Below are positions 1 through 64,000 of a stretch of DNA of 64,000 nt, piece after piece. The stretch covers positions 544,001-608,000 of the forward strand of contig NZ_CP054301.1 in NCBI RefSeq assembly GCF_013372285.1, given 5' to 3'. The DNA is from Marinomonas primoryensis. Lineage in GTDB: Bacteria; Pseudomonadota; Gammaproteobacteria; Pseudomonadales; Marinomonadaceae. The position numbers and the translations under genes are program-made. The notes below the pieces were generated by a model. That model made no database searches, was not told the origin of the DNA, and saw only the letters and a program-made list of their open reading frames with translations. Each line of letters opens with the position of its first letter. Positions within the stretch are counted from its first letter, which is position 1.

Positions 1-283
1 CTACATACAATAGTTCTGTGCGGACATGGTCATTTAAATAGGTAAGTTCAATAAGGTGTTTTAGACGTTGGGTCGCTTCATTGTCTGCTTCGACAAGCTC
101 GGCGTGAAATAACATAGTTTGTCGATGAAGAGACACGGTTTCTGCTTCTATACCCAGGTCAGAAGAAAGGCGATAAGAAACAACCACATAAATAGACGAC
201 ACAAACAAGGCAACGCAAAGGCAGACAAGTATCAACCTTAAACGAAATAGTTTGTCTCTCTGTAGCTCTAACAGTGGCGGCAT
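1..283 (-). CDS. N-terminal fragment of a membrane sensor protein (cut by window edge)
   Basis: The reading frame opens with ATG at 283 and runs off the left edge without a stop, giving about 94 residues. A short charged N-terminus (LQRDKLFRLR) is followed by one hydrophobic segment at about residues 16-37, then a polar stretch rich in Glu, Ala and Leu that looks helical. This is the usual start of a periplasmic sensor such as a histidine kinase, chemoreceptor or GGDEF protein. No output domain is visible, so the class cannot be decided. The upstream ribosome-binding site is weak. Confidence 0.55.
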   Translation of the reverse strand, partial: MPPLLELQRDKLFRLRLILVCLCVALFVSSIYVVVSYRLSSDLGIEAETVSLHRQTMLFHAELVEADNEATQRLKHLIELTYLNDHVRTELLYV

Positions 284-314
284 GCAATTCCAAAGGATTG
301 GAGGAATGTATTAT

Positions 315-524
315 TTATTTTTTACATGTACTAATGCCTGCTAAATGATAAACAGGACACCATCCAGAAATGAGAGAAACCAAATTAAGCACCCCAAAGA
401 TGGCTAATAATATTTCTAATATAGGCTCTTGAAGATAACTGTTATTTAATAGTAAAAAACCAATAATAACAATTCCTATCACGCCTCTTGCTATGCGATC
501 GATAGGGTGTAGGTTCTTCATCAT
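315..524 (-). CDS. DUF2892 (YgaP-like transmembrane) family protein
   Basis: A 69-residue protein with an N-terminal NLHPIDRIARGVIG segment, two hydrophobic helices (about 13-27 and 33-53) and a C-terminal GWCPVYHLAGISTCK motif. The R-x-x-R start and the CPxY near the end are the signature of the DUF2892 family, best known as the membrane tail of the rhodanese YgaP. Stand-alone copies are common in proteobacteria and their role is unknown. There is no rhodanese domain next to it. It is encoded just upstream of the truncated sensor on the same strand. Confidence 0.75.
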   Translation of the reverse strand: MMKNLHPIDRIARGVIGIVIIGFLLLNNSYLQEPILEILLAIFGVLNLVSLISGWCPVYHLAGISTCKK

Positions 525-673
525 TGTGTCTCTCCAGTTGATTTTACATATTCTACCATTAGCGTAAATTATCTTCTCGCTAGAAAAAAAACAATGTTAA
601 GACTGTAAAGAAATGCGTACCTATGTAATGGGTACTTTCATATGTTTTTTTATGCTTAATGCGTTTTGAAAAA

Positions 674-1262
674 TTATAAATCTAAACGCGTTTTTATAAA
701 ATTTAAAAAGGCTTCAATACGAGAAGCCAGTTTGGTGTGCTTGTAATACACGGCTTGAACTTGTTCTCTAGGGTTTGGACGGTCGATGGATTCAGTAAGT
801 AAGCTCACTAATTTACCTGCTCTAATATCTTTATAAATCATGAAATTAGAGAGTAAAGCAATACCATTGCCTGCTAAGCATAGTTGACGAATGGTTTCGC
901 CACTGCTGGCTTTAATATGTCTGGTGAGGCCACCAAATGAAGAGGGCTTCGGGCTAGCAAGTTGGCGTGTAATCCAGAGTCCATTAATCCGCCAATTCGA
1001 ATCGTCAGGTCGGACTTGAATTCGGGTTCTATCAAATCGGTAAAGCTTTCATTCGATACTAATTCAAGCTCGATGTCTGGGTATGTCGCTCTAAAAGGTT
1101 TAACCAGTGGCACCAATTGATGAAGCACAAAAGGGCTGGCTGCATCCATTCGTAATCGCCCACTGGGGCGCATTTTTTTGCTCCGTTAACGCCAATTCGG
1201 CGACGGCAATTTGTTCCATAGCGTGACGAATAACCTTTAAAATCACCAAGTACGAGCCAGGT
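674..1262 (-). pseudogene. Decayed LysR-family regulator (multiple frame breaks)
   Basis: Pieces of one LysR protein occur in order but in different frames. First comes a short linker-like piece (VIRHAMEQIAVAELALTEQK, about 1255-1190). A frame change at a run of seven A residues leads into the start of the effector domain (SGRLRMDAASPF to LVASPDILK, 1170-910). After about 60 missing residues a third frame gives the C-terminal part (SGETIRQLCLAGNGIALLS) to a stop at 674. The N-terminal helix-turn-helix is absent; nothing recognisable precedes 1262. The gene therefore has at least one frameshift, one internal deletion and a lost 5' end. Confidence 0.8.
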
Positions 1263-1457
1263 TAAGCAAATGTCTTTGCTTTTGCATTAACCCGATTAAG
1301 TGGTTTTTTAGACAAAATAGATTGTGTTCTCACTTAAGAAAAGTGTCTTTAAATAGCATGGTCACGATCAAGAAAACATAACTTAATGTAGAAATAAGCG
1401 GCTGTCTGTTGCAGGTTAGTCGCTTACGATGTGATTAAAATTGAATAAACGACGGCA

Positions 1458-2087
1458 TTACTTTGGCGCAAATGTCACCCCTTGCTTAAATGCCACAATG
1501 AGCGTTGAAATGACTCGGCGCATGGCATCCTCTCTTAATAACCCCGCTTTTGCAGACGCTTCTACATGCGCTGGATGAATGAAAACGGTAACCGCATCAC
1601 GCACCACATTTGCTGCCGCGAAAACATCATCAATGTAGAATTCTTTGTTTCGTACGCCATCTGAAAGGATGGTAGACAAAAGTTGGGTCATCACTTCGGT
1701 GTAATTTCGAATGATATCTGGTCGCTCTGTCACCACTCGTTTATATAGCTGATACAGCTCTGCGTCATTTTTGAAGCGTTGAAGTTTGCGTTGATGAAGC
1801 GCCACAATCAGTCCTTCCAGCCGTTCGGATGCGGGTAGAGGAGCCTCTACATAAGAGCGAGCCAATTTTGTTTCGTCATGTATGGTTGCGATAACTATGG
1901 CTTCGAACACTTCGGCTTTTGAACGGAAATGACGATAAATGGTCGTATGTGATGTGCCGAGCACTTTGGCAATGTCTACAACGTTTGTTTTTGCTGCGCC
2001 GAAACGGCGAACATGATCACTGGCCGCTTCTAAAATTCGAGTTGTCGTTAATGCGTCGTTGTTAGTTGCTTTCATAAGAGTGCTCAT
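1458..2087 (-). CDS. TetR/AcrR family transcriptional regulator
   Basis: A 209-residue one-domain regulator. Residues about 14-62 form the TetR DNA-binding region: AASDHVRRFGAAKTNVVDIAKVLG followed by the typical recognition helix and TTIYRHFRSKAEVFEAI. The C-terminal ligand domain is mostly helical and not assignable to a ligand. A perfect inverted repeat lies 44 bp upstream of its start and is probably its own operator. The nearest divergent gene is the metallo-beta-lactamase-fold lipoprotein, about 270 bp beyond that operator, so control of that gene is possible but not shown. Confidence 0.85.
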   Translation of the reverse strand: MSTLMKATNNDALTTTRILEAASDHVRRFGAAKTNVVDIAKVLGTSHTTIYRHFRSKAEVFEAIVIATIHDETKLARSYVEAPLPASERLEGLIVALHQRKLQRFKNDAELYQLYKRVVTERPDIIRNYTEVMTQLLSTILSDGVRNKEFYIDDVFAAANVVRDAVTVFIHPAHVEASAKAGLLREDAMRRVISTLIVAFKQGVTFAPK

Positions 2088-2130
2088 GTTCGATGATGGC
2101 TAAGTATATTCGATTCGAGATGAAAATTAA

Positions 2131-2158
2131 AACGAACAAAATATATATTATGTTCGTT
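2131..2158. promoter_or_regulatory. 28-bp inverted repeat, probable TetR operator
   Basis: Perfect 8-bp arms aacgaaca and tgttcgtt flank a 12-bp AT-rich spacer. Size, symmetry and position 44 bp before the TetR-family start fit autoregulation. The rest of the intergenic stretch to 2428 shows no convincing gene; a 71-codon frame there (2084-2299) has no family features. Confidence 0.65.
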
Positions 2159-2428
2159 GAATTTTGTTTTCTGATGAATTAGGATTTCTCTACCATCATG
2201 GATGGATGAGTCCAAATTCAAGAAAAGAGTGACGGTATTGCCTTTAAATCGAAGGTTCTGCTCGATATGAAAGGGAGGCTCTTGCCCATTTATGCTCATT
2301 GGTTAGGTGATATTTATAGCGGAGATGGCTGAGAGTTATTGGATGAGCTCTTTGGACGTTGCGTCATCGTAAAGCGGTGTAGTCTTATTCAGGTAAACCT
2401 TATTTTATTTAAAGGATAGGTAATTGTT

Positions 2429-3541
2429 ATGGGGTTGAAGAATAGGTTTTTAATACTGGCGAGACACCGCCTTTTTTTTAGCGTTATGTGGAAATCAAAA
2501 GTGCGTCTTATATGGCTTGTGATAGGTGCTATGTCTATGAGTGCATGTTCAAGCCAGCGCTTTCCCGTATCTGATCACAGTGATGGATCAGTATTTTATA
2601 ATGAAGATCGTTCTGTGAACTTCGATAGAGGTTTACTCGATATGATCAAATGGAAATTCTCAGGAGAAGAGGAAGTATGGCCTGACGCTGTAGTCGATAA
2701 TGTCGAGCCTAATTTCTCTAAGCAATTGGGACAAGGTGAGGGTGCGGTCACTTTTATTAATCATGCGACTGAGTTTGTTCAATTTGAGAAATTCACTGTA
2801 CTAACAGATCCGGTGTTTTCTGAAAGGGTGAGTCCATTCTCGTGGATGGGGCCTAAGCGACACAGAGAGCCTGGAGCGTCCTTAGCTGAACTTCCTAAAA
2901 TTGATGTGGTTATTGTGAGTCATAATCACTTTGATCACATGGATATTGACTCATTAGTGGCGATCGAAAAGAAAGATCAGCCAATCTTTATCGTTCCCTT
3001 GGGAAATAAGGCGTTCTTAGAAGAGAATGGCATTAACCATGTTGTAGAGCTCGATTGGTGGCAGAGTTATTCATCCGATGCTGGTTTTGATATTACACTT
3101 GTTCCTATGCAGCATTGGTCAGCTCGTGGAATATTTGACAGATTTGAAACACTTTGGGGAGGGTATGTCGTTGAGTCTTCAGGCCTAAAAGTATTGTTTG
3201 CTGGTGACACTGGATATAACAAGCAATTTAAAGAAATTGAAGAAAAGTTTGGCGCGATGGATTTGAGTCTTTTGCCGATTGGGGCGTATGAGCCCCGATG
3301 GTTTATGAAAGACCAACATATGAATCCTGAAGAGGCGGTTCAGGCCCACTTGGATTTACGTTCTAAGCTGAGTATAGGGATGCATTTTGGTGCATTTCAA
3401 TTAACGGATGAGGGGATTGAAGATCCGGCGACGGACTTGGTAAAAAGCCTTGTGAGCAAAAACATTGATCTAAAAGACTTTATTGTGCCGAAAAATGGCC
3501 AAACCACTTTCTTTGAAAGTGCAAAGCCTGACGTGAAATAA
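2429..3541 (+). CDS. MBL-fold metallohydrolase lipoprotein (NAPE-PLD/UlaG-like)
   Basis: A 370-residue protein with a hydrophobic N-terminus ending in a lipobox-like MSMSAC-S at about residues 36-42, so it is probably a lipoprotein. The metallo-beta-lactamase fold follows: a metal-binding SHNHFDHMD motif (about 164-172), a third His near MQHWSARG, an Asp in FAGDTGY, and a late His in IGMHFGAF. GPKRHREPG and GAYEPRWFMKDQHMNPEEA match the branch related to N-acyl-phosphatidylethanolamine phospholipase D and UlaG-type lactonases; the substrate is unknown. AAAGGATAGG 8 bp before the ATG supports this start. A second Met at codon 20 would still keep the signal region. Confidence 0.8.
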   Translation: MGLKNRFLILARHRLFFSVMWKSKVRLIWLVIGAMSMSACSSQRFPVSDHSDGSVFYNEDRSVNFDRGLLDMIKWKFSGEEEVWPDAVVDNVEPNFSKQLGQGEGAVTFINHATEFVQFEKFTVLTDPVFSERVSPFSWMGPKRHREPGASLAELPKIDVVIVSHNHFDHMDIDSLVAIEKKDQPIFIVPLGNKAFLEENGINHVVELDWWQSYSSDAGFDITLVPMQHWSARGIFDRFETLWGGYVVESSGLKVLFAGDTGYNKQFKEIEEKFGAMDLSLLPIGAYEPRWFMKDQHMNPEEAVQAHLDLRSKLSIGMHFGAFQLTDEGIEDPATDLVKSLVSKNIDLKDFIVPKNGQTTFFESAKPDVK

Positions 3542-3551
3542 GACTGAGCTT

Positions 3552-3583
3552 CTTTTTGGGTTGCTGTGCCGCAACCTAAAAAG
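3552..3583. other. Stem-loop after the MBL-fold gene
   Basis: Arms CTTTTTGGGTTGC and GCAACCTAAAAAG pair over 13 positions with one G-U wobble and a 6-nt loop, starting 11 bp after the stop. The U run lies inside the 5' arm rather than after the stem, so it is not a classical intrinsic terminator. It may protect the mRNA 3' end. Confidence 0.45.
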
Positions 3584-3640
3584 GTTTCATACGCCAAGAG
3601 TGATCTATTTTAAACGCTGGCATGGCATAGGAGGAATGAA

Positions 3641-3991
3641 TTGAAAAAGAAAACGCTATTTTTTATGTTAATGACTTTCTTCACCATCAATCTGTTTGCT
3701 TCAACGCAAGATGAAATAAGTCATTTGTTGGATTATGTTGGGATAACAGAGTGCAAGTATGAAAGAAATGGCACTCTGTACAATGGTGCAGAAGCCGCAA
3801 ATCATATTAATAAAAAGTATGACTATTACAGAAATAAAGTTCAGACAGCAGAAGACTTTATCGAGTATGCTGCGACCAAAAGCGTGTTTTCTGGGAAGTA
3901 TTATTTAATTCATTGTAACGATAATCCCCCCGTTAAAAGCCAAGACTGGTTATCGGCTGAATTGGTGCGTTATAGAGATACTCAAAAGTAG
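3641..3991 (+). CDS. DUF5329 family exported protein
   Basis: A 116-residue protein with a signal peptide (hydrophobic about residues 6-20, ending near FAST). The mature part DEISHLLDYVGITECKYERNG, the central EAANHINKKYDYY, and TAEDFIEYAATKSVFSGKYYLIHC match the DUF5329 family of small periplasmic proteins with two conserved Cys (here in TECKY and IHCND). Function unknown. The start is TTG, chosen because AGGAGG lies 6 nt upstream; an ATG five bases earlier opens only a two-codon frame. It may be cotranscribed with the upstream lipoprotein gene, although a stem-loop separates them. Confidence 0.75.
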   Translation: MKKKTLFFMLMTFFTINLFASTQDEISHLLDYVGITECKYERNGTLYNGAEAANHINKKYDYYRNKVQTAEDFIEYAATKSVFSGKYYLIHCNDNPPVKSQDWLSAELVRYRDTQK

Positions 3992-4028
3992 TTACCGTCT
4001 CAAATCAGAAAAAAAGCTTTGTTCAAAA

Positions 4029-4050
4029 GGCGATAGCGTTTGTTATCGCC
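4029..4050 (+). terminator. Hairpin downstream of the DUF5329 gene
   Basis: GGCGATA and TATCGCC form a 7-bp stem with an 8-nt loop 37 bp after the stop. The following TCTCCTTCCT is pyrimidine-rich but not a clean U tract, so termination strength is uncertain. The remaining bases to 4277 hold no recognisable gene. Confidence 0.5.
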
Positions 4051-4277
4051 TCTCCTTCCTCAACGTTAACGGTCCGCCATTCTCTTTTGCTACAAAGTGA
4101 ATAGAGCGCTGCATTTTCTGTCGTCAACTTTTGATCGAAAGGTCTTCATCCACTTGTCATTCGTTGTGGCTGTATTTGTTTGTTATTCCTGAATTCAAGT
4201 CCGAAGTTTATTCCATTAAAACCGCTAGTAATCTAAGATTAACTTAAGTTAAACGTTTACTGGGCAGGGTCGTTTTA

Positions 4278-5558
4278 ATGTTTACACGTTTTTTTCGTAC
4301 AAACAATCTATCCCAAAAAATGATGCGTGTTATTTTTTTCATATATTTGGCTGTTACTTGCGTAATTACAAGTATGCAGTTCTTCAGTGAATATTTGAAA
4401 ACACAGGACTCAATACTCAATGAATTGAAACAGTTGGAAGAAACCGTCCGTGAACCTATTTCTACCAGCTTATGGCAATACAACGGAAATCAACTGAATG
4501 TACTCGTCGCTGGATTGGTCAAAATGCCCATTATCGAAGGTGTCGATGTTTTCGATAAAGATGCCCAAACCATGCTTTCCAAAAGATCCTACAACTCGGG
4601 CTCAGCTCCCTTGTCTCTTTTCGATACGACGTCAGATTTAAATTGGACACTTAATGGAGAAAGCGTCTTTCTTGGAAAGCTTGTGCTTTATTCATCATCC
4701 GAAGTCGTTTTAAATCGAGTTTTATTTGGCTTTTCTCTGATTGCTATTACGGCCATCATTAAGTTATCTATTTTGTTTTGGCTATTTGTCTGGGCATTTG
4801 ATCGTTATTTAGCAAGTCCTTTGAAGGAACTAATGACTCAAGTGAATGAAGTTCAAATGAGTCCTAATATGAGCAAACGGATTAATCTGTCTAACATTGA
4901 AAATAACGAGATTAGTCAGCTTCAAGAACACATGAATACGATGCTATCCGCTCTAGAGATGGACCGAGAACAGCTATTAGAGGATGAGCAAGCTAAGCGG
5001 AATTGGCTAGAGGATGCGGTCGCAAAGCGCACTGAAGACTTGCAGGTTTTGAATAAAAAATTAAAAGAACTCGCCACAAGAGATTCTTTAACAGGCATAT
5101 TAAATCGGGGAAGTTTTTTTGAAACGGCGCAACACTTACTGATTCTGTCACAACGTCAAAAATCGCCTGCATCCTTTTTGTTGGTCGATTTGGATAATTT
5201 TAAAAGGGTCAACGACACTTATGGTCATTTTGTTGGCGACAAAGTACTCATCCATTTCACGCAGACCATTCAGAAGTCCTTAAGAAAATCTGACCTCATT
5301 GGCAGAGTCGGTGGAGAAGAGTTTGCCATATTTCTCCCTGACACCGGCAATGATGATGCTTTCCAGCTTGCCGAAAAACTACGAAAAATTATTAGTCATT
5401 CTGCGTTGGAAGTTGATGGTAAAACAGTGGCTTATACAGTGAGCCTTGGTGTTGAGTCATCCGAGCCAAAAGACCATTTAATTGATGAGTTATTTAAACG
5501 CGCCGATTTGAAGCTGTATGGTGCCAAAGACAAGGGTCGTGATCGTGTTGAGAAATAA
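4278..5558 (+). CDS. Membrane diguanylate cyclase (HAMP-like linker plus GGDEF)
   Basis: A 426-residue sensor cyclase. Two membrane helices (about 14-36 and 148-172) enclose a periplasmic loop of about 110 residues. A HAMP-like segment and a coiled coil (about 175-262) lead to a GGDEF domain (about 268-425). The domain keeps TRDSLTGILNRGSF, the metal-binding DLDNFKRVNDTYGH and the active-site GGEEF. RKSD lies five residues before GGEEF, an intact RxxD product-inhibition site. It should make c-di-GMP from two GTP at the inner membrane. The next gene starts inside its 3' end, so the two are translationally coupled. Confidence 0.88.
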   Translation: MFTRFFRTNNLSQKMMRVIFFIYLAVTCVITSMQFFSEYLKTQDSILNELKQLEETVREPISTSLWQYNGNQLNVLVAGLVKMPIIEGVDVFDKDAQTMLSKRSYNSGSAPLSLFDTTSDLNWTLNGESVFLGKLVLYSSSEVVLNRVLFGFSLIAITAIIKLSILFWLFVWAFDRYLASPLKELMTQVNEVQMSPNMSKRINLSNIENNEISQLQEHMNTMLSALEMDREQLLEDEQAKRNWLEDAVAKRTEDLQVLNKKLKELATRDSLTGILNRGSFFETAQHLLILSQRQKSPASFLLVDLDNFKRVNDTYGHFVGDKVLIHFTQTIQKSLRKSDLIGRVGGEEFAIFLPDTGNDDAFQLAEKLRKIISHSALEVDGKTVAYTVSLGVESSEPKDHLIDELFKRADLKLYGAKDKGRDRVEK

Positions 5559-6390
5559 GAAACTGAGCAATAAAAAAGCGAAAAACAAACGATTAAACTA
5601 TTTCTCATTCCTGATGGTCTTTCTGGCAGGCATCAGCGTGCCTCATATCGGCTACGCTGCGGCGTTAAAAGTGTGTTACGACCAATGGCCGCCAATGACA
5701 ATATTCCCATCAGAAGGGGACTCTGAGCGTGGTGTTGTTATCGATATGCTGGAGCAAATATATTCATCGAAAGGCTACCAGCTTGAATACTATGAAGTGC
5801 CTCTGGCACGAGGGTTGGATATGGTGAAAGAGGGACTTTGCGATGTATTGCCGGAATACTTATACTCAAAAAATCCAGACGATCACTTTGTCTATGCCGA
5901 CGAAGAAACGTTTGCCTACACCACCGCCTTCGTTGTTAGGCGAGATGATCCGTGGCGCTATAATGGCATTCAATCCTTAAAAGGCAAGCGCATCGCTACT
6001 GGGCCTGGTTGGGACTACAGTTCAATGAGTGCTGGCTACCAAGATTATATTGATGATCCAAGAAATTCTAACCTCGTAGAAGTTGTTGCCGGTTATGATG
6101 ATGTGGTTGACCGAATCTTCCAGATGATCAGCGAAAATAGAGTCGATTTATACGCAGACAATGACCTTGTCCTTCAGTACGTTTTAAATCGTCTCAACCT
6201 AAATGATGACCTTCAAATAGTGCGCCCCGGTTTAGAGAATAAATTGGTTGAAATGCCGATTTTCTCCAAAAACATTCCCACTGAAAAAAGACAAGACTTG
6301 ATCAAGATTTGGAATGAAGGCCGCTTGGCAATGAAAGGTGAAAAAGAGCAAGTACTTCTTAATAAGTACAAGGTGTCATTGGCAAAGTAG
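5545..6390 (+). CDS. Periplasmic solute-binding protein, family 3
   Basis: A protein of 281 residues from the GTG at 5545, preceded by AAGGG with an 8-nt spacing; an upstream in-frame ATG at 5518 has no such site. A basic N-terminus and hydrophobic segment ending in GYAA form a signal peptide. The mature part (KVCYDQWPPMTIF, RGVVIDMLEQIYSSKGY, PLARGLDMVKEGLCDVLP) is a PBPb/SBP_bac_3 fold related to amino-acid-binding and sensory proteins. There is no ABC permease nearby. Its start overlaps the cyclase by 14 bp, so it may deliver a ligand signal to that cyclase; this is inference. Confidence 0.8.
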   Translation: MLRNKKLSNKKAKNKRLNYFSFLMVFLAGISVPHIGYAAALKVCYDQWPPMTIFPSEGDSERGVVIDMLEQIYSSKGYQLEYYEVPLARGLDMVKEGLCDVLPEYLYSKNPDDHFVYADEETFAYTTAFVVRRDDPWRYNGIQSLKGKRIATGPGWDYSSMSAGYQDYIDDPRNSNLVEVVAGYDDVVDRIFQMISENRVDLYADNDLVLQYVLNRLNLNDDLQIVRPGLENKLVEMPIFSKNIPTEKRQDLIKIWNEGRLAMKGEKEQVLLNKYKVSLAK

Positions 6391-6545
6391 CGTAAGGCAG
6401 ACCAGCATACCTTTTGAATTATTGGAAATTTAAGAGATGGGGTCACTATCAAATCAACTCATTGAATAGCTGACCCATCTAGAGTTGACTGGTTCGACAA
6501 TGAACCTGAATCACCGTTACCATCACCTAAGAGACATCTACTGAA

Positions 6546-7598
6546 ATGCTAAGAAATGCAACTGAACTCCAGCTTGAGCCGATTGATGCTGTTATCACTT
6601 GGGTCGATGGGAACGCTGAGAAACACCGTAAGAAGCGACAAGAATATATGGCAATTGAGCCTTTGCCACTGCATGAAAATGCATCGAACCCTCATCGGTG
6701 GTTGTGTAGCGATGAAATCTTGTACTGCATCCAATCGATCGAAAACCATGCGCCGTGGGTAGGTAAAATCTGGATTGTTGTTGATGAAGAAGGCCCCGAT
6801 TTATCAAGCCTCTCGGAAAGCATTAGAGCCAAGGTACATCTTGCCTATCATTCGGAAATCTTTGATGGGTTCACGCAAGTGTTACCCACATTTAACTCTT
6901 TGACCATTGAAAGCATGCTGTGGCGGATTGAAGGGTTGAGCGAGCGGTTCATGTACTTTAATGATGATGTGTTCTTGACTGCGCCCCTAAAACCGTCAGA
7001 CATTTTTGACGGGCTTACTCCTATTTTTCGAGGCAAGTGGGTTGACTATAGCGGGGTGCTTGGCAGTGCCGAAGCACGGGATGACCCTGCGAAATTCCAC
7101 TATTTTATGCAAATAAATGCGGCCCAAATCATTGGCTTTCCTTGTACAGGGCTGTTTTCTGCTGCCCATGTAGTACATCCTTTTCGACGTTCAAAGATGG
7201 CCGAATTGTTTGCTCTGTATCCCGATTACTTTCTTAGTAACATAAAATACAGATTTCGGAACTTGGAGCAATTTCTCCCGCAGGGACTGCATAATCACGC
7301 TTGTATCAGGGATAAAGAGGCCAAGGTCAGCACGACAGATGACCACCTACACATTACAAGCGGACAGGGAAAGGGGCAGCCTCCTGCTGATACTCTAGCG
7401 CTGTTGATCAGAGCGACAGGTCCTGACATCAAGTTTCTATGCGTTAATGATCTCCCTCAACTGGTAGAAATCATCCCAAACGCAGGTGAATGGATTGCTC
7501 AGGCCATTGGCGGGTTTCCGGTGCGCGCTAAAAATACAACAATCGAGAGATTGTGCCTGCAATCAGAGGATGCAGCGATAAATTTGGCAAAAGGATGA
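6546..7598 (+). CDS. Stealth-family phosphotransferase (capsule-type)
   Basis: A 350-residue soluble protein with the Stealth conserved regions in order: CR1 IDAVITWVDGN at about residues 13-23; a CR2 block with NHAPWVGKIWIVVDEEGP (about 68-85) and RFMYFNDDVFLTAPL (about 133-147); and a CR3-like NHACIRDKEAK. Family members such as SacB/CpsY transfer hexose-1-phosphate from nucleotide sugars to glycans in capsule synthesis. No other polysaccharide gene is present in the window, so this is an orphan copy whose acceptor is unknown. The ribosome-binding site is weak, but no better start lies before CR1. Confidence 0.85.
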   Translation: MLRNATELQLEPIDAVITWVDGNAEKHRKKRQEYMAIEPLPLHENASNPHRWLCSDEILYCIQSIENHAPWVGKIWIVVDEEGPDLSSLSESIRAKVHLAYHSEIFDGFTQVLPTFNSLTIESMLWRIEGLSERFMYFNDDVFLTAPLKPSDIFDGLTPIFRGKWVDYSGVLGSAEARDDPAKFHYFMQINAAQIIGFPCTGLFSAAHVVHPFRRSKMAELFALYPDYFLSNIKYRFRNLEQFLPQGLHNHACIRDKEAKVSTTDDHLHITSGQGKGQPPADTLALLIRATGPDIKFLCVNDLPQLVEIIPNAGEWIAQAIGGFPVRAKNTTIERLCLQSEDAAINLAKG

Positions 7599-7697
7599 TG
7601 CGGCTATCTGTAGATTAGCTTTAAAACTTAGGGTCGAATTCACATGGTTTCTTAGTTACTCTTAACCAAACGTTAATAAGACAGATTAAGGTATTTC

Positions 7698-8285
7698 ATG
7701 CCAGAGTCACTAAACGACAAAACTCTCGATAAACAACTCGACTTTTTACGTGAGATCGATCAACTCAAATCTGTCATCCGTAAATCGCCATTGATTGATC
7801 AATCACGAAGGGAGAACTCAGCCGAACATTCATGGCATTTGGCCATGTACGCGTTGATCCTAAAAGACAGCTCGGACCAAAATATTAATCTGGATCGCGT
7901 GATTAAAATGCTCTTGATTCATGACATCGTTGAAATCGATGCTGGCGATCATCCCCTCCACGAAACCATAGACAATTCACTTCAAGAAGAAGCCGAGCGA
8001 AAAGCGGCAGAACGTATTTTTGGCTTACTTCCAACGTCACAAGGTGAAGAGCTCAAAGCCCTCTGGTACGAGTTTGAAGCCGCCGAAAGTCACGATGCTG
8101 TCTTTGCTAAATCATTGGATCGTCTACAGCCACTTATTCACAACGTCGCCACTAAAGGCGGCACATGGGTAGAAGGTAACGTCAGCCACGAACAAGTGAA
8201 ACAGCGCTACGGGTCAGTGATTAGCGCAGGTTCAAAGACACTTTGGGGTTATGTGAAAGGCTTGGTGAAGAAGCATTTTCAATGA
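7698..8285 (+). CDS. HD-domain phosphohydrolase (HDDC2/YfbR-like 5'-nucleotidase)
   Basis: A 195-residue protein covering one HD domain. Metal ligands are visible in order: His of SAEHSWHLA (about 42-50), the His-Asp pair in LLIHDIVEIDAGD (about 74-86) and a late Asp in AKSLDRLQPL. The pattern LKSVIRKSPL, ENSAEHSWH and EIDAGDHP matches the HDDC2 group, related to E. coli YfbR, which removes phosphate from deoxynucleoside monophosphates. The substrate here is unproven. It stands alone, 99 bp after the Stealth gene. Confidence 0.82.
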   Translation: MPESLNDKTLDKQLDFLREIDQLKSVIRKSPLIDQSRRENSAEHSWHLAMYALILKDSSDQNINLDRVIKMLLIHDIVEIDAGDHPLHETIDNSLQEEAERKAAERIFGLLPTSQGEELKALWYEFEAAESHDAVFAKSLDRLQPLIHNVATKGGTWVEGNVSHEQVKQRYGSVISAGSKTLWGYVKGLVKKHFQ

Positions 8286-8491
8286 AAGGCTCTATATTTT
8301 TTTATGAATATAACTGCTTTAGCGCCCAATTCTTCAAACAATTGCGACGTTCTATTTGAGGTAGGCGCACCTTTATTTTTCGTCACTTACCTATACAATT
8401 TAATATTTTTTGTACTATGATTTTCCGAATCCAATTATTACTATCTGTGATAAAACTCCTATGGAATGATGATATTAAACAAGGACTTAGA

Positions 8492-9103
8492 ATGATAAAA
8501 AGCTTCTTTACTTCAACGACCTATGGTCATACAAAAGAGCTCATACAATACGCAGATCGTGTTTATGATGAAAAAGAGTTTAATGAGGATGTGATTCTAC
8601 AAACAGCAGCACCCTTAGCGAGTAAGTTATCAATGGGGGTTGTGGATGAGCGAACTGTCAGAGCAGCCGCAGGTATTACTATGCTGGGTGCAATCATTGT
8701 TTTTTGTGTTGCGTATTTCTACGGGGCCTTTTTACCTATCACACTCTTCTCAACTTACTCGTTTATAGACTTTTTTTTGAGGGTCTTTGTTGGCGTTCAA
8801 TATTCTCCAAGTTTGTATATTGGCCGTTTTATCATTAGAAATTTATTAGGCCAACAACCAGATTGGGTATCCGCCATTCCAAAACGTTTTGCTTGGAGTA
8901 TTGGCATTATTTTGACAGGCACAGTCACCTTACTATTTTGGAGTGGTAATAATGGATTAACCTCTCAACTTATCTGTCTTGTCTGTGTGCTTTTTACTTG
9001 GATGGAATCCACTTTAGGATATTGCGCTGGTTGTCACATATACAAATTACTCAAACTCGAACCCGAGCGTTGCCAGGGTGATAGTTGCAGTCGCATTTTG
9101 TAG
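8492..9103 (+). CDS. DUF4395 integral membrane protein
   Basis: A protein of 203 residues from the ATG at 8492, which has AAGGA 6 nt upstream; an earlier in-frame ATG at 8417 has no ribosome-binding site. The family core starts at VVDERTVRAAAGITMLGA and includes FIDFFLRVFVGVQYSPS, IPKRFAWSIGIILTG and FTWMESTLGYCAGCHIYKLL. It has about four membrane helices. The C-terminal GYCAGC pair of cysteines is typical of DUF4395, sometimes linked to sulfur metabolism or thioredoxin-like partners. No such partner is adjacent. Function unknown. Confidence 0.78.
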   Translation: MIKSFFTSTTYGHTKELIQYADRVYDEKEFNEDVILQTAAPLASKLSMGVVDERTVRAAAGITMLGAIIVFCVAYFYGAFLPITLFSTYSFIDFFLRVFVGVQYSPSLYIGRFIIRNLLGQQPDWVSAIPKRFAWSIGIILTGTVTLLFWSGNNGLTSQLICLVCVLFTWMESTLGYCAGCHIYKLLKLEPERCQGDSCSRIL

Positions 9104-9168
9104 AACTAAGGGCTTGATCAATACTATGCTTTAACTGCTGTGTAACAGAGTCCACTTTAAAAACTTAA

Positions 9169-9204
9169 AGGGCGTACAATTTATTTTATGTACGCCCTAT
9201 TTGT
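9169..9204 (+). terminator. Intrinsic terminator-like hairpin
   Basis: AGGGCGTACA and TGTACGCCCT form a perfect 10-bp stem with a 10-nt loop, followed by ATTTGT. It sits between the DUF4395 gene (+) and modF (-) and can serve the former; the U tract is short. Confidence 0.7.
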
Positions 9205-9264
9205 AGGAGACTGACAGTACTATGCTTAATTTGATTGTTCATGAGTAGGGCAATTGTTTACCCA

Positions 9265-10719
9265 TTATTCTTTTTTCAACCCCAAGCAGTTCTCTATCCC
9301 TTTGATCTTGTCTTCCGCGTGGTGGTTTACGTACAGAACCGTTGTTTCTTTGCCTTCACATATTTTCTCGATCAAGGCTAAAACCAGTTGGCGGTTCATG
9401 TCGTCTAGGCCGAGGCAAGGTTCATCTAGAATCAATAATGGCGGGTGTTTGACCATGGCGCGGGCAATGAGCAGCAAACGCTGGTCGCCGTAGGAAAGCT
9501 TGTTAAAGGGTTGGTCTGCGCGGTCTGTCATGCCGAGTAGTGCTAGCCATTGGTCGGCGATTTTCTTCTGGTTATCGGACGATTTACTGTACATGCCGAT
9601 GCTGTCGTAAAAGCCGGAAATAATCACGTTTTTACAGCTGGTACTAACGCGATATTCCCATTGCAGTGCAGTGGAAACGTAACCGATGAATTGTTTGATC
9701 TGCCAGATGCTTTCGCCGTTACCGCGTTGGAATCCGAAGACAAAAATATCGTTGGTGTAGCATTGTGGGTGGTCGCCCGTGATCAGCGACAATACGCAGG
9801 TTTTACCGCTGCCGTTAGGACCACTGAGTTGCCAATGCTGGCCTTGTTCAATGGTCCAGTCCAATTTATCGACAATGATCGTGTCGCCGTATTTGATAGT
9901 CGCTTGTTTGAGTTTGACTAATGGCTGGCTCGGATCGAGTTCGGGCAGCTTGTTCGCTGGGTCGGCCTCTGGCACGTTTAGATCGGTGGTTTTTAAATGC
10001 AGTAGTTGGTAGAGCTCATTAAAGGCGGCTTTGTCCTGACGGTCTATTGTCAGTGTTAGCTTTCCTCTATTTGAACCGTTTTTACCTGAACCGTCTTTAT
10101 CCATGTAGGCAACATGCGTGATGAAGTCGGGCATTTCATCGAAACGGTTTAGTACCATAATCATAGGAACGGTATTAATAATAGAGGCAAGGTGCTCTTG
10201 TAACATAGCGAGCGTATCGACGTCTAAACCATCAAAAGGTTCGTCGAGGATGAGTAAGTCCGGTTTGCTGGACAGCGCTCGTATCAGCATGACTTTTCGA
10301 GTTTCGCCTGTGGAGAGTTTTCGAAATGCGCGGTCGAGTAATTTACTTAAGCCGAACTTTTTCACCAGTTTTTGAGCAAGTTCTGGATCTTGGCAGCGAT
10401 CGAAAATCATTTCATGAACGGGCGTGCCGAGTGAAATGACGTCCATGATGTCTGCGTCGTCTTTTTTCAGCTCTTTGGCAATCAGTTCGGCTTGCGCTTC
10501 AAAAGACACCAAACCTACCCTTTTCGGTAATCCTGAAATCGAACCGCTCTCAATATCGCCTACACCTGCAAGTACTGCTGCGAGAGCTGATTTGCCAGAG
10601 CCATTGGTTCCTGTAATCACCCAATGCTGGTTTGATGTAATATCCCAATCAATGTCAGTTAAGGTAAAACGCTCATCAAACGTCACCGTTGCTTTCTTTA
10701 AAGAGATTGAGTTACTCAT
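9265..10719 (-). CDS. modF: ModF-type dual ATP-binding protein
   Basis: A 484-residue protein with two ABC ATPase domains and no membrane part. Walker A motifs are GTNGSGKS (about 35-42) and GPNGSGKT (about 290). ABC signatures are LSTGETRK and LSYGDQRL, and Walker B motifs are LLILDEPFDGLD and LLILDEPCLGLD. The C-terminal YVNHHAEDKIKGI matches ModF (photorepair protein PhrA), encoded beside the molybdate transporter in E. coli. Here no mod genes are adjacent. The ATG at 10719 is preferred because AGGGG lies 7 nt upstream; an in-frame ATG six codons earlier overlaps that site. Confidence 0.85.
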   Translation of the reverse strand: MSNSISLKKATVTFDERFTLTDIDWDITSNQHWVITGTNGSGKSALAAVLAGVGDIESGSISGLPKRVGLVSFEAQAELIAKELKKDDADIMDVISLGTPVHEMIFDRCQDPELAQKLVKKFGLSKLLDRAFRKLSTGETRKVMLIRALSSKPDLLILDEPFDGLDVDTLAMLQEHLASIINTVPMIMVLNRFDEMPDFITHVAYMDKDGSGKNGSNRGKLTLTIDRQDKAAFNELYQLLHLKTTDLNVPEADPANKLPELDPSQPLVKLKQATIKYGDTIIVDKLDWTIEQGQHWQLSGPNGSGKTCVLSLITGDHPQCYTNDIFVFGFQRGNGESIWQIKQFIGYVSTALQWEYRVSTSCKNVIISGFYDSIGMYSKSSDNQKKIADQWLALLGMTDRADQPFNKLSYGDQRLLLIARAMVKHPPLLILDEPCLGLDDMNRQLVLALIEKICEGKETTVLYVNHHAEDKIKGIENCLGLKKE

Positions 10720-10769
10720 TACATTGCCCCTAAACACAGATAAAAGAATGAAAAATAAAAGTAGAGAAC

Positions 10770-10810
10770 AAAAAAGCCGAGTGTTCGATTAAGAAAACTC
10801 GGCTTTTTTT
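10770..10810 (-). terminator. ilvC terminator, bidirectional-looking
   Basis: AAAAAAGCCGAGT and ACTCGGCTTTTTT form a 13-bp stem with a 14-nt loop. A T run follows on one strand and an A run precedes it, so it is U-tailed when read in either direction. It lies between the stop of ilvC and the start of modF, separating their transcripts. Confidence 0.9.
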
Positions 10811-10887
10811 GATTCAAAGTACGATGTTATGAGCAAAGCCAATACGAGTCTATTTTTAACAAAGTATTGGCGAGCGCAATAATCGTA

Positions 10888-12360
10888 TTAAACGATTTTT
10901 TTCATGTCAGCCATATGACCACGAAGAACACCACCAATCGCTTCTACTGGATGAGAGCGTAGTGCTGCGTTTACTTCGATCAAGCGAGCGTTATCAACGC
11001 CGTTGTCTTCTAGAGAAAGACCTTTACCAATTACGTCGGTTTTGATGTTTTTCATGAAGTCAGCCAATAGTGGAACACAAGCGTGGTTGTATAGGTAACA
11101 ACCGTACTCAGCCGTATCAGAGATTGTCGCGTTCATTTCGTACAATTTCTTACGAGCGATTGTGTTCGCAATAAGTGGTGTTTCGTGTAGTGACTCGTAG
11201 TAAGCAGAATCAGCCACGATGCCAGCGGCGGTCATGGTTTCGAAAGCAAGCTCAACGCCGGCTTTAACCATAGCAACCATCAAAATACCGTTGTCGAAGA
11301 ATTCTTGTTCAGAGATTTCAACATCACCAGCCGGTGTTTTTTCAAAGTTCGTTTCTGCTGTGTCTGCACGCCATTTAAGAAGGTTTACGTCGTCGTTCGC
11401 CCAGTCTTCCATCATAGTTTGTGAGAAGTGGCCGCTGATGATGTCGTCTTGGTGCTTGTTGTACAAAGGACGCATGATCAATTTAAGTTCTTCAGAAAGA
11501 TCGAATGCTTTGATCTTAGCTGGGTTAGAAAGACGATCTAGCATGTTGGTAACGCCGCCGTATTTCAATGCTTCTGTCACTGTTTCCCAACCGAATTGGA
11601 TTAGACGAGACGCGTAACCTGCGTCGATGCCTTCTTCAACCATTTTGTCGAAACAAAGGATAGAACCAGTTTGCAACATACCACAAAGGATAGTTTGCTC
11701 GCCCATCAGGTCAGATTTTACTTCGGCGATGAAAGAAGACATTAGAACGCCTGCTTTATGACCGCCAGTACCTACCGCGTAAGCTTTTGCTAGTGCAAGG
11801 CCTTCGCCTTTAGGATCATTGTCTTCATGAACCGCGATAAGCGTTGGAACACCAAAACCACGAACGTATTCAGCGCGAACTTCAGAACCTGGGCACTTAG
11901 GCGCAACCATGATGACGGTTAAATCTTCGCGGATTTTCATACCTTCTTCTACGATGTTGAAACCGTGAGAGTAAGATAGGCAAGCGTCTTTCTTCATAAG
12001 CGGCATGATTTCAGTCACAACCGGTGTGTGCTGCTTATCAGGCGTTAGGTTCAATACAACGTCAGCTGTTGGGATAAGTTCTTGGTAAGTACCAACAACG
12101 AAACCATTTTCAGTCGCGTTTTTCCAAGATTGGCGTTTTTCAGCAATCGCAGCAGCACGCAAAGTGTAAGAAACGTCTAGACCAGAATCACGTAGGTTCA
12201 AGCCTTGGTTAAGACCTTGAGCACCACAACCGATAACAACAATTTTTTTGCCTTTAAGCGCTTCTACGCCATCGGAAAATTCAGAGCTGTCCATGAAACG
12301 ACATTTCGCTAGTTGAGCAAGTTGCTCACGTAGCGGCAAAGTATTGAAGTAATTAGCCAT
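10888..12360 (-). CDS. ilvC: Ketol-acid reductoisomerase, long (class II) form
   Basis: A 490-residue enzyme converting acetolactate or acetohydroxybutyrate to dihydroxy acids with NADPH, in isoleucine, valine and leucine synthesis. [23 protein letters not shown] aligns directly with E. coli IlvC (491 residues). [22 protein letters not shown] is the Rossmann nucleotide site, and CPGSEVR and [15 protein letters not shown] hold catalytic metal-binding positions. Two C-terminal knotted domains make it the class II form. The ATG at 12360 is chosen by homology; AGGA lies 10 nt upstream. It is divergent from ilvY and ends at a strong terminator. Confidence 0.97.
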
Positions 12361-12506
12361 GATAAACACATCCTAGATTTTTATGATTAATGTCTCGACG
12401 ATTAAAGCACGTCGATATTTTAAAAGGGTGACAGCTGATCAAACACTATAAAGCGGCCGATCAAATATGAGTGATGCTACTTTATAGAAAAGCCAGTCTT
12501 TCGTAA

Positions 12507-12523
12507 ATTGATATATTTGCAAT
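12507..12523. promoter_or_regulatory. LysR-type T-N11-A box, candidate IlvY site
   Basis: ATTG, nine bases, CAAT forms an interrupted palindrome that contains the T-N11-A core expected for LysR regulators. It lies in the ilvC-ilvY divergent region close to ilvY. Two copies of GATCAAA at 12437 and 12459, 22 bp apart, and an inverted repeat TCGACG/CGTCGA at 12395-12415 in the ilvC leader are further candidates. In E. coli, IlvY binds tandem sites in this position and activates ilvC. Confidence 0.45.
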
Positions 12524-12565
12524 ATAACGTCCCATTTTATGCAAACATCCATTATGATGATGAGT

Positions 12566-13456
12566 ATGAATATAAGAATCCTCAAACAATTTCTCGCTTT
12601 GGCTGATGCGCTGCATTTTGGGCGTGCCAGTGACGAGTGTCACATTAGTATTTCTGCGTTATCGCGGAACATTCGTCATTTAGAAGACGAACTGGGTGTC
12701 GCGCTGTTTAACCGCGACAATCGTACCGTGGTGCTAACGCAAGAAGGGCAAAAGTTCCTTAAGTACGCGCGCGATACCAGCCGCCAATGGAACTTGATCC
12801 GTCATGAATTGACAGATAATACGGACCAGCTTAGCGGCGAGATCAGTCTGTATGGCTCGGTCACGGCCAGTTACAGTTTTTTGTATGAGCTGTTGAGGCG
12901 TTTTCGTATTGCGTATCCAGGTATCGAGATCAAACTGCGTACTGGCGATCCAGAACACGCCATTGCGCATATTCTCGACGGAAAAGAAGACATTACCATT
13001 GCGGCTCGGCCAACCAATTTGCCGCGAGGTGTGGCATTTAAGCCGATCGCAATTTCTCCTTTGTTGTTTATCGCGCCACTGGAGCAGCAAGTGCCTAACG
13101 TGCCGAATCGTGTTCCTTTGGCTCCGCAAGAGTGGGCAAGTATTCCGATGATTTTGTCTGAAAGCGGTGTGTCGAGAACCCGCGTAGACGAGTGGTTTCG
13201 TCAGCATGGCATTACGCCAAAAATTTATGCTCAGGTGACAGGTAATGAGGCAATTGTGAGCATGGTGAGTTTGGGCTTTGGGATTGGTGTGGTGCCAAAA
13301 ATCGTGCTTGATAACAGTCCGTTGAAGGACAGGGTGCAAGTGTTGGACGTTAGGCCAGAGCTTGAACCTTATGATATTGGTTTGTTTGCGCTGAAAAAGG
13401 GTTTAAAAAACCCGATGGTTGAGGCTTTTTGGAGTTTGATGGAAGAAGAGGGTTAA
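12566..13456 (+). CDS. ilvY: LysR-family activator of ilvC
   Basis: From the ATG at 12566 the protein has 296 residues and its N-terminus MNIRILKQFLALADALHFGR aligns with E. coli IlvY. Earlier in-frame ATGs at 12539-12560 are possible, and none has a clear ribosome-binding site. The helix-turn-helix (ISISALSRNIRHLEDELG) and VALFNRDNRTVVLTQEG match IlvY closely, as do VTASYSFLYELLRRF, EIKLRTGDPEHAI and GNEAIVSMVSLGFGIGVVPKIVLDNSP. IlvY senses acetolactate or acetohydroxybutyrate and activates ilvC. Divergent placement next to ilvC supports the assignment. Confidence 0.93.
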   Translation: MNIRILKQFLALADALHFGRASDECHISISALSRNIRHLEDELGVALFNRDNRTVVLTQEGQKFLKYARDTSRQWNLIRHELTDNTDQLSGEISLYGSVTASYSFLYELLRRFRIAYPGIEIKLRTGDPEHAIAHILDGKEDITIAARPTNLPRGVAFKPIAISPLLFIAPLEQQVPNVPNRVPLAPQEWASIPMILSESGVSRTRVDEWFRQHGITPKIYAQVTGNEAIVSMVSLGFGIGVVPKIVLDNSPLKDRVQVLDVRPELEPYDIGLFALKKGLKNPMVEAFWSLMEEEG

Positions 13457-13504
13457 TCTCGTTTCCAGAAGTTTTGTTAAAACGCATTAGGGTTCGTTGC
13501 GTAT

Positions 13505-13547
13505 AAAAATGCCTTTCAATGTATTTACTTGAAAGGCATTTTTGTTT
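13505..13547. terminator. Bidirectional terminator between ilvY and the Fe(III)-binding gene
   Basis: AAAAATGCCTTTCAA and TTGAAAGGCATTTTT form a perfect 15-bp stem with a 9-nt loop, followed by GTTTT. It lies between convergent genes and is U-rich when read in either direction. Confidence 0.88.
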
Positions 13548-13579
13548 TAAAACAGATTATTTTTTATTAATGAAAAGGC

Positions 13580-14641
13580 TTATTTCCAACCACCTTGGTC
13601 CATTAATTTGACGGCTTGACGGTTGTTCTCTCCCAATACACTCAAAGAAACTGTATCGGATTTGAACTCACCAAACACCGCTAGACTTTCTGGCGGCGCA
13701 ATACCTTCAACAACAGGGTATTCATTGTTAACGTTCGCGTACCATTTTTGGCTTTGCTCATTGGTTAGGAACTCAATAAGTTGCTGCGCGTTTTCTTTGT
13801 TTTTCGATGATGCTGTTATGCCGATACCGCTGACGTTCACATGTGCACCACGATCACTTTTAGTTTGGTTAGGCCAAAACATGGCTAATTTATCATAAAC
13901 CGCACGGTCTTCAGCTTTGCTGCTTAGACCTAAGCGCCCAAAGTAATAGGTGTTTGCGACGGCAATATCACACACGCCGGCCGCGGCTGCTTTTAGTTGA
14001 TCAGTATCACCGCCTGCTGGTGGACGGGCAAAGTTAGCGACGAGACCTTTAATCCATTCGAGCGTTTCAGCTTCGCCATTTGCATCGATCATAGACGCGA
14101 CAAGAGATTGATTGTAGATATTGCTGGAAGAGCGAATACAAATTTGGCCTTTCCATTTAGGATCAGCTAAATCTTCGTAGCTTGATAGACTTGATGCAGA
14201 TACTTTTTCAGGGTTATAAAAAATAACGCGAGCGCGCTGAGAAAGACCATACCAATAACCATCGCGATCACGAAGGTATTCAGGGATGACGGCGTTTAAA
14301 TGGTCGGTTTCAAAGGCCTGAAGAACGCCCGCCTCTTTTGCTCGATATAAACGTCCGGCATCAACGGTAATAAATACGTCGGCTGGGCTAGCGCTGCCTT
14401 CGGATTTTAAGCGACTTAATAATGCATCAGCTTTACCGGTAATGAGGTTTACTTTTACTTGGTTTTCTTTTGAGTACGCGTCTAGAAGTGGAGCAATAAG
14501 TGCTTCACTACGAGCGGAATAAACGTTTACTTCACCACTTGCGTGTACAGACAAACTGCTCACGGTTAAAAGTGATACAGCTAATACAGAAGCGCTTTTA
14601 TTGAAAGAATGAAGTGGCATTTTTAATGTTGGACGTTTCAT
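13580..14641 (-). CDS. Fe(III) ABC transporter substrate-binding protein (FbpA/FutA-like)
   Basis: A 353-residue periplasmic protein with a signal peptide ending near SVHASG. The mature domain opens with EVNVYSARSEALIAPLLDAYSKE and has ADVFITVDAGRLYRAKEAGVL, YWYGLSQRARVIFYNP and the late Tyr pair in IAVANTYYFGRLG, which fit the iron-liganding tyrosines of FbpA/FutA proteins. AGG 8 nt before the ATG supports the start. The usual permease (fbpB) and ATPase (fbpC) genes are not adjacent, so it must work with a transporter encoded elsewhere. I saw no convincing Fur box upstream. Confidence 0.87.
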   Translation of the reverse strand: MKRPTLKMPLHSFNKSASVLAVSLLTVSSLSVHASGEVNVYSARSEALIAPLLDAYSKENQVKVNLITGKADALLSRLKSEGSASPADVFITVDAGRLYRAKEAGVLQAFETDHLNAVIPEYLRDRDGYWYGLSQRARVIFYNPEKVSASSLSSYEDLADPKWKGQICIRSSSNIYNQSLVASMIDANGEAETLEWIKGLVANFARPPAGGDTDQLKAAAAGVCDIAVANTYYFGRLGLSSKAEDRAVYDKLAMFWPNQTKSDRGAHVNVSGIGITASSKNKENAQQLIEFLTNEQSQKWYANVNNEYPVVEGIAPPESLAVFGEFKSDTVSLSVLGENNRQAVKLMDQGGWK

Positions 14642-14827
14642 TATGAGTACCTATTTACAGTGAAAAAATTCGTAGTGTTAATGAATTATATCTCGTGTAG
14701 ACAAATACTAATAGAAATCGTTCCCGTTATTATTGTTTTTTACCATTCAGTTTTATCAATTTTTTAATAAGGTGGTGTGGCTGAGCGCCTTGAAACAAAA
14801 AATTATAACCAGCAGGCGCGTTGAATG

Positions 14828-16031
14828 TTATGACGGATACACGGGGCAAACGCAATTACGACCATTGAATTTTGCGTCATACAGTGCCCTGTCTACCATT
14901 TCGAGGGCATGTTCTAGCTCAATCATTGGGTCTAGTTCAATCACACCAATAGACAACGTAATACGAACCTCTTGTTGTTTGATCAAAAACGTATTTGTCG
15001 ACATACCTTTGCATATATTTTCAGCTATCTTTAATGCGCTTTGTATGTCTGTGTCTTGCATTAAAATATAAAACTCTTCGCCACCTACGTGAAATAGTTT
15101 GTCTGTTGATCGTAATTGGTTTTGTAACCATTCAGCCGCCGCCATGACCAAACCGATCATTGATTTGTTTAAAAAAATCCAGGTCTAGCGTCATTAGGCT
15201 AAGAGGGGTATTTGAATTTTTTTGTTGTTCGTACTCATCATGAATGATGAGGTCAAATTCTCTACGATTAGCGGCGCCTGTTAAAGGATCTGTGCGAGTG
15301 GCTTTGTCTAATTGGCGCATGAGTTGATTGCGCTCAGTAATGTCTAGCATCACACCAACCTGTCCTAGAGCTTGGCCATTGGAACGTGTGAAAACAGCTT
15401 TATTAAATTCTATCTCATGAATTGAGCCATCTGCGAATCGTACTTCTGCTTCATAATACTGAGTGCCACCTTGAGCTAATAATTGACAATCTGCCTCGTA
15501 ATAGGCATCAGCAAGGTGTTTAGGCGCAACGTCATACACTGAATGGCCTATGATTTGTTCACGAGAAAAGCCGATAAATTGACAAAATGCAGTGTTGCAG
15601 CCTCGATAAATATGGAGGTGGTCTTTAAAGAAAAGAGGGACAGGTATGGCATCGATGATCACTTGCAAAACGTCATCGTCAGTACGACCAGAGCGAGCTA
15701 AAGCAAACTGTGATATTTCTGAAATTAACCAGCTGACAGTGTGTTCGTCGCCATCACTAAAACAATTTACCGCGCCTCTTTTGATCCATTCAATGCTAGC
15801 TTCCATGCTCCATTTTTCTACAATTATGATCGCTTTTCTAGACGCTAAAAGAGGCCAGTCAGTGGCTTTTAAGTCATTTTCTGAAAGTAAGGTAATAGAA
15901 GAAACGGGACTGTCATCAATGCGTTCGACTTCTAGCCATTCGACAGCATATCCATGAGTAGATAAAAGCGTGTCTAATTGTGCCTTACATGACGTTAATT
16001 TAGGTGAAAAATAGAGGGTTGGAAGGCTCAT
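14828..16031 (-). pseudogene. PAS-GGDEF diguanylate cyclase broken by a small deletion
   Basis: The 5' frame (16031-15132) encodes a receiver-like N-terminal region, a PAS domain (about residues 118-235, with FFKDHLHIYRGCNTAFCQFIGFS) and the first half of GGDEF through DLDFFKQINDRFGH, then stops after three Gly. The second half continues in another frame (15160-14828): AEWLQNQLRSTDKLFHVGGEEFY to the stop, with RSTD as inhibitory site. The usual eight or nine residues between GH and AEWL (normally around a GDE motif) are missing together with the frame. A deletion at about 15140, within GC-rich GGC repeats, explains both. No active cyclase is expected. Confidence 0.8.
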
Positions 16032-16299
16032 TAAGACTCATTTTTTTTGTATTTTGTGGTAAATATCTTCTCACAGGAATGTGTGCAATTGTGTAATAAA
16101 ATGTAGGTCGTTTTTGTTAATATTTTAGGTTTTTTTGTCTTATCTATTTGTTCTTGTATAAGTAGTAACGAAAAGACGACCACTCCGAGCTGAAATGTCC
16201 ATAAACATCCATATTTCCCTATTCCGTTGTTGTTGAAAAAATGGACAATAGTCATCTTCTTTTATACGCACACTTCAATAGGTCATTCTACAGGTCATC

Positions 16300-17493
16300 A
16301 TGATATCAACTCTTTCTTCAGAGGATACGGTCTCTCGCCGCATTCAATACTTGCGTGTTTTTGTACTGGGTTTTAGCGCCTTTATTTTTAATACCACGGA
16401 GTTTGTTCCGGTTGGTTTGTTGTCAGATATTGCGCAGAGTTTCTCGGTGTCGCCTGCTCAAGTGGGTTGGATGTTGACAGTTTATGCTTGGGTTGTGGCT
16501 TTGATGTCACTGCCAATGATGCTGCTGACACGTAAGCTAGAGCGCAAAACCTTGTTAATATGGCTGTTTTCGTTGTTTATTGTCAGCCATATATTATCGG
16601 TGGTGGCGTGGAATTTTACAGTCTTATTAATCAGCCGGATTGGCATTGCGTTTGCTCACGCATTATTTTGGTCTATTACCGCGTCGATTGCGATTCGTGT
16701 TGCCCCGCAGGGTAAGCATACGTTTGCCTTGAGTGTACTGGCGACGGGAACGGGGCTTGCAATGGTATTGGGTGTGCCAGCAGGGCGTATTATTGGTCAA
16801 CTTTTTGGCTGGCGTACTACGTTTGCCTTTATTGCCATTGTCGCTTTAATCATCATGTTGGCCCTGTATCGCTTGTTGCCGAATTTACCCAGTTTGTTTT
16901 CAGGTTCGTTGAGCAAAGTTCCAGAAGTGCTGCGCAATCGTGTCTTGCTTGGCATGTATCTGTTTATTTTCATTATTTTTTCGGCCCATTATACGGCTTA
17001 CAGTTATATTGAACCGTTTCTAAGCGAGATTGGTCTGGCGAGTGGCGGTTTTACCACGCTGATTTTACTGTTGTTTGGTATGGCGGGCATTGTCGGTAGT
17101 ATATTATTTGGCTACTTTGGCGAAAAATTGAACAGCGCGATGATGATTTTAAGCGTCGTGGCGATGTCTTGTTGTATGGCGACCTTGTATTTTGTGGCTG
17201 CAAATATGTCTTTGTTGGTGGTCAGCGTTTTGTTCTGGGGCGCATCAATCATGATTATTGGTTTAAGTATGCAGATCCGAGTATTGAATGTGGACCCGAC
17301 GGCATCCGATATTATTATGTCTTTGTATTCCGGCATTATTAACCTTGGTATTGGAGCGGGGGCGCTGATTGGCGGTCAAATTATTCATTATGCCGGTTTG
17401 GCTAATGTTGGTTTTATGGGGGCTTTGCTTAGCGTGTGTGCGCTTGCGGTGGTGGTGTCTTTATTACGACGAATAAAGGACGCGGTTGTTTAG
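16300..17493 (+). CDS. sotB: SotB-type sugar/arabinose efflux MFS transporter
   Basis: A 397-residue MFS protein with 12 predicted helices. It follows E. coli SotB (YdeA) over its length: AFIFNTTEFVPVGLLSDIAQSF, MLTVYAWVVALMSLPMML, SRIGIAFAHALFWSITASIAIR, LGVPAGRIIGQLFGWRTTF and AHYTAYSYIEPF. SotB exports arabinose, IPTG and other sugars with proton antiport. It stands alone, and its stop codon shares 4 bp with the convergent cyclase gene. Confidence 0.9.
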   Translation: MISTLSSEDTVSRRIQYLRVFVLGFSAFIFNTTEFVPVGLLSDIAQSFSVSPAQVGWMLTVYAWVVALMSLPMMLLTRKLERKTLLIWLFSLFIVSHILSVVAWNFTVLLISRIGIAFAHALFWSITASIAIRVAPQGKHTFALSVLATGTGLAMVLGVPAGRIIGQLFGWRTTFAFIAIVALIIMLALYRLLPNLPSLFSGSLSKVPEVLRNRVLLGMYLFIFIIFSAHYTAYSYIEPFLSEIGLASGGFTTLILLLFGMAGIVGSILFGYFGEKLNSAMMILSVVAMSCCMATLYFVAANMSLLVVSVLFWGASIMIIGLSMQIRVLNVDPTASDIIMSLYSGIINLGIGAGALIGGQIIHYAGLANVGFMGALLSVCALAVVVSLLRRIKDAVV

Positions 17494-19166
17494 TTATCTT
17501 TCATCTCTTCTATATCATCAATATGCGTTGCTTGGTTTCGGCCTTGGTTTTTTGAGTAATAAAGCGCTATGTCGGCTTTTTTCATCAGGGTGTCTATGTC
17601 GGAGGACTCTCCTTTTGTTCTGGTGGCAATGCCAATACTGATTGTAATTCTATCTGAGATCTCGCTCATCCTGTGCTTTATGTTCGCTAGTCTTATGGCT
17701 TGCATTATATTTTGTGCAACAAGGTTTGACTCTTTCGCTGTTTTGTTTGGAAGTATGGCGACAAACTCTTCACCCCCATAACGAGCAATCAAATTCGTAC
17801 TGTTTTGGATCGTATGACTTAGCATCATCGCGATTTTTTGTAAGGCTTCATCCCCACTAACATGCCCATAGGTGTCGTTGTATTGTTTGAAAAAATCAAC
17901 GTCTATTAGCACAACCGATAGGTCGATTTGGAGGGTTCTGTCATTAGACAGTTCGTAGAATAAGCGTCGATCGAAAGCACGTCGGTTGGCGATGTTGGTG
18001 AGACTGTCTGTTAGCGACAGAGTTTCGAGACGTTGGTTTTGCGTATTAATGGTGTCTGAAAATTGATCAAAAGCGTGAAACAGTTCATCAATTTCATCCT
18101 TACTGGAATGAGAGAGAATAGGCTCTGTTGTCATATTACGTATTTTTCGAGTCAATATTCTAAGGCGCTTTATGGCATGGGTATAAAGAGCCAAGATGGT
18201 GCATATCATTACCGCCAATAATATAAAGCCACCAATAAACCATGTTTCTTGGGTATACACGCCATTCGAGAGGGCTAATATTTTATCTTTCAAGTACTTG
18301 TTTTTATTCAGTGAGAACTGATTTGCAACGTTGCTGTAGTCGCTGATTAAGTTTCGAATGAAGTACTCTCTACCTCGCGTGCGGCCAATCATTTTAAGGT
18401 GATTGGCCTGCAAATTAAGAAGTCCCTGATCGCTCATTAGAAGCTCGGTTATCGCAGTATTTAATGGTGATACTTGTTTTTCTAATGTGGGTAATGTTTC
18501 TTCCACGATAGATTCTAAATGGCTCAACTTTAATTCAATAGTGTGTTTTATTTCCTTTAGCTCATCCAGTCTGTCGGTGTCTTCTACTCTGTAGGCAAGT
18601 GTAATTAGCTCTAAGAAAGCAATTTTCCATTTGGCTTTTTGTGTTGTTTCAAGGGGCGTTTGTCCGGTATTTTCTTTGTACACGCTATCGGCTTGGTACT
18701 GTAATTCCGACAGCCCTTTTTGCTTTTTGGTGATTTGATCCGCTATGTCGAGCTTAGTATCAATGAGGAGGTTGAGGTTGTTCATTTCCTCTTGAATGGT
18801 TTTTAGTAGACGAAATTCATTTTGGCTGTAGTTGACCCTGTTAGCTTGTTCTTGGGTTTCATTGAGCTTTTTGTTGACCTCTAGCTCGGCAATTCTGCGT
18901 TCTACCGGCGTATTAGAAGACGTTAATAATTCTAGGGCTGAAAAGAGTTCACTGGACTTTATTGCGCTTTGATTTGCGTTAGTCATCGCAGGAATGGTGT
19001 TGAAGGTTAAGTCATTTAATATTAACTGGGTTTGCTCCAGTCTTGTTTGCAGTAGAGTGCCAACACCAATAAAAAGCACAACGGCCATTAGTAATAAAAT
19101 GGCCAATTTTTTAATCAAGCTTAATTGCTTATAGCCTGTTTTTTTTATCGATGACGGTTTATTCAT
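17490..19166 (-). CDS. Membrane diguanylate cyclase with periplasmic helical domain
   Basis: A 558-residue protein. Membrane helices at about 20-42 and 303-325 flank a long, helical, Glu/Gln-rich periplasmic region of about 260 residues resembling a four-helix-bundle sensor. A HAMP-like linker (about 330-385) leads to GGDEF (about 388-545) with TDSLTNIANRRAFDRR, DVDFFKQYNDTYGHVSGDEAL and GGEEF, so the active site is intact. The inhibitory RxxD position is NSTN here, so product inhibition should be absent or weak. It begins 2 bp after the stop of the nucleotidase-like gene, which implies a two-gene operon. Confidence 0.88.
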   Translation of the reverse strand: MNKPSSIKKTGYKQLSLIKKLAILLLMAVVLFIGVGTLLQTRLEQTQLILNDLTFNTIPAMTNANQSAIKSSELFSALELLTSSNTPVERRIAELEVNKKLNETQEQANRVNYSQNEFRLLKTIQEEMNNLNLLIDTKLDIADQITKKQKGLSELQYQADSVYKENTGQTPLETTQKAKWKIAFLELITLAYRVEDTDRLDELKEIKHTIELKLSHLESIVEETLPTLEKQVSPLNTAITELLMSDQGLLNLQANHLKMIGRTRGREYFIRNLISDYSNVANQFSLNKNKYLKDKILALSNGVYTQETWFIGGFILLAVMICTILALYTHAIKRLRILTRKIRNMTTEPILSHSSKDEIDELFHAFDQFSDTINTQNQRLETLSLTDSLTNIANRRAFDRRLFYELSNDRTLQIDLSVVLIDVDFFKQYNDTYGHVSGDEALQKIAMMLSHTIQNSTNLIARYGGEEFVAILPNKTAKESNLVAQNIMQAIRLANIKHRMSEISDRITISIGIATRTKGESSDIDTLMKKADIALYYSKNQGRNQATHIDDIEEMKDN

Positions 19167-19168
19167 GT

Positions 19169-20692
19169 TTAGTTCATCGTTGAAATATCGAGTATTCGCC
19201 CATCTGTTTTTGGTGAAATGACGTTTAGTTGCTGAACCTTTTCTGCCATTAAGTCAGATAGCGTGAAATTGCTGTTTTGTTGATGGTTTAGCTCTTTGCT
19301 GTTTATAAACATAGTATACCCATCTCCACCATTAAGTAGGTAATCTAGGGTAGCGACTTTGTAAGTCTTTGTTGGGTTTAGTGGCTTATTGTTCAAGGTG
19401 ACTAAAAGTAAGCGAGTTCCGGCTGGGCGTGTCGCATCGTATTTGATTTTAATGCCAGAAATTTGAAGATATTGCCCGCTTATTGAGTCTATTCCGCTTA
19501 ATCCATGCTCTAACGCCGCCGTTATTTTTTGTCCTGTTACTTCTATTAGTTTGAGCGTATTACGGTGCGGCATCATGGCTCGAATGTCTTTTCTTGTCAG
19601 TATTGAGTTTTCTGGAAAAACGGCATCGCTGCGCAGCGAACCACTATTAATTAAGCTGAGTTCTGCGCCTGTGAATTGTTTTAGTGTGTCCGCGACTAGG
19701 TCAGCAAAGCCATTTTCGGCGGTGCGTAGCGTCTTTCTGCGTAAATCAATAGGTGTTGCTGTCTTGCCTAATACTTCACTAAGAAGTGTATTGAGTCGAT
19801 GAGCGTATTCTCGTTCTTGTTGTAAAACAGAAAGTTTGGGTGAAACAGAAGTTAAGTCGATCTCTGTTTTTTGTATTTTCAGACTCTCTTTTGGGTGGCC
19901 TTGTTGCCAGGTAAGTTGAACTACAGCGGCATGCTTTTTGTCTTTTATAATGATGTTGTGTGGGTGATGAGGAAAAGCTTTATAAGGGCTAAATTCAAAA
20001 TCTTGATCTTTATAGAGCGTTAGATTAACCGTCCCTTGTTCCAATAGGCGGTCAAAAACAGGCATGAAAACAGAGTAATGTAAGACAATTAGATTAGCCC
20101 CTTGTGCTTTTAATTCAATGACGGCTTTGATAATGGCCTTTTCGGGCGAGGTGACTTCTACTCTGTTTGTTGGGTATTTAACGATGGTGTCGGGGTTTAG
20201 AACCGAAATAAAGCCTAACTTCATCGTGCCTTTTCTTAATATGACGTGTGTTTGTATCCCTTCAGGAGGGCGGTGAGTCAGAGGGTCGTATAGATTGCTT
20301 GAGACAATAGGGAACGATGCCTCGTAAGTGCGTAAGATGAGTTCATCTTCTTGGTGGCTCAATTCGCGTTTCGAGATGCCCATGACGCTTGGCTGAAGGC
20401 TGTTCAATATATCAATGATGTGCGCGCCTCTGTCCATTGTCGAAAGCATACTTGGCCCTAAGCTTTCACCTCCAAAAATAAAAAAAGTATTGGCATCTAT
20501 TTTTCTATATTGATCTATAACGCTTGCTAATTGAGCGTAATTGCCATTTTTTGTGTCGTTCACTATGGGCATTTCAGCGTCAAAAACGATGGTGACTCTT
20601 TGCTCTGCAAAGACCATGCTGTTCATTGCTACCCCTAGTATCAGGAGTCCCTTTAATAGCGTTTGATTTAAGAACAGAGGTTTAATCATCAT
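19169..20692 (-). CDS. 5'-nucleotidase (UshA)-like periplasmic protein with degenerate metal site
   Basis: A 507-residue protein with a signal peptide ending near MVFAEQ. The C-terminal 5'-nucleotidase domain is well conserved (LINSGSLRSDAVFP, IRAMMPHRNTLKLIEVTG, YLQISGIKIKYD, GGDGYTMF). The N-terminal metallophosphatase half has lost most metal ligands: D-x-H is DAE, the usual GD is GG, GNHE is replaced by ISKRE, and the GHxH motif is not found. It probably binds a nucleotide or similar ligand without hydrolysing it. The start at 20692 has GGA 8 nt upstream; 26 extra upstream codons lack family features. It is cotranscribed with the following cyclase. Confidence 0.78.
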   Translation of the reverse strand: MMIKPLFLNQTLLKGLLILGVAMNSMVFAEQRVTIVFDAEMPIVNDTKNGNYAQLASVIDQYRKIDANTFFIFGGESLGPSMLSTMDRGAHIIDILNSLQPSVMGISKRELSHQEDELILRTYEASFPIVSSNLYDPLTHRPPEGIQTHVILRKGTMKLGFISVLNPDTIVKYPTNRVEVTSPEKAIIKAVIELKAQGANLIVLHYSVFMPVFDRLLEQGTVNLTLYKDQDFEFSPYKAFPHHPHNIIIKDKKHAAVVQLTWQQGHPKESLKIQKTEIDLTSVSPKLSVLQQEREYAHRLNTLLSEVLGKTATPIDLRRKTLRTAENGFADLVADTLKQFTGAELSLINSGSLRSDAVFPENSILTRKDIRAMMPHRNTLKLIEVTGQKITAALEHGLSGIDSISGQYLQISGIKIKYDATRPAGTRLLLVTLNNKPLNPTKTYKVATLDYLLNGGDGYTMFINSKELNHQQNSNFTLSDLMAEKVQQLNVISPKTDGRILDISTMN

Positions 20693-20956
20693 GATGACTG
20701 TCCATATAGTGTGACTTGTTAATAGGATATTGTAGCTGTCTTTCCATAAAATCGAGTCAACTTTGCACATCTTTGATGCATTTTTACTTTGAGTAAAAAC
20801 GAAAGGATTTCGTATAAAAAGAAATTATAGTAGAGATTGTCAGCCTTTGATTACAAAAGCGGCCACACATTATTTTGCGAAGTCAAAGCGGTGGGACGTC
20901 GTTGTTGATGGCAAGCTGATTCTTTCGTTACCGCTCTCTAGGATATGATTTTTGCC

Positions 20957-22102
20957 TTATATTAGAGGGGGATTACCTGATAATTGAAAGCTTTCCTTGG
21001 CGATAAATTGACCATTAATAATGATTTCTACCTCATGCCATCCGTCGTAATAAACTCTCGTTGTGATGATTTTGAATGGGTGCTTTTTTGACATAGAGAG
21101 GCGACTACGAGCCGCTAACGTGGCTTTCTTCCATTTAAACACCTTGGGGGAGGTTGTGCCGTTTTTCTTTTGATGATGAACAATGTAGTCAATCATCAAG
21201 GTTTGCTCATGATCGCTCGCGGATTCTATATCGAGGGTAAACTCTAGATTTCCATTCAAAACAACCTGTTCAGAATGTAGTGTCAGTGCATTGTTTTCTA
21301 GTTGCGGTTTACCATAACCAAACGCGGTTAACACCTTGTTATTGCCTTGCTTAAGCAGCGTTCGACAAGCATGACGAATGAGCTTTGTGCGGTTTGCATC
21401 GGCGTCTTGTATCCATCGTTCAGCAATATCGGCCACAAGATCAGGGTGATCTTTAGCGATGTCGTTGAGATTATTGGCAACAGAGCGACGTACGTATTCT
21501 TCTGGGTCATCTTTTAGTTCTTCAAGCAGTTCAATGACGGGTGAAGGATCATTAATAAACGTCGGCAACTGCATCGCCCAGGGCAAGCGTGGGCGAGTCC
21601 CTTCAGAGATCAAACGCCGTACATGTCTATTGTCATTTAAGAGCCAACTCTTGAGTGAAGCGAGTGTTTTTTCTGGTGCGGATAATAAAAAAAACCGAAT
21701 GCTAAATTCAGACGTAAATCGGCTTGTCATCGCTTTTAATAAAGTCATTGAAAAATCATGATGATCAAGACCATGATATCCCACGTAATCGCCCATCGGC
21801 ATAATCGCCCAGCCTGAAATACCGCTACCGTTTATTTTTGAACTTGAATCGTCGATTTCTGGGGCCAAGCTGGCGAGTAAAATACTTCCTGCTTTTTCAA
21901 AGTCACTCGGTAAATACTGGCTCATGGCCTCGGTAATTTGCTGCGATCGAGCCTTTAGTTCCAATGTCTCAAGCTGATCACACGCGGTGGCGATAAAGCC
22001 TGCTTTATCAAATTCTTTCCAATGACGTTGAAAGTGCTCCGCCATGTTGTTAATAACGTGCTGGTTAAAAAGATTCTTAAACGGTTCTGGCATGTCTTTC
22101 AT
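20957..22102 (-). CDS. AlkC-type DNA alkylation repair glycosylase with C-terminal Ig-like domain
   Basis: A 381-residue protein. Residues about 1-265 are HEAT-like helical repeats of the DNA_alkylation superfamily (EYVRRSVANNLNDIAKDHPDLV, TKLIRHACRTLLKQGN) with the AlkC-typical HVRRLISEGTRPRLPWA. Residues about 275-381 are beta-rich (LEFTLDIESASDHEQTLMIDYIVHH, WKKATLAARSRLSMSKKHPFK) and fit the Ig-like domain described in some AlkC proteins. These enzymes remove 3-methyladenine-type lesions without base flipping. An in-frame ATG three codons later (22093) has better spacing from AGGA. The gene stands alone. Confidence 0.8.
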   Translation of the reverse strand: MKDMPEPFKNLFNQHVINNMAEHFQRHWKEFDKAGFIATACDQLETLELKARSQQITEAMSQYLPSDFEKAGSILLASLAPEIDDSSSKINGSGISGWAIMPMGDYVGYHGLDHHDFSMTLLKAMTSRFTSEFSIRFFLLSAPEKTLASLKSWLLNDNRHVRRLISEGTRPRLPWAMQLPTFINDPSPVIELLEELKDDPEEYVRRSVANNLNDIAKDHPDLVADIAERWIQDADANRTKLIRHACRTLLKQGNNKVLTAFGYGKPQLENNALTLHSEQVVLNGNLEFTLDIESASDHEQTLMIDYIVHHQKKNGTTSPKVFKWKKATLAARSRLSMSKKHPFKIITTRVYYDGWHEVEIIINGQFIAKESFQLSGNPPLI

Positions 22103-22274
22103 ATCCTATGGAATAAAGGGCAGAGACAATATAGCGGGTAATAGAGTCAGTTACTGTCAGTATAAAAATCGATTTCACTCGCTATCAGCCTTATAAAGGG
22201 CTGTTTATGTACTGATTCATGCTCTGAAATAGACGTCGTTTTCAGCGGTGTTAATGATATAAATATCGACACTG

Positions 22275-22291
22275 TGATTAATATTGGTGCA
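22275..22291 (+). promoter_or_regulatory. Candidate NtrC-binding site
   Basis: The 17-mer beginning TGATT and ending ATATTGGTGCA matches the NtrC consensus (TGCACTATATTGGTGCA) at 13 of 17 positions by eye: the right half is complete, the left half weak. It lies about 160 bp before the sigma-54 promoter, a usual enhancer distance. A single imperfect site, so tentative. Confidence 0.4.
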
Positions 22292-22442
22292 AAGAACGTG
22301 TCTTAAAAGGGCGCTTCGATAAAAAATATGCATAGAGTTATTGTGGATTTTAGCCCTGATCAATGCTTAGTGTCTTTTAAAAACCACGCTTATGTATTGA
22401 TTCTAAAGCAGAATTCCTAACAATATTTTTTGATTCACCTAT

Positions 22443-22459
22443 TTGGCATTATCTTTGCT
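22443..22459 (+). promoter_or_regulatory. Sigma-54 promoter for the cyanase operon
   Basis: TTGGCATT, ATCT, TTGCT matches the RpoN consensus YTGGCACG-N4-TTGCW, with the invariant GG and GC dinucleotides 10 bp apart. Only two positions of the -24 box differ. Transcription would start near 22470, giving a leader of about 320 nt before cynS. Control by nitrogen limitation is the natural reading. Confidence 0.7.
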
Positions 22460-22462
22460 GAA

Positions 22463-22477
22463 TGAACATTATGTTCA
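22463..22477. promoter_or_regulatory. 15-bp palindrome at the predicted transcription start
   Basis: TGAACAT-T-ATGTTCA is a perfect palindrome with one central base, directly downstream of the sigma-54 -12 box and over the expected start site. A protein bound there would block initiation. The regulator is unknown. Confidence 0.5.
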
Positions 22478-22506
22478 TGTAGATTTTCTCTACAGGGATT
22501 TCATAA

Positions 22507-22620
22507 GTTGGCCAATGTCGGTTAACTTAGCCAATGGCAACGTCGCCCGCTACTGAACCTTTTTAGTAGCACTCGATCAGGCTCCTTTAGAAAGGAAAAA
22601 ACTGATTAGGGAGGCGTGTC
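22507..22620 (+). ncRNA. Structured leader upstream of cynS, candidate RNA regulatory element
   Basis: Stems seen by eye: TTGGC/GCCAA (22508-22534); a closing stem CGCC (22544-22547) with GGCG (22613-22616), extended by AC/GT; inside it GCTACT/AGTAGC (22549-22570) and GATCAG/CTGATT (22575-22607), the latter capped by TCCTT/AAGGA with a TAGA loop. This makes a three-way junction followed by a pyrimidine-rich tract. GCCAATG also occurs twice (22511 and 22530). It matches no riboswitch class I can name. The rest of the 22103-22791 interval holds no gene. Confidence 0.4.
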
Positions 22621-22791
22621 TCTTTTTCTCTCTTCTTATCTTTCTAAACAGTCGTTTGATTTTCAATATTGATCGTGCCATTGGCGAAAACGTGTTTGTT
22701 CATAGATCTTTGTCCATTTAATTCAGGGATTGAATTGATCGAATTCATTTAATGGATTTTAACATCGTCCCTAGGCATTAGGAGAAAGCGA

Positions 22792-23232
22792 ATGAAAAAA
22801 ATTGATGTAACAGAAGCTATTTTCGCCATCAAAAAAGAGAAAAACTTGAGCTGGGAATCCATCGCTGAGGCGACAGGGATGACGGATGTTTGGATAACGT
22901 CCGCATGCTTAGGAATGAACAGCTGCACTGAAGCAGTGGCTGAAAAACTGGTGACCTTTTTAGGTCTACCAGCAGAAGCCAAATCCGTTTTAATGGAATA
23001 CCCGACAAAAACGTGGGATCAAGCTATTCCACAAGATCCTTTGATTTATCGGTTATACGAAGTGGTTGGGGTTTACGGACCAACGTTGAAAGAAGTCATT
23101 CAAGAAAAATTCGGTGACGGCATCATGAGTGCGATCGATTTTTCCATGAAAGTAGAAAAAGAAGAAGACCCGAAAGGCGATCGTGTCGTTTTGACCTTGA
23201 ACGGGAAGTTTTTGCCATATAAATCATGGTAG
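22792..23232 (+). CDS. cynS: Cyanase (cyanate hydratase)
   Basis: A 146-residue enzyme that converts cyanate and bicarbonate to ammonia and CO2. The N-terminal helical domain (TEAIFAIKKEKNLSWESIAEATGM) and the catalytic C-terminal domain align with E. coli CynS (156 residues), which has ten extra N-terminal residues. The catalytic Arg, Glu and Ser are present in YRLYEVVGVYG and GDGIMSAIDF. TTAGGAGAAAGCG precedes the ATG. It is the first gene of a run with an FNT channel and a PP2C/kinase fusion. No CynR regulator is adjacent; the upstream sigma-54 promoter suggests NtrC control instead. Confidence 0.96.
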   Translation: MKKIDVTEAIFAIKKEKNLSWESIAEATGMTDVWITSACLGMNSCTEAVAEKLVTFLGLPAEAKSVLMEYPTKTWDQAIPQDPLIYRLYEVVGVYGPTLKEVIQEKFGDGIMSAIDFSMKVEKEEDPKGDRVVLTLNGKFLPYKSW

Positions 23233-23323
23233 TAGCTATTGTTTTTATGAGTGAGTTTTGAGTTAGCGACGGTTGATTTGGAAAATTTGATTTTCAGCAA
23301 TTTAAGGGTAAGAGGGCGTAAAA

Positions 23324-24136
23324 ATGGCGTATATAGAACCAAGTGAATTCGTGACCAAAATGGTCGATGCAGGCGAGCAGAAAGTCTACATGTCGACAAA
23401 AGACACCCTCATTCGAGCCATTATGGCGGGGGCAATTCTAGGGTTGGCGGCAATTTTTGCCATCACGGTAGCGACACAAACGGGCAGCCCATTACTGGGT
23501 GCTGTGCTGTTTCCTGTTGGTTTTATCATGCTGTATTTGATGAAGTTTGACCTGCTAACGGGCGTGTTTACGTTAGTGCCTTTGGCTTTGTTTGATAAGC
23601 GTCCAGGTGTCACACCGGCGCAAGTATTGCGAAACTGGGGGTTGGTCTTTATCGGCAACTTTGCTGGCGCGTTATTAACGGCTTTCATGATGTCTTTCAT
23701 CTTAACGTATGGTTTCTCAACCGACGGAGGCGCCATTGCGGCAAAAGTTAGTGCTATTGGTGAATCTCGTACATTGGGTTATCAGTCTCATGGTGCAGGC
23801 GGTTGGTTTACCATCTTCATTCGTGGCATGTTGTGTAACTGGATGGTGTCTATGGGCGTAGTTGGCGCGATGATCTCTACGTCTGCTGGCGCAAAAATGG
23901 CCGCCATGTGGATGCCGGTTATGTTGTTTTTCTACATGGGCTTCGAGCATTCTATCGTAAACATGTTCTTGTTCCCGTTCTCTATGATCATGGGTGGCGA
24001 TTTCACCTTCATGGATTACCTTGTATGGAACGAGATCCCAACGGTACTGGGTAATCTTGCTGGCGGTTTATTATTAGTCGGCTTGCCATTGTATTTGACC
24101 CATGTGAAAACGTCCGCGTCTCGTAAATTGGTGTAA
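23324..24136 (+). CDS. Formate/nitrite transporter (FNT) family channel
   Basis: A 270-residue membrane protein with six helices and the FNT hallmarks: GAILGLAAIFAITVA, the LFPVGFIMLYLMKFDLLTGVFTLVPLAL segment, RGMLCNWMVSMGV, and FEHSIVNMFLFP, whose His is the central pore histidine of FocA/NirC. FNT channels carry small monovalent anions. Placement 91 bp after cynS suggests it imports cyanate (or nitrite) in this cell; this is inference. An intrinsic terminator follows. Confidence 0.9.
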   Translation: MAYIEPSEFVTKMVDAGEQKVYMSTKDTLIRAIMAGAILGLAAIFAITVATQTGSPLLGAVLFPVGFIMLYLMKFDLLTGVFTLVPLALFDKRPGVTPAQVLRNWGLVFIGNFAGALLTAFMMSFILTYGFSTDGGAIAAKVSAIGESRTLGYQSHGAGGWFTIFIRGMLCNWMVSMGVVGAMISTSAGAKMAAMWMPVMLFFYMGFEHSIVNMFLFPFSMIMGGDFTFMDYLVWNEIPTVLGNLAGGLLLVGLPLYLTHVKTSASRKLV

Positions 24137-24155
24137 TAGGGTTTCATCAAAGGTT

Positions 24156-24199
24156 AAAAAACTCTGTAGATACTATATTGTGTGTCTACGGAGTTTTTT
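24156..24199 (+). terminator. Terminator after the FNT gene
   Basis: AAAAAACTCTGTAGA and TCTACGGAGTTTTTT pair over 15 positions (one G-U) with a 14-nt loop; the U tract is the 3' arm. It partly separates cynS-FNT from the PP2C/kinase gene, so the latter needs readthrough or its own promoter. Confidence 0.85.
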
Positions 24200-24264
24200 G
24201 TATTTACAGCGCGTTGTTACATGCTGCTGCATTTGCAGAGTGTTGTTTTATTAAGGAAAGCGGA

Positions 24265-25980
24265 ATGAAGGCTCTTAGCGTCAGTATCGGCAGTGCGACC
24301 AGTAAGGGCGAAAAAGCCATCAATCAGGATTTCTTAGGGCACCAAATCCCCGCCGAGCCATTATTAACCACACGAGGTGTTGCACTGGCGATTGCCGATG
24401 GCATTAGTTCGAGCCCGGTTAGCCAAGCGGCAAGCGAAACCGCCGTTACCAGTTTTTTAGAAGATTATTACCGCACGTCAGAAGCCTGGTCAGTAAAGAC
24501 CTCCGGCGAAAAAGTACTCAAATCCATCAATGCGGTGTTGTATTCTCAAACCCAAAGTGGCCCCAGTCGATTCGATAAAGACAAAGGCTATGTGTGTACG
24601 TTCAGTGCGCTCGTGCTTCGTTCAAATAGCGCGCACCTTTTTCATTCTGGTGACAGCCGCATTTACCGACTTGTTGGCACGACGCTAGAACAACTGACGA
24701 AAGACCATCGGCGAGTTGTCTCGACCGCTCAGAGTTATTTGTCTCGTGCCTTGGGTATCGATCCGATTGCGGACATTGATTACCAAACCTTTCCCATTGC
24801 CAAAAACGATGTTTTTGTGATGACGACGGATGGCATTTACGACTTTCTTTCCGCCGAGGAAATAGCCTCGTGTATCGCACAAGCCAGCCATTTAAATAGC
24901 GCCGCAGAGCAGATCCTAGAACACGCTTTAAGCGCGGGCAGCGACGACAACCTCAGCGTGCAGATCGTTCGAGTGAACGAAGTTACCCATTATCAATTGG
25001 AAGACATCCAGCACAATGTCAGCCTTTTGCCGTTGCCGCCGCCATTAAAAGAAAGAATGCAATTTGAAGGCTACGACATCATCCGCTCGATCTACGTGAG
25101 CAGCCGAAGCCATGTGTTTTTAGCGCGAGATCTCGACACCAATGACATGGTCGTGATTAAAACGCCGTCAGCAGAATTAAGCGACGATCAACCCTATCTT
25201 GAAAATTTCATGCTGGAAGATTGGATCGCCAAACGCGTCAGTAATCCGCATGTGGTCAAAGCCATCGAACCCCCAAGACAGCGGGAATCGCTTTACCTTG
25301 TTACCGAATACATCGAAGGCCAATCTCTTGCACAATGGATGATAGACAACCAAAAACCCACGCTGGAACAAATCCGCGACATCATCTCGCAAATCGCCAA
25401 CGGTCTTCAGGCTTTTCACCGTAAAGCTATGATTCATCAAGACATTCGCCCTGCAAATATCATGATAGACAAGCACAACATCGTGAAAATCATCGACTTT
25501 GGATCCACTTACATTGCAGGCGTTACCAACACCCAAGACGAAGAAGTTCTACGCGGCACCATGCGCTATTCCGCACCAGAATACTTCCTTGGTCATGCGG
25601 GCACCGAGCGATCTGACATTTACGCGCTCGGCGTCATTGCTTATCAAATGTTATCTGGCAACCAATTCCCTTACAGCCCGAAAATAGCCCAAGCTCGAAG
25701 CGTTGCGGCCCAACGACGTTTAACTTATCGCAGCGTTATTACCGAAGACTCAGAGTTGCCGGTGTGGATCGACGACGCACTGCATAAAGCCCTAAACATC
25801 AACCCGCTAAAGCGCTACGAAGAAGTCTCTGAATTCGTCTATGACTTACATCATCCCAACCAAATATTCCTCGATCGAACTCGTCCACCATTGATACAGC
25901 GTAACCCTGTTATGTTCTGGCAAGGCGTGTCCTTTTTCCTGTTCCTCGTGATCGTATTTCTAGTGGCTCAGGGGCAATGA
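24265..25980 (+). CDS. Bifunctional PP2C phosphatase / Ser-Thr protein kinase, tail-anchored
   Basis: A 571-residue protein from the ATG at 24265 (AAGGAAAG upstream; an in-frame start at 24178 lies inside the terminator). Residues about 1-240 are a PP2C phosphatase: KAINQDF, ADGISSSP, HSGDSRIYRL, MTTDGIYDFL and GSDDNLS hold the metal-binding Asp residues. Residues about 268-520 are a eukaryotic-like kinase: VIKTPS with the ATP-site Lys, catalytic loop HQDIRPANIM (Arg where Lys is usual after HxDx), IDFGS, and APEY. A C-terminal hydrophobic segment (about 545-568) anchors it. Similar fusions occur near nitrate/nitrite transport genes, which fits its place after an FNT gene. Confidence 0.9.
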   Translation: MKALSVSIGSATSKGEKAINQDFLGHQIPAEPLLTTRGVALAIADGISSSPVSQAASETAVTSFLEDYYRTSEAWSVKTSGEKVLKSINAVLYSQTQSGPSRFDKDKGYVCTFSALVLRSNSAHLFHSGDSRIYRLVGTTLEQLTKDHRRVVSTAQSYLSRALGIDPIADIDYQTFPIAKNDVFVMTTDGIYDFLSAEEIASCIAQASHLNSAAEQILEHALSAGSDDNLSVQIVRVNEVTHYQLEDIQHNVSLLPLPPPLKERMQFEGYDIIRSIYVSSRSHVFLARDLDTNDMVVIKTPSAELSDDQPYLENFMLEDWIAKRVSNPHVVKAIEPPRQRESLYLVTEYIEGQSLAQWMIDNQKPTLEQIRDIISQIANGLQAFHRKAMIHQDIRPANIMIDKHNIVKIIDFGSTYIAGVTNTQDEEVLRGTMRYSAPEYFLGHAGTERSDIYALGVIAYQMLSGNQFPYSPKIAQARSVAAQRRLTYRSVITEDSELPVWIDDALHKALNINPLKRYEEVSEFVYDLHHPNQIFLDRTRPPLIQRNPVMFWQGVSFFLFLVIVFLVAQGQ

Positions 25981-26186
25981 TTCTTTTATGTGATCAAACA
26001 ACGATGTACTTCGACACGATCACCAACCTCAGTCGTCGCTTTCTTTTTTCATATAAGCGGTCTAACTGTGTGTGTTCGGTGATTAATTAACGTTGCTTTT
26101 CTTATCCTTGTTTTCTCCTCACGTTCAATTTACTCTGTTTTCAATATTTTATTCTCACTTCCATTGTTAGATAAAGGAACCATCCT

Positions 26187-27209
26187 ATGCAGCATGGCAC
26201 TCATTCCGCTTCACTCTCTTCTCCTCTTTCTGTGAAAGTGATGCGCGGCGGTATTGTTGAAAGTGAACATAATATCAAGGCGGTTGTTGTTTCAAGCGAC
26301 GGTGCGGTGGTGGAATCTTGGGGGGATGTCGATGCGTTGGTTTACCCGCGTAGTGCAATAAAAGCCATGCAAGCACTCGCTTTTATTGAGATGGGTGGAG
26401 CCGAGAAATTTTCTTTTAGCGACGAAGAAATTGCCATCTGTTGTGCGTCTCATAATGGCGAGCCTGAGCATGTTGCCACGGTGCAAAGTATGTTGGATAA
26501 ACTTACCTCCTTTGAAACGGACTTTGAATGTGGCTGTCATTGGCCGATGCGTGTCGAGTCAGGTTATGTGCTAGCAGGGGAAGGGAGAAAACCAAATCAA
26601 TTGCATAATAATTGCTCTGGCAAACATGCAGGAATGCTGGGGCTAGCCAAATTGCTTGATGTGCCATCGCAGGGTTACATTGGTATTGATCATCCTGTCC
26701 AGCAGAAAATTTCAGATACCATGGCTCAGATGTGCGAGTACGATTACAGCACAGCGCCTTGGTCGCCAGATGGTTGCTCCGCTCCAACATGGGCGATGCC
26801 ATTGACGAATCTTGCCTTAGCGTTTGCCAAGTTTGCGAGTCCTGAAGGCTTATCAGCAGAACGACAACAAGCCTGTAAAACCTTATATGACGCCGTGGTG
26901 AAGCATCCTTTTATGGTGGCGGGAACCGAGCGTTATTGCACAGACATGATGAGGGTATTGCAGCAACGCGTATTCCTTAAAGTTGGGGCAGAAGGTGTTT
27001 ATATTGCTGCGATTCCTGAGCTAAAACTTGCCATTGCGTTAAAGTGTGATGATGGCGCAGTACGAGCGGCTGAGTCTGTCATGACAGCCTTATTGGACCA
27101 TGTTGGCATTACGTCTTTTGTTGCGGATGACATTATGCAGGGTTATCGCTCAGTCACCTTAAAGAATTGGGAAAAGCGCACAACCGGCGCGATTGTTTGT
27201 CAAATCTGA
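26187..27209 (+). CDS. Asparaginase of the PF06089 (AnsA-like, non-classical) family
   Basis: A 340-residue soluble protein. VKVMRGGIVESEHNIKAVVV, VYPRSAIKAMQALAFIEMGGAE, ICCASHNGEPEHV, HNNCSGKHAGMLGLA and DGCSAPTWAMPL are the conserved blocks of the thermolabile Rhizobium etli-type L-asparaginase family, including its Ser, Lys and Cys active-site positions. It should release ammonia from asparagine, although substrate range in this family is not well established. AAGGAACC precedes the ATG. It is close to the next gene, but no functional link is evident. Confidence 0.87.
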   Translation: MQHGTHSASLSSPLSVKVMRGGIVESEHNIKAVVVSSDGAVVESWGDVDALVYPRSAIKAMQALAFIEMGGAEKFSFSDEEIAICCASHNGEPEHVATVQSMLDKLTSFETDFECGCHWPMRVESGYVLAGEGRKPNQLHNNCSGKHAGMLGLAKLLDVPSQGYIGIDHPVQQKISDTMAQMCEYDYSTAPWSPDGCSAPTWAMPLTNLALAFAKFASPEGLSAERQQACKTLYDAVVKHPFMVAGTERYCTDMMRVLQQRVFLKVGAEGVYIAAIPELKLAIALKCDDGAVRAAESVMTALLDHVGITSFVADDIMQGYRSVTLKNWEKRTTGAIVCQI

Positions 27210-27242
27210 TTTGTTAAACCTCCAATGAGGTGTCACACAACC

Positions 27243-28454
27243 ATGATCGAACTTAAATACACCAAAGACCTTGCTCGCCTTCGTCGCCTGGCTTTGTCGT
27301 CGCAAGGCTTGTTACAGACGAGTCCGTTTGGTAGCGGCTTGGCTGGCGCACGTAAGGCAGTGAGTTATTTAGGTTACGTTCAGATCGATACTATTTCTGT
27401 GGTGGAGCGGGCACATCACCATGTGCTTCATTCTAGAGTGCCCAAGTTTGACCCTTCGATGATAAATAAGATGTTGATTGAGGGCGATATTTTCGAATAT
27501 TGGTCTCACGCGGCGGCGTTTCTTCCTATTGATGACTTTCGTTTTTCCCTACCTTATAAGCACGCGATTAAAAGTGGTCAAACTCATTGGAATAAAAATC
27601 CTGATAGAAAACTGATGGCGGAGCTATTAGAGCGAATTCGTACGGAAGGACCGTTGCGTTCCCGAGACGTCGAAACCAAAGTCAGTAATCGCGCAGGCTG
27701 GTGGGACTGGAAACCAGCTAAAAAGGCGCTGGAACAGTTGTTCATGGAAGGTGATCTAATGGTGAAGGATCGCGTTGGCTTTCAAAAAAACTACGATTTA
27801 ACCGAGCGAGTTTTCCCCTCTTCCACCAACGTAACCATGCCGAGTATGGAAGAATTTGTCACGCATATGGTCGATCAACAGCTTCGTTGTCATGGGGCTG
27901 TATCACTGAAAGGGTTAACCTATTTACGCCGCAATACAGCGCTGCGTAACGCAGTGAAGTCTTTGGTTAACGAGCGTTTAGCGCAAGGCGTGTTAGAGCA
28001 AGTTCAGCTTAGTAGTGGTGAGGTGTATTTCATAGAAACGGGTGCGCTTGAGCGTCGCCTGCCAAATTTGAGCAACCGCCTGCATATTTTGTCACCATTC
28101 GATAACAGCGTCATTCAGCGTGATCGGCTCAAGCATCTATTTCAATATGATTACCAGATCGAATGTTATGTGCCAGAAGCCAAGAGGAAATATGGCTACT
28201 TTTCCTTACCGCTGCTTTTTCGGGGCGAATTCATTGGACGAATGGATTGCAAGGCTCATCGAAAAGAGCGCCGCTTAGAAATCAAATTTTTGTATCTAGA
28301 CACACAGGGCTTGGATGATGATTTGGTGATTCACTCCTTTGTCGAAGCCATTAAAACATTCAGTCAATTCCAACAATGTGATTCGGTGACCTTGACTGCG
28401 GTGAACCCTAAGCGTTTAACGCTCTCTTTGCAGAGTCGGTTAAACGCCATATAA
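27243..28454 (+). CDS. YcaQ-family winged-helix DNA glycosylase-like protein
   Basis: A protein of 403 residues from the ATG at 27243, with GAGGT 12 nt upstream; an ATG at 27225 would add six residues without a ribosome-binding site. ARLRRLALSSQGL, YLGYVQIDTISVVERAHHHVLHSRVP and FEYWSHAAAFLP are the N-terminal blocks of the HTH_42 (YcaQ) family. The YcaQ-specific QXQ catalytic motif corresponds to YVQIDT. E. coli YcaQ removes interstrand crosslinks and alkylated bases. It follows the asparaginase gene by 33 bp. Confidence 0.82.
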   Translation: MIELKYTKDLARLRRLALSSQGLLQTSPFGSGLAGARKAVSYLGYVQIDTISVVERAHHHVLHSRVPKFDPSMINKMLIEGDIFEYWSHAAAFLPIDDFRFSLPYKHAIKSGQTHWNKNPDRKLMAELLERIRTEGPLRSRDVETKVSNRAGWWDWKPAKKALEQLFMEGDLMVKDRVGFQKNYDLTERVFPSSTNVTMPSMEEFVTHMVDQQLRCHGAVSLKGLTYLRRNTALRNAVKSLVNERLAQGVLEQVQLSSGEVYFIETGALERRLPNLSNRLHILSPFDNSVIQRDRLKHLFQYDYQIECYVPEAKRKYGYFSLPLLFRGEFIGRMDCKAHRKERRLEIKFLYLDTQGLDDDLVIHSFVEAIKTFSQFQQCDSVTLTAVNPKRLTLSLQSRLNAI

Positions 28455-28491
28455 ATGGCTGGATTTCCAACTGTTTGATCTTGTTATGACG

Positions 28492-29898
28492 CTATAGGTT
28501 ATGCAATCGACGGCGGTAGAAAAGCCCGGCAATCACTAACGCTAGCATCAAACCGAATTCGGCGATCAAGACGGTGGCGATGGCCGTTTGGTGGCTTTGC
28601 GTCATCTCGAAGGTTTGGTAAAGAATGGTGCCAAGTAATGCCGAACCAAACCCAAATGCGGCTTGCTGAACCGTGGTAAGCATGGCGCTGCTGGCTCCCG
28701 CGTCTTTTTTAGAGACTTCTGATAAGCCAATCCGAAAGAAACTCCCGACGATGAAAGCTTGCCCAACACCAATAAAAAAGGTGGTCGGTAATAATGTGGT
28801 GACGCCGATATTGGGCCAGAAATGGTAGAAGGTCCATGCCAAGGTAAGTAACGCGGGCATTTGTAATGCACAGCCTAAAAATAGTGTATTAAGCTTACCA
28901 ATTCGATCCGAAATTCTGGCGCTGTAAAGGGAGCCGATAAAAAAGGACAGACCCAGCATAATGAAAGCGTTGCCTGATTCTAATGGAGATTTCCCTAAAC
29001 CAGACTGAAACGTAAGGGCGACCGAAAACATAAAACCGCTCCAACTGGAAAACATCAGAACCGCTAAAATAATGCCGAATTGAATGGAATGCAGACGCAG
29101 CAAGCGCGGTGGCATTAATGGAAAACGGCCATTCTTTTCTTTTTGGAGTTCAACTTTCCACAGTAAATACAAAAGAGGAATAACGCACACAAGCATGGTT
29201 AAGAAAGGCCATGACCAATGATATTCTGGCCCTAAGGCGACAGGAATCAATAAACAAAGCAATGCCGCTGCGAGCACGAATGTTCCTGTCCAATCTACAT
29301 TGGCAGGGTGCTCTGATCGACTTTCTGGTACCCAAATACGCGCACAGATAAGAATACCGATGCACACGGGAATGTTGATCAAAAACACACTGCGCCAACC
29401 CAAGCCTGCCACATCAGCCGAGACTAAAAAGCCCCCTAAAACTTGCCCAAGCACAAACGCCAATCCACCCACGGCGCCGTAAGAGCCAATCGCAAAAGAG
29501 TGACGTTTACCCGTTAATGTAACGTGAATGGTGGCGAGAATTTGCGGCACTATCATGGCCGCGCCAACACCTTGCGCGACCCGAGCGATAAGTAGTCCAG
29601 TAATGGAAGAGGACAAACCACAGGCCAGTGACGCAATGCCAAATACCCAGACGCCCATGATGAATAAACGTCGACGCCCGAAGTTATCGCCTAAACGTCC
29701 GCCCATTGCCAAGCACACGGCAAAGCCAACACCATACGCTGCGACCATCAATTCTAGTTGAAGGTGACTGGCATCCAATGATTCTGCAATAGAAGCCAGC
29801 GCCACATTGACAATGGAAAAATCGATTAAGGGCAGTAGTTGCCCCGCCATTAGTATGATCAGCCCAGCTCGACTCAGTGTTTTTGTTTCTGTGTCCAT
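28492..29898 (-). CDS. MFS exporter, DHA2 (14-helix) family
   Basis: A 468-residue drug:H+ antiporter-type protein with about 14 membrane helices. The first helix carries LPLIDFSIVNVALASIAESL, motif A is GGRLGDNFGRRRLF, and motif C-like GGLAFVLGQVLGGFLV follows. It has no adjacent membrane-fusion or outer-membrane partner, so it probably works alone at the inner membrane. The substrate is unknown. It is convergent with the YcaQ-like gene. Confidence 0.88.
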   Translation of the reverse strand: MDTETKTLSRAGLIILMAGQLLPLIDFSIVNVALASIAESLDASHLQLELMVAAYGVGFAVCLAMGGRLGDNFGRRRLFIMGVWVFGIASLACGLSSSITGLLIARVAQGVGAAMIVPQILATIHVTLTGKRHSFAIGSYGAVGGLAFVLGQVLGGFLVSADVAGLGWRSVFLINIPVCIGILICARIWVPESRSEHPANVDWTGTFVLAAALLCLLIPVALGPEYHWSWPFLTMLVCVIPLLYLLWKVELQKEKNGRFPLMPPRLLRLHSIQFGIILAVLMFSSWSGFMFSVALTFQSGLGKSPLESGNAFIMLGLSFFIGSLYSARISDRIGKLNTLFLGCALQMPALLTLAWTFYHFWPNIGVTTLLPTTFFIGVGQAFIVGSFFRIGLSEVSKKDAGASSAMLTTVQQAAFGFGSALLGTILYQTFEMTQSHQTAIATVLIAEFGLMLALVIAGLFYRRRLHNL

Positions 29899-30083
29899 TG
29901 TATTGAAGCGCTCTTATTTGTCTGTTTAATGGCGACAGTATGTTGAATAAATTAAACAGGTACCAGCGTCTCTTTCCCCTAGCCGCAGCATCACGGCCTT
30001 TTAGGCGATACTTACTGATTCTTTCCTTATTGATTTGAAACGTCACCACTCATCCACCTAATAAACTCATGGCGTCGTGTTGA

Positions 30084-30548
30084 TCATTCGTCTAGGTTAA
30101 TTTGGGTGGTGGTTTTTACTGTTCGAAGCGAAACAGAGGTTTGGAATTTTCGAATGTTAGTGTCTGTGTGGATCACTCGATCTACAAACCGCTCATAAGC
30201 TTGAATGTCTGGCACGATGACGATCATCATAAAATCGTAACTACCGGTTATTTGATAACAATGCCTCACTTCTGTGGCATTGCTGATGGACCGTTTAAAG
30301 TCATCGTATATTTCTTTACGGTCACGTTCCATTTCTACCGATACCAATAAGGTCAACTTATTGCCGGTTAGCTCAGGGTTCACCAAGGAAACGTCTCCGA
30401 CAATAATGTTGTTATCTCTGAGTCGCTTTACTCTTTTATGGCAAGCTGGTGGCGACAAACCAACCTCTTCGGCCAAATCAATATTTGCGATACGGTTGTT
30501 GCGCTGGAGGATGGTTAAAATTTTCCGGTCTAAGTTGTCTATTTCCAT
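30084..30548 (-). CDS. Lrp/AsnC family transcriptional regulator
   Basis: A 154-residue protein. Residues 1-60 are the AsnC helix-turn-helix (NLDRKILTILQRNNRIANIDLAEEVGLSPPACHKRVKRLRD). Residues about 70-150 are the RAM ligand domain, with YQITGSYDFMMIVIVPD and TVKTTTQI. It is divergent from the Gate-domain membrane protein gene 148 bp away, which is its most likely target, possibly an amino-acid or peptide exporter or importer. Confidence 0.9.
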   Translation of the reverse strand: MEIDNLDRKILTILQRNNRIANIDLAEEVGLSPPACHKRVKRLRDNNIIVGDVSLVNPELTGNKLTLLVSVEMERDRKEIYDDFKRSISNATEVRHCYQITGSYDFMMIVIVPDIQAYERFVDRVIHTDTNIRKFQTSVSLRTVKTTTQINLDE

Positions 30549-30696
30549 AAATTTCTCAAAATTAATGCTTTTAGATATAAAATTTCTTATAAAAAGAGGT
30601 TTTAGAAATAATAATATCTTTTTTTGATTGTATTAATAGGCATATTTTTTGATATACACATAAGATTCGTTACATTATTTTCTTTGGAATAAGACG

Positions 30697-31677
30697 ATGC
30701 ATAAACAAATAATGGTGTTGGTTGGGCTTTTATTGAATGGTCTGTGGAAAGAGATTCTTAACGTCACATGGACGCTTTATAAAATCATGATCCCGATGAT
30801 TATTATCATCAAAATCATAGAAGAATTCGGCGGCATCGTGTTACTGAGCCAATGGCTGAGCCCTGTTATGTCGTTGGTAGGTTTGCCCAGTGAAATGGGC
30901 TTAGTATGGGCGACCACAATCGTGACCAATATGTACGCTGGGCTGGTGGTGTTTATGAGCATGGACACGGATTTAACCGTGGCCCAAGTGTCCGTTCTGG
31001 GGATTTTATTATTGCTCGCGCATTCGTTGCCTTTAGAAGCCGCTGTCGCTAAAAAAGCAGGCGTTGGGATCGTGGTGACGCTGGTTATTCGTCTTGGTGG
31101 CAGTTTATTAATGGGCTGGATTTTTCATAAAATTTACCAAAGCGGGGATTTGTTAAATACGCCGGCCGACATCGTTTGGCGCCATGCTCCAACCAGTGAC
31201 CCAAGCTATCTTGCCTGGGCAATGGATCAGCTTCAAAGCCTAGTGATGATCTTTGTTGTGATTGCCGTGCTGATTACTTTTCTGCGTATTTTAAAACTGT
31301 TGGGTATCGAAAAGCTCATGGGGATTTTACTTAAGCCCATTTTGTCGATGCTTGGCATCAGTCGTGAAGCCACGAATTTGGCTATCGTTGGCATCACACT
31401 CGGTGTTTCTTTTGGTGGCGGTTTGCTGATTAATGAAGCGAAACGAGGCCACATTTCGCCAAGGGATATTTTTGTCGCCATGATGCTGCTCAATCTACTT
31501 CACAGTCTGATTGAAGACACATTACTGGTTCTTCTGATCGGCGCAAACTTCACCACGATATTTTGGGGGAGGATTGTATTTTCTATCGTGGTCATTGGTA
31601 TTTTAGTGTTTACTATCAACCGAATAGATGAAAAAACCTGCCGTAAATATTTGTATAAAAAGATCAGTGATTCCTAG
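30697..31677 (+). CDS. Nucleoside-recognition (Gate) domain membrane protein
   Basis: A 326-residue protein with about eight membrane helices. Two Gate-domain (PF07670) repeats are visible, one around WTLYKIMIPMIIIIKIIEEFGG and the other around MIFVVIAVLITFLRILKLLGIEKLMG. Relatives include YjiG/YjiH and spore maturation proteins SpmA/SpmB, none with a firm transport activity. The divergent Lrp gene suggests control by an amino acid. GGA 8 nt upstream supports the start. Confidence 0.75.
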   Translation: MHKQIMVLVGLLLNGLWKEILNVTWTLYKIMIPMIIIIKIIEEFGGIVLLSQWLSPVMSLVGLPSEMGLVWATTIVTNMYAGLVVFMSMDTDLTVAQVSVLGILLLLAHSLPLEAAVAKKAGVGIVVTLVIRLGGSLLMGWIFHKIYQSGDLLNTPADIVWRHAPTSDPSYLAWAMDQLQSLVMIFVVIAVLITFLRILKLLGIEKLMGILLKPILSMLGISREATNLAIVGITLGVSFGGGLLINEAKRGHISPRDIFVAMMLLNLLHSLIEDTLLVLLIGANFTTIFWGRIVFSIVVIGILVFTINRIDEKTCRKYLYKKISDS

Positions 31678-32012
31678 TGGGCTTTTCCGTATTTTTCTAA
31701 GAACAAATAGGATTTACGCCTCCGGCGGCGCAGCATTGCTGTCTAACAAAAGCTTAAAACTAAAAGGCCGCCTAAGCCTCGTCATGTGCGAAGCACAGAT
31801 AAAACCTCTGCTGAATTTGTATCGCCAACAATGGCGGGACTTAGTGGGGGAGTTGTAGTTTTGGCTTTAACAAAAACCACTACCTCAATTTGCTGTCTGG
31901 TTAACATAAGTGGCGTTTCGATGAGATTGGCGGCAGTTTCGAAGTATTGCTTTGTAAACCATGTAGTCGGTCTATATACCCCTCCCCTCGAAGATAAGGG
32001 GAGAGGACTGGT
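31678..32012. other. Intergenic stretch without a recognisable gene
   Basis: About 335 bp of mixed composition between the Gate-domain gene and the FMN dehydrogenase gene. Two short open frames are present but have no family features and no ribosome-binding site. The left part has GC-rich runs around 31720-31735 and the right end holds a strong hairpin. Confidence 0.5.
31980..32006 (-). terminator. GC-rich hairpin at the 3' end of the FMN dehydrogenase gene
   Basis: CCCTCCCCT and AGGGGAGAGG pair over nine positions with one bulged A and an 8-nt loop, six bases beyond the stop of the minus-strand gene. There is no U tract, so it may act as a transcript end stabiliser or a weak terminator. Confidence 0.5.
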
Positions 32013-33161
32013 CTAAGACCGAAACCGCAGGTTTTCTCTATTGAGCTGATCAATCGATGTTTTGCCCATGAGTTTCATATCGCGTTCGAGTTCGGCTTTC
32101 ATCAAACCTAGGGCACGTTCTACGCCGGGTTGTCCGGCGGCGGCGAGTGGATATAAGTACATGCGGCCGATGCCGACGGCTTTTGCCCCAAGAGATAAGG
32201 CTTTGAGTACGTGGGTGCCGCGTTGTACGCCGCTATCAAAGATCACATCTATTTCATCGCCCACTTCATCGACGATTTCCGCCAGTTGGTCAAATGAGCT
32301 GCGAGAGCCATCAAGCTGACGTCCGCCATGGTTGGAAATGACCACGCCAGTGCAGCCAATTTCGACCGCTTTGCGTGCGTCTTCTCGGCTCATGATGCCT
32401 TTTAAACAGAATTGTCCGTCCCAGAATTTCACCATTTCCGCCACGTCGTCCCAGTTCATTGAAGGGTCGAGCATGTTGGTAAAGTAATCGCCAATGGAGG
32501 TGGCTCCGTTGCCCATGTCTACGTGTTTATCAAGCTGAGGCAGGCTAAATGGTTCGTGCGTGACGTAGTTAATGCCCCACATGGGTTTTAGAACAAATTG
32601 CAACATGCCTTTTAAATTCAATTTAAAGGGAATGGAAAAACCGGTGCGAAGGTCTCGTTCTCGGTTGCCACCGGTGATCGAATCGACGGTTAACATCATC
32701 ACTTGTACGCCGGAATCTTTGGCCCGTTGCATCATGGCGCGGTTCAATTCGCGGTCTTTATGAAAGTAAAACTGATACACCTGAGGCGTGGTGGTTTGCT
32801 TGGCGATTTCTTCCATACTGACGGTGCCAAGGGACGATACACCAAACATGGTGCCGTACTTTTCGGCAGCATTGGCAACGGCTCTTTCGCCATCGTGGTG
32901 GAATAAACGTTGTAATGCGGTGGGTGAGCAATAGACGGGAAGACTAAGTTTTTGCCCCATGACGGTGACAGACAGGTCAACGTCTTTTACGCCTGTCAGA
33001 ACGCTTGGTACTAGGTCGCAGGTTTCGAACGCGGCGGTGTTGCGGCGATAGGTCGATTCATCGTCAGAGCCGCCATCAATGTAGTTAAAAATCGGACTGG
33101 GTAAACGCTTTTTAGCCAGAATACGAAAATCGTGGAAGTTGTGGCAGTCTTTAAGACGCAT
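32013..33161 (-). CDS. FMN-dependent alpha-hydroxy-acid dehydrogenase (LldD-like)
   Basis: A 382-residue TIM-barrel enzyme oxidising an L-2-hydroxy acid. FNYIDGGSDDESTYRRN, SLPVYCSPTALQRLFHHDGE, YQFYFHKDR, LTVDSITGGNRERDLRTGF, LKGIMSREDARKAVEIGC and the catalytic SNHGGRQLDGS (His and Arg) are all present, followed by the FMN-phosphate site FDSGVQRGTHVLKALSLGA. Candidate substrates are L-lactate, mandelate or glycolate; the sequence does not decide. AAGGAG 8 nt upstream supports the start. It is divergent from a LysR gene that probably controls it. Confidence 0.9.
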   Translation of the reverse strand: MRLKDCHNFHDFRILAKKRLPSPIFNYIDGGSDDESTYRRNTAAFETCDLVPSVLTGVKDVDLSVTVMGQKLSLPVYCSPTALQRLFHHDGERAVANAAEKYGTMFGVSSLGTVSMEEIAKQTTTPQVYQFYFHKDRELNRAMMQRAKDSGVQVMMLTVDSITGGNRERDLRTGFSIPFKLNLKGMLQFVLKPMWGINYVTHEPFSLPQLDKHVDMGNGATSIGDYFTNMLDPSMNWDDVAEMVKFWDGQFCLKGIMSREDARKAVEIGCTGVVISNHGGRQLDGSRSSFDQLAEIVDEVGDEIDVIFDSGVQRGTHVLKALSLGAKAVGIGRMYLYPLAAAGQPGVERALGLMKAELERDMKLMGKTSIDQLNRENLRFRS

Positions 33162-33290
33162 GGATCTTGCTCCTTTTTAGTCGAGTCTATTTGTTATTCC
33201 TAATCATAGTCTTTGATTGATTTATAATAAATACGACATAAAATAATAAACTCTTTCTAAAAACGACGTAATAAAACAGGAGCAAGTGCT

Positions 33291-34190
33291 TTGAACGCTG
33301 CAGATTTAACGCTTTTTGTGAATGTCGCCGACGCAGGTTCGTTCAATAAAGCCGCGCAATACGCGGGTTTGTCGACGCCTGCACTGAGCAAGCGCATCAG
33401 TAAGCTAGAGCAAGATCTTGGTGTACAACTGATCCATCGCACGACAAGACGACTCAGCTTGACGGAAGCGGGCGAAAGTTTGTACGTTCATGCCAAAAAT
33501 ATAGAAGGCCAAGTGAGTGATGCCGTCGCTTCGGTGTCGGCGTTTAGCCAAGGCTTGAGTGGCAGTATTAACATTTCGGTTCCGACGATTTCAGGAGAAT
33601 TACTTTTAGCGGAAGCCATTGCGGAATTCTGTCAGCAATATCCGAACATCACCGTCGATATGCGCCTTGAAAATGACTTTGTGGATTTGGTGGAAGAAGG
33701 GCTCGATCTTGCGATTCGCACCGGCAAGCTTGAAGATTCGAGCATGATTGCCAAGCCTTTGATTCAATCTAATTGGGTGGTTTGCTGCTCACCGAGCTAT
33801 CTTAAAAAACATGGCGACGTTTCAAGTCTAGACGCACTAAAAGACCATAACTGTTTGGCTTATACCTACCAAGCGCAAGGGTCTTTTGATTGGCGTTTTA
33901 CAAAAAATAGCATTGAAGAAAGCGTTCGTATTAGCGGCAGTTTTGCGACCAATAACGCCCAAGCTTTACGCAAAGCCGCTTTGTCGGGCTTTGGTATCGT
34001 CTATGTCCCGCGTTGTTGTGTTTATGAAGATTTGCAACAGGGCAAACTGGTCGCTATTTTGCCGGAGTTTCAGCCTCGACGGCTTGGGGTTTACGCTATT
34101 TACCCTTTTACTAAATATTTGCCAGAGAAGTTAAAGTTACTGATAGAGCACATTAAACAGGCTTACCAGGATAAGAAAGAATATTTTTAA
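33291..34190 (+). CDS. LysR-family transcriptional regulator
   Basis: A 299-residue regulator starting with a TTG codon (LNAADLTLFVNVADAGSFNKAAQYAGLSTPALSKRISKLEQDLGVQLIHRTTRRLSLTEAGE is summarised here as a standard N-terminal helix-turn-helix over residues 1-62). The AGGAGC preceding it supports the start. The effector domain carries SGSINISVPTISGELLLAEAIAEF and the DLAIRTGKLEDSSMIAKPL block typical of the AaeR/DmlR-like clade. It is 129 bp from the divergent FMN dehydrogenase gene, its likely target. Confidence 0.88.
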   Translation: MNAADLTLFVNVADAGSFNKAAQYAGLSTPALSKRISKLEQDLGVQLIHRTTRRLSLTEAGESLYVHAKNIEGQVSDAVASVSAFSQGLSGSINISVPTISGELLLAEAIAEFCQQYPNITVDMRLENDFVDLVEEGLDLAIRTGKLEDSSMIAKPLIQSNWVVCCSPSYLKKHGDVSSLDALKDHNCLAYTYQAQGSFDWRFTKNSIEESVRISGSFATNNAQALRKAALSGFGIVYVPRCCVYEDLQQGKLVAILPEFQPRRLGVYAIYPFTKYLPEKLKLLIEHIKQAYQDKKEYF

Positions 34191-34279
34191 CAGGGTCTCT
34201 TGAATGAGAGGACTTTTCATTTAATTGTTTTGTCATTATTCTTGCTGTCTATTTAATCGCTTTTACGATGGAAATGCTT

Positions 34280-34522
34280 ATGTCGGGTCAAGGTTCTGGA
34301 GGCAATGTACTTGCCGCACTTTGTAGTGTTTTTGTTCCTGGATTAGGTCAGTTGGTTCAGGGGCGTATTTTTATGGCGCTGTTCTTTTTTGTAACGGTCT
34401 TTGTGAGCTATGCATTAGGGGCAACGGTGATTCTGTTCTTTATGTGGTTGATTGGCGGTATATTGCACCTTTGGTCAATTATTGATGCTGCGCGCTTTTC
34501 TAGATTGCGCACGGTTTTATAA
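34280..34522 (+). CDS. Small two-helix membrane protein, function unknown
   Basis: A protein of 80 residues from the ATG at 34280 (GGA 8 nt upstream; an ATG four codons earlier has none). SGQGSGGNVLAALCSVFVPGLGQLVQGR is followed by hydrophobic segments at about 30-50 and 53-70. The PGLGQL-QGR motif resembles TM2-like small membrane proteins found widely in proteobacteria, with no known role. Confidence 0.7.
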   Translation: MSGQGSGGNVLAALCSVFVPGLGQLVQGRIFMALFFFVTVFVSYALGATVILFFMWLIGGILHLWSIIDAARFSRLRTVL

Positions 34523-34575
34523 TAAGATAACCAGGTAAATGACTAAGAAAGGAAAAAAGAACAGGTAGCCAAAGA

Positions 34576-35553
34576 CTACCTGTTGAGTTGCTTTTTATTC
34601 GCGCAGTTTTGAGAGATGTCACCATTGAGTGCATTGATCAGGTTGTCTACGGCGCAGGTTACCATTTTAAGCCGCGTTTCTGTGGTCGCAGAGCCAATAT
34701 GTGGAAACAGTACCGCGTTGTCTAGTTTGCAAAGAGGAGAGCTGGCCGGTAACGGTTCCACTTCAAATACGTCTAGCCCTGCGGCGCGAATGGTGCCATT
34801 GATTAAGGCTTCGACAAGAGCGGCTTCATCGATCACTTTGCCACGAGAGCCGTTGATGAAAATGGCGCTTTCTTTCATCATAGCGAATTCTTTGGCTCCG
34901 ATGAGACGTTCTGTTTGAGGCGTTAATGGCGTCATCACACAGATAAAATCAGATGTTTTAAGCAGTGACTCTATGTCCATATAAGTGGCATTGAGTTCTT
35001 TTTCTGCGTCCAAATTACGACTGCGGTTACTGTATTGAATCTTCATGTCAAAACCAAAATGCCCACGTTTGGCGATGGCGTAACCAATGCGACCCATGCC
35101 AATGATGCCAAGGGTTTTACCATGTACATCCGTGCCGTAAAGCGCCTCGCCTACGTTGCTGGTCCAGCGGCCTTCTCGCACCATGGTTGATAATTCGACA
35201 GCGCGACGAGCCGTACACATAATGAGTGTGAAAAGCGTGTCGGCGGTTGTTTCGTTCAGTACACCCGGTGTGTGCATTAAGGGGATGCTACGCTCGGTTA
35301 GGTAATTCAAGTCGTATAGATCTGTACCGACGGAAATCGTCGATGCGGCTTTTAGCTTAGGGGCAAGGCTTAAAAATTCTGAACTCATATTCGTGCTGGT
35401 GCCTATTAAGCCTTCCGCGTCGGCAAGGGCGGCGATAAAGGCGTCTTTATTTTCTTCGTTGATGCCATTGAAGAAAGTGATATCAAATTGGTTATCTAGT
35501 CGTTGGCGCTCTTGTGCTGGAATGTCTCGGTATAAAATTACTTTTTTCTTCAT
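34576..35553 (-). CDS. 2-hydroxyacid dehydrogenase, KguD/GhrB-like (2-ketogluconate or its 6-phosphate reductase)
   Basis: A 325-residue NAD(P)H-dependent reductase. It follows E. coli GhrB closely: KAASTISVGTDLYDLNYLTER, LMHTPGVLNETTADTLFTLIM, YGTDVHGKTLGIIGMGRIGYAIAKRGHFGF (Rossmann GxGxxG), FINGSRGKVIDEAALVEALINGTIRAAGLDVFE with the catalytic Arg and Glu, and the catalytic His in FPHIGSATTETR. Pseudomonas KguD, which reduces 2-ketogluconate-6-phosphate to 6-phosphogluconate, belongs to the same family, and the KguK-like kinase gene lies 4 bp upstream. That context favours KguD activity. Confidence 0.88.
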   Translation of the reverse strand: MKKKVILYRDIPAQERQRLDNQFDITFFNGINEENKDAFIAALADAEGLIGTSTNMSSEFLSLAPKLKAASTISVGTDLYDLNYLTERSIPLMHTPGVLNETTADTLFTLIMCTARRAVELSTMVREGRWTSNVGEALYGTDVHGKTLGIIGMGRIGYAIAKRGHFGFDMKIQYSNRSRNLDAEKELNATYMDIESLLKTSDFICVMTPLTPQTERLIGAKEFAMMKESAIFINGSRGKVIDEAALVEALINGTIRAAGLDVFEVEPLPASSPLCKLDNAVLFPHIGSATTETRLKMVTCAVDNLINALNGDISQNCANKKQLNR

Positions 35554-35557
35554 CCTA

Positions 35558-36529
35558 TTATTCCTTTTCTAACTCGTTCTTTTCTAAACTATTTAAGTGA
35601 GCGCGAGTCGGTAGCGCTTCGCTGTCTCCGCGAACTTGAACCGTTAATGAGCCTAGCAGATTTCCACGTCGAGCGGCTTGCGCCATGGTTTTACCATCAA
35701 GCAATGCTGAGATAATTCCCACCGCAAAACTATCTCCCGCGCCCACGGTATCGACTACTTTAGTGACAGGAAAACCTGCGGCAGTACCCGACTCGCCTGA
35801 GCTGGTTTTGAAATACGCGCCGTCACTACCGAGCTTTACGATAACCGCTTTGACGCCTTGCTGAAGGTAAAAATCTGCAATGGCTTCTGGTTGGTCGCTG
35901 CCTGTGAGTATTTTACCTTCTTCTATGCCAGGTAAGACAATGTCGCTGGCGAAGGCAAATTCATTGATTGTCGCTACCATGGTGGCTTGATCGGACCATA
36001 GGGAGGGGCGCAAGTTGGTATCAAAAGAGACACTGCATCCTTGTTTCTTAGCGAGCTCCAATGCGTGTTTTGCAGCGTTTCGCATTGGTACGGATACCGC
36101 TGCAGCTATGCCAGTTAGGTGTAAATGTGCGCCAGTTTTGAAAAGGCTGGCGTCAATGTCTACCGCGCTTAATGTGGACGCCGCTGAATTGCGGCGGAAG
36201 TACTCGACTTTTGGGTCGCTGCCATCGGTCACATTCGATTTCAACATAAAGCCCGTTGCGTGCTGGGCGCTTACAGATATCCAGTCATTGCAAATATTTT
36301 CTTTGCTAATGGCTTGGCGAATGAACTCACCAAAACTGTCTTTACCGACTTTACTAATGTAGCTGGCTTCAAAGCCCAAACGTGCCATGCCAATGGCGAC
36401 ATTGACCTCGGCACCGGCTAACGAACGGTGGAATTCTTCGATATCTGCAAGTTGGCCTGGAGTGTTGGCAACAAACATCGCCATGGCTTCACCCAGCGTG
36501 ACAAAGGCGTGTTTTGATTTTTTTTGCAT
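35558..36529 (-). CDS. PfkB-family sugar kinase, KguK/KdgK-like (2-ketogluconate kinase)
   Basis: A 323-residue ribokinase-fold enzyme. The N-terminus LGEAMAMFVANTPGQLADIEEFHRSLAGAEVNVAIGMARLGF, the DGSDPKVEYFRRNSAAS segment and the C-terminal PfkB signature DTVGAGDSFAVGI (catalytic Asp) are clear. The first block resembles 2-ketogluconate kinase (KguK) of pseudomonads more than E. coli KdgK, although 2-dehydro-3-deoxygluconate remains a possible substrate. It lies between the TRAP transporter and the KguD-like gene in one operon. Confidence 0.85.
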   Translation of the reverse strand: MQKKSKHAFVTLGEAMAMFVANTPGQLADIEEFHRSLAGAEVNVAIGMARLGFEASYISKVGKDSFGEFIRQAISKENICNDWISVSAQHATGFMLKSNVTDGSDPKVEYFRRNSAASTLSAVDIDASLFKTGAHLHLTGIAAAVSVPMRNAAKHALELAKKQGCSVSFDTNLRPSLWSDQATMVATINEFAFASDIVLPGIEEGKILTGSDQPEAIADFYLQQGVKAVIVKLGSDGAYFKTSSGESGTAAGFPVTKVVDTVGAGDSFAVGIISALLDGKTMAQAARRGNLLGSLTVQVRGDSEALPTRAHLNSLEKNELEKE

Positions 36530-36562
36530 AATGGTTGATCCCTTATTGTTTTTTTTTTTCAG

Positions 36563-37822
36563 CTATACCAACAAAATAAATGGCATAAATATCACGGCAA
36601 CGAGCACCAAGACAATGACCGAAATATAAGGCATGACTGCTTTGAATGATTTGTCTATGGACAACTCTCCAATGGCGCTGGCAATCAACAAACATAGACC
36701 ATAAGGTGGTGTGATTAAGCCGATTGATAGGGTAATAATAACGACAATTCCTAACTGAACAGGATCGACTCCTAAGGTGAGCGCAACGGGATAAATCACT
36801 GGTACAAACAGCACCATGGCAGGAATGGCGTCCATGAAGGTACCAATAAATAAGAAGAAGGCCACAATAATGAATAAGAACAGATACTCATTATTGCCAA
36901 TGCCGCTGAAGAAATTGGAAACTGTCGCGTTGATTTGATAGTAACCCAAAAATTCGCCCAGTGCGGATGCCGCTGCCAGAGCAAAGAGTGATAAGCAGCT
37001 GAGCTTTAATGTTTCAGTGAAAATCTTAGGCAAGTCTTTGAGGCTAATGGATTTGTAGTAAAACGCGCTGACTAAGTAAGCATAAAGAGCAGAAAACGCC
37101 GCCGCTTCTGTTGGAGTGAATACGCCGAATACGATGCCACCAATAATGATAAGTGGCGTGATCATCGCTGGAATGGCGTCTTTGCTTAGTGCTATGAATT
37201 CGGCACGGCTGATTTTTTCCATCACCGGTAAATTATCGCGTCGAGCAATAATACTAATCACAAACATCATCCCTAGGCCGATCAATACCCCTGGTACCAT
37301 GCCACCGATAAATAATCGCCCAACGGAGGTGTTGGTCAATCCACCATAAATTACCATGGTGATACTGGGTGGAATAATGCCGCCAATGGTCGATGACGCG
37401 GCGGTCACCCCAACCGACATTTCGCGACTGTAGCCTTTGTTGATCATATTAGGAATTAGGATTTTCCCGACACCAGCGGTATCGGCCGTGGAAGAGCCAC
37501 TAACACCAGCAAACAGCATAGATACAAGTACGTTAGCATGCCCAAGACCGCCTGGTTTTCGTCCTACTAAGGCAATAGAAAAGTTAATTAATCGATGAGA
37601 AATCTGGCCGCTGTTCATGATGTTCGCGGTTAATACAAAAAGAGGCACGGCGAGTAATACATAAGAGTTAAGACCGTAAAACATCTTCATTGGAATCATG
37701 GTGGTTGGTGCACCAGTCATGGTGCCAATGCCGACCAAGGACGCAATGCCAATGGAGAAGGCAATGGGAATTCCAATAATGATAAGAGTGATAAATAGTA
37801 GAGTGATTATCGCAAGTTCCAT
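36563..37822 (-). CDS. TRAP transporter large permease (DctM family)
   Basis: A 419-residue inner-membrane protein with about 12 helices: MELAIITLLFITLIIIGIPIAFSIG, NSGQISHRLINFSIALVGRKPGGLGHANVLVSMLFAGVSGSSTADTAGVG and GYSREMSVGVTAASSTIGGIIPPSI are the DctM signatures. It is the ion-coupled channel of a TRAP system taking an acidic substrate. The ATG at 37822 has AAGGGGG upstream and lies inside the end of the DctQ gene, so the two are translationally coupled. Confidence 0.93.
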   Translation of the reverse strand: MELAIITLLFITLIIIGIPIAFSIGIASLVGIGTMTGAPTTMIPMKMFYGLNSYVLLAVPLFVLTANIMNSGQISHRLINFSIALVGRKPGGLGHANVLVSMLFAGVSGSSTADTAGVGKILIPNMINKGYSREMSVGVTAASSTIGGIIPPSITMVIYGGLTNTSVGRLFIGGMVPGVLIGLGMMFVISIIARRDNLPVMEKISRAEFIALSKDAIPAMITPLIIIGGIVFGVFTPTEAAAFSALYAYLVSAFYYKSISLKDLPKIFTETLKLSCLSLFALAAASALGEFLGYYQINATVSNFFSGIGNNEYLFLFIIVAFFLFIGTFMDAIPAMVLFVPVIYPVALTLGVDPVQLGIVVIITLSIGLITPPYGLCLLIASAIGELSIDKSFKAVMPYISVIVLVLVAVIFMPFILLV

Positions 37823-38304
37823 GAAGCCCCCTTGAAGCAAGACAATGTTTTTGCTTCGTTGTAGATGTTATCCAGTAGATAAACACTGGAGCTAATGAAG
37901 GTGATTGGCATGATGAGCCAGACATAACCTTGACGGAATTCGGGGATGCTGATCCAGCGAGAATGCCAAAAGGCTTGAGTAATTTCAACGCTGTAAAGAG
38001 AGCATAATAGGCAAAATATCAACATGATTAGATTTTGAAAAATAACTAATATTGAACGTTTTGTGCCTTTGAAATAGTGTGTCAGAACATCAAATCCAAA
38101 ATGTTTATTTTCTCTTACCATGACGGCCGCACCGAGAAACATGGCCCAAATAAAGGAGTTAACCGCCACTTCTTCTGTCCATAACACGGAGATACCAAGA
38201 TAGCGGGTAACAACTTGGGTTAAAGTGGAAGCTAAAAAAATCACAAGGAGCAAAACGCCCAATGTGATTTGTAGTCTGGCAATGAATTTAGTCAGTATTT
38301 GCAT
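37807..38304 (-). CDS. TRAP transporter small permease (DctQ family)
   Basis: A protein of 165 residues from the ATG at 38304, which has AAGGA with 8-nt spacing; an in-frame ATG nine bases earlier is too close to it. Four helices, with TQVVTRYLGISVLWTEEVAVNSFIWAMFLGAAVMVRENKHFGFDVL, match the DctQ family. It partners DctM and overlaps its start by 16 bp. A perfect hairpin precedes its ribosome-binding site. Confidence 0.92.
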   Translation of the reverse strand: MQILTKFIARLQITLGVLLLVIFLASTLTQVVTRYLGISVLWTEEVAVNSFIWAMFLGAAVMVRENKHFGFDVLTHYFKGTKRSILVIFQNLIMLIFCLLCSLYSVEITQAFWHSRWISIPEFRQGYVWLIMPITFISSSVYLLDNIYNEAKTLSCFKGASWNLR

Positions 38305-38319
38305 ACCATACATCCTTTA

Positions 38320-38342
38320 GGCTCCGAGGGAGGCTCGGAGCC
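38320..38342 (-). other. Intercistronic hairpin between dctP and dctQ
   Basis: GGCTCCGAG and CTCGGAGCC form a perfect 9-bp GC-rich stem with a 5-nt loop, 11 bp after the dctP stop and just before the dctQ ribosome-binding site. There is no U tract. Such elements often stabilise the upstream mRNA so that the binding protein is made in excess. Confidence 0.75.
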
Positions 38343-38353
38343 AGCAGCGAGTG

Positions 38354-39352
38354 TTATTTAGTCTGACGAATGGTTTCAAGTACGTCGGTCATGCCGTATT
38401 TGGCCGCCCATTGGTCTTGAATTGAGTGTGCTTTTTCGATGAAAGGCGTGCGATCTAGCGTATTAATAATAGCGCCATCATCAATGGCTTTTTGTTTATA
38501 AGTCGACTCTTCACTGTACAGAGCTTGACGCTCTGCCTTCGTCGCTTCGGTCACTGCTTGATCGAAGGCAGCATGCTGTTCATTGGTGAAGCCTTCCCAA
38601 ACGGAATTACGAACAAGCAACAAGCGAGTCGTGAAGTCGTGACCGGTTTCAGAAATATACTTACCATTGTTGGTTTTATGATGTTCCATCGGGATGAAAT
38701 AGGGGTAGGCGTTTTCAGCGGCGTCAACAACGTTGCTGGATAACGCTTGATACAACTCAGCCCAAGCAACGGAGGTTGGAACTGCACCGATCTCTTTCCA
38801 ATATTGAGACACCACACCTGACGTCTGAGTGCGGATTTTTATGCCTTTGACATCGGCAAAACTGTTGACGGGTTGTTTACCATACCAATGACGCACACCG
38901 GCTGTCCAGTAAGCCGCGACACGGTATTTTTCACCTGATTTGGTGTAGATGATGTCCGCTATATCGTTACCTACTTTTCCATCCACTACTTTTTCCCAGT
39001 GGCTGTAGTCATTAAATAAATATAACAAAGAGAATAGATCAACTTCATCAATGCCAGATGACGTCATAAAACCGGGAGAAACCAAAACCATGTCTGCACC
39101 ACCAAGAACCAGCTTTTCAACCAACTCATTCTCATTGGTACCTATGGTTCCTGCGTGTACTTCTACATCAAAAAAGCCTGATTTATCGGCCACTTCCTTC
39201 AGTTTAAGCATTCCTGTTTGGTATGGGCTTGAAAGGTTAGTTTGATTGTGGGCAACGACGAGTTTTACGGTGTCAGACTTAGCAGAATCTTCGCTACATC
39301 CAGCGAGTGTGATGGCAGCGGCTGCGGTTAGCAGTGTCAATATTTTTTTCAT
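38354..39352 (-). CDS. TRAP transporter substrate-binding lipoprotein (DctP family)
   Basis: A 332-residue protein with a lipoprotein signal (ITLAGCSE, Cys at about 19). The mature part has LVVAHNQTNLSSPYQTGMLKLKEVADKSG, GIKIRTQTSGVVSQYWKEIGAVPTSVAWAELYQALSSNVVDAAENAYPYF, where the family Arg of IRTQ binds the substrate carboxylate. The substrate is probably an aldonate such as 2-ketogluconate, judged from the operon. It is the first transport gene after a PtxS-like operator. Confidence 0.92.
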   Translation of the reverse strand: MKKILTLLTAAAAITLAGCSEDSAKSDTVKLVVAHNQTNLSSPYQTGMLKLKEVADKSGFFDVEVHAGTIGTNENELVEKLVLGGADMVLVSPGFMTSSGIDEVDLFSLLYLFNDYSHWEKVVDGKVGNDIADIIYTKSGEKYRVAAYWTAGVRHWYGKQPVNSFADVKGIKIRTQTSGVVSQYWKEIGAVPTSVAWAELYQALSSNVVDAAENAYPYFIPMEHHKTNNGKYISETGHDFTTRLLLVRNSVWEGFTNEQHAAFDQAVTEATKAERQALYSEESTYKQKAIDDGAIINTLDRTPFIEKAHSIQDQWAAKYGMTDVLETIRQTK

Positions 39353-39418
39353 GATAGCTCCATTATGGATCGGTTTTTTATGATTATGATGATCGCACTT
39401 TAGGCTAAAAACGATATC

Positions 39419-39434
39419 ATGGAATCGGTTCCAT
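39419..39434. promoter_or_regulatory. LacI-type operator, PtxS-like
   Basis: ATGGAA-TCGG-TTCCAT is a palindrome with a central CG. On the minus strand its core TGGAACCGATTCCA agrees at 11 of 14 positions with the PtxS operator TGAAACCGGTTTCA. It lies 67 bp before dctP, between dctP and the LacI gene. A partial copy (ATGGATCGGTTTTT) is found near 39365. Confidence 0.7.
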
Positions 39435-39492
39435 GGATAGAGTCTATTAATTGCTTTCTATCTTATTTGGAGTGTTTTGTGTTCGGAATGAA

Positions 39493-40506
39493 CTAGGTCG
39501 ATTGTCGAATAACGAGTTCGGCTTTGAGCTTAATGTGTTGCGCAGGTTCGTTGTTGCCCTGGACTCTCGCCAGTAAACGCTCGCAAGCGGTTTGTCCTAT
39601 GACCCTTGTAGGCTGGCGCATAACGGTGATACCGCCTTCAAAAAGCTGCGCCCACTCTGGATCATCGATAGAGACTAAGCCGATGTTTGAGCCAATGTGC
39701 ATGTTGAGGTGCTTCAAGGCTTTCGCGGTGCTCATCATCGCTACGCCGTTGGTCGTGAAAATGGCTTTTTTGCGATTTGGGTGTGAATCGATAAAGTTTT
39801 GAATAACCTTGATGAGCAAATCCACACTCATTTTCTCGATTTCAATAATCTCACAGGTAATGTCGTTGTTTTCTCGGGTGAACGCTTTAATCGCGTCGAC
39901 TCTAGCTTGGCGAGGGTCTATGGCGATGGACTCCGTCACCACCAAAATGGATTGGTAGGCTTTTGTTTGTAGATGTGTGCATACCTCTTTGACAGCCGCT
40001 TCGTTGTCTAGCCCAACGGTATCAAATCCAAGCGAAGTATCGATCCGATCGACGAGAACCAAAGGGCAAGAGATTCGCTTCAAATTGGTGATTTGTTTTT
40101 GTGCCATGCCGGCGGTATTGACGATTATGCCATCGACTCGATGTGCTTCGAGTAATGTTAAATAGCTGTCTTGTAGCTCTTTCTGATTGTCTGTGTTGCA
40201 TACCATTAGCATGTAACCTTCGCGTCGACAAACATGCTCTATGCCCTGAAGGACATCAATGGAGTATGGGTTAGTAACATCCGCCAGTAGCAGTCCAATA
40301 AGCTTTGAATGCCCTGCTTTTAGCATTCTGGCAGAGTGATTTGGACGAAAATCAAGGTGCTCAATTGCTTGATATATTTTTTCACGTAAGGGGTCTGACA
40401 GCTTATCTTGTTCGCCATTGAGATAGCGTGAAACACTTGTTTTGCCTACTTTTGCGTATTTAGCAACGTCAGAAATAGTTGCGAAGCCTTTGCTTTTGTT
40501 TTGCAA
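39493..40506 (-). CDS. LacI-family repressor, PtxS-like
   Basis: A 337-residue repressor. Residues about 8-60 are the LacI headpiece (ATISDVAKYAKVGKTSVSRYLNGEQ, LDFRPNHSARMLKAGHS); the rest is the periplasmic-binding-protein-like effector domain (IGLLLADVTNPYSIDVLQGIEHVCRREGYMLMVCNTDN). The only start that keeps the headpiece is TTG at 40506, with GAGA about 9 nt upstream. The same-strand TRAP-kguK-kguD operon and the PtxS-like operator point to a 2-ketogluconate-responsive repressor. Confidence 0.88.
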   Translation of the reverse strand: MQNKSKGFATISDVAKYAKVGKTSVSRYLNGEQDKLSDPLREKIYQAIEHLDFRPNHSARMLKAGHSKLIGLLLADVTNPYSIDVLQGIEHVCRREGYMLMVCNTDNQKELQDSYLTLLEAHRVDGIIVNTAGMAQKQITNLKRISCPLVLVDRIDTSLGFDTVGLDNEAAVKEVCTHLQTKAYQSILVVTESIAIDPRQARVDAIKAFTRENNDITCEIIEIEKMSVDLLIKVIQNFIDSHPNRKKAIFTTNGVAMMSTAKALKHLNMHIGSNIGLVSIDDPEWAQLFEGGITVMRQPTRVIGQTACERLLARVQGNNEPAQHIKLKAELVIRQST

Positions 40507-40692
40507 TATATTATCTCAATGATTGTTTTTTTTAATGAAAAAATATCCCATTCAAGAATGGCATATAAACAGGTATTTCATCGTACTTTAAACTATGATC
40601 CTACTACTGCGCAATTACGTGAGGTTGATTCCGTATTTTCGTTTATCCATTTTTATTTATTTATTTTTCTATCTCTCGATAGAAGGAGCTTT

Positions 40693-41769
40693 ATGAAGAT
40701 TTTCAGTTGCCAGCAGTGTGGTCAGACTGTGTTGTTTGAGAACACACGCTGCGAGCAATGCTCGTCGTCTTTGGGTTTTTTACCAGATCAAATGGTGATC
40801 AGTGCATTAAAGTCGGTCGACAATACTTGGTATGCTATGGCAGATAAATCTGTGCCAGCTAAACGTTTGTATTACTGTGAAAACCATCAGCACCAAGTGT
40901 GTAATTGGATGGTAGAAGAGGGTGGCAGTACTTTCTGTATGGCGTGTGAATTGAACCGTCATATTCCGAACTTGGAAAAAATAGAAGAGCGCCAAGCATG
41001 GCAGCAGTTAGAGTTTGCTAAACATAGATTAGTGTACTCTTTATTGCGTCTCGGTTTGCCTTTGGTCAGTAAGAAAAGTGCACCAGAAGACGGTTTGTCA
41101 TTCGATTTCATTTCTGAAAATAACGTGGTTCCAGAAGATGTAAGCGCCATGACCGGCCATGCTTCTGGTCAGGTAACCATTAATGCCGCTGAAGGAAATT
41201 CCGTAGATCGTGAGCAGATGCGCGAAGACATGAATGAGTCTTATCGCACGGTAATTGGACACTTTCGTCATGAGATTGGACATTATTATTGGGATCCGTT
41301 AGTTTTTGACGATGAGCAGGTTTTAGCCGATTTCCGCGAGCTTTTTGGTGACGACAGAGAAAGCTATGCTGATGCGTTAGAAGCGCATTACAAGGCGCCT
41401 AATGCAGAGTGGCAAGAATCGTTTATCAGTGTTTATGCGTCTTCTCACCCTTGGGAAGATTGGGCTGAAACATGGGCGCATTACCTGCATATTGCCGATA
41501 CATTGGAAACCGCCAGTGACCTTGGATTGAGTCTGCAACCGCATGGTTCTAATCGAGAAAATTTGGCGGTAATGGTGAATATTGACCCGTATAGGCACGA
41601 TAATTTCGATGATATTTTGGCGCAGTATTTACCCTTAACCTTTGCGGTTAATAACCTAAACCGTGGCATGGGGCAACCGGACCTATACCCTTTTATCTTG
41701 GTCCCTGCGGTTCGCGAAAAATTGACGTTTATCCACCGTTTGTTAAGAGCGTACGTAGAAGAGTCGTAA
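40693..41769 (+). CDS. Putative zinc-binding metallopeptidase (Peptidase_Mx family) with N-terminal zinc ribbon
   Basis: A 358-residue soluble protein from the ATG at 40693, preceded by AGAAGGAG. The N-terminus has two CxxC pairs (CQQCG and CEQCS) forming a zinc ribbon, and another Cys/His set follows (YYCENHQHQVC, FCMACE). The catalytic-like HEIGHYYWD is an HExxH-type variant (HEIGH), with a later SSHPWEDWAETWAHYLHI. These blocks define the PF15887 family. No substrate is known. Confidence 0.85.
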   Translation: MKIFSCQQCGQTVLFENTRCEQCSSSLGFLPDQMVISALKSVDNTWYAMADKSVPAKRLYYCENHQHQVCNWMVEEGGSTFCMACELNRHIPNLEKIEERQAWQQLEFAKHRLVYSLLRLGLPLVSKKSAPEDGLSFDFISENNVVPEDVSAMTGHASGQVTINAAEGNSVDREQMREDMNESYRTVIGHFRHEIGHYYWDPLVFDDEQVLADFRELFGDDRESYADALEAHYKAPNAEWQESFISVYASSHPWEDWAETWAHYLHIADTLETASDLGLSLQPHGSNRENLAVMVNIDPYRHDNFDDILAQYLPLTFAVNNLNRGMGQPDLYPFILVPAVREKLTFIHRLLRAYVEES

Positions 41770-41914
41770 AGGAATAGTAGATTAGGAGTGGGTAAGTCGT
41801 CGAGGTTGGTGATTGGACGACTTATTCATAGCTGCAAGCGGCTTGATCCGTTATTATGCTCGCCAATTGGAACGTGTTACGCCACTTCCTGATTATTAAT
41901 CTTTTAGGACCCTA

Positions 41915-42232
41915 ATGAAAAAAACATTTGAGCTATCTCATCCAAAAATTGCTTACCCTCGATTAATCGAAGCGACTAAAAGCGACATTAAAAAATATCT
42001 GAAAAGAGAGCGTAATAAGGCTCTGCCTGAATACGCTGATTTTTGGGGATTTGACTGCAAATTTGGCCAAACAGCAGAACAAGCAGAAGTTATTCACGTA
42101 GCCGAAATTAATGACAAAATCAGCTTCGCTGAAAGCCAAGCATGGCCAACGTTTTATCTAGAAATTTTGGCGGCACCAACTCAACGTACAAAGCGTGAAG
42201 TGGTAGATGAAGAGAACGAAGACGATTTGTAA
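41915..42232 (+). CDS. DUF6172 family protein
   Basis: A 105-residue basic-to-acidic soluble protein: MKKTFELSHPKIAYPRLIEATKSDIKKYLKRERNKALPEYADFWGFDCKFG is given here only in part as the family core (KYLKRERNK, DFWGFDCKFG, FYLEILA). This pattern is conserved in small proteobacterial proteins of unknown function. The C-terminal tail is very acidic. It is followed by a good terminator. Confidence 0.75.
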   Translation: MKKTFELSHPKIAYPRLIEATKSDIKKYLKRERNKALPEYADFWGFDCKFGQTAEQAEVIHVAEINDKISFAESQAWPTFYLEILAAPTQRTKREVVDEENEDDL

Positions 42233-42272
42233 AAAACGTTTTTATTTGTCAGAAAAAGCAAATTTTAAAAAG

Positions 42273-42303
42273 CCAGATCAATGATGATTGATCTGGTTTT
42301 TTT
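42273..42303 (+). terminator. Intrinsic terminator after DUF6172 gene
   Basis: CCAGATCAA and TTGATCTGG form a perfect 9-bp stem with a 6-nt loop, followed by seven T. Confidence 0.92.
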
Positions 42304-42344
42304 ACGCCTTGTGTTTTGCATGGGCTGTGCGTAATTCGGTGCTT

Positions 42345-43700
42345 TTAGCTGACTTCAACATACCCCATAAAGCCCGTTTTAAGGTGTTCAATAATATGAC
42401 AGTGATACATCCATCGGCCTGGGTTGTCAGCGACTAACGCGGCAATAACGGTTTCATTCTGGCCCAGTAAAACGGTGTCTGTGTGGAAAGGGGTAATGGC
42501 TTTTTTATTGGATTTTAAAACAGTAAAGGTGTGGCCGTGTATGTGGATCGGATGATGGTATTGCGTCAAATTTGCCAGCTCGAAAATGTAGGTTTTTCCA
42601 AGCTCTAGTTTAGCAAGGGGCGCGGGAATGTTGCCTTTAGACATGCCTTCCCATGAACGGCGGTTCATTGTCCAAAAATTGTAGTTTACCTTGCCATCTT
42701 TATGGATCGGCGTGATGTTGGCGTTCCATTCGAAAGCGAACTTAATCGTTTCTGCATTTTCCAAATCTGGCGCAGGAATCGGGTTAAGTGGCAAGGTGGG
42801 CAGTCGGCGATCTTTAAGCTTACTTGCTACCGTTCTTAGTGTTACGAGAGGTTTGTTCTTATGATTAAATGTGACCGTTTCTCCCACCTTGCTGGACGCA
42901 ATAACACCTAGATCAAGGCGCATACCGGGGGCAATAAGATGATTGCCCAGCGTTCTTGGTTGAGCAATCGGGTTGCCATCAATCGCGATAATTTGAGCAT
43001 CAGAATCCGTTGACGTCACGTCATACACCAAGGTGTTATCGACGTTCAATAAACGCACACGAATGGCACCGCCAGCGGGTACGTCGTAGGTCGGGTGCAT
43101 TTCACCGTTAATGGTCATGACGCGCCCAGGCGTTCCCATACGAAAAGCATTTTGTGGTGTGGTCAGGGCGGTAAAAGAGCCATCGTCTTTGATGTGCCAA
43201 TTCTTCATGCAAAGCACGAGATCGTCATCGAAGTCTGGCTTCTCTGCTTCATCGACAATCAGCGCGCCAACCAAGCCTTTACCAAGTTGTTCGACGCTGT
43301 TCATGTGCGGGTGATACCAAAAAGACCCCGCGTCTGGCGGTGTGAATTCATAATCAAAGGTGTCGCCGGGCATGATGGGTGGCTGACTTAAAAAAGGCAC
43401 ACCGTCCATGCCGATTGGGATTCTCATACCATGCCAATGAATGGTGGTTGGCTCGTTTAATTGATTCACGACTCGAATACGAACGGGTTGATGCTGTTTT
43501 GCACGGATGACGGGTGATGGATAACCGCCATTAAAACTCAATGCGGGCGTGCTGCCGCCCGGTACAATGTTGACATCCGCTGGCGCGACGATCAGTTCGT
43601 AATCGAATCCCTCAGAAGGATTGGCGGCTAGAATGACTCTAGGCAAGGTACTTGTCATGGCAAGCAGTAGGCTGGATTTAATAAAGCGACGTCTGTTCAA
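42345..43700 (-). CDS. Tat-exported multicopper oxidase (laccase/CueO-like)
   Basis: A 451-residue three-domain cupredoxin oxidase. NRRRFIKSS at the N-terminus is a Tat signal. Copper ligands are present in order: TTIHWHGMRIP, FWYHPHMNS, HHPIHIHGH and WMYHCHIIEH. The T1 axial position, taken as the residue after HCHIIEHLKTG, is Phe rather than the Met of CueO, as in high-potential fungal laccases. The Met-rich Cu(I)-binding insert of CueO is absent. It should oxidise phenols, metals or similar donors with O2 in the periplasm. The downstream-oriented LysR gene is on the same strand just upstream. Confidence 0.9.
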   Translation of the reverse strand: MNRRRFIKSSLLLAMTSTLPRVILAANPSEGFDYELIVAPADVNIVPGGSTPALSFNGGYPSPVIRAKQHQPVRIRVVNQLNEPTTIHWHGMRIPIGMDGVPFLSQPPIMPGDTFDYEFTPPDAGSFWYHPHMNSVEQLGKGLVGALIVDEAEKPDFDDDLVLCMKNWHIKDDGSFTALTTPQNAFRMGTPGRVMTINGEMHPTYDVPAGGAIRVRLLNVDNTLVYDVTSTDSDAQIIAIDGNPIAQPRTLGNHLIAPGMRLDLGVIASSKVGETVTFNHKNKPLVTLRTVASKLKDRRLPTLPLNPIPAPDLENAETIKFAFEWNANITPIHKDGKVNYNFWTMNRRSWEGMSKGNIPAPLAKLELGKTYIFELANLTQYHHPIHIHGHTFTVLKSNKKAITPFHTDTVLLGQNETVIAALVADNPGRWMYHCHIIEHLKTGFMGYVEVS

Positions 43701-43732
43701 AGCGATTTGCTTCCTATAAATTTGAGACCATT

Positions 43733-44602
43733 TTATGACTGTTTATCCTGCTGGATCATATGGATAAAAGCATCTAAAGCGGGAAATTTGCCCGTATCAT
43801 TACGCCAAATGACGCGGTTTTCAATGGGTTCTAAGGCGGTAAACTCACAACCTACTAATCCCATACCATGTTGATATTGCTCAAATACGCCTTTCGGAAC
43901 GAGTGATGCTCCACTTCCGGCACTGACACAGCCAATAATAGTGCCATAACTCGCAATGCTCGTGATGGGTGAAATAACGTTGTTCTGATTAAGCCAAGTT
44001 TCTAATGCTGCTCGGTATGGACAGGGTTCTGGCCACATGAAAATGGCTTTTCCATTTAGGTCATTCACGGATTTTATTGGCTGGGATGACACTGAGGAAA
44101 TGAGAACCAAATCTTCTTGTAGAAAGGTCGCACTGTTTAGAAAAGGGCGATCAATGTCTACCGCGATAACCGCTCCGTCTAATCGATGCTGATGCATGTC
44201 TTCTAGTAGTTGAGGCCAAGTGCCGGTTTTAAATTGCAGTTCTACGTTTGGAAATTGTGCGTGAAATTTTGTGAGAATTGGTGGAAAGCGACTCGTAGCC
44301 GAGGATTCAATGGCGCCAATTCGAAGCGTGCCAGAGGGTTCAGAAGACGGATCAACGGCCCGTTTGGCTTCTTCTGTTAGCGCTAAAATCTTCTCGGCGT
44401 AGGCCAGAAAAACCTCACCTGATGGCGTAATTCGAAGCCCGCGACCTTCTCGGTAAAACAGCGACACTTTGAGTTCTGATTCAAGTGTCTTGATTCTCGC
44501 CGTGATGTTAGAAGGAACACAGTGCAACGCGGCGGATGCTTGTACCACACTGCCAAGATTGGCTACGGTTTTGAACATACGAATTTGAGCAAGTTCCATC
44601 AT
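43733..44602 (-). CDS. LysR-family transcriptional regulator (YneJ/PtrR-like)
   Basis: A 289-residue regulator with helix-turn-helix LGSVVQASAALHCVPSNITARIKTLESELKVSLFYREGRGLRITPSG at about residues 16-61. The VPSNITARIK variant and later IESSATSRFPPILTKFH resemble E. coli YneJ (PtrR). The second ATG (44599) has the better spacing from GGA. A perfect 20-bp palindrome lies 12 bp upstream. Its likely target is the divergent EamA transporter gene; the multicopper oxidase follows 32 bp downstream on the same strand. Confidence 0.86.
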   Translation of the reverse strand: MMELAQIRMFKTVANLGSVVQASAALHCVPSNITARIKTLESELKVSLFYREGRGLRITPSGEVFLAYAEKILALTEEAKRAVDPSSEPSGTLRIGAIESSATSRFPPILTKFHAQFPNVELQFKTGTWPQLLEDMHQHRLDGAVIAVDIDRPFLNSATFLQEDLVLISSVSSQPIKSVNDLNGKAIFMWPEPCPYRAALETWLNQNNVISPITSIASYGTIIGCVSAGSGASLVPKGVFEQYQHGMGLVGCEFTALEPIENRVIWRNDTGKFPALDAFIHMIQQDKQS

Positions 44603-44613
44603 TCATTCCAAGT

Positions 44614-44633
44614 GAATACTGGATGCAGTATTC
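44614..44633. promoter_or_regulatory. 20-bp palindrome, candidate LysR operator
   Basis: GAATACTG-GATG-CAGTATTC has perfect 8-bp arms. It lies 12 bp upstream of the LysR start and about 100 bp before the divergent EamA gene, where an operator controlling both is expected. Confidence 0.6.
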
Positions 44634-44731
44634 GTCAATTGTTGTTTCGATGCATTGCCTTAATACTAAACCTTCCCTAAATACTTAGCGACCAGCGGTG
44701 TTTTTAAATGTGTTGGATATAGAGCGAAAAG

Positions 44732-45616
44732 ATGAAGTTGGCATGTGCGGCGTTGTTTGTTGTGCTCTGTTGGGCTTATTCGCCCATAGGCATTCATATT
44801 GGTCTAGAGGCGTATTCGCCTGGGCAGTTGGCGTTGTTGCGATTTTTAATCGCCTCCGCTTTTATGGCCATCGTGGCGATGTATCACGGCGTACAAATTC
44901 CCATACGACAAGACCTTCCTTTGCTGTTTTTGCTTGGTTTTTTTGCCGTGGCTTTGCATCACATTACACTAAACTTTGGTCAACGTGGTGTGAGCGCCGG
45001 CGCGGCGAGCGTGTTGGCTCAATCAACGCCTATTTTCACGGTGATTATTTCACGGTGTGTTTTAAAAGAAGCGGTGAGTGTGTGGCGCTGGTGTTGTATT
45101 TTAGGCGGCATGATGGGCGCGTTTATCGTGGTGGTTGGTGATAAAGGAGTAGGTAATATAAGCCTCAACGGCTTACTGATTCTTCTTTCAGCGTGTTCTT
45201 GGAGTGTGTATTTCATTTTGCAAAAACGTTATTCGACGCGCTACAGTACCTTAACCATGGTGTGTTATACAGTGTGGTCAGGGACGCTTATTCTAATGAT
45301 TTTTTCTCAGGGCCTGCTGAGCTCTTTGGCGTCATCAAAGATTCAAATAAACTTTGCGGTGGTGCTGTTGGGCGTTTTCCCTAGTGCGTTGGCGTACGTG
45401 GCTTGGGCGTATGTTTTGTCGCGCGCTGAGGTCAGTAAAATATCCATTGTATTGTATTTGATTCCGCCAACGGCGATTCTCATGGCGTCATTTATTTTGG
45501 GAGAACGTCCTTCCCTATGGGTTGTGTTAGGCGGTGGCGTTGTTGTATTGAGTGTATTGTCTATGAGTCTGGAAAGCCTGTTTCGCCGTCGCAAGTGCGA
45601 TGGCGAAACAGGTTAA
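44732..45616 (+). CDS. EamA/DMT-family transporter
   Basis: A 294-residue protein with ten hydrophobic helices in two EamA repeats (about 5-135 and 147-285). LLRFLIASAFMAIVAMYHG, HHITLNFGQRGVSAGAASVLAQSTPIFTVIISRCVL and VFPSALAYVAWAYVLSRAEVSKISIVLYLIPPTAILMASFILGE are typical. Family members export amino acids, other metabolites or drugs; the substrate is unknown. It is divergent from a LysR gene, a usual arrangement for this family. Confidence 0.88.
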   Translation: MKLACAALFVVLCWAYSPIGIHIGLEAYSPGQLALLRFLIASAFMAIVAMYHGVQIPIRQDLPLLFLLGFFAVALHHITLNFGQRGVSAGAASVLAQSTPIFTVIISRCVLKEAVSVWRWCCILGGMMGAFIVVVGDKGVGNISLNGLLILLSACSWSVYFILQKRYSTRYSTLTMVCYTVWSGTLILMIFSQGLLSSLASSKIQINFAVVLLGVFPSALAYVAWAYVLSRAEVSKISIVLYLIPPTAILMASFILGERPSLWVVLGGGVVVLSVLSMSLESLFRRRKCDGETG

Positions 45617-45619
45617 TCG

Positions 45620-47455
45620 TTATTTATAGCCTTGTGCTTGTAGGGCAAATAAATGTGCGTACTGCCCCTGTTGAGCAAGCAAGGTGTCATGAGTGCCTCG
45701 TTCTTTTACTTCGCCATGCTCCATGACGATGATTTCATGAGCGAGCCGAACGGTTGAAAAACGGTGAGAAATCAGAATCGCCATTTTTGTCTTAGTGTGT
45801 TCTTGAAAATGCTGAAAAATATTAGCCTCAGCTTTAGCGTCCATCGCGGCGGTTGGTTCATCTAATACTAAAATATCGGCGTCTTCTCGCATGAAGGCGC
45901 GAGCCAAGGCGATTTTTTGCCACTGACCACCTGATAATTCTTGTCCACCTTTAAACCATCGGCCAAGCTGAGTGTGGTAGCCATTGTCGAGTTCTTCAAT
46001 AAAGTCAGTGGCTTTGCCTAACTCGGCGGCTTTCTGCCAACCAGTTTGGTCATTGAAGCGGTCGTTGTCGCCAGCCCCTATATTCTCTCCGACGATAAAT
46101 TGATAGCGTACAAAATCTTGAAAAATCACCCCAACACGCTTAAGAAGCGCGGTTTCATCCCATTCGAGTAAATCCAACCCATCTAATAAAATGCGTCCTT
46201 GTGTTGGATTGTAAAGGCGTGTGAGTAATTTTATTAAGGTGGTTTTACCAGAACCATTTTCCCCCACAATAGCGAGACTGTGACCGGGACGAATATGCAG
46301 CGTGACATTTGATAGCGCGGATTTTTCACTGCCTGGATACTGAAACGACACATCTTCAAAGCGAATACCATCGTTTGGTTTTGGGCCAATTAATAAACCA
46401 CGGGTGGACGATGGCGTTTCCTGTTCTAGATACTCATATAAGTTCGACAAATAAAGGTTGTCTTCATACATGCCGCTGATCGCTGTCAATGAGGCTGAAA
46501 CAGAGCTTTGGCCTTGCTTGAATAAGAGTAAATACATGGTCATTTGACCTAATGTGATCGCACCAATAATAGTGTCGCTGACAATCCAGCCGTAGGCACC
46601 ATAAAATACCAGTGTGCTGATGACACCAAGAGCAAAGCCCCAGGTTTCTCTTCGAAGAATAAGGCGCTTACTTTCTTTAAACAGTTTGAGGAAAATTTCA
46701 GAGTAGCGCTGTAAAAAACGCTCTCCCAGCTGATAAAGGCGAACTTCTTTTATGTTGTCTTCCCGAGCCAGTAACGTTTCTAAATAGTTTTGCTGTCGGA
46801 CTTCGGGCGAGCGCCAGCGGAACATCAAAAAAGCATCGCCAGAAAACTTTGCTTCGGCGATAAAAGAGGGCAGCGCGCCACAGATTAGCAAAGCTAATGC
46901 CCATGGCGAAAAATGCCAGAGTAAAACCGCAAAACTTGATAAAGAAATGGCATTTTGAAGTAACGAAAAAGTTTTATTGACCAAGGCGAGCGGCCGGCTT
47001 GATGCTTCGCGTCGAGCGCGGACAAGCTTGTCGTAAAACTCAGAGTCTTCAAAATGAGACAGGGTTAGGCTTTGGGCTTTTTCTAAGATCATCAAGTTAA
47101 CTTTTTGACCTAATAAACCTTGTAGAATGGCTTGCTGCGCCGTTAATGCTCGCTGTGCCGCGGCAATGATAAGAACCAATATCCCTTCTAGCACCACATA
47201 GTTAAGTGCTGTTTCATAGTGCAATACTTGGTCTTGCTTGTAGCTTTCCATGGCCGCTAATACAGCGTCCACAATCAACTGTCCGACGTAGGCCATCGCG
47301 GCAGGTAGTACGCCTGCAATCAAGGTGGCGAGTGTGAGCCCAATGGTAAGAGAGGGAGACGTCTGCCACACCAAATTGATCGCCCGACGGCTATAGCGAA
47401 AGACGCCGAGCATGTTTTTATCGACAGTGTTTTTAGGCGAGTCGGTAGGCTTCAT
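45620..47455 (-). CDS. ABC transporter, fused permease and ATPase (exporter type)
   Basis: A 611-residue half-transporter. The N-terminal 340 residues hold about six membrane helices; the C-terminal ATPase has Walker A GENGSGKTTL (about 388-397), Q-loop FQDFVRY, signature LSGGQWQK, Walker B ILVLDEPTAAMDA and the H-loop His in ISHRF. There is no peptidase domain. It would act as a homodimer exporting an unknown substrate. AGGA 6 nt before the ATG supports the start. It ends 3 bp from the convergent EamA gene. Confidence 0.9.
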   Translation of the reverse strand: MKPTDSPKNTVDKNMLGVFRYSRRAINLVWQTSPSLTIGLTLATLIAGVLPAAMAYVGQLIVDAVLAAMESYKQDQVLHYETALNYVVLEGILVLIIAAAQRALTAQQAILQGLLGQKVNLMILEKAQSLTLSHFEDSEFYDKLVRARREASSRPLALVNKTFSLLQNAISLSSFAVLLWHFSPWALALLICGALPSFIAEAKFSGDAFLMFRWRSPEVRQQNYLETLLAREDNIKEVRLYQLGERFLQRYSEIFLKLFKESKRLILRRETWGFALGVISTLVFYGAYGWIVSDTIIGAITLGQMTMYLLLFKQGQSSVSASLTAISGMYEDNLYLSNLYEYLEQETPSSTRGLLIGPKPNDGIRFEDVSFQYPGSEKSALSNVTLHIRPGHSLAIVGENGSGKTTLIKLLTRLYNPTQGRILLDGLDLLEWDETALLKRVGVIFQDFVRYQFIVGENIGAGDNDRFNDQTGWQKAAELGKATDFIEELDNGYHTQLGRWFKGGQELSGGQWQKIALARAFMREDADILVLDEPTAAMDAKAEANIFQHFQEHTKTKMAILISHRFSTVRLAHEIIVMEHGEVKERGTHDTLLAQQGQYAHLFALQAQGYK

Positions 47456-47642
47456 TAAAAGTCCTGATTAAAAAAAGGGTGAGGAAGTACGATGTAAAGT
47501 ATACGTGAGAGCGCGCGTTGGAGAGAATTTTTTTGGAGCGTCAGGATTTAGATCGAGAAATAAAAGCCCTTGATGCAAAGGCTCTGAGTATTAATTGTGC
47601 TTATGACGACGGCGATCATTAGAAATGGCTGGCAGCGGTATT

Positions 47643-47665
47643 TGATGCCGCATTATGCGGCATCA
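47643..47665 (-). other. Hairpin overlapping the yebG stop codon
   Basis: TGATGCCGC and GCGGCATCA form a perfect 9-bp stem with loop ATTAT; the stop codon TAA of yebG lies in the loop. No U tract follows on the minus strand. Confidence 0.6.
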
Positions 47666-48078
47666 CTTTCAACGAAGTCGCTTACCTCTTCATCATCAAA
47701 TACGACGGTGTTTTCATCTTCGTCGTAAACCGCTTCTTCATCCGGTTCTATAACCAGATCTTCTAGGGCTTTTTTAGACGGTGATTCGGTCAGGTCAAGC
47801 TGAGCATTTGTTGCTTTACTGTTGGTTTTTTTAGACTTTTGGGGGGCTTTCTTTTTGGTACCTAAAACGTCTAAGAGCGATTCTTTGTTCTCCGCTAGGT
47901 ACATGGAGAGTGCTTCCTTTTGACTATGGTCACCGGCTAGATTGCTTTGATCCAATATTTCATACAGCGCTTCGGCCGTATCCAACAATTTATCGTACGC
48001 ATCGGCTTCCGTTTTTGAAGTAAACGTCATTTTTTCGATTCCATCGCGTTCTACAACATATTTGATAATTACAGGCAT
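47653..48078 (-). CDS. yebG: YebG-family SOS-response protein with acidic C-terminal extension
   Basis: A 141-residue protein. Residues 1-75 match E. coli YebG (96 residues): IKYVVERDGIEKMTFTSKTEADAYDKLLDTAEAL and KEALSMYLAENKESLLDVL. The remaining 65 residues are a Lys/Ser-rich linker and a strongly acidic tail, longer than in E. coli. YebG is a DNA-damage-induced protein of unclear function. A perfect LexA box lies 24 bp upstream of the start, so SOS regulation is well supported. Confidence 0.92.
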   Translation of the reverse strand: MPVIIKYVVERDGIEKMTFTSKTEADAYDKLLDTAEALYEILDQSNLAGDHSQKEALSMYLAENKESLLDVLGTKKKAPQKSKKTNSKATNAQLDLTESPSKKALEDLVIEPDEEAVYDEDENTVVFDDEEVSDFVESDAA

Positions 48079-48101
48079 GATCCACCTCGTGAAATAATAT
48101 A

Positions 48102-48117
48102 CTGTATAAATATACAG
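48102..48117. promoter_or_regulatory. LexA box (SOS box)
   Basis: CTGTATAAATATACAG is a full CTG-N10-CAG palindrome-like site matching the LexA consensus CTGTATATATATACAG at 15 of 16 positions. It lies just upstream of yebG and about 90 bp from the divergent mscS-type gene. Confidence 0.95.
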
Positions 48118-48205
48118 TGTTATTTTCCCTCTTGTCTAGTGCTTTTATTTGTTGATCTGAGTAATGATTGTTAAAGTGGCGCTCTTGATGAAGGAAACGG
48201 TTTTT

Positions 48206-49078
48206 ATGCAACTCGATTTATCCCAATTAGATTTTTCTATCATTACAGACCATGTTGAAATTGCGTTAACCATTTCTTGGGCTTTACTGTTTTATATTGT
48301 GCGTCGTTACACGAAACGTATGATTCGTGTGAATCAGAATATTGAACACGATAAAAAGCGTCAGAGAATCAATACGGTCGATAACATATTTAACCTTTTT
48401 TTAGTTGTTGGCTTTATTCTAATTTGGTCATCTGAATTACAAAATATCGCGATTTCGATCGCTGCCTTTATGGTGGCGTTGGTCATCGCAACAAAAGAAT
48501 TTATCGCCTGTATCGTTGGTGCATTTTATCGCGCGAGCACACGGCCTTATCAGGTTGGAGATTGGATCCGTATTGCTAATTATGAAGGCGAAGTCACGGA
48601 CAGTGATTGGCTTTCAACGACGTTGTTTGAAGTGGATTTAAAAGGCGGGAGCTACACTTACACAGGGCGTACTACAGTAGTGCCGAACAGTGTTTTATTG
48701 GTTCATACGGTGCAAAACTTGAACTATATGCGTCGTTATGTGACGCATACCTTTTCTGTTTGTCGCAATACCGATGACGTAAACCTGTTTGCTATTAAAG
48801 AGCAGATACTCGAGAGAATTCGAGAATACAGCGAACATTTTCATGAGGTAGCGACCCGTTATAACAGCTTAATCGAGAAGCGATTGGACATTAAGATTTC
48901 CGGCCCAGAGCCGCGAGTACGCATCACTACGACCCCAGAGGGCTTTAACGTTTTTACGGTTTCTTTGTTTTGTCCCACTGAAGAAGCCGTCGATATTGAG
49001 CAAAAAGTAACAGAAGATTTTATGCGATTTTGGTTTGAAATGCGCAGCATGGCTGTCGATGTGACTGGGAGAGAATAA
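48206..49078 (+). CDS. Mechanosensitive channel, MscS family
   Basis: A protein of 290 residues from the ATG at 48206, with AAGGA 10 nt upstream; in-frame ATGs at 48164 and 48188 would add up to 14 residues. Two or three membrane helices, then a pore-helix-like IAISIAAFMVALVIATKEFIACIVGAFYRA and the MscS beta-domain start YQVGDWIRIANYEGEVTDSDWLSTTLFEV with VPNSVLL. The pore helix lacks the Gly/Ala ladder seen in E. coli MscS. The final TAA shares one base with the next gene's ATG. Confidence 0.88.
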   Translation: MQLDLSQLDFSIITDHVEIALTISWALLFYIVRRYTKRMIRVNQNIEHDKKRQRINTVDNIFNLFLVVGFILIWSSELQNIAISIAAFMVALVIATKEFIACIVGAFYRASTRPYQVGDWIRIANYEGEVTDSDWLSTTLFEVDLKGGSYTYTGRTTVVPNSVLLVHTVQNLNYMRRYVTHTFSVCRNTDDVNLFAIKEQILERIREYSEHFHEVATRYNSLIEKRLDIKISGPEPRVRITTTPEGFNVFTVSLFCPTEEAVDIEQKVTEDFMRFWFEMRSMAVDVTGRE

Positions 49079-49665
49079 TGAGATTAGACCATATAGTTAG
49101 CGTCGGTGTTCTGGTCGTTGCATCGTTACTATTAACTGGATGTAATAGTTTCCGTGTTGGTGAAGCAGAAGTGAATCAAGAAGTAGCGAAGCAGCTCGCT
49201 CAGCCTCAAAAAAACCATATAAAGCTAACGTTAGACAATAATACACTCAATCTTGATTTGCTCATCGACTCTGCCGATGTGGATTTTACCGAACGCGACG
49301 GTGGCTTAGTATTGGTGGATTTGATCAGCAATATGACGGGGACATTGACGGCTTTTGGTCAGACCTTTTCGTTAACCACAAAAGTAAGTCCTTCGTTTGA
49401 ATCGGGTGTGCGAATTGAAGAAGATCGATTGTATTTAGTGGCGCCAAAAATCACTAAAATTAATGTAGAAGGCTCAAGCTTTAATGACAAAGTGCTGCGT
49501 TCAACGCTGGGCTCTTTGCATGGTGATTTCGAAAAAGCACTCGTTGAGTATTTTGATGAGCACCCCGTTTATGTGTTAAATCACTCTCCTTTCGAAAAAA
49601 CCGCTGCGGCGTTAGTAAAGAACATTATTATTAAAGAAGATTCATTAGAGCTGTCTATTTTTTAG
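49078..49665 (+). CDS. DUF1439 family lipoprotein (YceB-like)
   Basis: A 195-residue protein with lipobox LLLTGCNS (Cys at about 22). The mature part (VNQEVAKQLA, IDSADVDFTERDGGLVLVDLISNMTGTLTAFG, LYLVAPKITKINVEG) fits the DUF1439 outer-membrane lipoprotein family with a lipid-binding-like beta fold. It overlaps the MscS gene by one base, so both are in one operon. A role in the cell envelope is inferred only. Confidence 0.82.
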   Translation: MRLDHIVSVGVLVVASLLLTGCNSFRVGEAEVNQEVAKQLAQPQKNHIKLTLDNNTLNLDLLIDSADVDFTERDGGLVLVDLISNMTGTLTAFGQTFSLTTKVSPSFESGVRIEEDRLYLVAPKITKINVEGSSFNDKVLRSTLGSLHGDFEKALVEYFDEHPVYVLNHSPFEKTAAALVKNIIIKEDSLELSIF

Positions 49666-49771
49666 TGAAAGAGACTGAATAAGGGTCTAGGTAAGTTTCT
49701 TCACAGCCTTTATAATGCCGCCATAAAATGAGCAGTCACGCTTAATTATTGAATTTAAATGAGGAAACAGC

Positions 49772-50251
49772 ATGTCGATTGCAGACAACCAAGTCGTCCA
49801 ATTTCATTATACTTTGCGTCACGGCGAAGAGCTTATCGAAACGTCTGCGGGCAAAGATCCTGCGACCTACCTTCATGGTCACGGTAATGTCATTCCAGGT
49901 TTAGAAAAAGCCATGGAAGGAAAAGCAGTGGGTGATGAGTTTGAAGTGACGGTAGCGTGTGCTGACGCTTACGGTGAACGCCATGAAGATCGCACGCAGC
50001 AAATGCCGATTAAACACTTGCAGGGTGCGAAGCGTTGGAAAACAGGCATGGTGGCTATGGTGAAAACGGACCAAGGCATGCGCCAAGTTACTATTATTAA
50101 AGCCGGATTGAAGCATGCGACAGTGGATCTTAATCATCCATTGTCAGGTAAAGACTTGACGTTCAATATTCAGATAGTCGATGCGCGTGAAGGCACCAAT
50201 GATGAAATTGCGCATGGTCATTCTCATGGCGTTGGTGGTCATCATCATTAA
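49772..50251 (+). CDS. slyD: FKBP-type peptidyl-prolyl isomerase, SlyD type
   Basis: A 159-residue cytoplasmic protein. The FKBP part (IADNQVVQFHYTLRHGEELIETS, YLHGHGNVIPGLEKAMEGKAVGDEFEV) is interrupted by the insert-in-flap chaperone domain (about 70-128) and ends in FNIQIVDAREG. A short metal-binding tail HGHSHGVGGHHH closes the protein; it lacks the Cys-rich extension of E. coli SlyD. It assists folding of nickel enzymes and other proteins. Confidence 0.9.
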   Translation: MSIADNQVVQFHYTLRHGEELIETSAGKDPATYLHGHGNVIPGLEKAMEGKAVGDEFEVTVACADAYGERHEDRTQQMPIKHLQGAKRWKTGMVAMVKTDQGMRQVTIIKAGLKHATVDLNHPLSGKDLTFNIQIVDAREGTNDEIAHGHSHGVGGHHH

Positions 50252-50288
50252 GCATTAAATTCCTATAGACGGAATGAATGGTTAAATG

Positions 50289-50325
50289 AAAGCCCTTGTT
50301 ACTTTAATGTAGCAGGGGCTTTTTC
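50289..50325 (+). terminator. Terminator after slyD
   Basis: AAAGCCCTTGTTAC and GTAGCAGGGGCTTT pair with few mismatches around a short loop, followed by TTTT. Confidence 0.8.
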
Positions 50326-50384
50326 ATTTTATTCGAGGCTTTTTTATACTGATGCTTATCAGGATAGAGTAAAAAACAGTAATA

Positions 50385-50403
50385 ATTAATAAGAATCGTT
50401 ATC
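50385..50403. promoter_or_regulatory. Candidate Fur box 1 upstream of fagA
   Basis: On the minus strand GATAACGATTCTTATTAAT agrees with the Fur consensus GATAATGATAATCATTATC at 13 of 19 positions by eye. It lies 37 bp before a second site. Confidence 0.6.
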
Positions 50404-50439
50404 AACACCTTGACAGGATTGCCATTCATACACATTATT

Positions 50440-50458
50440 GATAATAGTTATCATTTGT
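50440..50458. promoter_or_regulatory. Candidate Fur box 2 upstream of fagA
   Basis: GATAATAGTTATCATTTGT agrees with the Fur consensus at 13 of 19 positions, including both GATAAT and ATCATT halves. It ends 20 bp before the fagA start and would cover the promoter or early transcript. Confidence 0.75.
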
Positions 50459-50478
50459 ATTATTTGGAGGGCAGCGCG

Positions 50479-50835
50479 ATGAGTCGCTATTTGGTACCAT
50501 TTTCAGTACTTGAGCAAACCATTCAAGCAGGTCAATGTGCAGATTCGCCGGAATTGCTCTACTATTATTTAAATCTTACGGAAGAATATGCGGAACGCTT
50601 GGATATCACCGATGCCGTATTGTTGCATCAGCGTGTGTTTAATGTGTTACTAGATACGGTTTGTGACACTAATATTGCTCATCATTGGCGTCAGACCTGT
50701 TTGGATAAAGTGTATTTACCTTTGTCTAATCTCAAGCGTTTAATCGTGACGTATCAAGACGCGAGAAACTACTTCAAAATGGAACATAGTCTACGGGTTC
50801 TGAGTTATTACTTTACCTCTTCCTTCGAACAATAA
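50479..50835 (+). CDS. FagA-like small protein upstream of fumC
   Basis: A protein of 118 residues from the ATG at 50479, which has TTGGAGGG 9 nt upstream. It is soluble and helical, with DSPELLYYYLNLTEEYAERLD and NLKRLIVTYQDARNYFKME. Size and position directly before fumC match FagA of Pseudomonas aeruginosa, the first gene of the Fur-repressed fagA-fumC-orfX-sodA operon. Its molecular role is unknown. Here the operon contains fagA and fumC only. Confidence 0.75.
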   Translation: MSRYLVPFSVLEQTIQAGQCADSPELLYYYLNLTEEYAERLDITDAVLLHQRVFNVLLDTVCDTNIAHHWRQTCLDKVYLPLSNLKRLIVTYQDARNYFKMEHSLRVLSYYFTSSFEQ

Positions 50836-50850
50836 GGACACCATTAAAGA

Positions 50851-52227
50851 ATGAAAATGCGCATTGAAAAAGACAGTATGGGTGAACTAGACGTGCCAGA
50901 AGAGGCGCTTTACGGTGCTCAAACCCAACGTGCGATTAATAACTTTCCTATTAGTGGCGAAGCACTTCCAGACGCGTTTATCCGCTCCCTTATATTGATC
51001 AAAGCCGCTGCTGCGCGTGCGAATGAAACGCTTAAATGCCTCTCACCGGAAATTGCTAAAGCGATTCAAGATGCCTGTAATGAACTGCTTAACGATGACA
51101 ATTTCATGCGGCATTTCCCTGTGGACGTATTTCAGACTGGCTCTGGTACCAGCTCCAACATGAATGCCAATGAAGTGATTGCGACATTAGCCAGCGTCTA
51201 TCACGGTGCACCGGTAAATCCTAATGACCATGTGAACTATGGTCAGAGCAGCAACGATGTTATTCCCAGCGCGATACATGTGAGTGCAACGTTAGAATTA
51301 ACCGGTCATTTACTGCCAGCGCTGGTTCATTTAAGGCAAACGATTATAGAAAAAGGCGATTCGCTAAAGGGGTTTACTAAGACGGGACGTACGCATTTGA
51401 TGGATGCCATGCCGGTTCGACTGGATCAAACTTTTCATGCGTGGGCGGCTCAGCTGCAAGACAATATCGACAACCTCATGTATTTAGAAAGTAAAACCAC
51501 ACAACTTGCTCAAGGTGGCACGGCGGTCGGTACGGGCATTAATGCACACCCAGAATTTGCTGCCCTTTTTGCGAGAGAATTGTCTGATTTAACAAAAGTC
51601 ACTTTCACTCAAGGTAAAAACTTTTTTGCGCTCATCGGTTCACAAGATACTGCGGTGGCGTTATCTGGTCAGCTTAAAGCCGTTGCGGTCACTTATATGA
51701 AGATCGCCAATGATTTGCGTTGGATGAATTCTGGCCCATTGGCTGGTCTAGGAGAAATTTCATTACAGGCGTTGCAGCCAGGTTCGTCTATTATGCCGGG
51801 TAAAGTAAACCCTGTGATTCCAGAAGCAACCGCTATGGTGGCCGCGCAAGTGATAGGCAACGATGCCGCGATTACTATTGGTGGTCAATCCGGTAACTTT
51901 GAATTGAACGTTATGTTGCCGATGATTGCTAAGAATCTACTGAATAGCATTAAATTGCTAGCCAACAGTGGGCAGTTACTTGCTGATAACGCTATTGCTA
52001 CATTGAGCGTTAATGAAGATAAATTAAACGAAGCATTGCATCGTAACCCAATTTTAGTCACGGCGCTTAATCCGATTATTGGCTATGCAAAAGCCGCTGA
52101 AATTGCCAAAAAAGCCTACAAAGAAGGTCGCCCAGTTGTCGATGTAGCAGAAGAAAATACGGACTTAAGTCGAGAAGAGTTACTTGTTTTGCTTGATCCT
52201 GCCAAATTAACCCACGGCGGCCTCTAG
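50851..52227 (+). CDS. fumC: Class II fumarate hydratase
   Basis: A 458-residue enzyme interconverting fumarate and malate without an iron-sulfur cluster. MRIEKDSMGELDVPEEALYGAQTQRAINNFPIS, TGSGTSSNMNANEV, GQSSNDVIPSAIH, KTGRTHLMDAMPV and the signature GSSIMPGKVNPV with the catalytic Ser are all present. It follows fagA by 15 bp. Placement behind two Fur boxes suggests it replaces iron-dependent fumarase when iron is short. An ATG at 50857 is a possible alternative start. Confidence 0.96.
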   Translation: MKMRIEKDSMGELDVPEEALYGAQTQRAINNFPISGEALPDAFIRSLILIKAAAARANETLKCLSPEIAKAIQDACNELLNDDNFMRHFPVDVFQTGSGTSSNMNANEVIATLASVYHGAPVNPNDHVNYGQSSNDVIPSAIHVSATLELTGHLLPALVHLRQTIIEKGDSLKGFTKTGRTHLMDAMPVRLDQTFHAWAAQLQDNIDNLMYLESKTTQLAQGGTAVGTGINAHPEFAALFARELSDLTKVTFTQGKNFFALIGSQDTAVALSGQLKAVAVTYMKIANDLRWMNSGPLAGLGEISLQALQPGSSIMPGKVNPVIPEATAMVAAQVIGNDAAITIGGQSGNFELNVMLPMIAKNLLNSIKLLANSGQLLADNAIATLSVNEDKLNEALHRNPILVTALNPIIGYAKAAEIAKKAYKEGRPVVDVAEENTDLSREELLVLLDPAKLTHGGL

Positions 52228-52284
52228 AGTAGATCAGATAAGGTTTCTTTATTTGGTTGTTCCCTTACCAAATAACGAAAACAG

Positions 52285-52309
52285 GCCAGCGTTCGCGCTG
52301 GCTTTTTTT
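52285..52309 (+). terminator. Strong intrinsic terminator after fumC
   Basis: GCCAGCG and CGCTGGC form a perfect 7-bp stem capped by TTCG, followed by seven T. The 52310-52537 stretch after it holds no recognisable gene. Confidence 0.95.
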
Positions 52310-52537
52310 GTTTTTAACTTTGCCTATTTTGCACAAATAACCAAAAATTATATATCACAAGATTCCTTTTGGCTTAGGTTGATAGAAGAAAAAGAATGTT
52401 CCTTAGGCCTATTATTACTCCCAACGCCCTCCCTCTCAGCACAGTGAAAATGTGCATAGAATAATCATTTTTTCATTAATTATAAAATAGACCATCGCTT
52501 AATATTGACGATTGGGTAGTGTAGTGGAATAATTTGT

Positions 52538-52567
52538 CTGCCTAGGCAGCTACTGCCTGTGCAGCTA
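52538..52567. promoter_or_regulatory. Two tandem 15-bp palindromic repeats, probable MarR operators
   Basis: CTGCCTAGGCAGCTA (52538-52552) is followed immediately by CTGCCTGTGCAGCTA (52553-52567); 13 of 15 bases agree. Each contains a CTGC...GCAG palindrome. They end 28 bp before the MarR gene of the efflux operon, fitting autorepression. Confidence 0.75.
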
Positions 52568-52595
52568 AATTCATATCACTCTGACTAGGCCAATC

Positions 52596-53084
52596 ATGAC
52601 CCAACCAAACCGCGAAGCCCATGAGCTACTATTTACTAACATTGGTTTTTTACTCGGTAAAACCAATCAGATAAAAGATCGCCTTCTTGATCAATTTTTG
52701 GTTGAGGAAGAGATTACATCAAGCCAAGTTAAAGTGCTGTTTAAGCTCTACTACCTGAAGAATCAGCGTTCTTCCGATCTTAGTAAGTCTTTGAATGTTG
52801 ATAGCGGCGCGATTACTAGAATGTTGGATCGATTGGAGAAAAAACACTTAATTCAGCGAATAGCGGATCCTGATGACCGCCGTTCCGTTTTGATTGAATT
52901 AACAGACAACGGTTATATTGTAACAGCTCGTGCGATTCCCCTTGCTCAAACTGCTATTGATAATTTAACCGAATGTTTAACGTCTGAAGAAAAACAAAAT
53001 TTACTACATTGCTTAAGCAAAATTGTTGGTTCTTTTCTACCAGAAGAGTGCCATCTGTCTAATCAAAAGGATGCAAAATGTTAA
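52596..53084 (+). CDS. MarR-family repressor of the efflux operon
   Basis: A 162-residue regulator. The winged helix-turn-helix covers about residues 45-105: SSQVKVLFKLYYLKNQRSSDLSKSLNVDSGAITRMLDRLEKKHLIQR and the wing DPDDRRSVLIELTDNG. It is first of a four-gene operon and overlaps the outer-membrane gene by 7 bp, the EmrR/VceR-like arrangement. It probably binds the tandem repeats upstream and is released by a small aromatic compound. Confidence 0.92.
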   Translation: MTQPNREAHELLFTNIGFLLGKTNQIKDRLLDQFLVEEEITSSQVKVLFKLYYLKNQRSSDLSKSLNVDSGAITRMLDRLEKKHLIQRIADPDDRRSVLIELTDNGYIVTARAIPLAQTAIDNLTECLTSEEKQNLLHCLSKIVGSFLPEECHLSNQKDAKC

Positions 53085-54517
53085 AGCTGGCAAAAATCAC
53101 TACCTTTATGTCGTTATGCTTTCTCTATGGTTGTGCGCCATCATCAAATATTAAAACGCACAATACCATGGCAGATGATTCATTAATCAGCCATGCCAGT
53201 ACTTTGGAAACGAAAAACTTATATTCAACTAATTGGCCAGGAGAGTCTTGGTGGTTATCTCTTGACGATAACCAGCTGAATCAGCTTATAACGCAGGCGC
53301 TAAAACACAGTCCTGATATTCAAATGGCGAATGCGAATTTACAAAAAGCATCCGCGTTTGTGATGGCGGCAGACAGCAAATTTGATCCTGTGGTTTCTGC
53401 AAATGCAGGCGTTACGCGTTCTCGTTTGTCCCGTGTGGAAGACAACAGCTATCAAGGTAGTCAATACGGAACCGTATATAATCTTGGCTTAAGCATGAAT
53501 TACTCTTTCGATTTATGGGGAGGTAATAAAGCTGCTTGGATCGCCAGTGTGAATACTCAAAAAGCCGCTGAGATTGATCATCAAGCTGCGAAGATTAATC
53601 TGTCTTCAGCCATCATCCGCACCTACATACAGCTTGCTAATGCCTACGCTTTAGAAGACTTGGCAAAAGAAGATCTAGAACGAACACAACGTATTGTTTC
53701 GATCACTCAGCAGCTGTTATCAAATGGCTTAACATCAGATGATCGTTTGTACACAGCGCAAGGTAACGAAGCCTCCACACAACAAATACTGAAAAAGCGA
53801 ACTCTGTCTATTCAACTATTGAAAAATGCGCTAGCAACGTTAGTTGGAGAAGGCCCAGATCTCGCCATGACCATCGAGCGACCTACGGCGCACATGAGTA
53901 CTAAACTCAGTCTACCGGAACAATTACCGGCAAATTTAATCGCTCATCGTCCAGATATTGTGGCTGCAAAATGGCGTGTTGAAGCGTCAAATAAAAATAT
54001 CGAGGTTGCCAAAACAAGCTTTTACCCGAATGTTAATTTAAGCGCGTCAGCGGGGTTTAAAACGGTACTTGGCGACTCTATGTTTGGCGAACCAAGCCGT
54101 TCTTGGAGTGTGGGGCCAGCCATCTCTTTGCCTTTATTTACGCGAGGTCTCAACGCTGACTTGATTGATCAAACGGCTTCTTATGACGCCGCAGTCGCTC
54201 ACTACAATAAAACAATTGTAAAAGCTTTTGGTGATGTGGCAGACCATGTTTTGTCCATCAAATCCATCAATGAGCAAATACAAGACGCACAACGAAGCTT
54301 TCAGCTAGCAACCAAAAGCTACCACATTACAGAAAAACGTTATCAGTCTGGAATGGGAAGCCAGTTAGAAGTATTACTTATTGAAAATCAGCTACTGCAA
54401 GCAGAATCAGCAATAACCCAATTAAAAAACCAACGGCAAGAGAAGCAAGTCGCACTTGTTGAAGCGTTAGGTGGTGGTTTTGAAGATTACCCGTCGACCT
54501 CTGTTTCTAAAAATTAA
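53078..54517 (+). CDS. Outer-membrane efflux lipoprotein (OprM/NodT family)
   Basis: A 479-residue TolC-like channel with lipobox LYGCAPS (Cys at about 19). Two OEP repeats are recognisable; PGESWWLSLDDNQLNQLITQALKHSPDIQMANANLQKA and RPDIVAAKWRVEASNKNIEVAKTSFYPNVNLSASAG are typical of the NodT group. It forms the outer exit duct for the EmrAB-type pump encoded next, whose adaptor gene starts on its last base. Confidence 0.93.
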   Translation: MLKLAKITTFMSLCFLYGCAPSSNIKTHNTMADDSLISHASTLETKNLYSTNWPGESWWLSLDDNQLNQLITQALKHSPDIQMANANLQKASAFVMAADSKFDPVVSANAGVTRSRLSRVEDNSYQGSQYGTVYNLGLSMNYSFDLWGGNKAAWIASVNTQKAAEIDHQAAKINLSSAIIRTYIQLANAYALEDLAKEDLERTQRIVSITQQLLSNGLTSDDRLYTAQGNEASTQQILKKRTLSIQLLKNALATLVGEGPDLAMTIERPTAHMSTKLSLPEQLPANLIAHRPDIVAAKWRVEASNKNIEVAKTSFYPNVNLSASAGFKTVLGDSMFGEPSRSWSVGPAISLPLFTRGLNADLIDQTASYDAAVAHYNKTIVKAFGDVADHVLSIKSINEQIQDAQRSFQLATKSYHITEKRYQSGMGSQLEVLLIENQLLQAESAITQLKNQRQEKQVALVEALGGGFEDYPSTSVSKN

Positions 54518-55719
54518 TGGTGAATAAAATTATGCAAGACAACGTTGAAAACACAGTGGCTCCAAAGAAAAGCAAGCGTAAGAAGAGCTTAATCATTCTT
54601 TTCGGTATTGTTGTATTAGGTGCCGTGGGAACTGGCTGGTACTACGAAGAGTATGTTGTTGGTAATCAAACCACTGATGATGCTTACGTTAACGGCAACA
54701 TCGTCTCTATCACACCAGAAACGGTTGGCACTGTTACGCAAATTACCGTAGACAGCGGTGATTTTGTACAAAAGGGGCAAGTCTTAGTGCGTTTTGATGA
54801 GGCCGACGCAGACCTTGAGTATGACAATGCCAAGGCGAAGTTAGCCCAAGCGGTCCGACAAGTAAGAGCCATGTTTAATAATGTGACGCAAGCGGAAGCG
54901 GTGGTCGATGCCAATAAAATCGCGTTACACAAGGCAGAACGGGATTATGATCGTCGTAAAAATATGGTCAAAGCCGGTGGTTTGTCTCAAGAAGATCTAA
55001 GCCATGCGAAAGACATGGTTGATTCCGCTCAAACTCAACTTGCCGTTGCGGTTGAACAATTGAAATCACAGTCTTCCATGATATCGGGCACAACAGTAGA
55101 AACTCATCCTACGGTTCGATCCGCGATTACCAATGTTAAACAGGCCTATCTGACCAAACAGCGTACTAATATCGTCGCTCCAGTGACTGGGTATGTGGCG
55201 CGCCGTCAAGTTCAGCTAGGGCAGCGCGTTTCACCTAGCTCTATTTTAATGGCCGTTGTCCCACTGGATGAAGTGTGGGTAGACGCTAACTTTAAAGAAA
55301 CTCAAATGGATGATATGCGCATTGGCCAGCCCGTTGCTTTGATAAGTGATCTTTATGGAGACAAAGTGGTCTTTCATGGAACGATAGAAAGTTTGGGTAT
55401 CGGTACGGGCAGTGCATTTTCAGTTTTACCAGCACAAAACGCTACCGGTAACTGGATTAAAATTGTTCAGCGTTTACCTGTTCGTATTACGTTAGATGCA
55501 CAGGACATTGCTAGTCATCCTTTGCGCATTGGTCTATCTATGAATGTTGAGGTTGATACAGCAAACACATCTGGCAAATTGTTATCAACAACAAGCCCAG
55601 AAAAACCGCGCTTTGTAACCAATGCCTATCATCAACCGATGGAAAATATTCAACAGACTATCAGCCAAATTATTAAAGACAATGATGCCCAGCTTAACCA
55701 TGCATCCACAAATAAGTAG
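54517..55719 (+). CDS. EmrA/HlyD-family membrane-fusion protein
   Basis: A 400-residue adaptor with one N-terminal helix (about 24-42), a lipoyl-like half motif NQTTDDAYVNGNIVSITPETVGTVTQITVDSGDFVQKGQVLVRFD, a coiled coil (about 100-185) and the second half VAPVTGYVARRQVQLGQRV. It bridges the MFS pump and the outer-membrane channel. The ATG overlaps the preceding stop; an internal ATG at 54532 is an alternative. Confidence 0.93.
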   Translation: MVNKIMQDNVENTVAPKKSKRKKSLIILFGIVVLGAVGTGWYYEEYVVGNQTTDDAYVNGNIVSITPETVGTVTQITVDSGDFVQKGQVLVRFDEADADLEYDNAKAKLAQAVRQVRAMFNNVTQAEAVVDANKIALHKAERDYDRRKNMVKAGGLSQEDLSHAKDMVDSAQTQLAVAVEQLKSQSSMISGTTVETHPTVRSAITNVKQAYLTKQRTNIVAPVTGYVARRQVQLGQRVSPSSILMAVVPLDEVWVDANFKETQMDDMRIGQPVALISDLYGDKVVFHGTIESLGIGTGSAFSVLPAQNATGNWIKIVQRLPVRITLDAQDIASHPLRIGLSMNVEVDTANTSGKLLSTTSPEKPRFVTNAYHQPMENIQQTISQIIKDNDAQLNHASTNK

Positions 55720-55731
55720 TAAGGGCGATCT

Positions 55732-57222
55732 ATGAGTCAACAAGAAGACTTTCGCCCAGCGAATATGGCTCTGTGTATCTTTGCCATCTCGCTGGGGGTG
55801 TTTATGCAGGTGCTGGATACCACTATTGCAAACGTTGCATTGCCGACTATTGCTGGCAATATGGGTGTGAGTTTTAACCAGGGTACTTGGGTTATTACCT
55901 CCTTTACCGTTTGTCTTGCGATTGGCTTACCTATTACCTCTTGGTTAAGTCGTCGCTTTGGTGAAGTGCAACTTTATATTGCGGCCTTGCTAAGCTTTAT
56001 TATTACTTCATTTTTATGTGGTATCGCGCAAAACATGGCCGAAATGGTTTTTTTTCGTGCCATACAAGGGTTGTCAGCAGCGCCGCTGTTTCCGATGAGC
56101 CAAGTGCTTTTGATGTCTATCTTCCCGCGAGCGAAACGGGGAATGGCGCTTGCGCTGATCGGCATGGTGGCCGTAGTTGGCCCAATTGTGGGTCCAATAC
56201 TTGGAGGCTGGTTAACCTACAACTATAGTTGGCCATGGATTTTCTTTATCAACATTCCGGTAGGGATTTTCTCAATTGTTGTTATCTTAGCGCAGTTTAA
56301 AGATCGACCTCAGCAGAAAACCAAACCGAAATTGGACATCATCGGATTAGCAACCATGGCGTTGGGTGTTGGTGCTCTGCAGATTGTGTTGGATAAAGGT
56401 AATGATTTAGATTGGTTTTCTAATAGCTGGATTATTGCAGGCTCTGTGTTTGCTGCCATTATGCTGATTTTTATGGTGATTTGGGAGTTAACTGACGACC
56501 ATCCGGCAATCAACCTTCGCTTATTTGCAAACCGAAATTTCTGCATCGGCACCATATTGCTGACATTAGGTTTTGGAGGTTTTTTCAGCATCAACCTGAT
56601 TCTTCCGCAATGGCTTCAGACCCAAATGGGCTACACCTCATTTTGGGCAGGATTGGCGGCGGCACCATTAGGGATCTTGCCTTTATTGATGTCGCCCTTA
56701 TTGGGAAAATTCGGTAATCGACTCGATATGCGTTGGTTAGCAGCAGGCTCATTTTTGGTTATTGGAATAAGTTGTTATTGGCGAACTCTATTTAATTTAG
56801 AGGTGGACTTTAAAACCATTGCGCTTATACAGCTGTTTATGGGGATTGGCATTGGCTTATTCTTTATGCCAATGACGACGATTTTAATGTCGGATCTGAA
56901 TGGTCCTGAGATTGCGGATGGGGCTTCTTTATCTACCTTCATTCGAACCCTAGGCGCGAGTTTTTCATCTTCTTTAACCGCTTGGATATGGACTCGTAAT
57001 TCAAGTGTTCATCATTCGGTATTAAGTGAAAATATATCGCAATATAACCCGATTGTGTCGCAACAACTTGAAAACCCAAGTGTAGAAAGTCTGATGAACT
57101 TTAATCAGACAGTGACGTCACAAGGGTTAATGATGTCAACCATCGATTTATTTACGATGCTGACCGTCTTATTTTTCGTTCTTACGCCATTTATTTTCTT
57201 TACGAAAAAGTCTGCTAGTTAG
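55732..57222 (+). CDS. EmrB/QacA-type MFS multidrug pump (DHA2)
   Basis: A 496-residue, 14-helix exporter: VFMQVLDTTIANVALPTIAGNMGVSFNQGTWVITSF is the EmrB signature in helix 1, RAIQGLSAAPLFPMSQVLL and GPIVGPILGGWL form motif C. It completes the tripartite pump with the adaptor 12 bp upstream. Substrates are probably hydrophobic drugs, uncouplers or bile-like compounds by analogy with EmrAB and VceAB. Confidence 0.94.
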   Translation: MSQQEDFRPANMALCIFAISLGVFMQVLDTTIANVALPTIAGNMGVSFNQGTWVITSFTVCLAIGLPITSWLSRRFGEVQLYIAALLSFIITSFLCGIAQNMAEMVFFRAIQGLSAAPLFPMSQVLLMSIFPRAKRGMALALIGMVAVVGPIVGPILGGWLTYNYSWPWIFFINIPVGIFSIVVILAQFKDRPQQKTKPKLDIIGLATMALGVGALQIVLDKGNDLDWFSNSWIIAGSVFAAIMLIFMVIWELTDDHPAINLRLFANRNFCIGTILLTLGFGGFFSINLILPQWLQTQMGYTSFWAGLAAAPLGILPLLMSPLLGKFGNRLDMRWLAAGSFLVIGISCYWRTLFNLEVDFKTIALIQLFMGIGIGLFFMPMTTILMSDLNGPEIADGASLSTFIRTLGASFSSSLTAWIWTRNSSVHHSVLSENISQYNPIVSQQLENPSVESLMNFNQTVTSQGLMMSTIDLFTMLTVLFFVLTPFIFFTKKSAS

Positions 57223-57250
57223 CATGGGCATTAATTAATCAGTCTCTACC

Positions 57251-57289
57251 TAATCGCCCCAAATACATCTAATGTGTTTGGGGCGATTA
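57251..57289. terminator. Long hairpin after the efflux operon
   Basis: TAATCGCCCCAAA and TTTGGGGCGATTA form a perfect 13-bp stem that extends by another three pairs toward a 5-nt loop. There is no clear T tract; it lies between convergent genes and could stop transcription from either side. Confidence 0.65.
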
Positions 57290-57334
57290 TCTAGTAGAAA
57301 AATAAGCAGCTTCTTGTTCTTAAAGTTTTTTTCT

Positions 57335-57790
57335 TTAAAGCCCTCTGGTCATAAATACGCTGTACGGATCTAGTTTGTAGTCGGAAAACGGGCCGCATTC
57401 ATTAAAACCATGTTTTTTGTAGAGCTTTCTGGCGGGGGCAAAGAAATCTTGTGGACCGGTTTCTAGGCTGATTTTTTTGAATCCTTTGTGGCCAGCAGCA
57501 TCGAGTATATGGCTCAGTAACGTAGAAGCCACGCCTTTATTACGAGCGGCACTGGTGGTTCTCATGGATTTGATTTCGCCGTGTTGGTTGTCGATTGTTT
57601 TCAGCGCGCCACAACCCAATAATTGAGTGTTTTCCCATACGGTCCAGAAGAGAATGTTTGGTTTTTTGAGTTCGGTTAAGTCTAAAGCATGCACACATTC
57701 GGCTGGTGATGCGGTGTGCATATCCTCAAGGTGTTCGGTTAATAGTTTCTGGATTTCTGCTCCAGATAAATCGTCTATTCTGATGTCCAT
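57335..57790 (-). CDS. GNAT-family N-acetyltransferase
   Basis: A 151-residue GNAT protein. Motif A for acetyl-CoA binding is RTTSAARNKGVASTLLSHIL (R-x-x-G-x-A variant) at about residues 75-94, followed by ISLETGPQDFFAPARKLYKKHGF. The PQDFFAPARKLYKKHGF block is shared with YsnE-like putative acetyltransferases. The acceptor is unknown. Confidence 0.85.
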   Translation of the reverse strand: MDIRIDDLSGAEIQKLLTEHLEDMHTASPAECVHALDLTELKKPNILFWTVWENTQLLGCGALKTIDNQHGEIKSMRTTSAARNKGVASTLLSHILDAAGHKGFKKISLETGPQDFFAPARKLYKKHGFNECGPFSDYKLDPYSVFMTRGL

Positions 57791-57905
57791 TCGTTTATTT
57801 TCCCTAATTTATACTGTCATTTTACATTCAAAATATGGGCGGTAATAAACAAAAGAGTATACTGCTTTTAATAAAGGGTAAATATGGAAGGAGAGAAGGT
57901 ACGAT

Positions 57906-58367
57906 ATGACAGAGCAAGTGAATTTGCGGCCCGTTACTATGGCAGATGCGGAAGATTTGTTGGTGTGGCGAAATGACCCTGAAACACGACATGCATCTCA
58001 TAATACCGATGAAATATCGTTAGATAGGCACCTAGCGTGGCTGGAAGCGTCTTTGAATAAACCTGAGCAACGGCGCTTATGGATAGCAGAAATGAACGCT
58101 AAATCGGTTGGTACCTGCCGAGCGGATCGTATCGACGGTGCTTGGGAGCTGTCTTGGACTGTGGCGCCAAATTTTCGCGGAAAAGGCATCGCCCAAAAAA
58201 TGTTATCTGCCATCATCGAGCGTTTTCAAGATCCGCTAGTGGCAGAGATTAAGGTCGGTAATATTGCCTCAATAAAAGTCTCTGAACGAGCAGGCTTCAT
58301 CTTTGATAAAGAAGAACATGGTGTGCTGTTTTATGTGTTTCCTAGAAAGTCTACCTCGTCATATTAG
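57906..58367 (+). CDS. GNAT-family N-acetyltransferase (PseH/RimJ-like)
   Basis: A 153-residue GNAT protein with NLRPVTMADAEDLLVWRNDPETR at the N-terminus, APNFRGKGIAQKMLSAII as the acetyl-CoA motif (about 92-109) and NIASIKVSERAGF near the end. The WRNDPETR start resembles PseH-type enzymes that acetylate UDP-amino sugars, but no sugar pathway is nearby. Its stop overlaps the convergent DUF3820 gene by 4 bp. Confidence 0.83.
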   Translation: MTEQVNLRPVTMADAEDLLVWRNDPETRHASHNTDEISLDRHLAWLEASLNKPEQRRLWIAEMNAKSVGTCRADRIDGAWELSWTVAPNFRGKGIAQKMLSAIIERFQDPLVAEIKVGNIASIKVSERAGFIFDKEEHGVLFYVFPRKSTSSY

Positions 58368-58627
58368 TCATCAAAACGAATACGTACTTTCGGCTCGTCT
58401 TTTTTCTTTTCTGTTGGTCTACGCAGTGGATCAACCAGCTTTTCTAAACCGTTGATTTTAATTTCAAGTGACAGTTGTAGCCATTGCCCTAGATTGCCTT
58501 TTGGCCAACCTTCTTTTGCAAACCACAGTAAATACGCTTCTGGCAGGTCGATCAAAATACGACCTTGGTATTTACCAAACGGCATGGTTTGACGAGCAAC
58601 TTGAACGAGATCTTCTTGTGAAAACAT
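58364..58627 (-). CDS. DUF3820 family protein
   Basis: An 87-residue protein with MPFGKYQGRILIDLPEAYLLWFAKEGWPKGNLGQWL, the DUF3820 hallmark, followed by a charged Lys/Arg/Asp tail. Family members are annotated as putative quorum-sensing factors without firm support. It stands alone. Confidence 0.83.
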   Translation of the reverse strand: MFSQEDLVQVARQTMPFGKYQGRILIDLPEAYLLWFAKEGWPKGNLGQWLQLSLEIKINGLEKLVDPLRRPTEKKKDEPKVRIRFDD

Positions 58628-58691
58628 AGTATTTACTTATTTAATGTAATGACGTGCTTAATGAATTTGTGTGTATTTAAACATAAGCCAG

Positions 58692-59582
58692 TTATTTGGC
58701 AAACGCCGGATTCTCTTTAAAACGCTGAATCAGATAATCACAGATGCGCTGTAATTTTGGTGATGGCTGGCGAACTTTTGGATAAACCAGCCAAACGCCA
58801 CTATAAGGATATTGATACTGAGGGAGCAGGGCGATTAGTTTACCACTGGCCAGGTCGTCATTTACGTAATAATCCGGCAGCTGGGCGATGCCTAATCCTT
58901 TGCGAACTGCGTCTATTAACGCGGGCCCAGAATTGCTGCGCCATTGGCTGGTGATTTTTATTTCTTTGCGTTGTCCGTCTTGTTGAAATAACCAATGACT
59001 CTTCGAACCAATCAAACAGTGATGTTTATTAAGTTCTGCAAGCGTATGCGGCATACCGTGTTGGTCGATGTAGTCGCGTGAAGCGCAAAGATATTCAACA
59101 CGATCACACAAACGGCGTGATAAATGGCTCGAATCTTTCATCGCACCCATACGAATAGCAAGGTCATAGCCTTCGTCGATGATGTCTACCGCGCGATTGG
59201 TAAGATGAAAATCCAGTTCGATTTTAGGATGATCCAATAAAAAATCGTTCATCAGCGGCGCAATATAACGCTCGCCAAAAGTGGTGGCACAGGTCATTTT
59301 AAACAATCCAATTGGTGCTTGATTCAGCGTTGAAATGACTTCTTCCGCACTACTCAGCGCCTCAGGTAAACCGCGACAATGCTGATAATACAGCTCACCT
59401 GCTTCGCTTAGACGAATGCGTCGGGTGGTTCGAAATAATAGCGTGGTGCCAAGCTCAGCTTCTAATTGAGTAATCAAGCGACTGATGTGCGAAGCCGAAA
59501 CACTGAGCTTAATCGCCGCCGCCGAAAAGCTACCTTGTTTAACCACTTCGATGAAGGCTTCCATTGCTTCCCAATTTTTCAT
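58692..59582 (-). CDS. LysR-family regulator divergent from frmA
   Basis: A 296-residue regulator: helix-turn-helix GSFSAAAIKLSVSASHISRLITQLEAELGTTLLFRTTRRIRLSEAGE at about residues 16-62, then the effector domain with FKMTCATTFGERYIAPLMNDFLLDHPKI and DLAIRMGAMKDSSHLSRRL. The arrangement with frmAB, and a 34-bp palindrome between them, suggest it controls formaldehyde detoxification in response to an unknown signal. Confidence 0.88.
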   Translation of the reverse strand: MKNWEAMEAFIEVVKQGSFSAAAIKLSVSASHISRLITQLEAELGTTLLFRTTRRIRLSEAGELYYQHCRGLPEALSSAEEVISTLNQAPIGLFKMTCATTFGERYIAPLMNDFLLDHPKIELDFHLTNRAVDIIDEGYDLAIRMGAMKDSSHLSRRLCDRVEYLCASRDYIDQHGMPHTLAELNKHHCLIGSKSHWLFQQDGQRKEIKITSQWRSNSGPALIDAVRKGLGIAQLPDYYVNDDLASGKLIALLPQYQYPYSGVWLVYPKVRQPSPKLQRICDYLIQRFKENPAFAK

Positions 59583-59641
59583 ATTTCACTCACTTGGCTT
59601 GATTTTATGTTTGGTACTTTATCGCAGATAAGTGAGATTAA

Positions 59642-59675
59642 AAAATGATTATTGCTGTATGGCAATAATCATTTT
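59642..59675. promoter_or_regulatory. 34-bp perfect palindrome between LysR and frmA
   Basis: AAAATGATTATTGC and GCAATAATCATTTT are perfect 14-bp arms around TGTATG. It lies 59 bp upstream of the LysR start and 94 bp upstream of frmA. It could be the LysR operator; a terminator role is less likely because no gene ends here. Confidence 0.65.
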
Positions 59676-59692
59676 CCAAAATGGGCATTATC

Positions 59693-59710
59693 GTCGTAAT
59701 GATTTACGAC
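59693..59710. promoter_or_regulatory. Second inverted repeat upstream of frmA
   Basis: GTCGTAA-TGAT-TTACGAC has perfect 7-bp arms and lies 59 bp before frmA. The octamer CATTATCG flanks it at 59686 and 59723. It may be a second regulator site close to the frmA promoter. Confidence 0.5.
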
Positions 59711-59736
59711 TACACTGAGTGCCATTATCGAGATGA

Positions 59737-60888
<1,152 letters not shown>

Positions 60889-60965
60889 CGGCTTCTGATC
60901 AATCGAAAATCACGTTGGCTTTCTTCCCTATAGAAAGTAGAAAGCCAACGCTAAGGAGTGGAACG

Positions 60966-61796
60966 ATGGAATTACTTTCCAGTACTAAAAGCTTCGGTGG
61001 CTGGCTAAAACGCTATCGCCATGAAAGCTTGTCGGTAAAAAGCGAGATGACGTTTGCGATTTATTTGCCGCCACAAGCAGAAACACAAAACGTCCCCGTT
61101 TTGTACTGGTTGTCGGGTTTGACCTGTACTGACGAAAATTTCATGCAAAAAGCCGGCGCCTTTCGCAAAGCAGCGGAATTAGGCTTGGCGATTGTATGTC
61201 CTGATACCAGCCCGCGTGGCACAGAATATCCGAACGAACATGAAAGCTATGACTTTGGATCTGGGGCGGGGTTTTACGTCAATGCGACAGTGGAACCGTA
61301 TTCGAACACCTATCACATGTACGATTACGTGGTACAAGAGTTGCCACATTTGATCGAGATGAACTTTCCTGTCACTGACAAACGTTCTATTTCTGGTCAT
61401 TCTATGGGTGGTCACGGCGCCTTGATTTGCGCACTGAAGAATCCAGGCATATATCAATCTGTATCGGCTTTTGCGCCAATCGTGAATCCAACCAATTGTC
61501 CTTGGGGTGAAAAAGCCTTCACCGGTTATTTAGGAGAAGACAAAGCTACTTGGAACGAATGGGACGCTACTTTTCTAATCGAGAAGGCAAGTGAACGCTT
61601 ACCTTTGTTTATCGATCAAGGCGAAGCCGACAACTTTTTGGTAGAACAGCTTAAACCAGACGCCCTAGAAGCCGCCTGTGAAAAAGTTGGTCATCCGATT
61701 ACGTTACGTCGTCAACCGGGTTACGACCACAGCTACTTCTTCATCGCCAGCTTTATCGACGAGCACCTAGAACACCATTCCAGAGCCTTGAGTTAA
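60966..61796 (+). CDS. frmB: S-formylglutathione hydrolase
   Basis: A protein of 276 residues from the ATG at 60966 (AAGGAG upstream). It is an esterase-D-type alpha/beta hydrolase: FAIYLPPQAE, PVLYWLSGLTCTDENFMQKAGAFR, the nucleophile elbow ISGHSMGGHGAL, an Asp in IDQGEADNF and the His in GYDHSYFFIASFI. It hydrolyses S-formylglutathione to formate and glutathione, the step after FrmA. It starts 77 bp after frmA and is followed by a terminator. Confidence 0.96.
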   Translation: MELLSSTKSFGGWLKRYRHESLSVKSEMTFAIYLPPQAETQNVPVLYWLSGLTCTDENFMQKAGAFRKAAELGLAIVCPDTSPRGTEYPNEHESYDFGSGAGFYVNATVEPYSNTYHMYDYVVQELPHLIEMNFPVTDKRSISGHSMGGHGALICALKNPGIYQSVSAFAPIVNPTNCPWGEKAFTGYLGEDKATWNEWDATFLIEKASERLPLFIDQGEADNFLVEQLKPDALEAACEKVGHPITLRRQPGYDHSYFFIASFIDEHLEHHSRALS

Positions 61797-61824
61797 TCAT
61801 AAATTAGCTTCTCTTAGAATCGAC

Positions 61825-61850
61825 AAAAGTGAGCCGAGGCTCGCTTTTTT
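61825..61850 (+). terminator. Terminator after frmB
   Basis: AAGTGAGC and GCTCGCTT pair (one G-T) around CGAG, followed by TTTT. It ends the frmAB transcript. Confidence 0.85.
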
Positions 61851-62130
61851 ATTGACTGAAAACATATTTAAAAAACACGTAGGGAGGCATGCGCAAAGCG
61901 TAATTCACCGTTTTTGCAGGTTGGTCTTTAGGCCAACAACTTCAGATAGAGCAGGTTCGGAGGAGACTCAAACCAAGCGGCGTTTCTCCATATGTATGAA
62001 AAGTCTGCAAAAATGTCTGTTAGCTCTAAGCTTCCTTGGTTATCAGGGGGGATTTAGCTCGCGATAGCGCTTATTTTAAGGGAAACGGGCCTAATTTTGA
62101 GGTCTGAATAAAAACAAAAAAACGTTCGTC
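61851..62130. other. Intergenic stretch without a recognisable gene
   Basis: Between the frmB terminator and the toxin-antitoxin promoter. A 71-codon frame at 61852-62067 has no family features. The stem-like TTGGTCTTTAGGCCAA near 61920 is the only structure noticed. Confidence 0.45.
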
Positions 62131-62158
62131 TTGACGTACGTGCTTTAATACGTACAAT
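62131..62158 (+). promoter_or_regulatory. Toxin-antitoxin promoter with embedded operator
   Basis: TTGACG (62131-62136) and TACAAT (62153-62158), 16 bp apart, form a sigma-70 promoter. Inside it GTACGT (62136-62141) and ACGTAC (62150-62155) form an inverted repeat overlapping the -35 edge and -10. YefM-YoeB complexes repress their own promoter through similar GTAC-containing palindromes. Confidence 0.75.
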
Positions 62159-62190
62159 TTGATCATAAGTTAAACAACCTGAGGTGTGTG

Positions 62191-62433
62191 ATGGCTGGAA
62201 TTACAGCAACAGAAGCCCGTGGAAATTTGTATCGATTGATTGATGAAACCGCAGCTTCCCATGAACCGATTACGATTTCGGGTAAGCGTAATAATGCGGT
62301 TTTGGTGTCTGAGGAAGACTGGTCTGCGATTCAGGAAACATTATTTTTATTGTCTGTGCCGAAAATGCGTGAATCTATTCGTGAGGGTATGGATACCCCG
62401 GTTAGTGAGTGTGATGAGGGGTTGGACTGGTGA
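62191..62433 (+). CDS. yefM: Antitoxin, Phd/YefM family
   Basis: An 80-residue protein: AGITATEARGNLYRLIDETAASHEPITISGKRNNAVLVSEEDWSAIQETLFLLS is the YefM DNA-binding and dimer region, and the C-terminal PKMRESIREGMDTPVSECDEGLDW is the toxin-neutralising tail. GAGGTG before the ATG supports the start. It overlaps the toxin gene by 4 bp. Confidence 0.94.
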   Translation: MAGITATEARGNLYRLIDETAASHEPITISGKRNNAVLVSEEDWSAIQETLFLLSVPKMRESIREGMDTPVSECDEGLDW

Positions 62434-62693
62434 CATGGACGTTGGTTTATACCAAGCAAGCTCAGAACGACGCGAAAAAGTTAGCATCAAGTGGTTTGAG
62501 ATCTAAAGCTCAAGAGTTGCTTAATTTTATTGCGCAAGATCCCTTTCAAAAACCACCTCCGTTTGAAAAACTCATTGGTGATCTTTCTGGCGCTTATTCA
62601 CGAAGGATTAATATCCAACACCGATTAGTTTATCAAGTATTAGACGCTGAAAGAATGATAAAAGTGCTTCGGCTTTGGAGCCATTATGAGTAG
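62430..62693 (+). CDS. yoeB: Toxin, YoeB family mRNA interferase
   Basis: An 87-residue protein starting with GTG inside the antitoxin stop (GTGA). WTLVYTKQAQNDAKKLASSGLRSKAQELLNFIAQDPFQKPPPFEKLIGDLSGAYSRRINIQHRLVYQV ends in RLWSHYE; Glu, Arg (in SRRIN), His and the C-terminal His-Tyr are the YoeB active-site residues. It cuts mRNA at the ribosome when free of antitoxin. Confidence 0.94.
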   Translation: MTWTLVYTKQAQNDAKKLASSGLRSKAQELLNFIAQDPFQKPPPFEKLIGDLSGAYSRRINIQHRLVYQVLDAERMIKVLRLWSHYE

Positions 62694-62952
62694 TTTGACT
62701 TCATTAGAAATAGTTTAGATACAGGTCAAAAATTAAATTTTTATTTAAATCTCATTTCAGTGGTAAAGACTGCATAGATCATCCTGAAATTTGGGTTCAT
62801 ATCAGTTGGTTTTTTTAAAAATTTTATTCTATTCGTTATGGTTTTACTGTTACTATGTTTACCAAGTGATTTGTTTAGTTTTTATACTAAATACTATTTT
62901 TTAGATTAAGGTTGATATTATCAAACGGTTCCTTACTTACAGCTTATTTTTG

Positions 62953-63768
62953 ATGGTTTTTATAGGGCTTTCTTGGAATGGAGTAGTCTATTATGTCGAT
63001 TGGAAATTAGCCAAAAAAGCTGAAATAACGGCTTATGAGAGTTGCGACAAAATCTGGGCAGCACGTGGAGTGTATAATTTCCATGAAGAGGAAAATTCCA
63101 TTACCGCTTTTAACCGAGCTTTTGCTTTAGGTGCTAAAGGAGGTGAAGTTGATTTTTTTTATGATGTTAAGTCTGATAGTTTTATTGTTTCTCATGGTAA
63201 ACCTAAACAAGATGAATCAGGTAACCTCATTTACTCACTTAAAGAAGGTAAGCTGCTGACTTTAGAGAAATTGTTCGAAAGTGTTCCTGAGCATACTTAC
63301 TTTTGGTTGGATTATAAAAACTTAGACAGATTATCTGATACTGATACTCAGGCAGCAATTAATCGTTTAAAAATTGTCGCTAAGAAAGCAAGAAACATTA
63401 ATTACTTATATATTGAAGGTTCTAATCCAAATCACCTGTCTAGGTATACGCAAGCTGGGTTCCATACTATCTTAGCAGTGCAGCCATTACCTGAAAGCCA
63501 TTTTTTATCGAGCCTTTCAGTAAATATATTTAAAGTAGCTTATTACTTTTATGATGTTAGTGCTTTAGCAATGCGTTATGGTAATTACTCGGATCCTATT
63601 TTTGCAAAAAACAATAAAAACTTATTATCCTATATACCTGTATTTCTTTTTCATGTACCTAAGGACGTTGTTTTGGTTGAGAGCTTGGTTAAAGAGCCTA
63701 ATGTGAACGTATTATTAGTAGGTCGTGATGAAAGTGTCAGTATGTTCAATACGACGGCTTGCAAGTAG
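62953..63768 (+). CDS. GDPD-like (glycerophosphodiester phosphodiesterase fold) protein, likely exported
   Basis: A protein of 271 residues from the ATG at 62953. After an N-terminal hydrophobic segment comes ARGVYNFHEEENSITAFNRAFALGAKGGEVDFFYDVKSDSFIVSHG, the GDPD active-site region. The Glu, Asp and later His are kept, but the first His of the usual HRG is Ala (ARG). The gene is AT-rich compared with its neighbours. The frame is open to 62905, and an ATT codon at 62917 with AAGG 5 nt upstream would give the better signal peptide (IIKRFLTYSLFLMVFIGL), so the start is uncertain. Function unknown. Confidence 0.72.
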   Translation: MVFIGLSWNGVVYYVDWKLAKKAEITAYESCDKIWAARGVYNFHEEENSITAFNRAFALGAKGGEVDFFYDVKSDSFIVSHGKPKQDESGNLIYSLKEGKLLTLEKLFESVPEHTYFWLDYKNLDRLSDTDTQAAINRLKIVAKKARNINYLYIEGSNPNHLSRYTQAGFHTILAVQPLPESHFLSSLSVNIFKVAYYFYDVSALAMRYGNYSDPIFAKNNKNLLSYIPVFLFHVPKDVVLVESLVKEPNVNVLLVGRDESVSMFNTTACK

Positions 63769-63805
63769 ATCTGTTCATTTTCTCTTAAATAAAAATGTTT
63801 TAATT

Positions 63806-63840
63806 AGCCTAGTTATAAATTTACTAGGCTTTTTTATTTT
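63806..63840 (+). terminator. Terminator after the GDPD-like gene
   Basis: AGCCTAGT and ACTAGGCT form a perfect 8-bp stem with a 9-nt loop, followed by TTTTTATTTT. Confidence 0.92.
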
Positions 63841-63889
63841 GGTATTGAGCTAATCTCGCTTCTAATAATCTCCAAATCATAATTCTTAA

Positions 63890-64000
63890 AGAAAGTGGAA
63901 CCTAGGAAAGGTGCGAACAAGTCCTCTTGCCTCAGTATGTGGATAAAAGCCTGTTATTCGAGGCGAGTACCGAATGTGAATAGTTGGCCTATTTTCGAGG
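63890..64000. mobile_element. Possible insertion-sequence end, cut by window edge
   Basis: The segment around 63906-63926 (AAAGGTGCGAACAAGTCCTC) resembles terminal inverted repeats seen in some bacterial insertion sequences. It follows a change to non-coding DNA after the GDPD-like gene. No transposase is in view, and the matching end would be outside the window. Confidence 0.3.

Follow-up and report, generated by a model that had tools for sequence, protein, structure and literature searches.

For most diguanylate cyclases, to our knowledge, an input has yet to be described. For Vibrio cholerae, information on the signals of these enzymes has been described as very scarce, and one known route is purine control through a dCache_1PU domain, as in VC2224, where the purine is bound by a dCache domain within the cyclase itself (PMC11245519). 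In NspS-MbaA, a polyamine receptor of Vibrio cholerae, a periplasmic partner controls a membrane-bound c-di-GMP enzyme (PMC8967002), and TorS is a receptor for which the complex with its binding protein, TorT, has been solved (PMC6321045). A literature search of papers available without subscription returned no description of a pseudo-5'-nucleotidase paired with a cyclase; the word 'nucleotidase' does not occur in the main text of a review of c-di-GMP inputs (PMC8846402), or in the main text of a census of solute-binding proteins (PMC9602780). At the locus described here, such a protein is encoded immediately before a membrane-bound diguanylate cyclase.

The gene pair and its predicted domains

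The window is the whole stretch of DNA that was analysed, 64,000 nucleotides of the Marinomonas primoryensis genome (4.07 Mb). The features of the pair are collected in Table 1. The two coding sequences occupy positions 17490-20692 and are separated by 2 bp, just as the first-pass annotation had placed and spaced them; an alternative start for the pseudo-5'-nucleotidase ORF lies at 20770. The cyclase gene overlaps by 4 bp, tail to tail, with a gene for an MFS transporter (NCBIfam PRK03545; 16300-17493, + strand), and a convergent MFS-like neighbour, as judged from its N-terminus, was present at 9 of 11 loci in clade A, one of two Marinomonas clades considered below. Upstream of the pair is a HEAT-repeat or DNA-alkylation-repair-like protein (20957-22102, - strand), and at several clade A loci HEAT-repeat-like ORFs, recognized by their N-termini, also lay close to the pair. 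A further GGDEF gene (14828-16031, - strand) was divided between two overlapping frames, 15132-16031 and 14828-15160, apparently by a frame-shift within the GGDEF domain; decay or sequencing error could be the cause. The genome as a whole contained 48 GGDEF matches, fragments included.

Table 1. Features of the gene pair, by position in the window
Feature	Residues	Position	Strand	Basis
Pseudo-5'-nucleotidase, UshA/CD73-like	507 aa	19169..20692	-	ORF, ATG at 20692
Signal-peptide-like N-terminus, ends MVFA then EQ	1-29	20606..20692	-	by eye
DxH remnant, DAEMP (Asp to E40, His to P42)	38-42	20567..20581	-	alignment
GD remnant, G75-E76	75-76	20465..20470	-	alignment
GNHE remnant, SKRE	107-110	20363..20374	-	alignment
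5'-nucleotidase C-terminal (substrate-binding) domain	308-462	19307..19771	-	PF02872
Membrane diguanylate cyclase	558 aa	17490..19166	-	ORF; directly downstream of pseudo-5'-nucleotidase gene
TorS-like helical periplasmic sensor	59-288	18303..18992	-	VIA-align to 3i9y
HAMP	332-374	18045..18173	-	23.9 bits, just under 25-bit cut-off
GGDEF, with GGEEF at 464-468	385-545	17532..18014	-	PF00990, E 6.9e-45

The AlphaFold2 model of the pseudo-5'-nucleotidase had a pLDDT of 91.9 and its best Foldseek match was 2z1a (E = 1.8e-37); CD73 and UshA were also matched, and solved 5'-nucleotidases superposed on most of the length of the model. Among CD73 entries, those labelled closed gave TM scores of 0.72-0.74 to the model, while those labelled open gave 0.52-0.56. 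The model contained a helix at residues 8-24, and the N-terminus suggests that the protein is exported to the periplasm. Pfam identified the C-terminal PF02872 domain above its cut-off (E = 1.8e-36), in keeping with the first-pass annotation, which had described this substrate-binding domain as retained; PF00149 (Metallophos) produced no match to the window protein at E ≤ 1. The motif positions are named after the metal ligands of UshA. Most of these ligands had been reported lost, with DAE, GG and ISKRE standing in place of DxH, GD and GNHE; the loss was upheld by the alignment, but the motifs had to be redrawn, with E40 and P42 at DxH, G75-E76 at GD and S107-K108-R109-E110 at GNHE. The histidines in the second half of the metallophosphatase domain were also replaced, by S207 and D229, the alignment at D229 being less sure. 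When homologues with intact motifs were aligned, the catalytic ligands of the window protein were still replaced, such that the DxH, GD, GNHE and downstream His ligands of an active UshA/CD73-type enzyme were all absent. As far as alignment can show, the two-metal catalytic site has been lost.

The cyclase comprises an N-terminal helix, a helical periplasmic domain, a second membrane helix (the membrane helices being placed by eye), a HAMP domain and a GGDEF domain with a GG(D/E)EF motif, from which diguanylate cyclase activity is predicted. The large periplasmic domain of the earlier description was recovered in the structural model, where it was helical and contained a TorS-like region. When aligned with the TorS sensor 3i9y by VIA-align, this region gave Z = 21.9 and an rmsd of 1.9 Å across 221 of 229 residues; according to the tool's own note, helical bundles may match by chance up to a Z of about 13. 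Sequence comparisons gave fainter signals. PF21689 (TorS sensor) scored 15.9 bits on the window cyclase, below its cut-off of 27; of 17 partners, three gave a match at E ≤ 1, the strongest at 3.2e-4. A profile of 17 sensors found TorS (3o1h) as its best match in the PDB, a weak one (E = 0.0037). Neither TorS nor any other credible match was returned there by the sensor profile of clade B. The two sensor families matched each other across 311 columns with an hhalign probability of 99.1, a value that helical sequences can inflate. Searched against the PDB by sequence, the cyclase alone had credible matches to GGDEF proteins and none to a sensor, and the best 50 Foldseek matches to the whole model included GGDEF structures. 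The pLDDT was 74-94 per ten-residue block for residues 51-290, with an overall pTM of 0.45. On the modelled structure, the periplasmic domain shows the TorS sensor fold. Elsewhere in the same genome, two places gave better TorS-sensor matches than the window cyclase, both beneath the cut-off (G000:C1:1401159-1401794, 25.3 bits, and 731324-731599, 19.6 bits).

The degenerate family and its gene neighbours

Relatives of the window protein were identified in 25 of 48 Marinomonas genomes, in 13 of 390 genomes from its own order (nine Marinomonas, three new degenerate and one intact) and in 5 of 369 genomes from its own class (its own genome, one new degenerate and three intact). Nine named loci comprised six from Marinomonas, one from Aestuariibacter halophilus and two from metagenome-assembled genomes. 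In a second order, 22 of 345 genomes had matches at 24 places; the 17 strong places (E below 1e-130) were all degenerate and the seven weak places, in six genomes (E = 1e-50 to 1e-60), all had GNHE, with both sorts together in one genome. After duplicates were removed (L111 and L114, contigs of L080 and L082, were dropped, and L074-L079 repeated loci of the genus), there were 46 degenerate loci, which were aligned with 14 motif-bearing ('intact') relatives. A third relative in the window's own genome (G000:C1:3693689-3694087) was not counted among the intact proteins, there being no BLAST match to the window protein at that place. Because all loci were found through similarity to the window protein or its family, the counts describe the family and are no random sample. 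A single branch (SH-aLRT 100) divided the 46 degenerate from the 14 intact proteins in a tree estimated by a quick method, with a midpoint root and several long end branches; this fits a single loss of catalysis.

Directly downstream of the degenerate gene, and on the same strand, a full-length membrane receptor was present at 45 of 46 loci. In 44 cases this was a GGDEF protein (17 and 14 assigned by Pfam, 13 by BLAST and motif) and in one a hybrid histidine kinase. Among ORFs of at least 100 aa, motif and BLAST searches found no GGDEF protein directly downstream of any of the 14 intact relatives (Fisher p = 9e-13, for rows that are related and not independent). The gap between the genes in 32 pairs ranged from -80 to +27 bp, taking the first possible start codon. 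Receptor adjacency spanned several families, while the other flanking genes varied. The recurrence of both degeneracy and pairing in 46 loci is more than chance, and the conservation in other genomes that the first-pass annotation had put forward as a check was thereby found.

Two loci departed from the usual arrangement. At L068, the neighbour of the degenerate protein was a hybrid histidine kinase of 988 residues, its sensor region related to those of the cyclases, followed by a receiver-GGDEF gene; the output module has been swapped here. At L126 (G933:C66), which sat on a long end branch of the tree, the partner was a sensor-like protein of 289 aa without GGDEF, ending soon after a second hydrophobic stretch (by eye). 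The outputs also varied in the RxxD motif, the inhibitory I-site for the product: a motif check found it neither in the window cyclase nor in any of the 25 Marinomonas partners, whereas all six non-Marinomonas GGDEF partners checked (of 19) had it, so that product feedback may differ between these groups. Other observations concerned gene order. Thirteen of the 14 clade B loci (all but L053) had ORFs of 387-395, ~340 and ~320 aa after the cyclase, in constant order; at L048 (11164-14430) the first was CofD-like, the second a receiver protein whose match to CheC fell below threshold and the third similar to GGDEF. One strand of L127 (G861:C1:1807000-1824000) carried a close group of three nucleotidase-like genes, all with intact motifs.

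Across the 48 Marinomonas genomes, the sensor domain and the degenerate protein were both present in 25 and both absent in 23, with no discordant case. The sensor-family profiles matched exactly 11 clade A and 14 clade B genomes, at the paired places; the only other match at E ≤ 1e-10 was a weak cross-match at a clade B locus. Since these profiles were built from the same loci and their relatives, the comparison tests for sensor copies elsewhere and not for the pairs themselves. Clade A and clade B never occurred together in the 48 genomes (p = 0.013, without correction for phylogeny), which is no more than suggestive.

Given this pairing in dozens of related genomes, the pseudo-5'-nucleotidase is probably the outside sensor for c-di-GMP synthesis. 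The favoured interpretation, to which a probability of roughly 0.75 was assigned, is a two-protein receptor in which the pseudo-5'-nucleotidase acts as co-receptor for a TorS-like cyclase, whichever small ligand is involved.

Pocket, metal site and competing explanations

In CD73, AMP is contacted by Arg354 and Arg395 at the phosphate, by Asn390 and Asp506 at the ribose and by Phe417 and Phe500 at the base (PMC8677862). Profile alignment related R354, N390, R395, F417, F500 and D506 to R323, N349, R354, H376, Y451 and D457 of the window protein; the spacings N390-R395, R395-F417 and F500-D506 were equal in both, while R354-R395 differed by an insertion. Both phosphate-type arginines were nearly invariant among the degenerate proteins (R323 in 46/46, R354 in 45/46), as were the ribose-type Asp (D457, 46/46) and, less strictly, Asn (N349, 40/46). 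The second clamp position, Y451, was Tyr or Phe in 46/46, and the first was Phe or Tyr in 45/46, the sole exception being H376 of the window protein. With the exception of Asn349, conservation of the pocket residues equalled or exceeded that among the intact proteins. By this comparison, the C-terminal pocket that holds base, ribose and phosphate in CD73 has been kept, and its residues make a nucleotide-type ligand somewhat the better expectation, should the receptor itself be real. The signal is directly testable, because the nucleotide contacts of the likely input pocket are known in detail from CD73.

The same receptor could instead have had its pocket re-purposed for a flavin, a UDP-sugar or some other aromatic or phosphorylated compound, an explanation that overlaps with the favoured one and is possible, if clearly short of an even chance. 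Riboflavin and caffeine have been seen in the CD73 clamp (PMC8677862), the aromatic at the first clamp position is missing from the window protein, and six of the 46 proteins have another residue in place of Asn349; a pocket turned to other compounds is harder to reconcile with the near-universal retention of both phosphate-binding arginines and the ribose-binding Asp.

Selection on the two genes was assessed with simple Nei-Gojobori counts for eight pairs, of which seven were computable for the nucleotidase-like protein. Its dN/dS was 0.05-0.15 in the N-terminal half and 0.04-0.16 in the C-terminal half, the ratios being rough for four of the seven pairs, where dS exceeded 1 in at least one half; for the other three, whose dS stayed under 1 in each half, they were 0.08-0.16. 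For the cyclase, six computable pairs gave 0.04-0.16. Both halves of the nucleotidase-like protein are under purifying selection, and constraint thus persists on the dead domain, since dN/dS is well below 1 in the N-terminal half also. An interaction surface would be constrained in this manner, and YfiR-YfiN provides a precedent for a partner that regulates a cyclase structurally. The protein might accordingly be a ligand-independent activator or repressor that senses redox, the state of the envelope or another protein. This was considered unlikely, because a scaffold would not need the pocket, whose residues (Asn349 aside) are conserved to at least the degree seen in the intact relatives.

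Comparison of the 46 degenerate and 14 intact proteins at the catalytic positions bears on whether the protein is still a hydrolase with a rearranged metal site. The Asp of GD was kept in 18/46 degenerate proteins, against 14/14 intact, and Glu occupied the position of the DxH Asp in 19/46; both facts would suit such an enzyme. The Asp of DxH itself was found in 2/46 against 14/14. However, three histidines and an asparagine were lost together: the His of DxH (0/46 against 10/14), the His of GNHE (0/46 against 14/14, with Arg there in 41/46), the catalytic His that follows (0/46 against 14/14) and the Asn of GNHE (3/46 against 14/14). The first His of GHxH was present in 1/46 against 14/14, in a less certain part of the alignment. 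PF00149 was likewise unrecognizable at E ≤ 1 in all 31 degenerate proteins scanned, each of which had PF02872, whereas all six intact proteins scanned had both domains. Continued hydrolysis was accordingly judged quite improbable. That the gene is merely decaying beside an accidental cyclase neighbour, as the divergent L126 with its shortened partner might hint, is scarcely credible given 46 open frames, dN/dS of 0.04-0.16 wherever computable and an adjacency maintained at 45 loci across several families despite changing flanks.

Several observations count against the two-protein receptor: H376 in the window protein, the GD aspartate still present in 18 of the 46 and the Glu at the DxH Asp position in 19, the missing GGDEF of the L126 partner, the PF21689 score beneath its cut-off, the weak TorS profile match, the failure of the clade B profile to find TorS and the pTM of 0.45 for the full cyclase model. 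The first-pass annotation had envisaged a periplasmic ligand sensor passing a nucleotide-type signal to c-di-GMP output. Its general form gained indirect support from the pairing, from the loss of metal ligands beside a kept pocket, from selection and from the TorS-type sensor; the nucleotide-type signal is inferred from the conserved pocket residues.

The proposed receptor and known systems

Under the two-protein receptor model, the exported pseudo-5'-nucleotidase would sit in the periplasm, where its pocket would probably bind a nucleotide, nucleoside or related compound. Binding would change its domain closure, as occurs in CD73, and the protein would dock with the neighbouring cyclase at its TorS-like periplasmic domain; from there, the signal would pass along the second membrane helix, then HAMP, to reach the GGEEF domain, and so move c-di-GMP output up or down. 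A broader proposal, with a chance put slightly below even, is that a family of co-receptors has a single origin in an exported 5'-nucleotidase that lost catalysis. Its members would have replaced the classical solute-binding protein as partners of TorS-like receptors and, in marine gammaproteobacteria, would now relay extracellular nucleotides or nucleosides to c-di-GMP, with an exchangeable cyclase or kinase output. If so, lysing cells are one example of a source for the compounds sensed. A catalytic protein would have become a receptor subunit, filling a role known from solute-binding proteins; the family would also show how a new signal attaches to an existing receptor module.

The pair may be set against four known cases. 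It resembles UshA and CD73 in fold and in the C-terminal substrate domain, but the catalytic metal ligands are lost. Should a nucleotide-type ligand hold, it would share with dCache_1PU the step from purine to diguanylate cyclase; the cyclase sensor is, however, all-helical in the model, Pfam listed no Cache domain in it, and the pocket lies on a separate protein. With NspS-MbaA it would have in common a membrane-bound c-di-GMP enzyme and its periplasmic partner, whereas NspS is a periplasmic binding protein and MbaA carries GGDEF plus EAL; neither a solute-binding-protein domain nor an EAL domain was found in the window pair by Pfam at E ≤ 1. The likeness to TorT-TorS, the TMAO receptor, lies in a helical periplasmic sensor fold together with a separate periplasmic partner, which here would dock in a comparable manner; in that system, a protein of the periplasmic binding kind serves a sensor kinase, while here a 5'-nucleotidase fold accompanies a GGDEF protein. 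The system would thus combine a known mode of working, control by a binding protein, with a partner of another kind.
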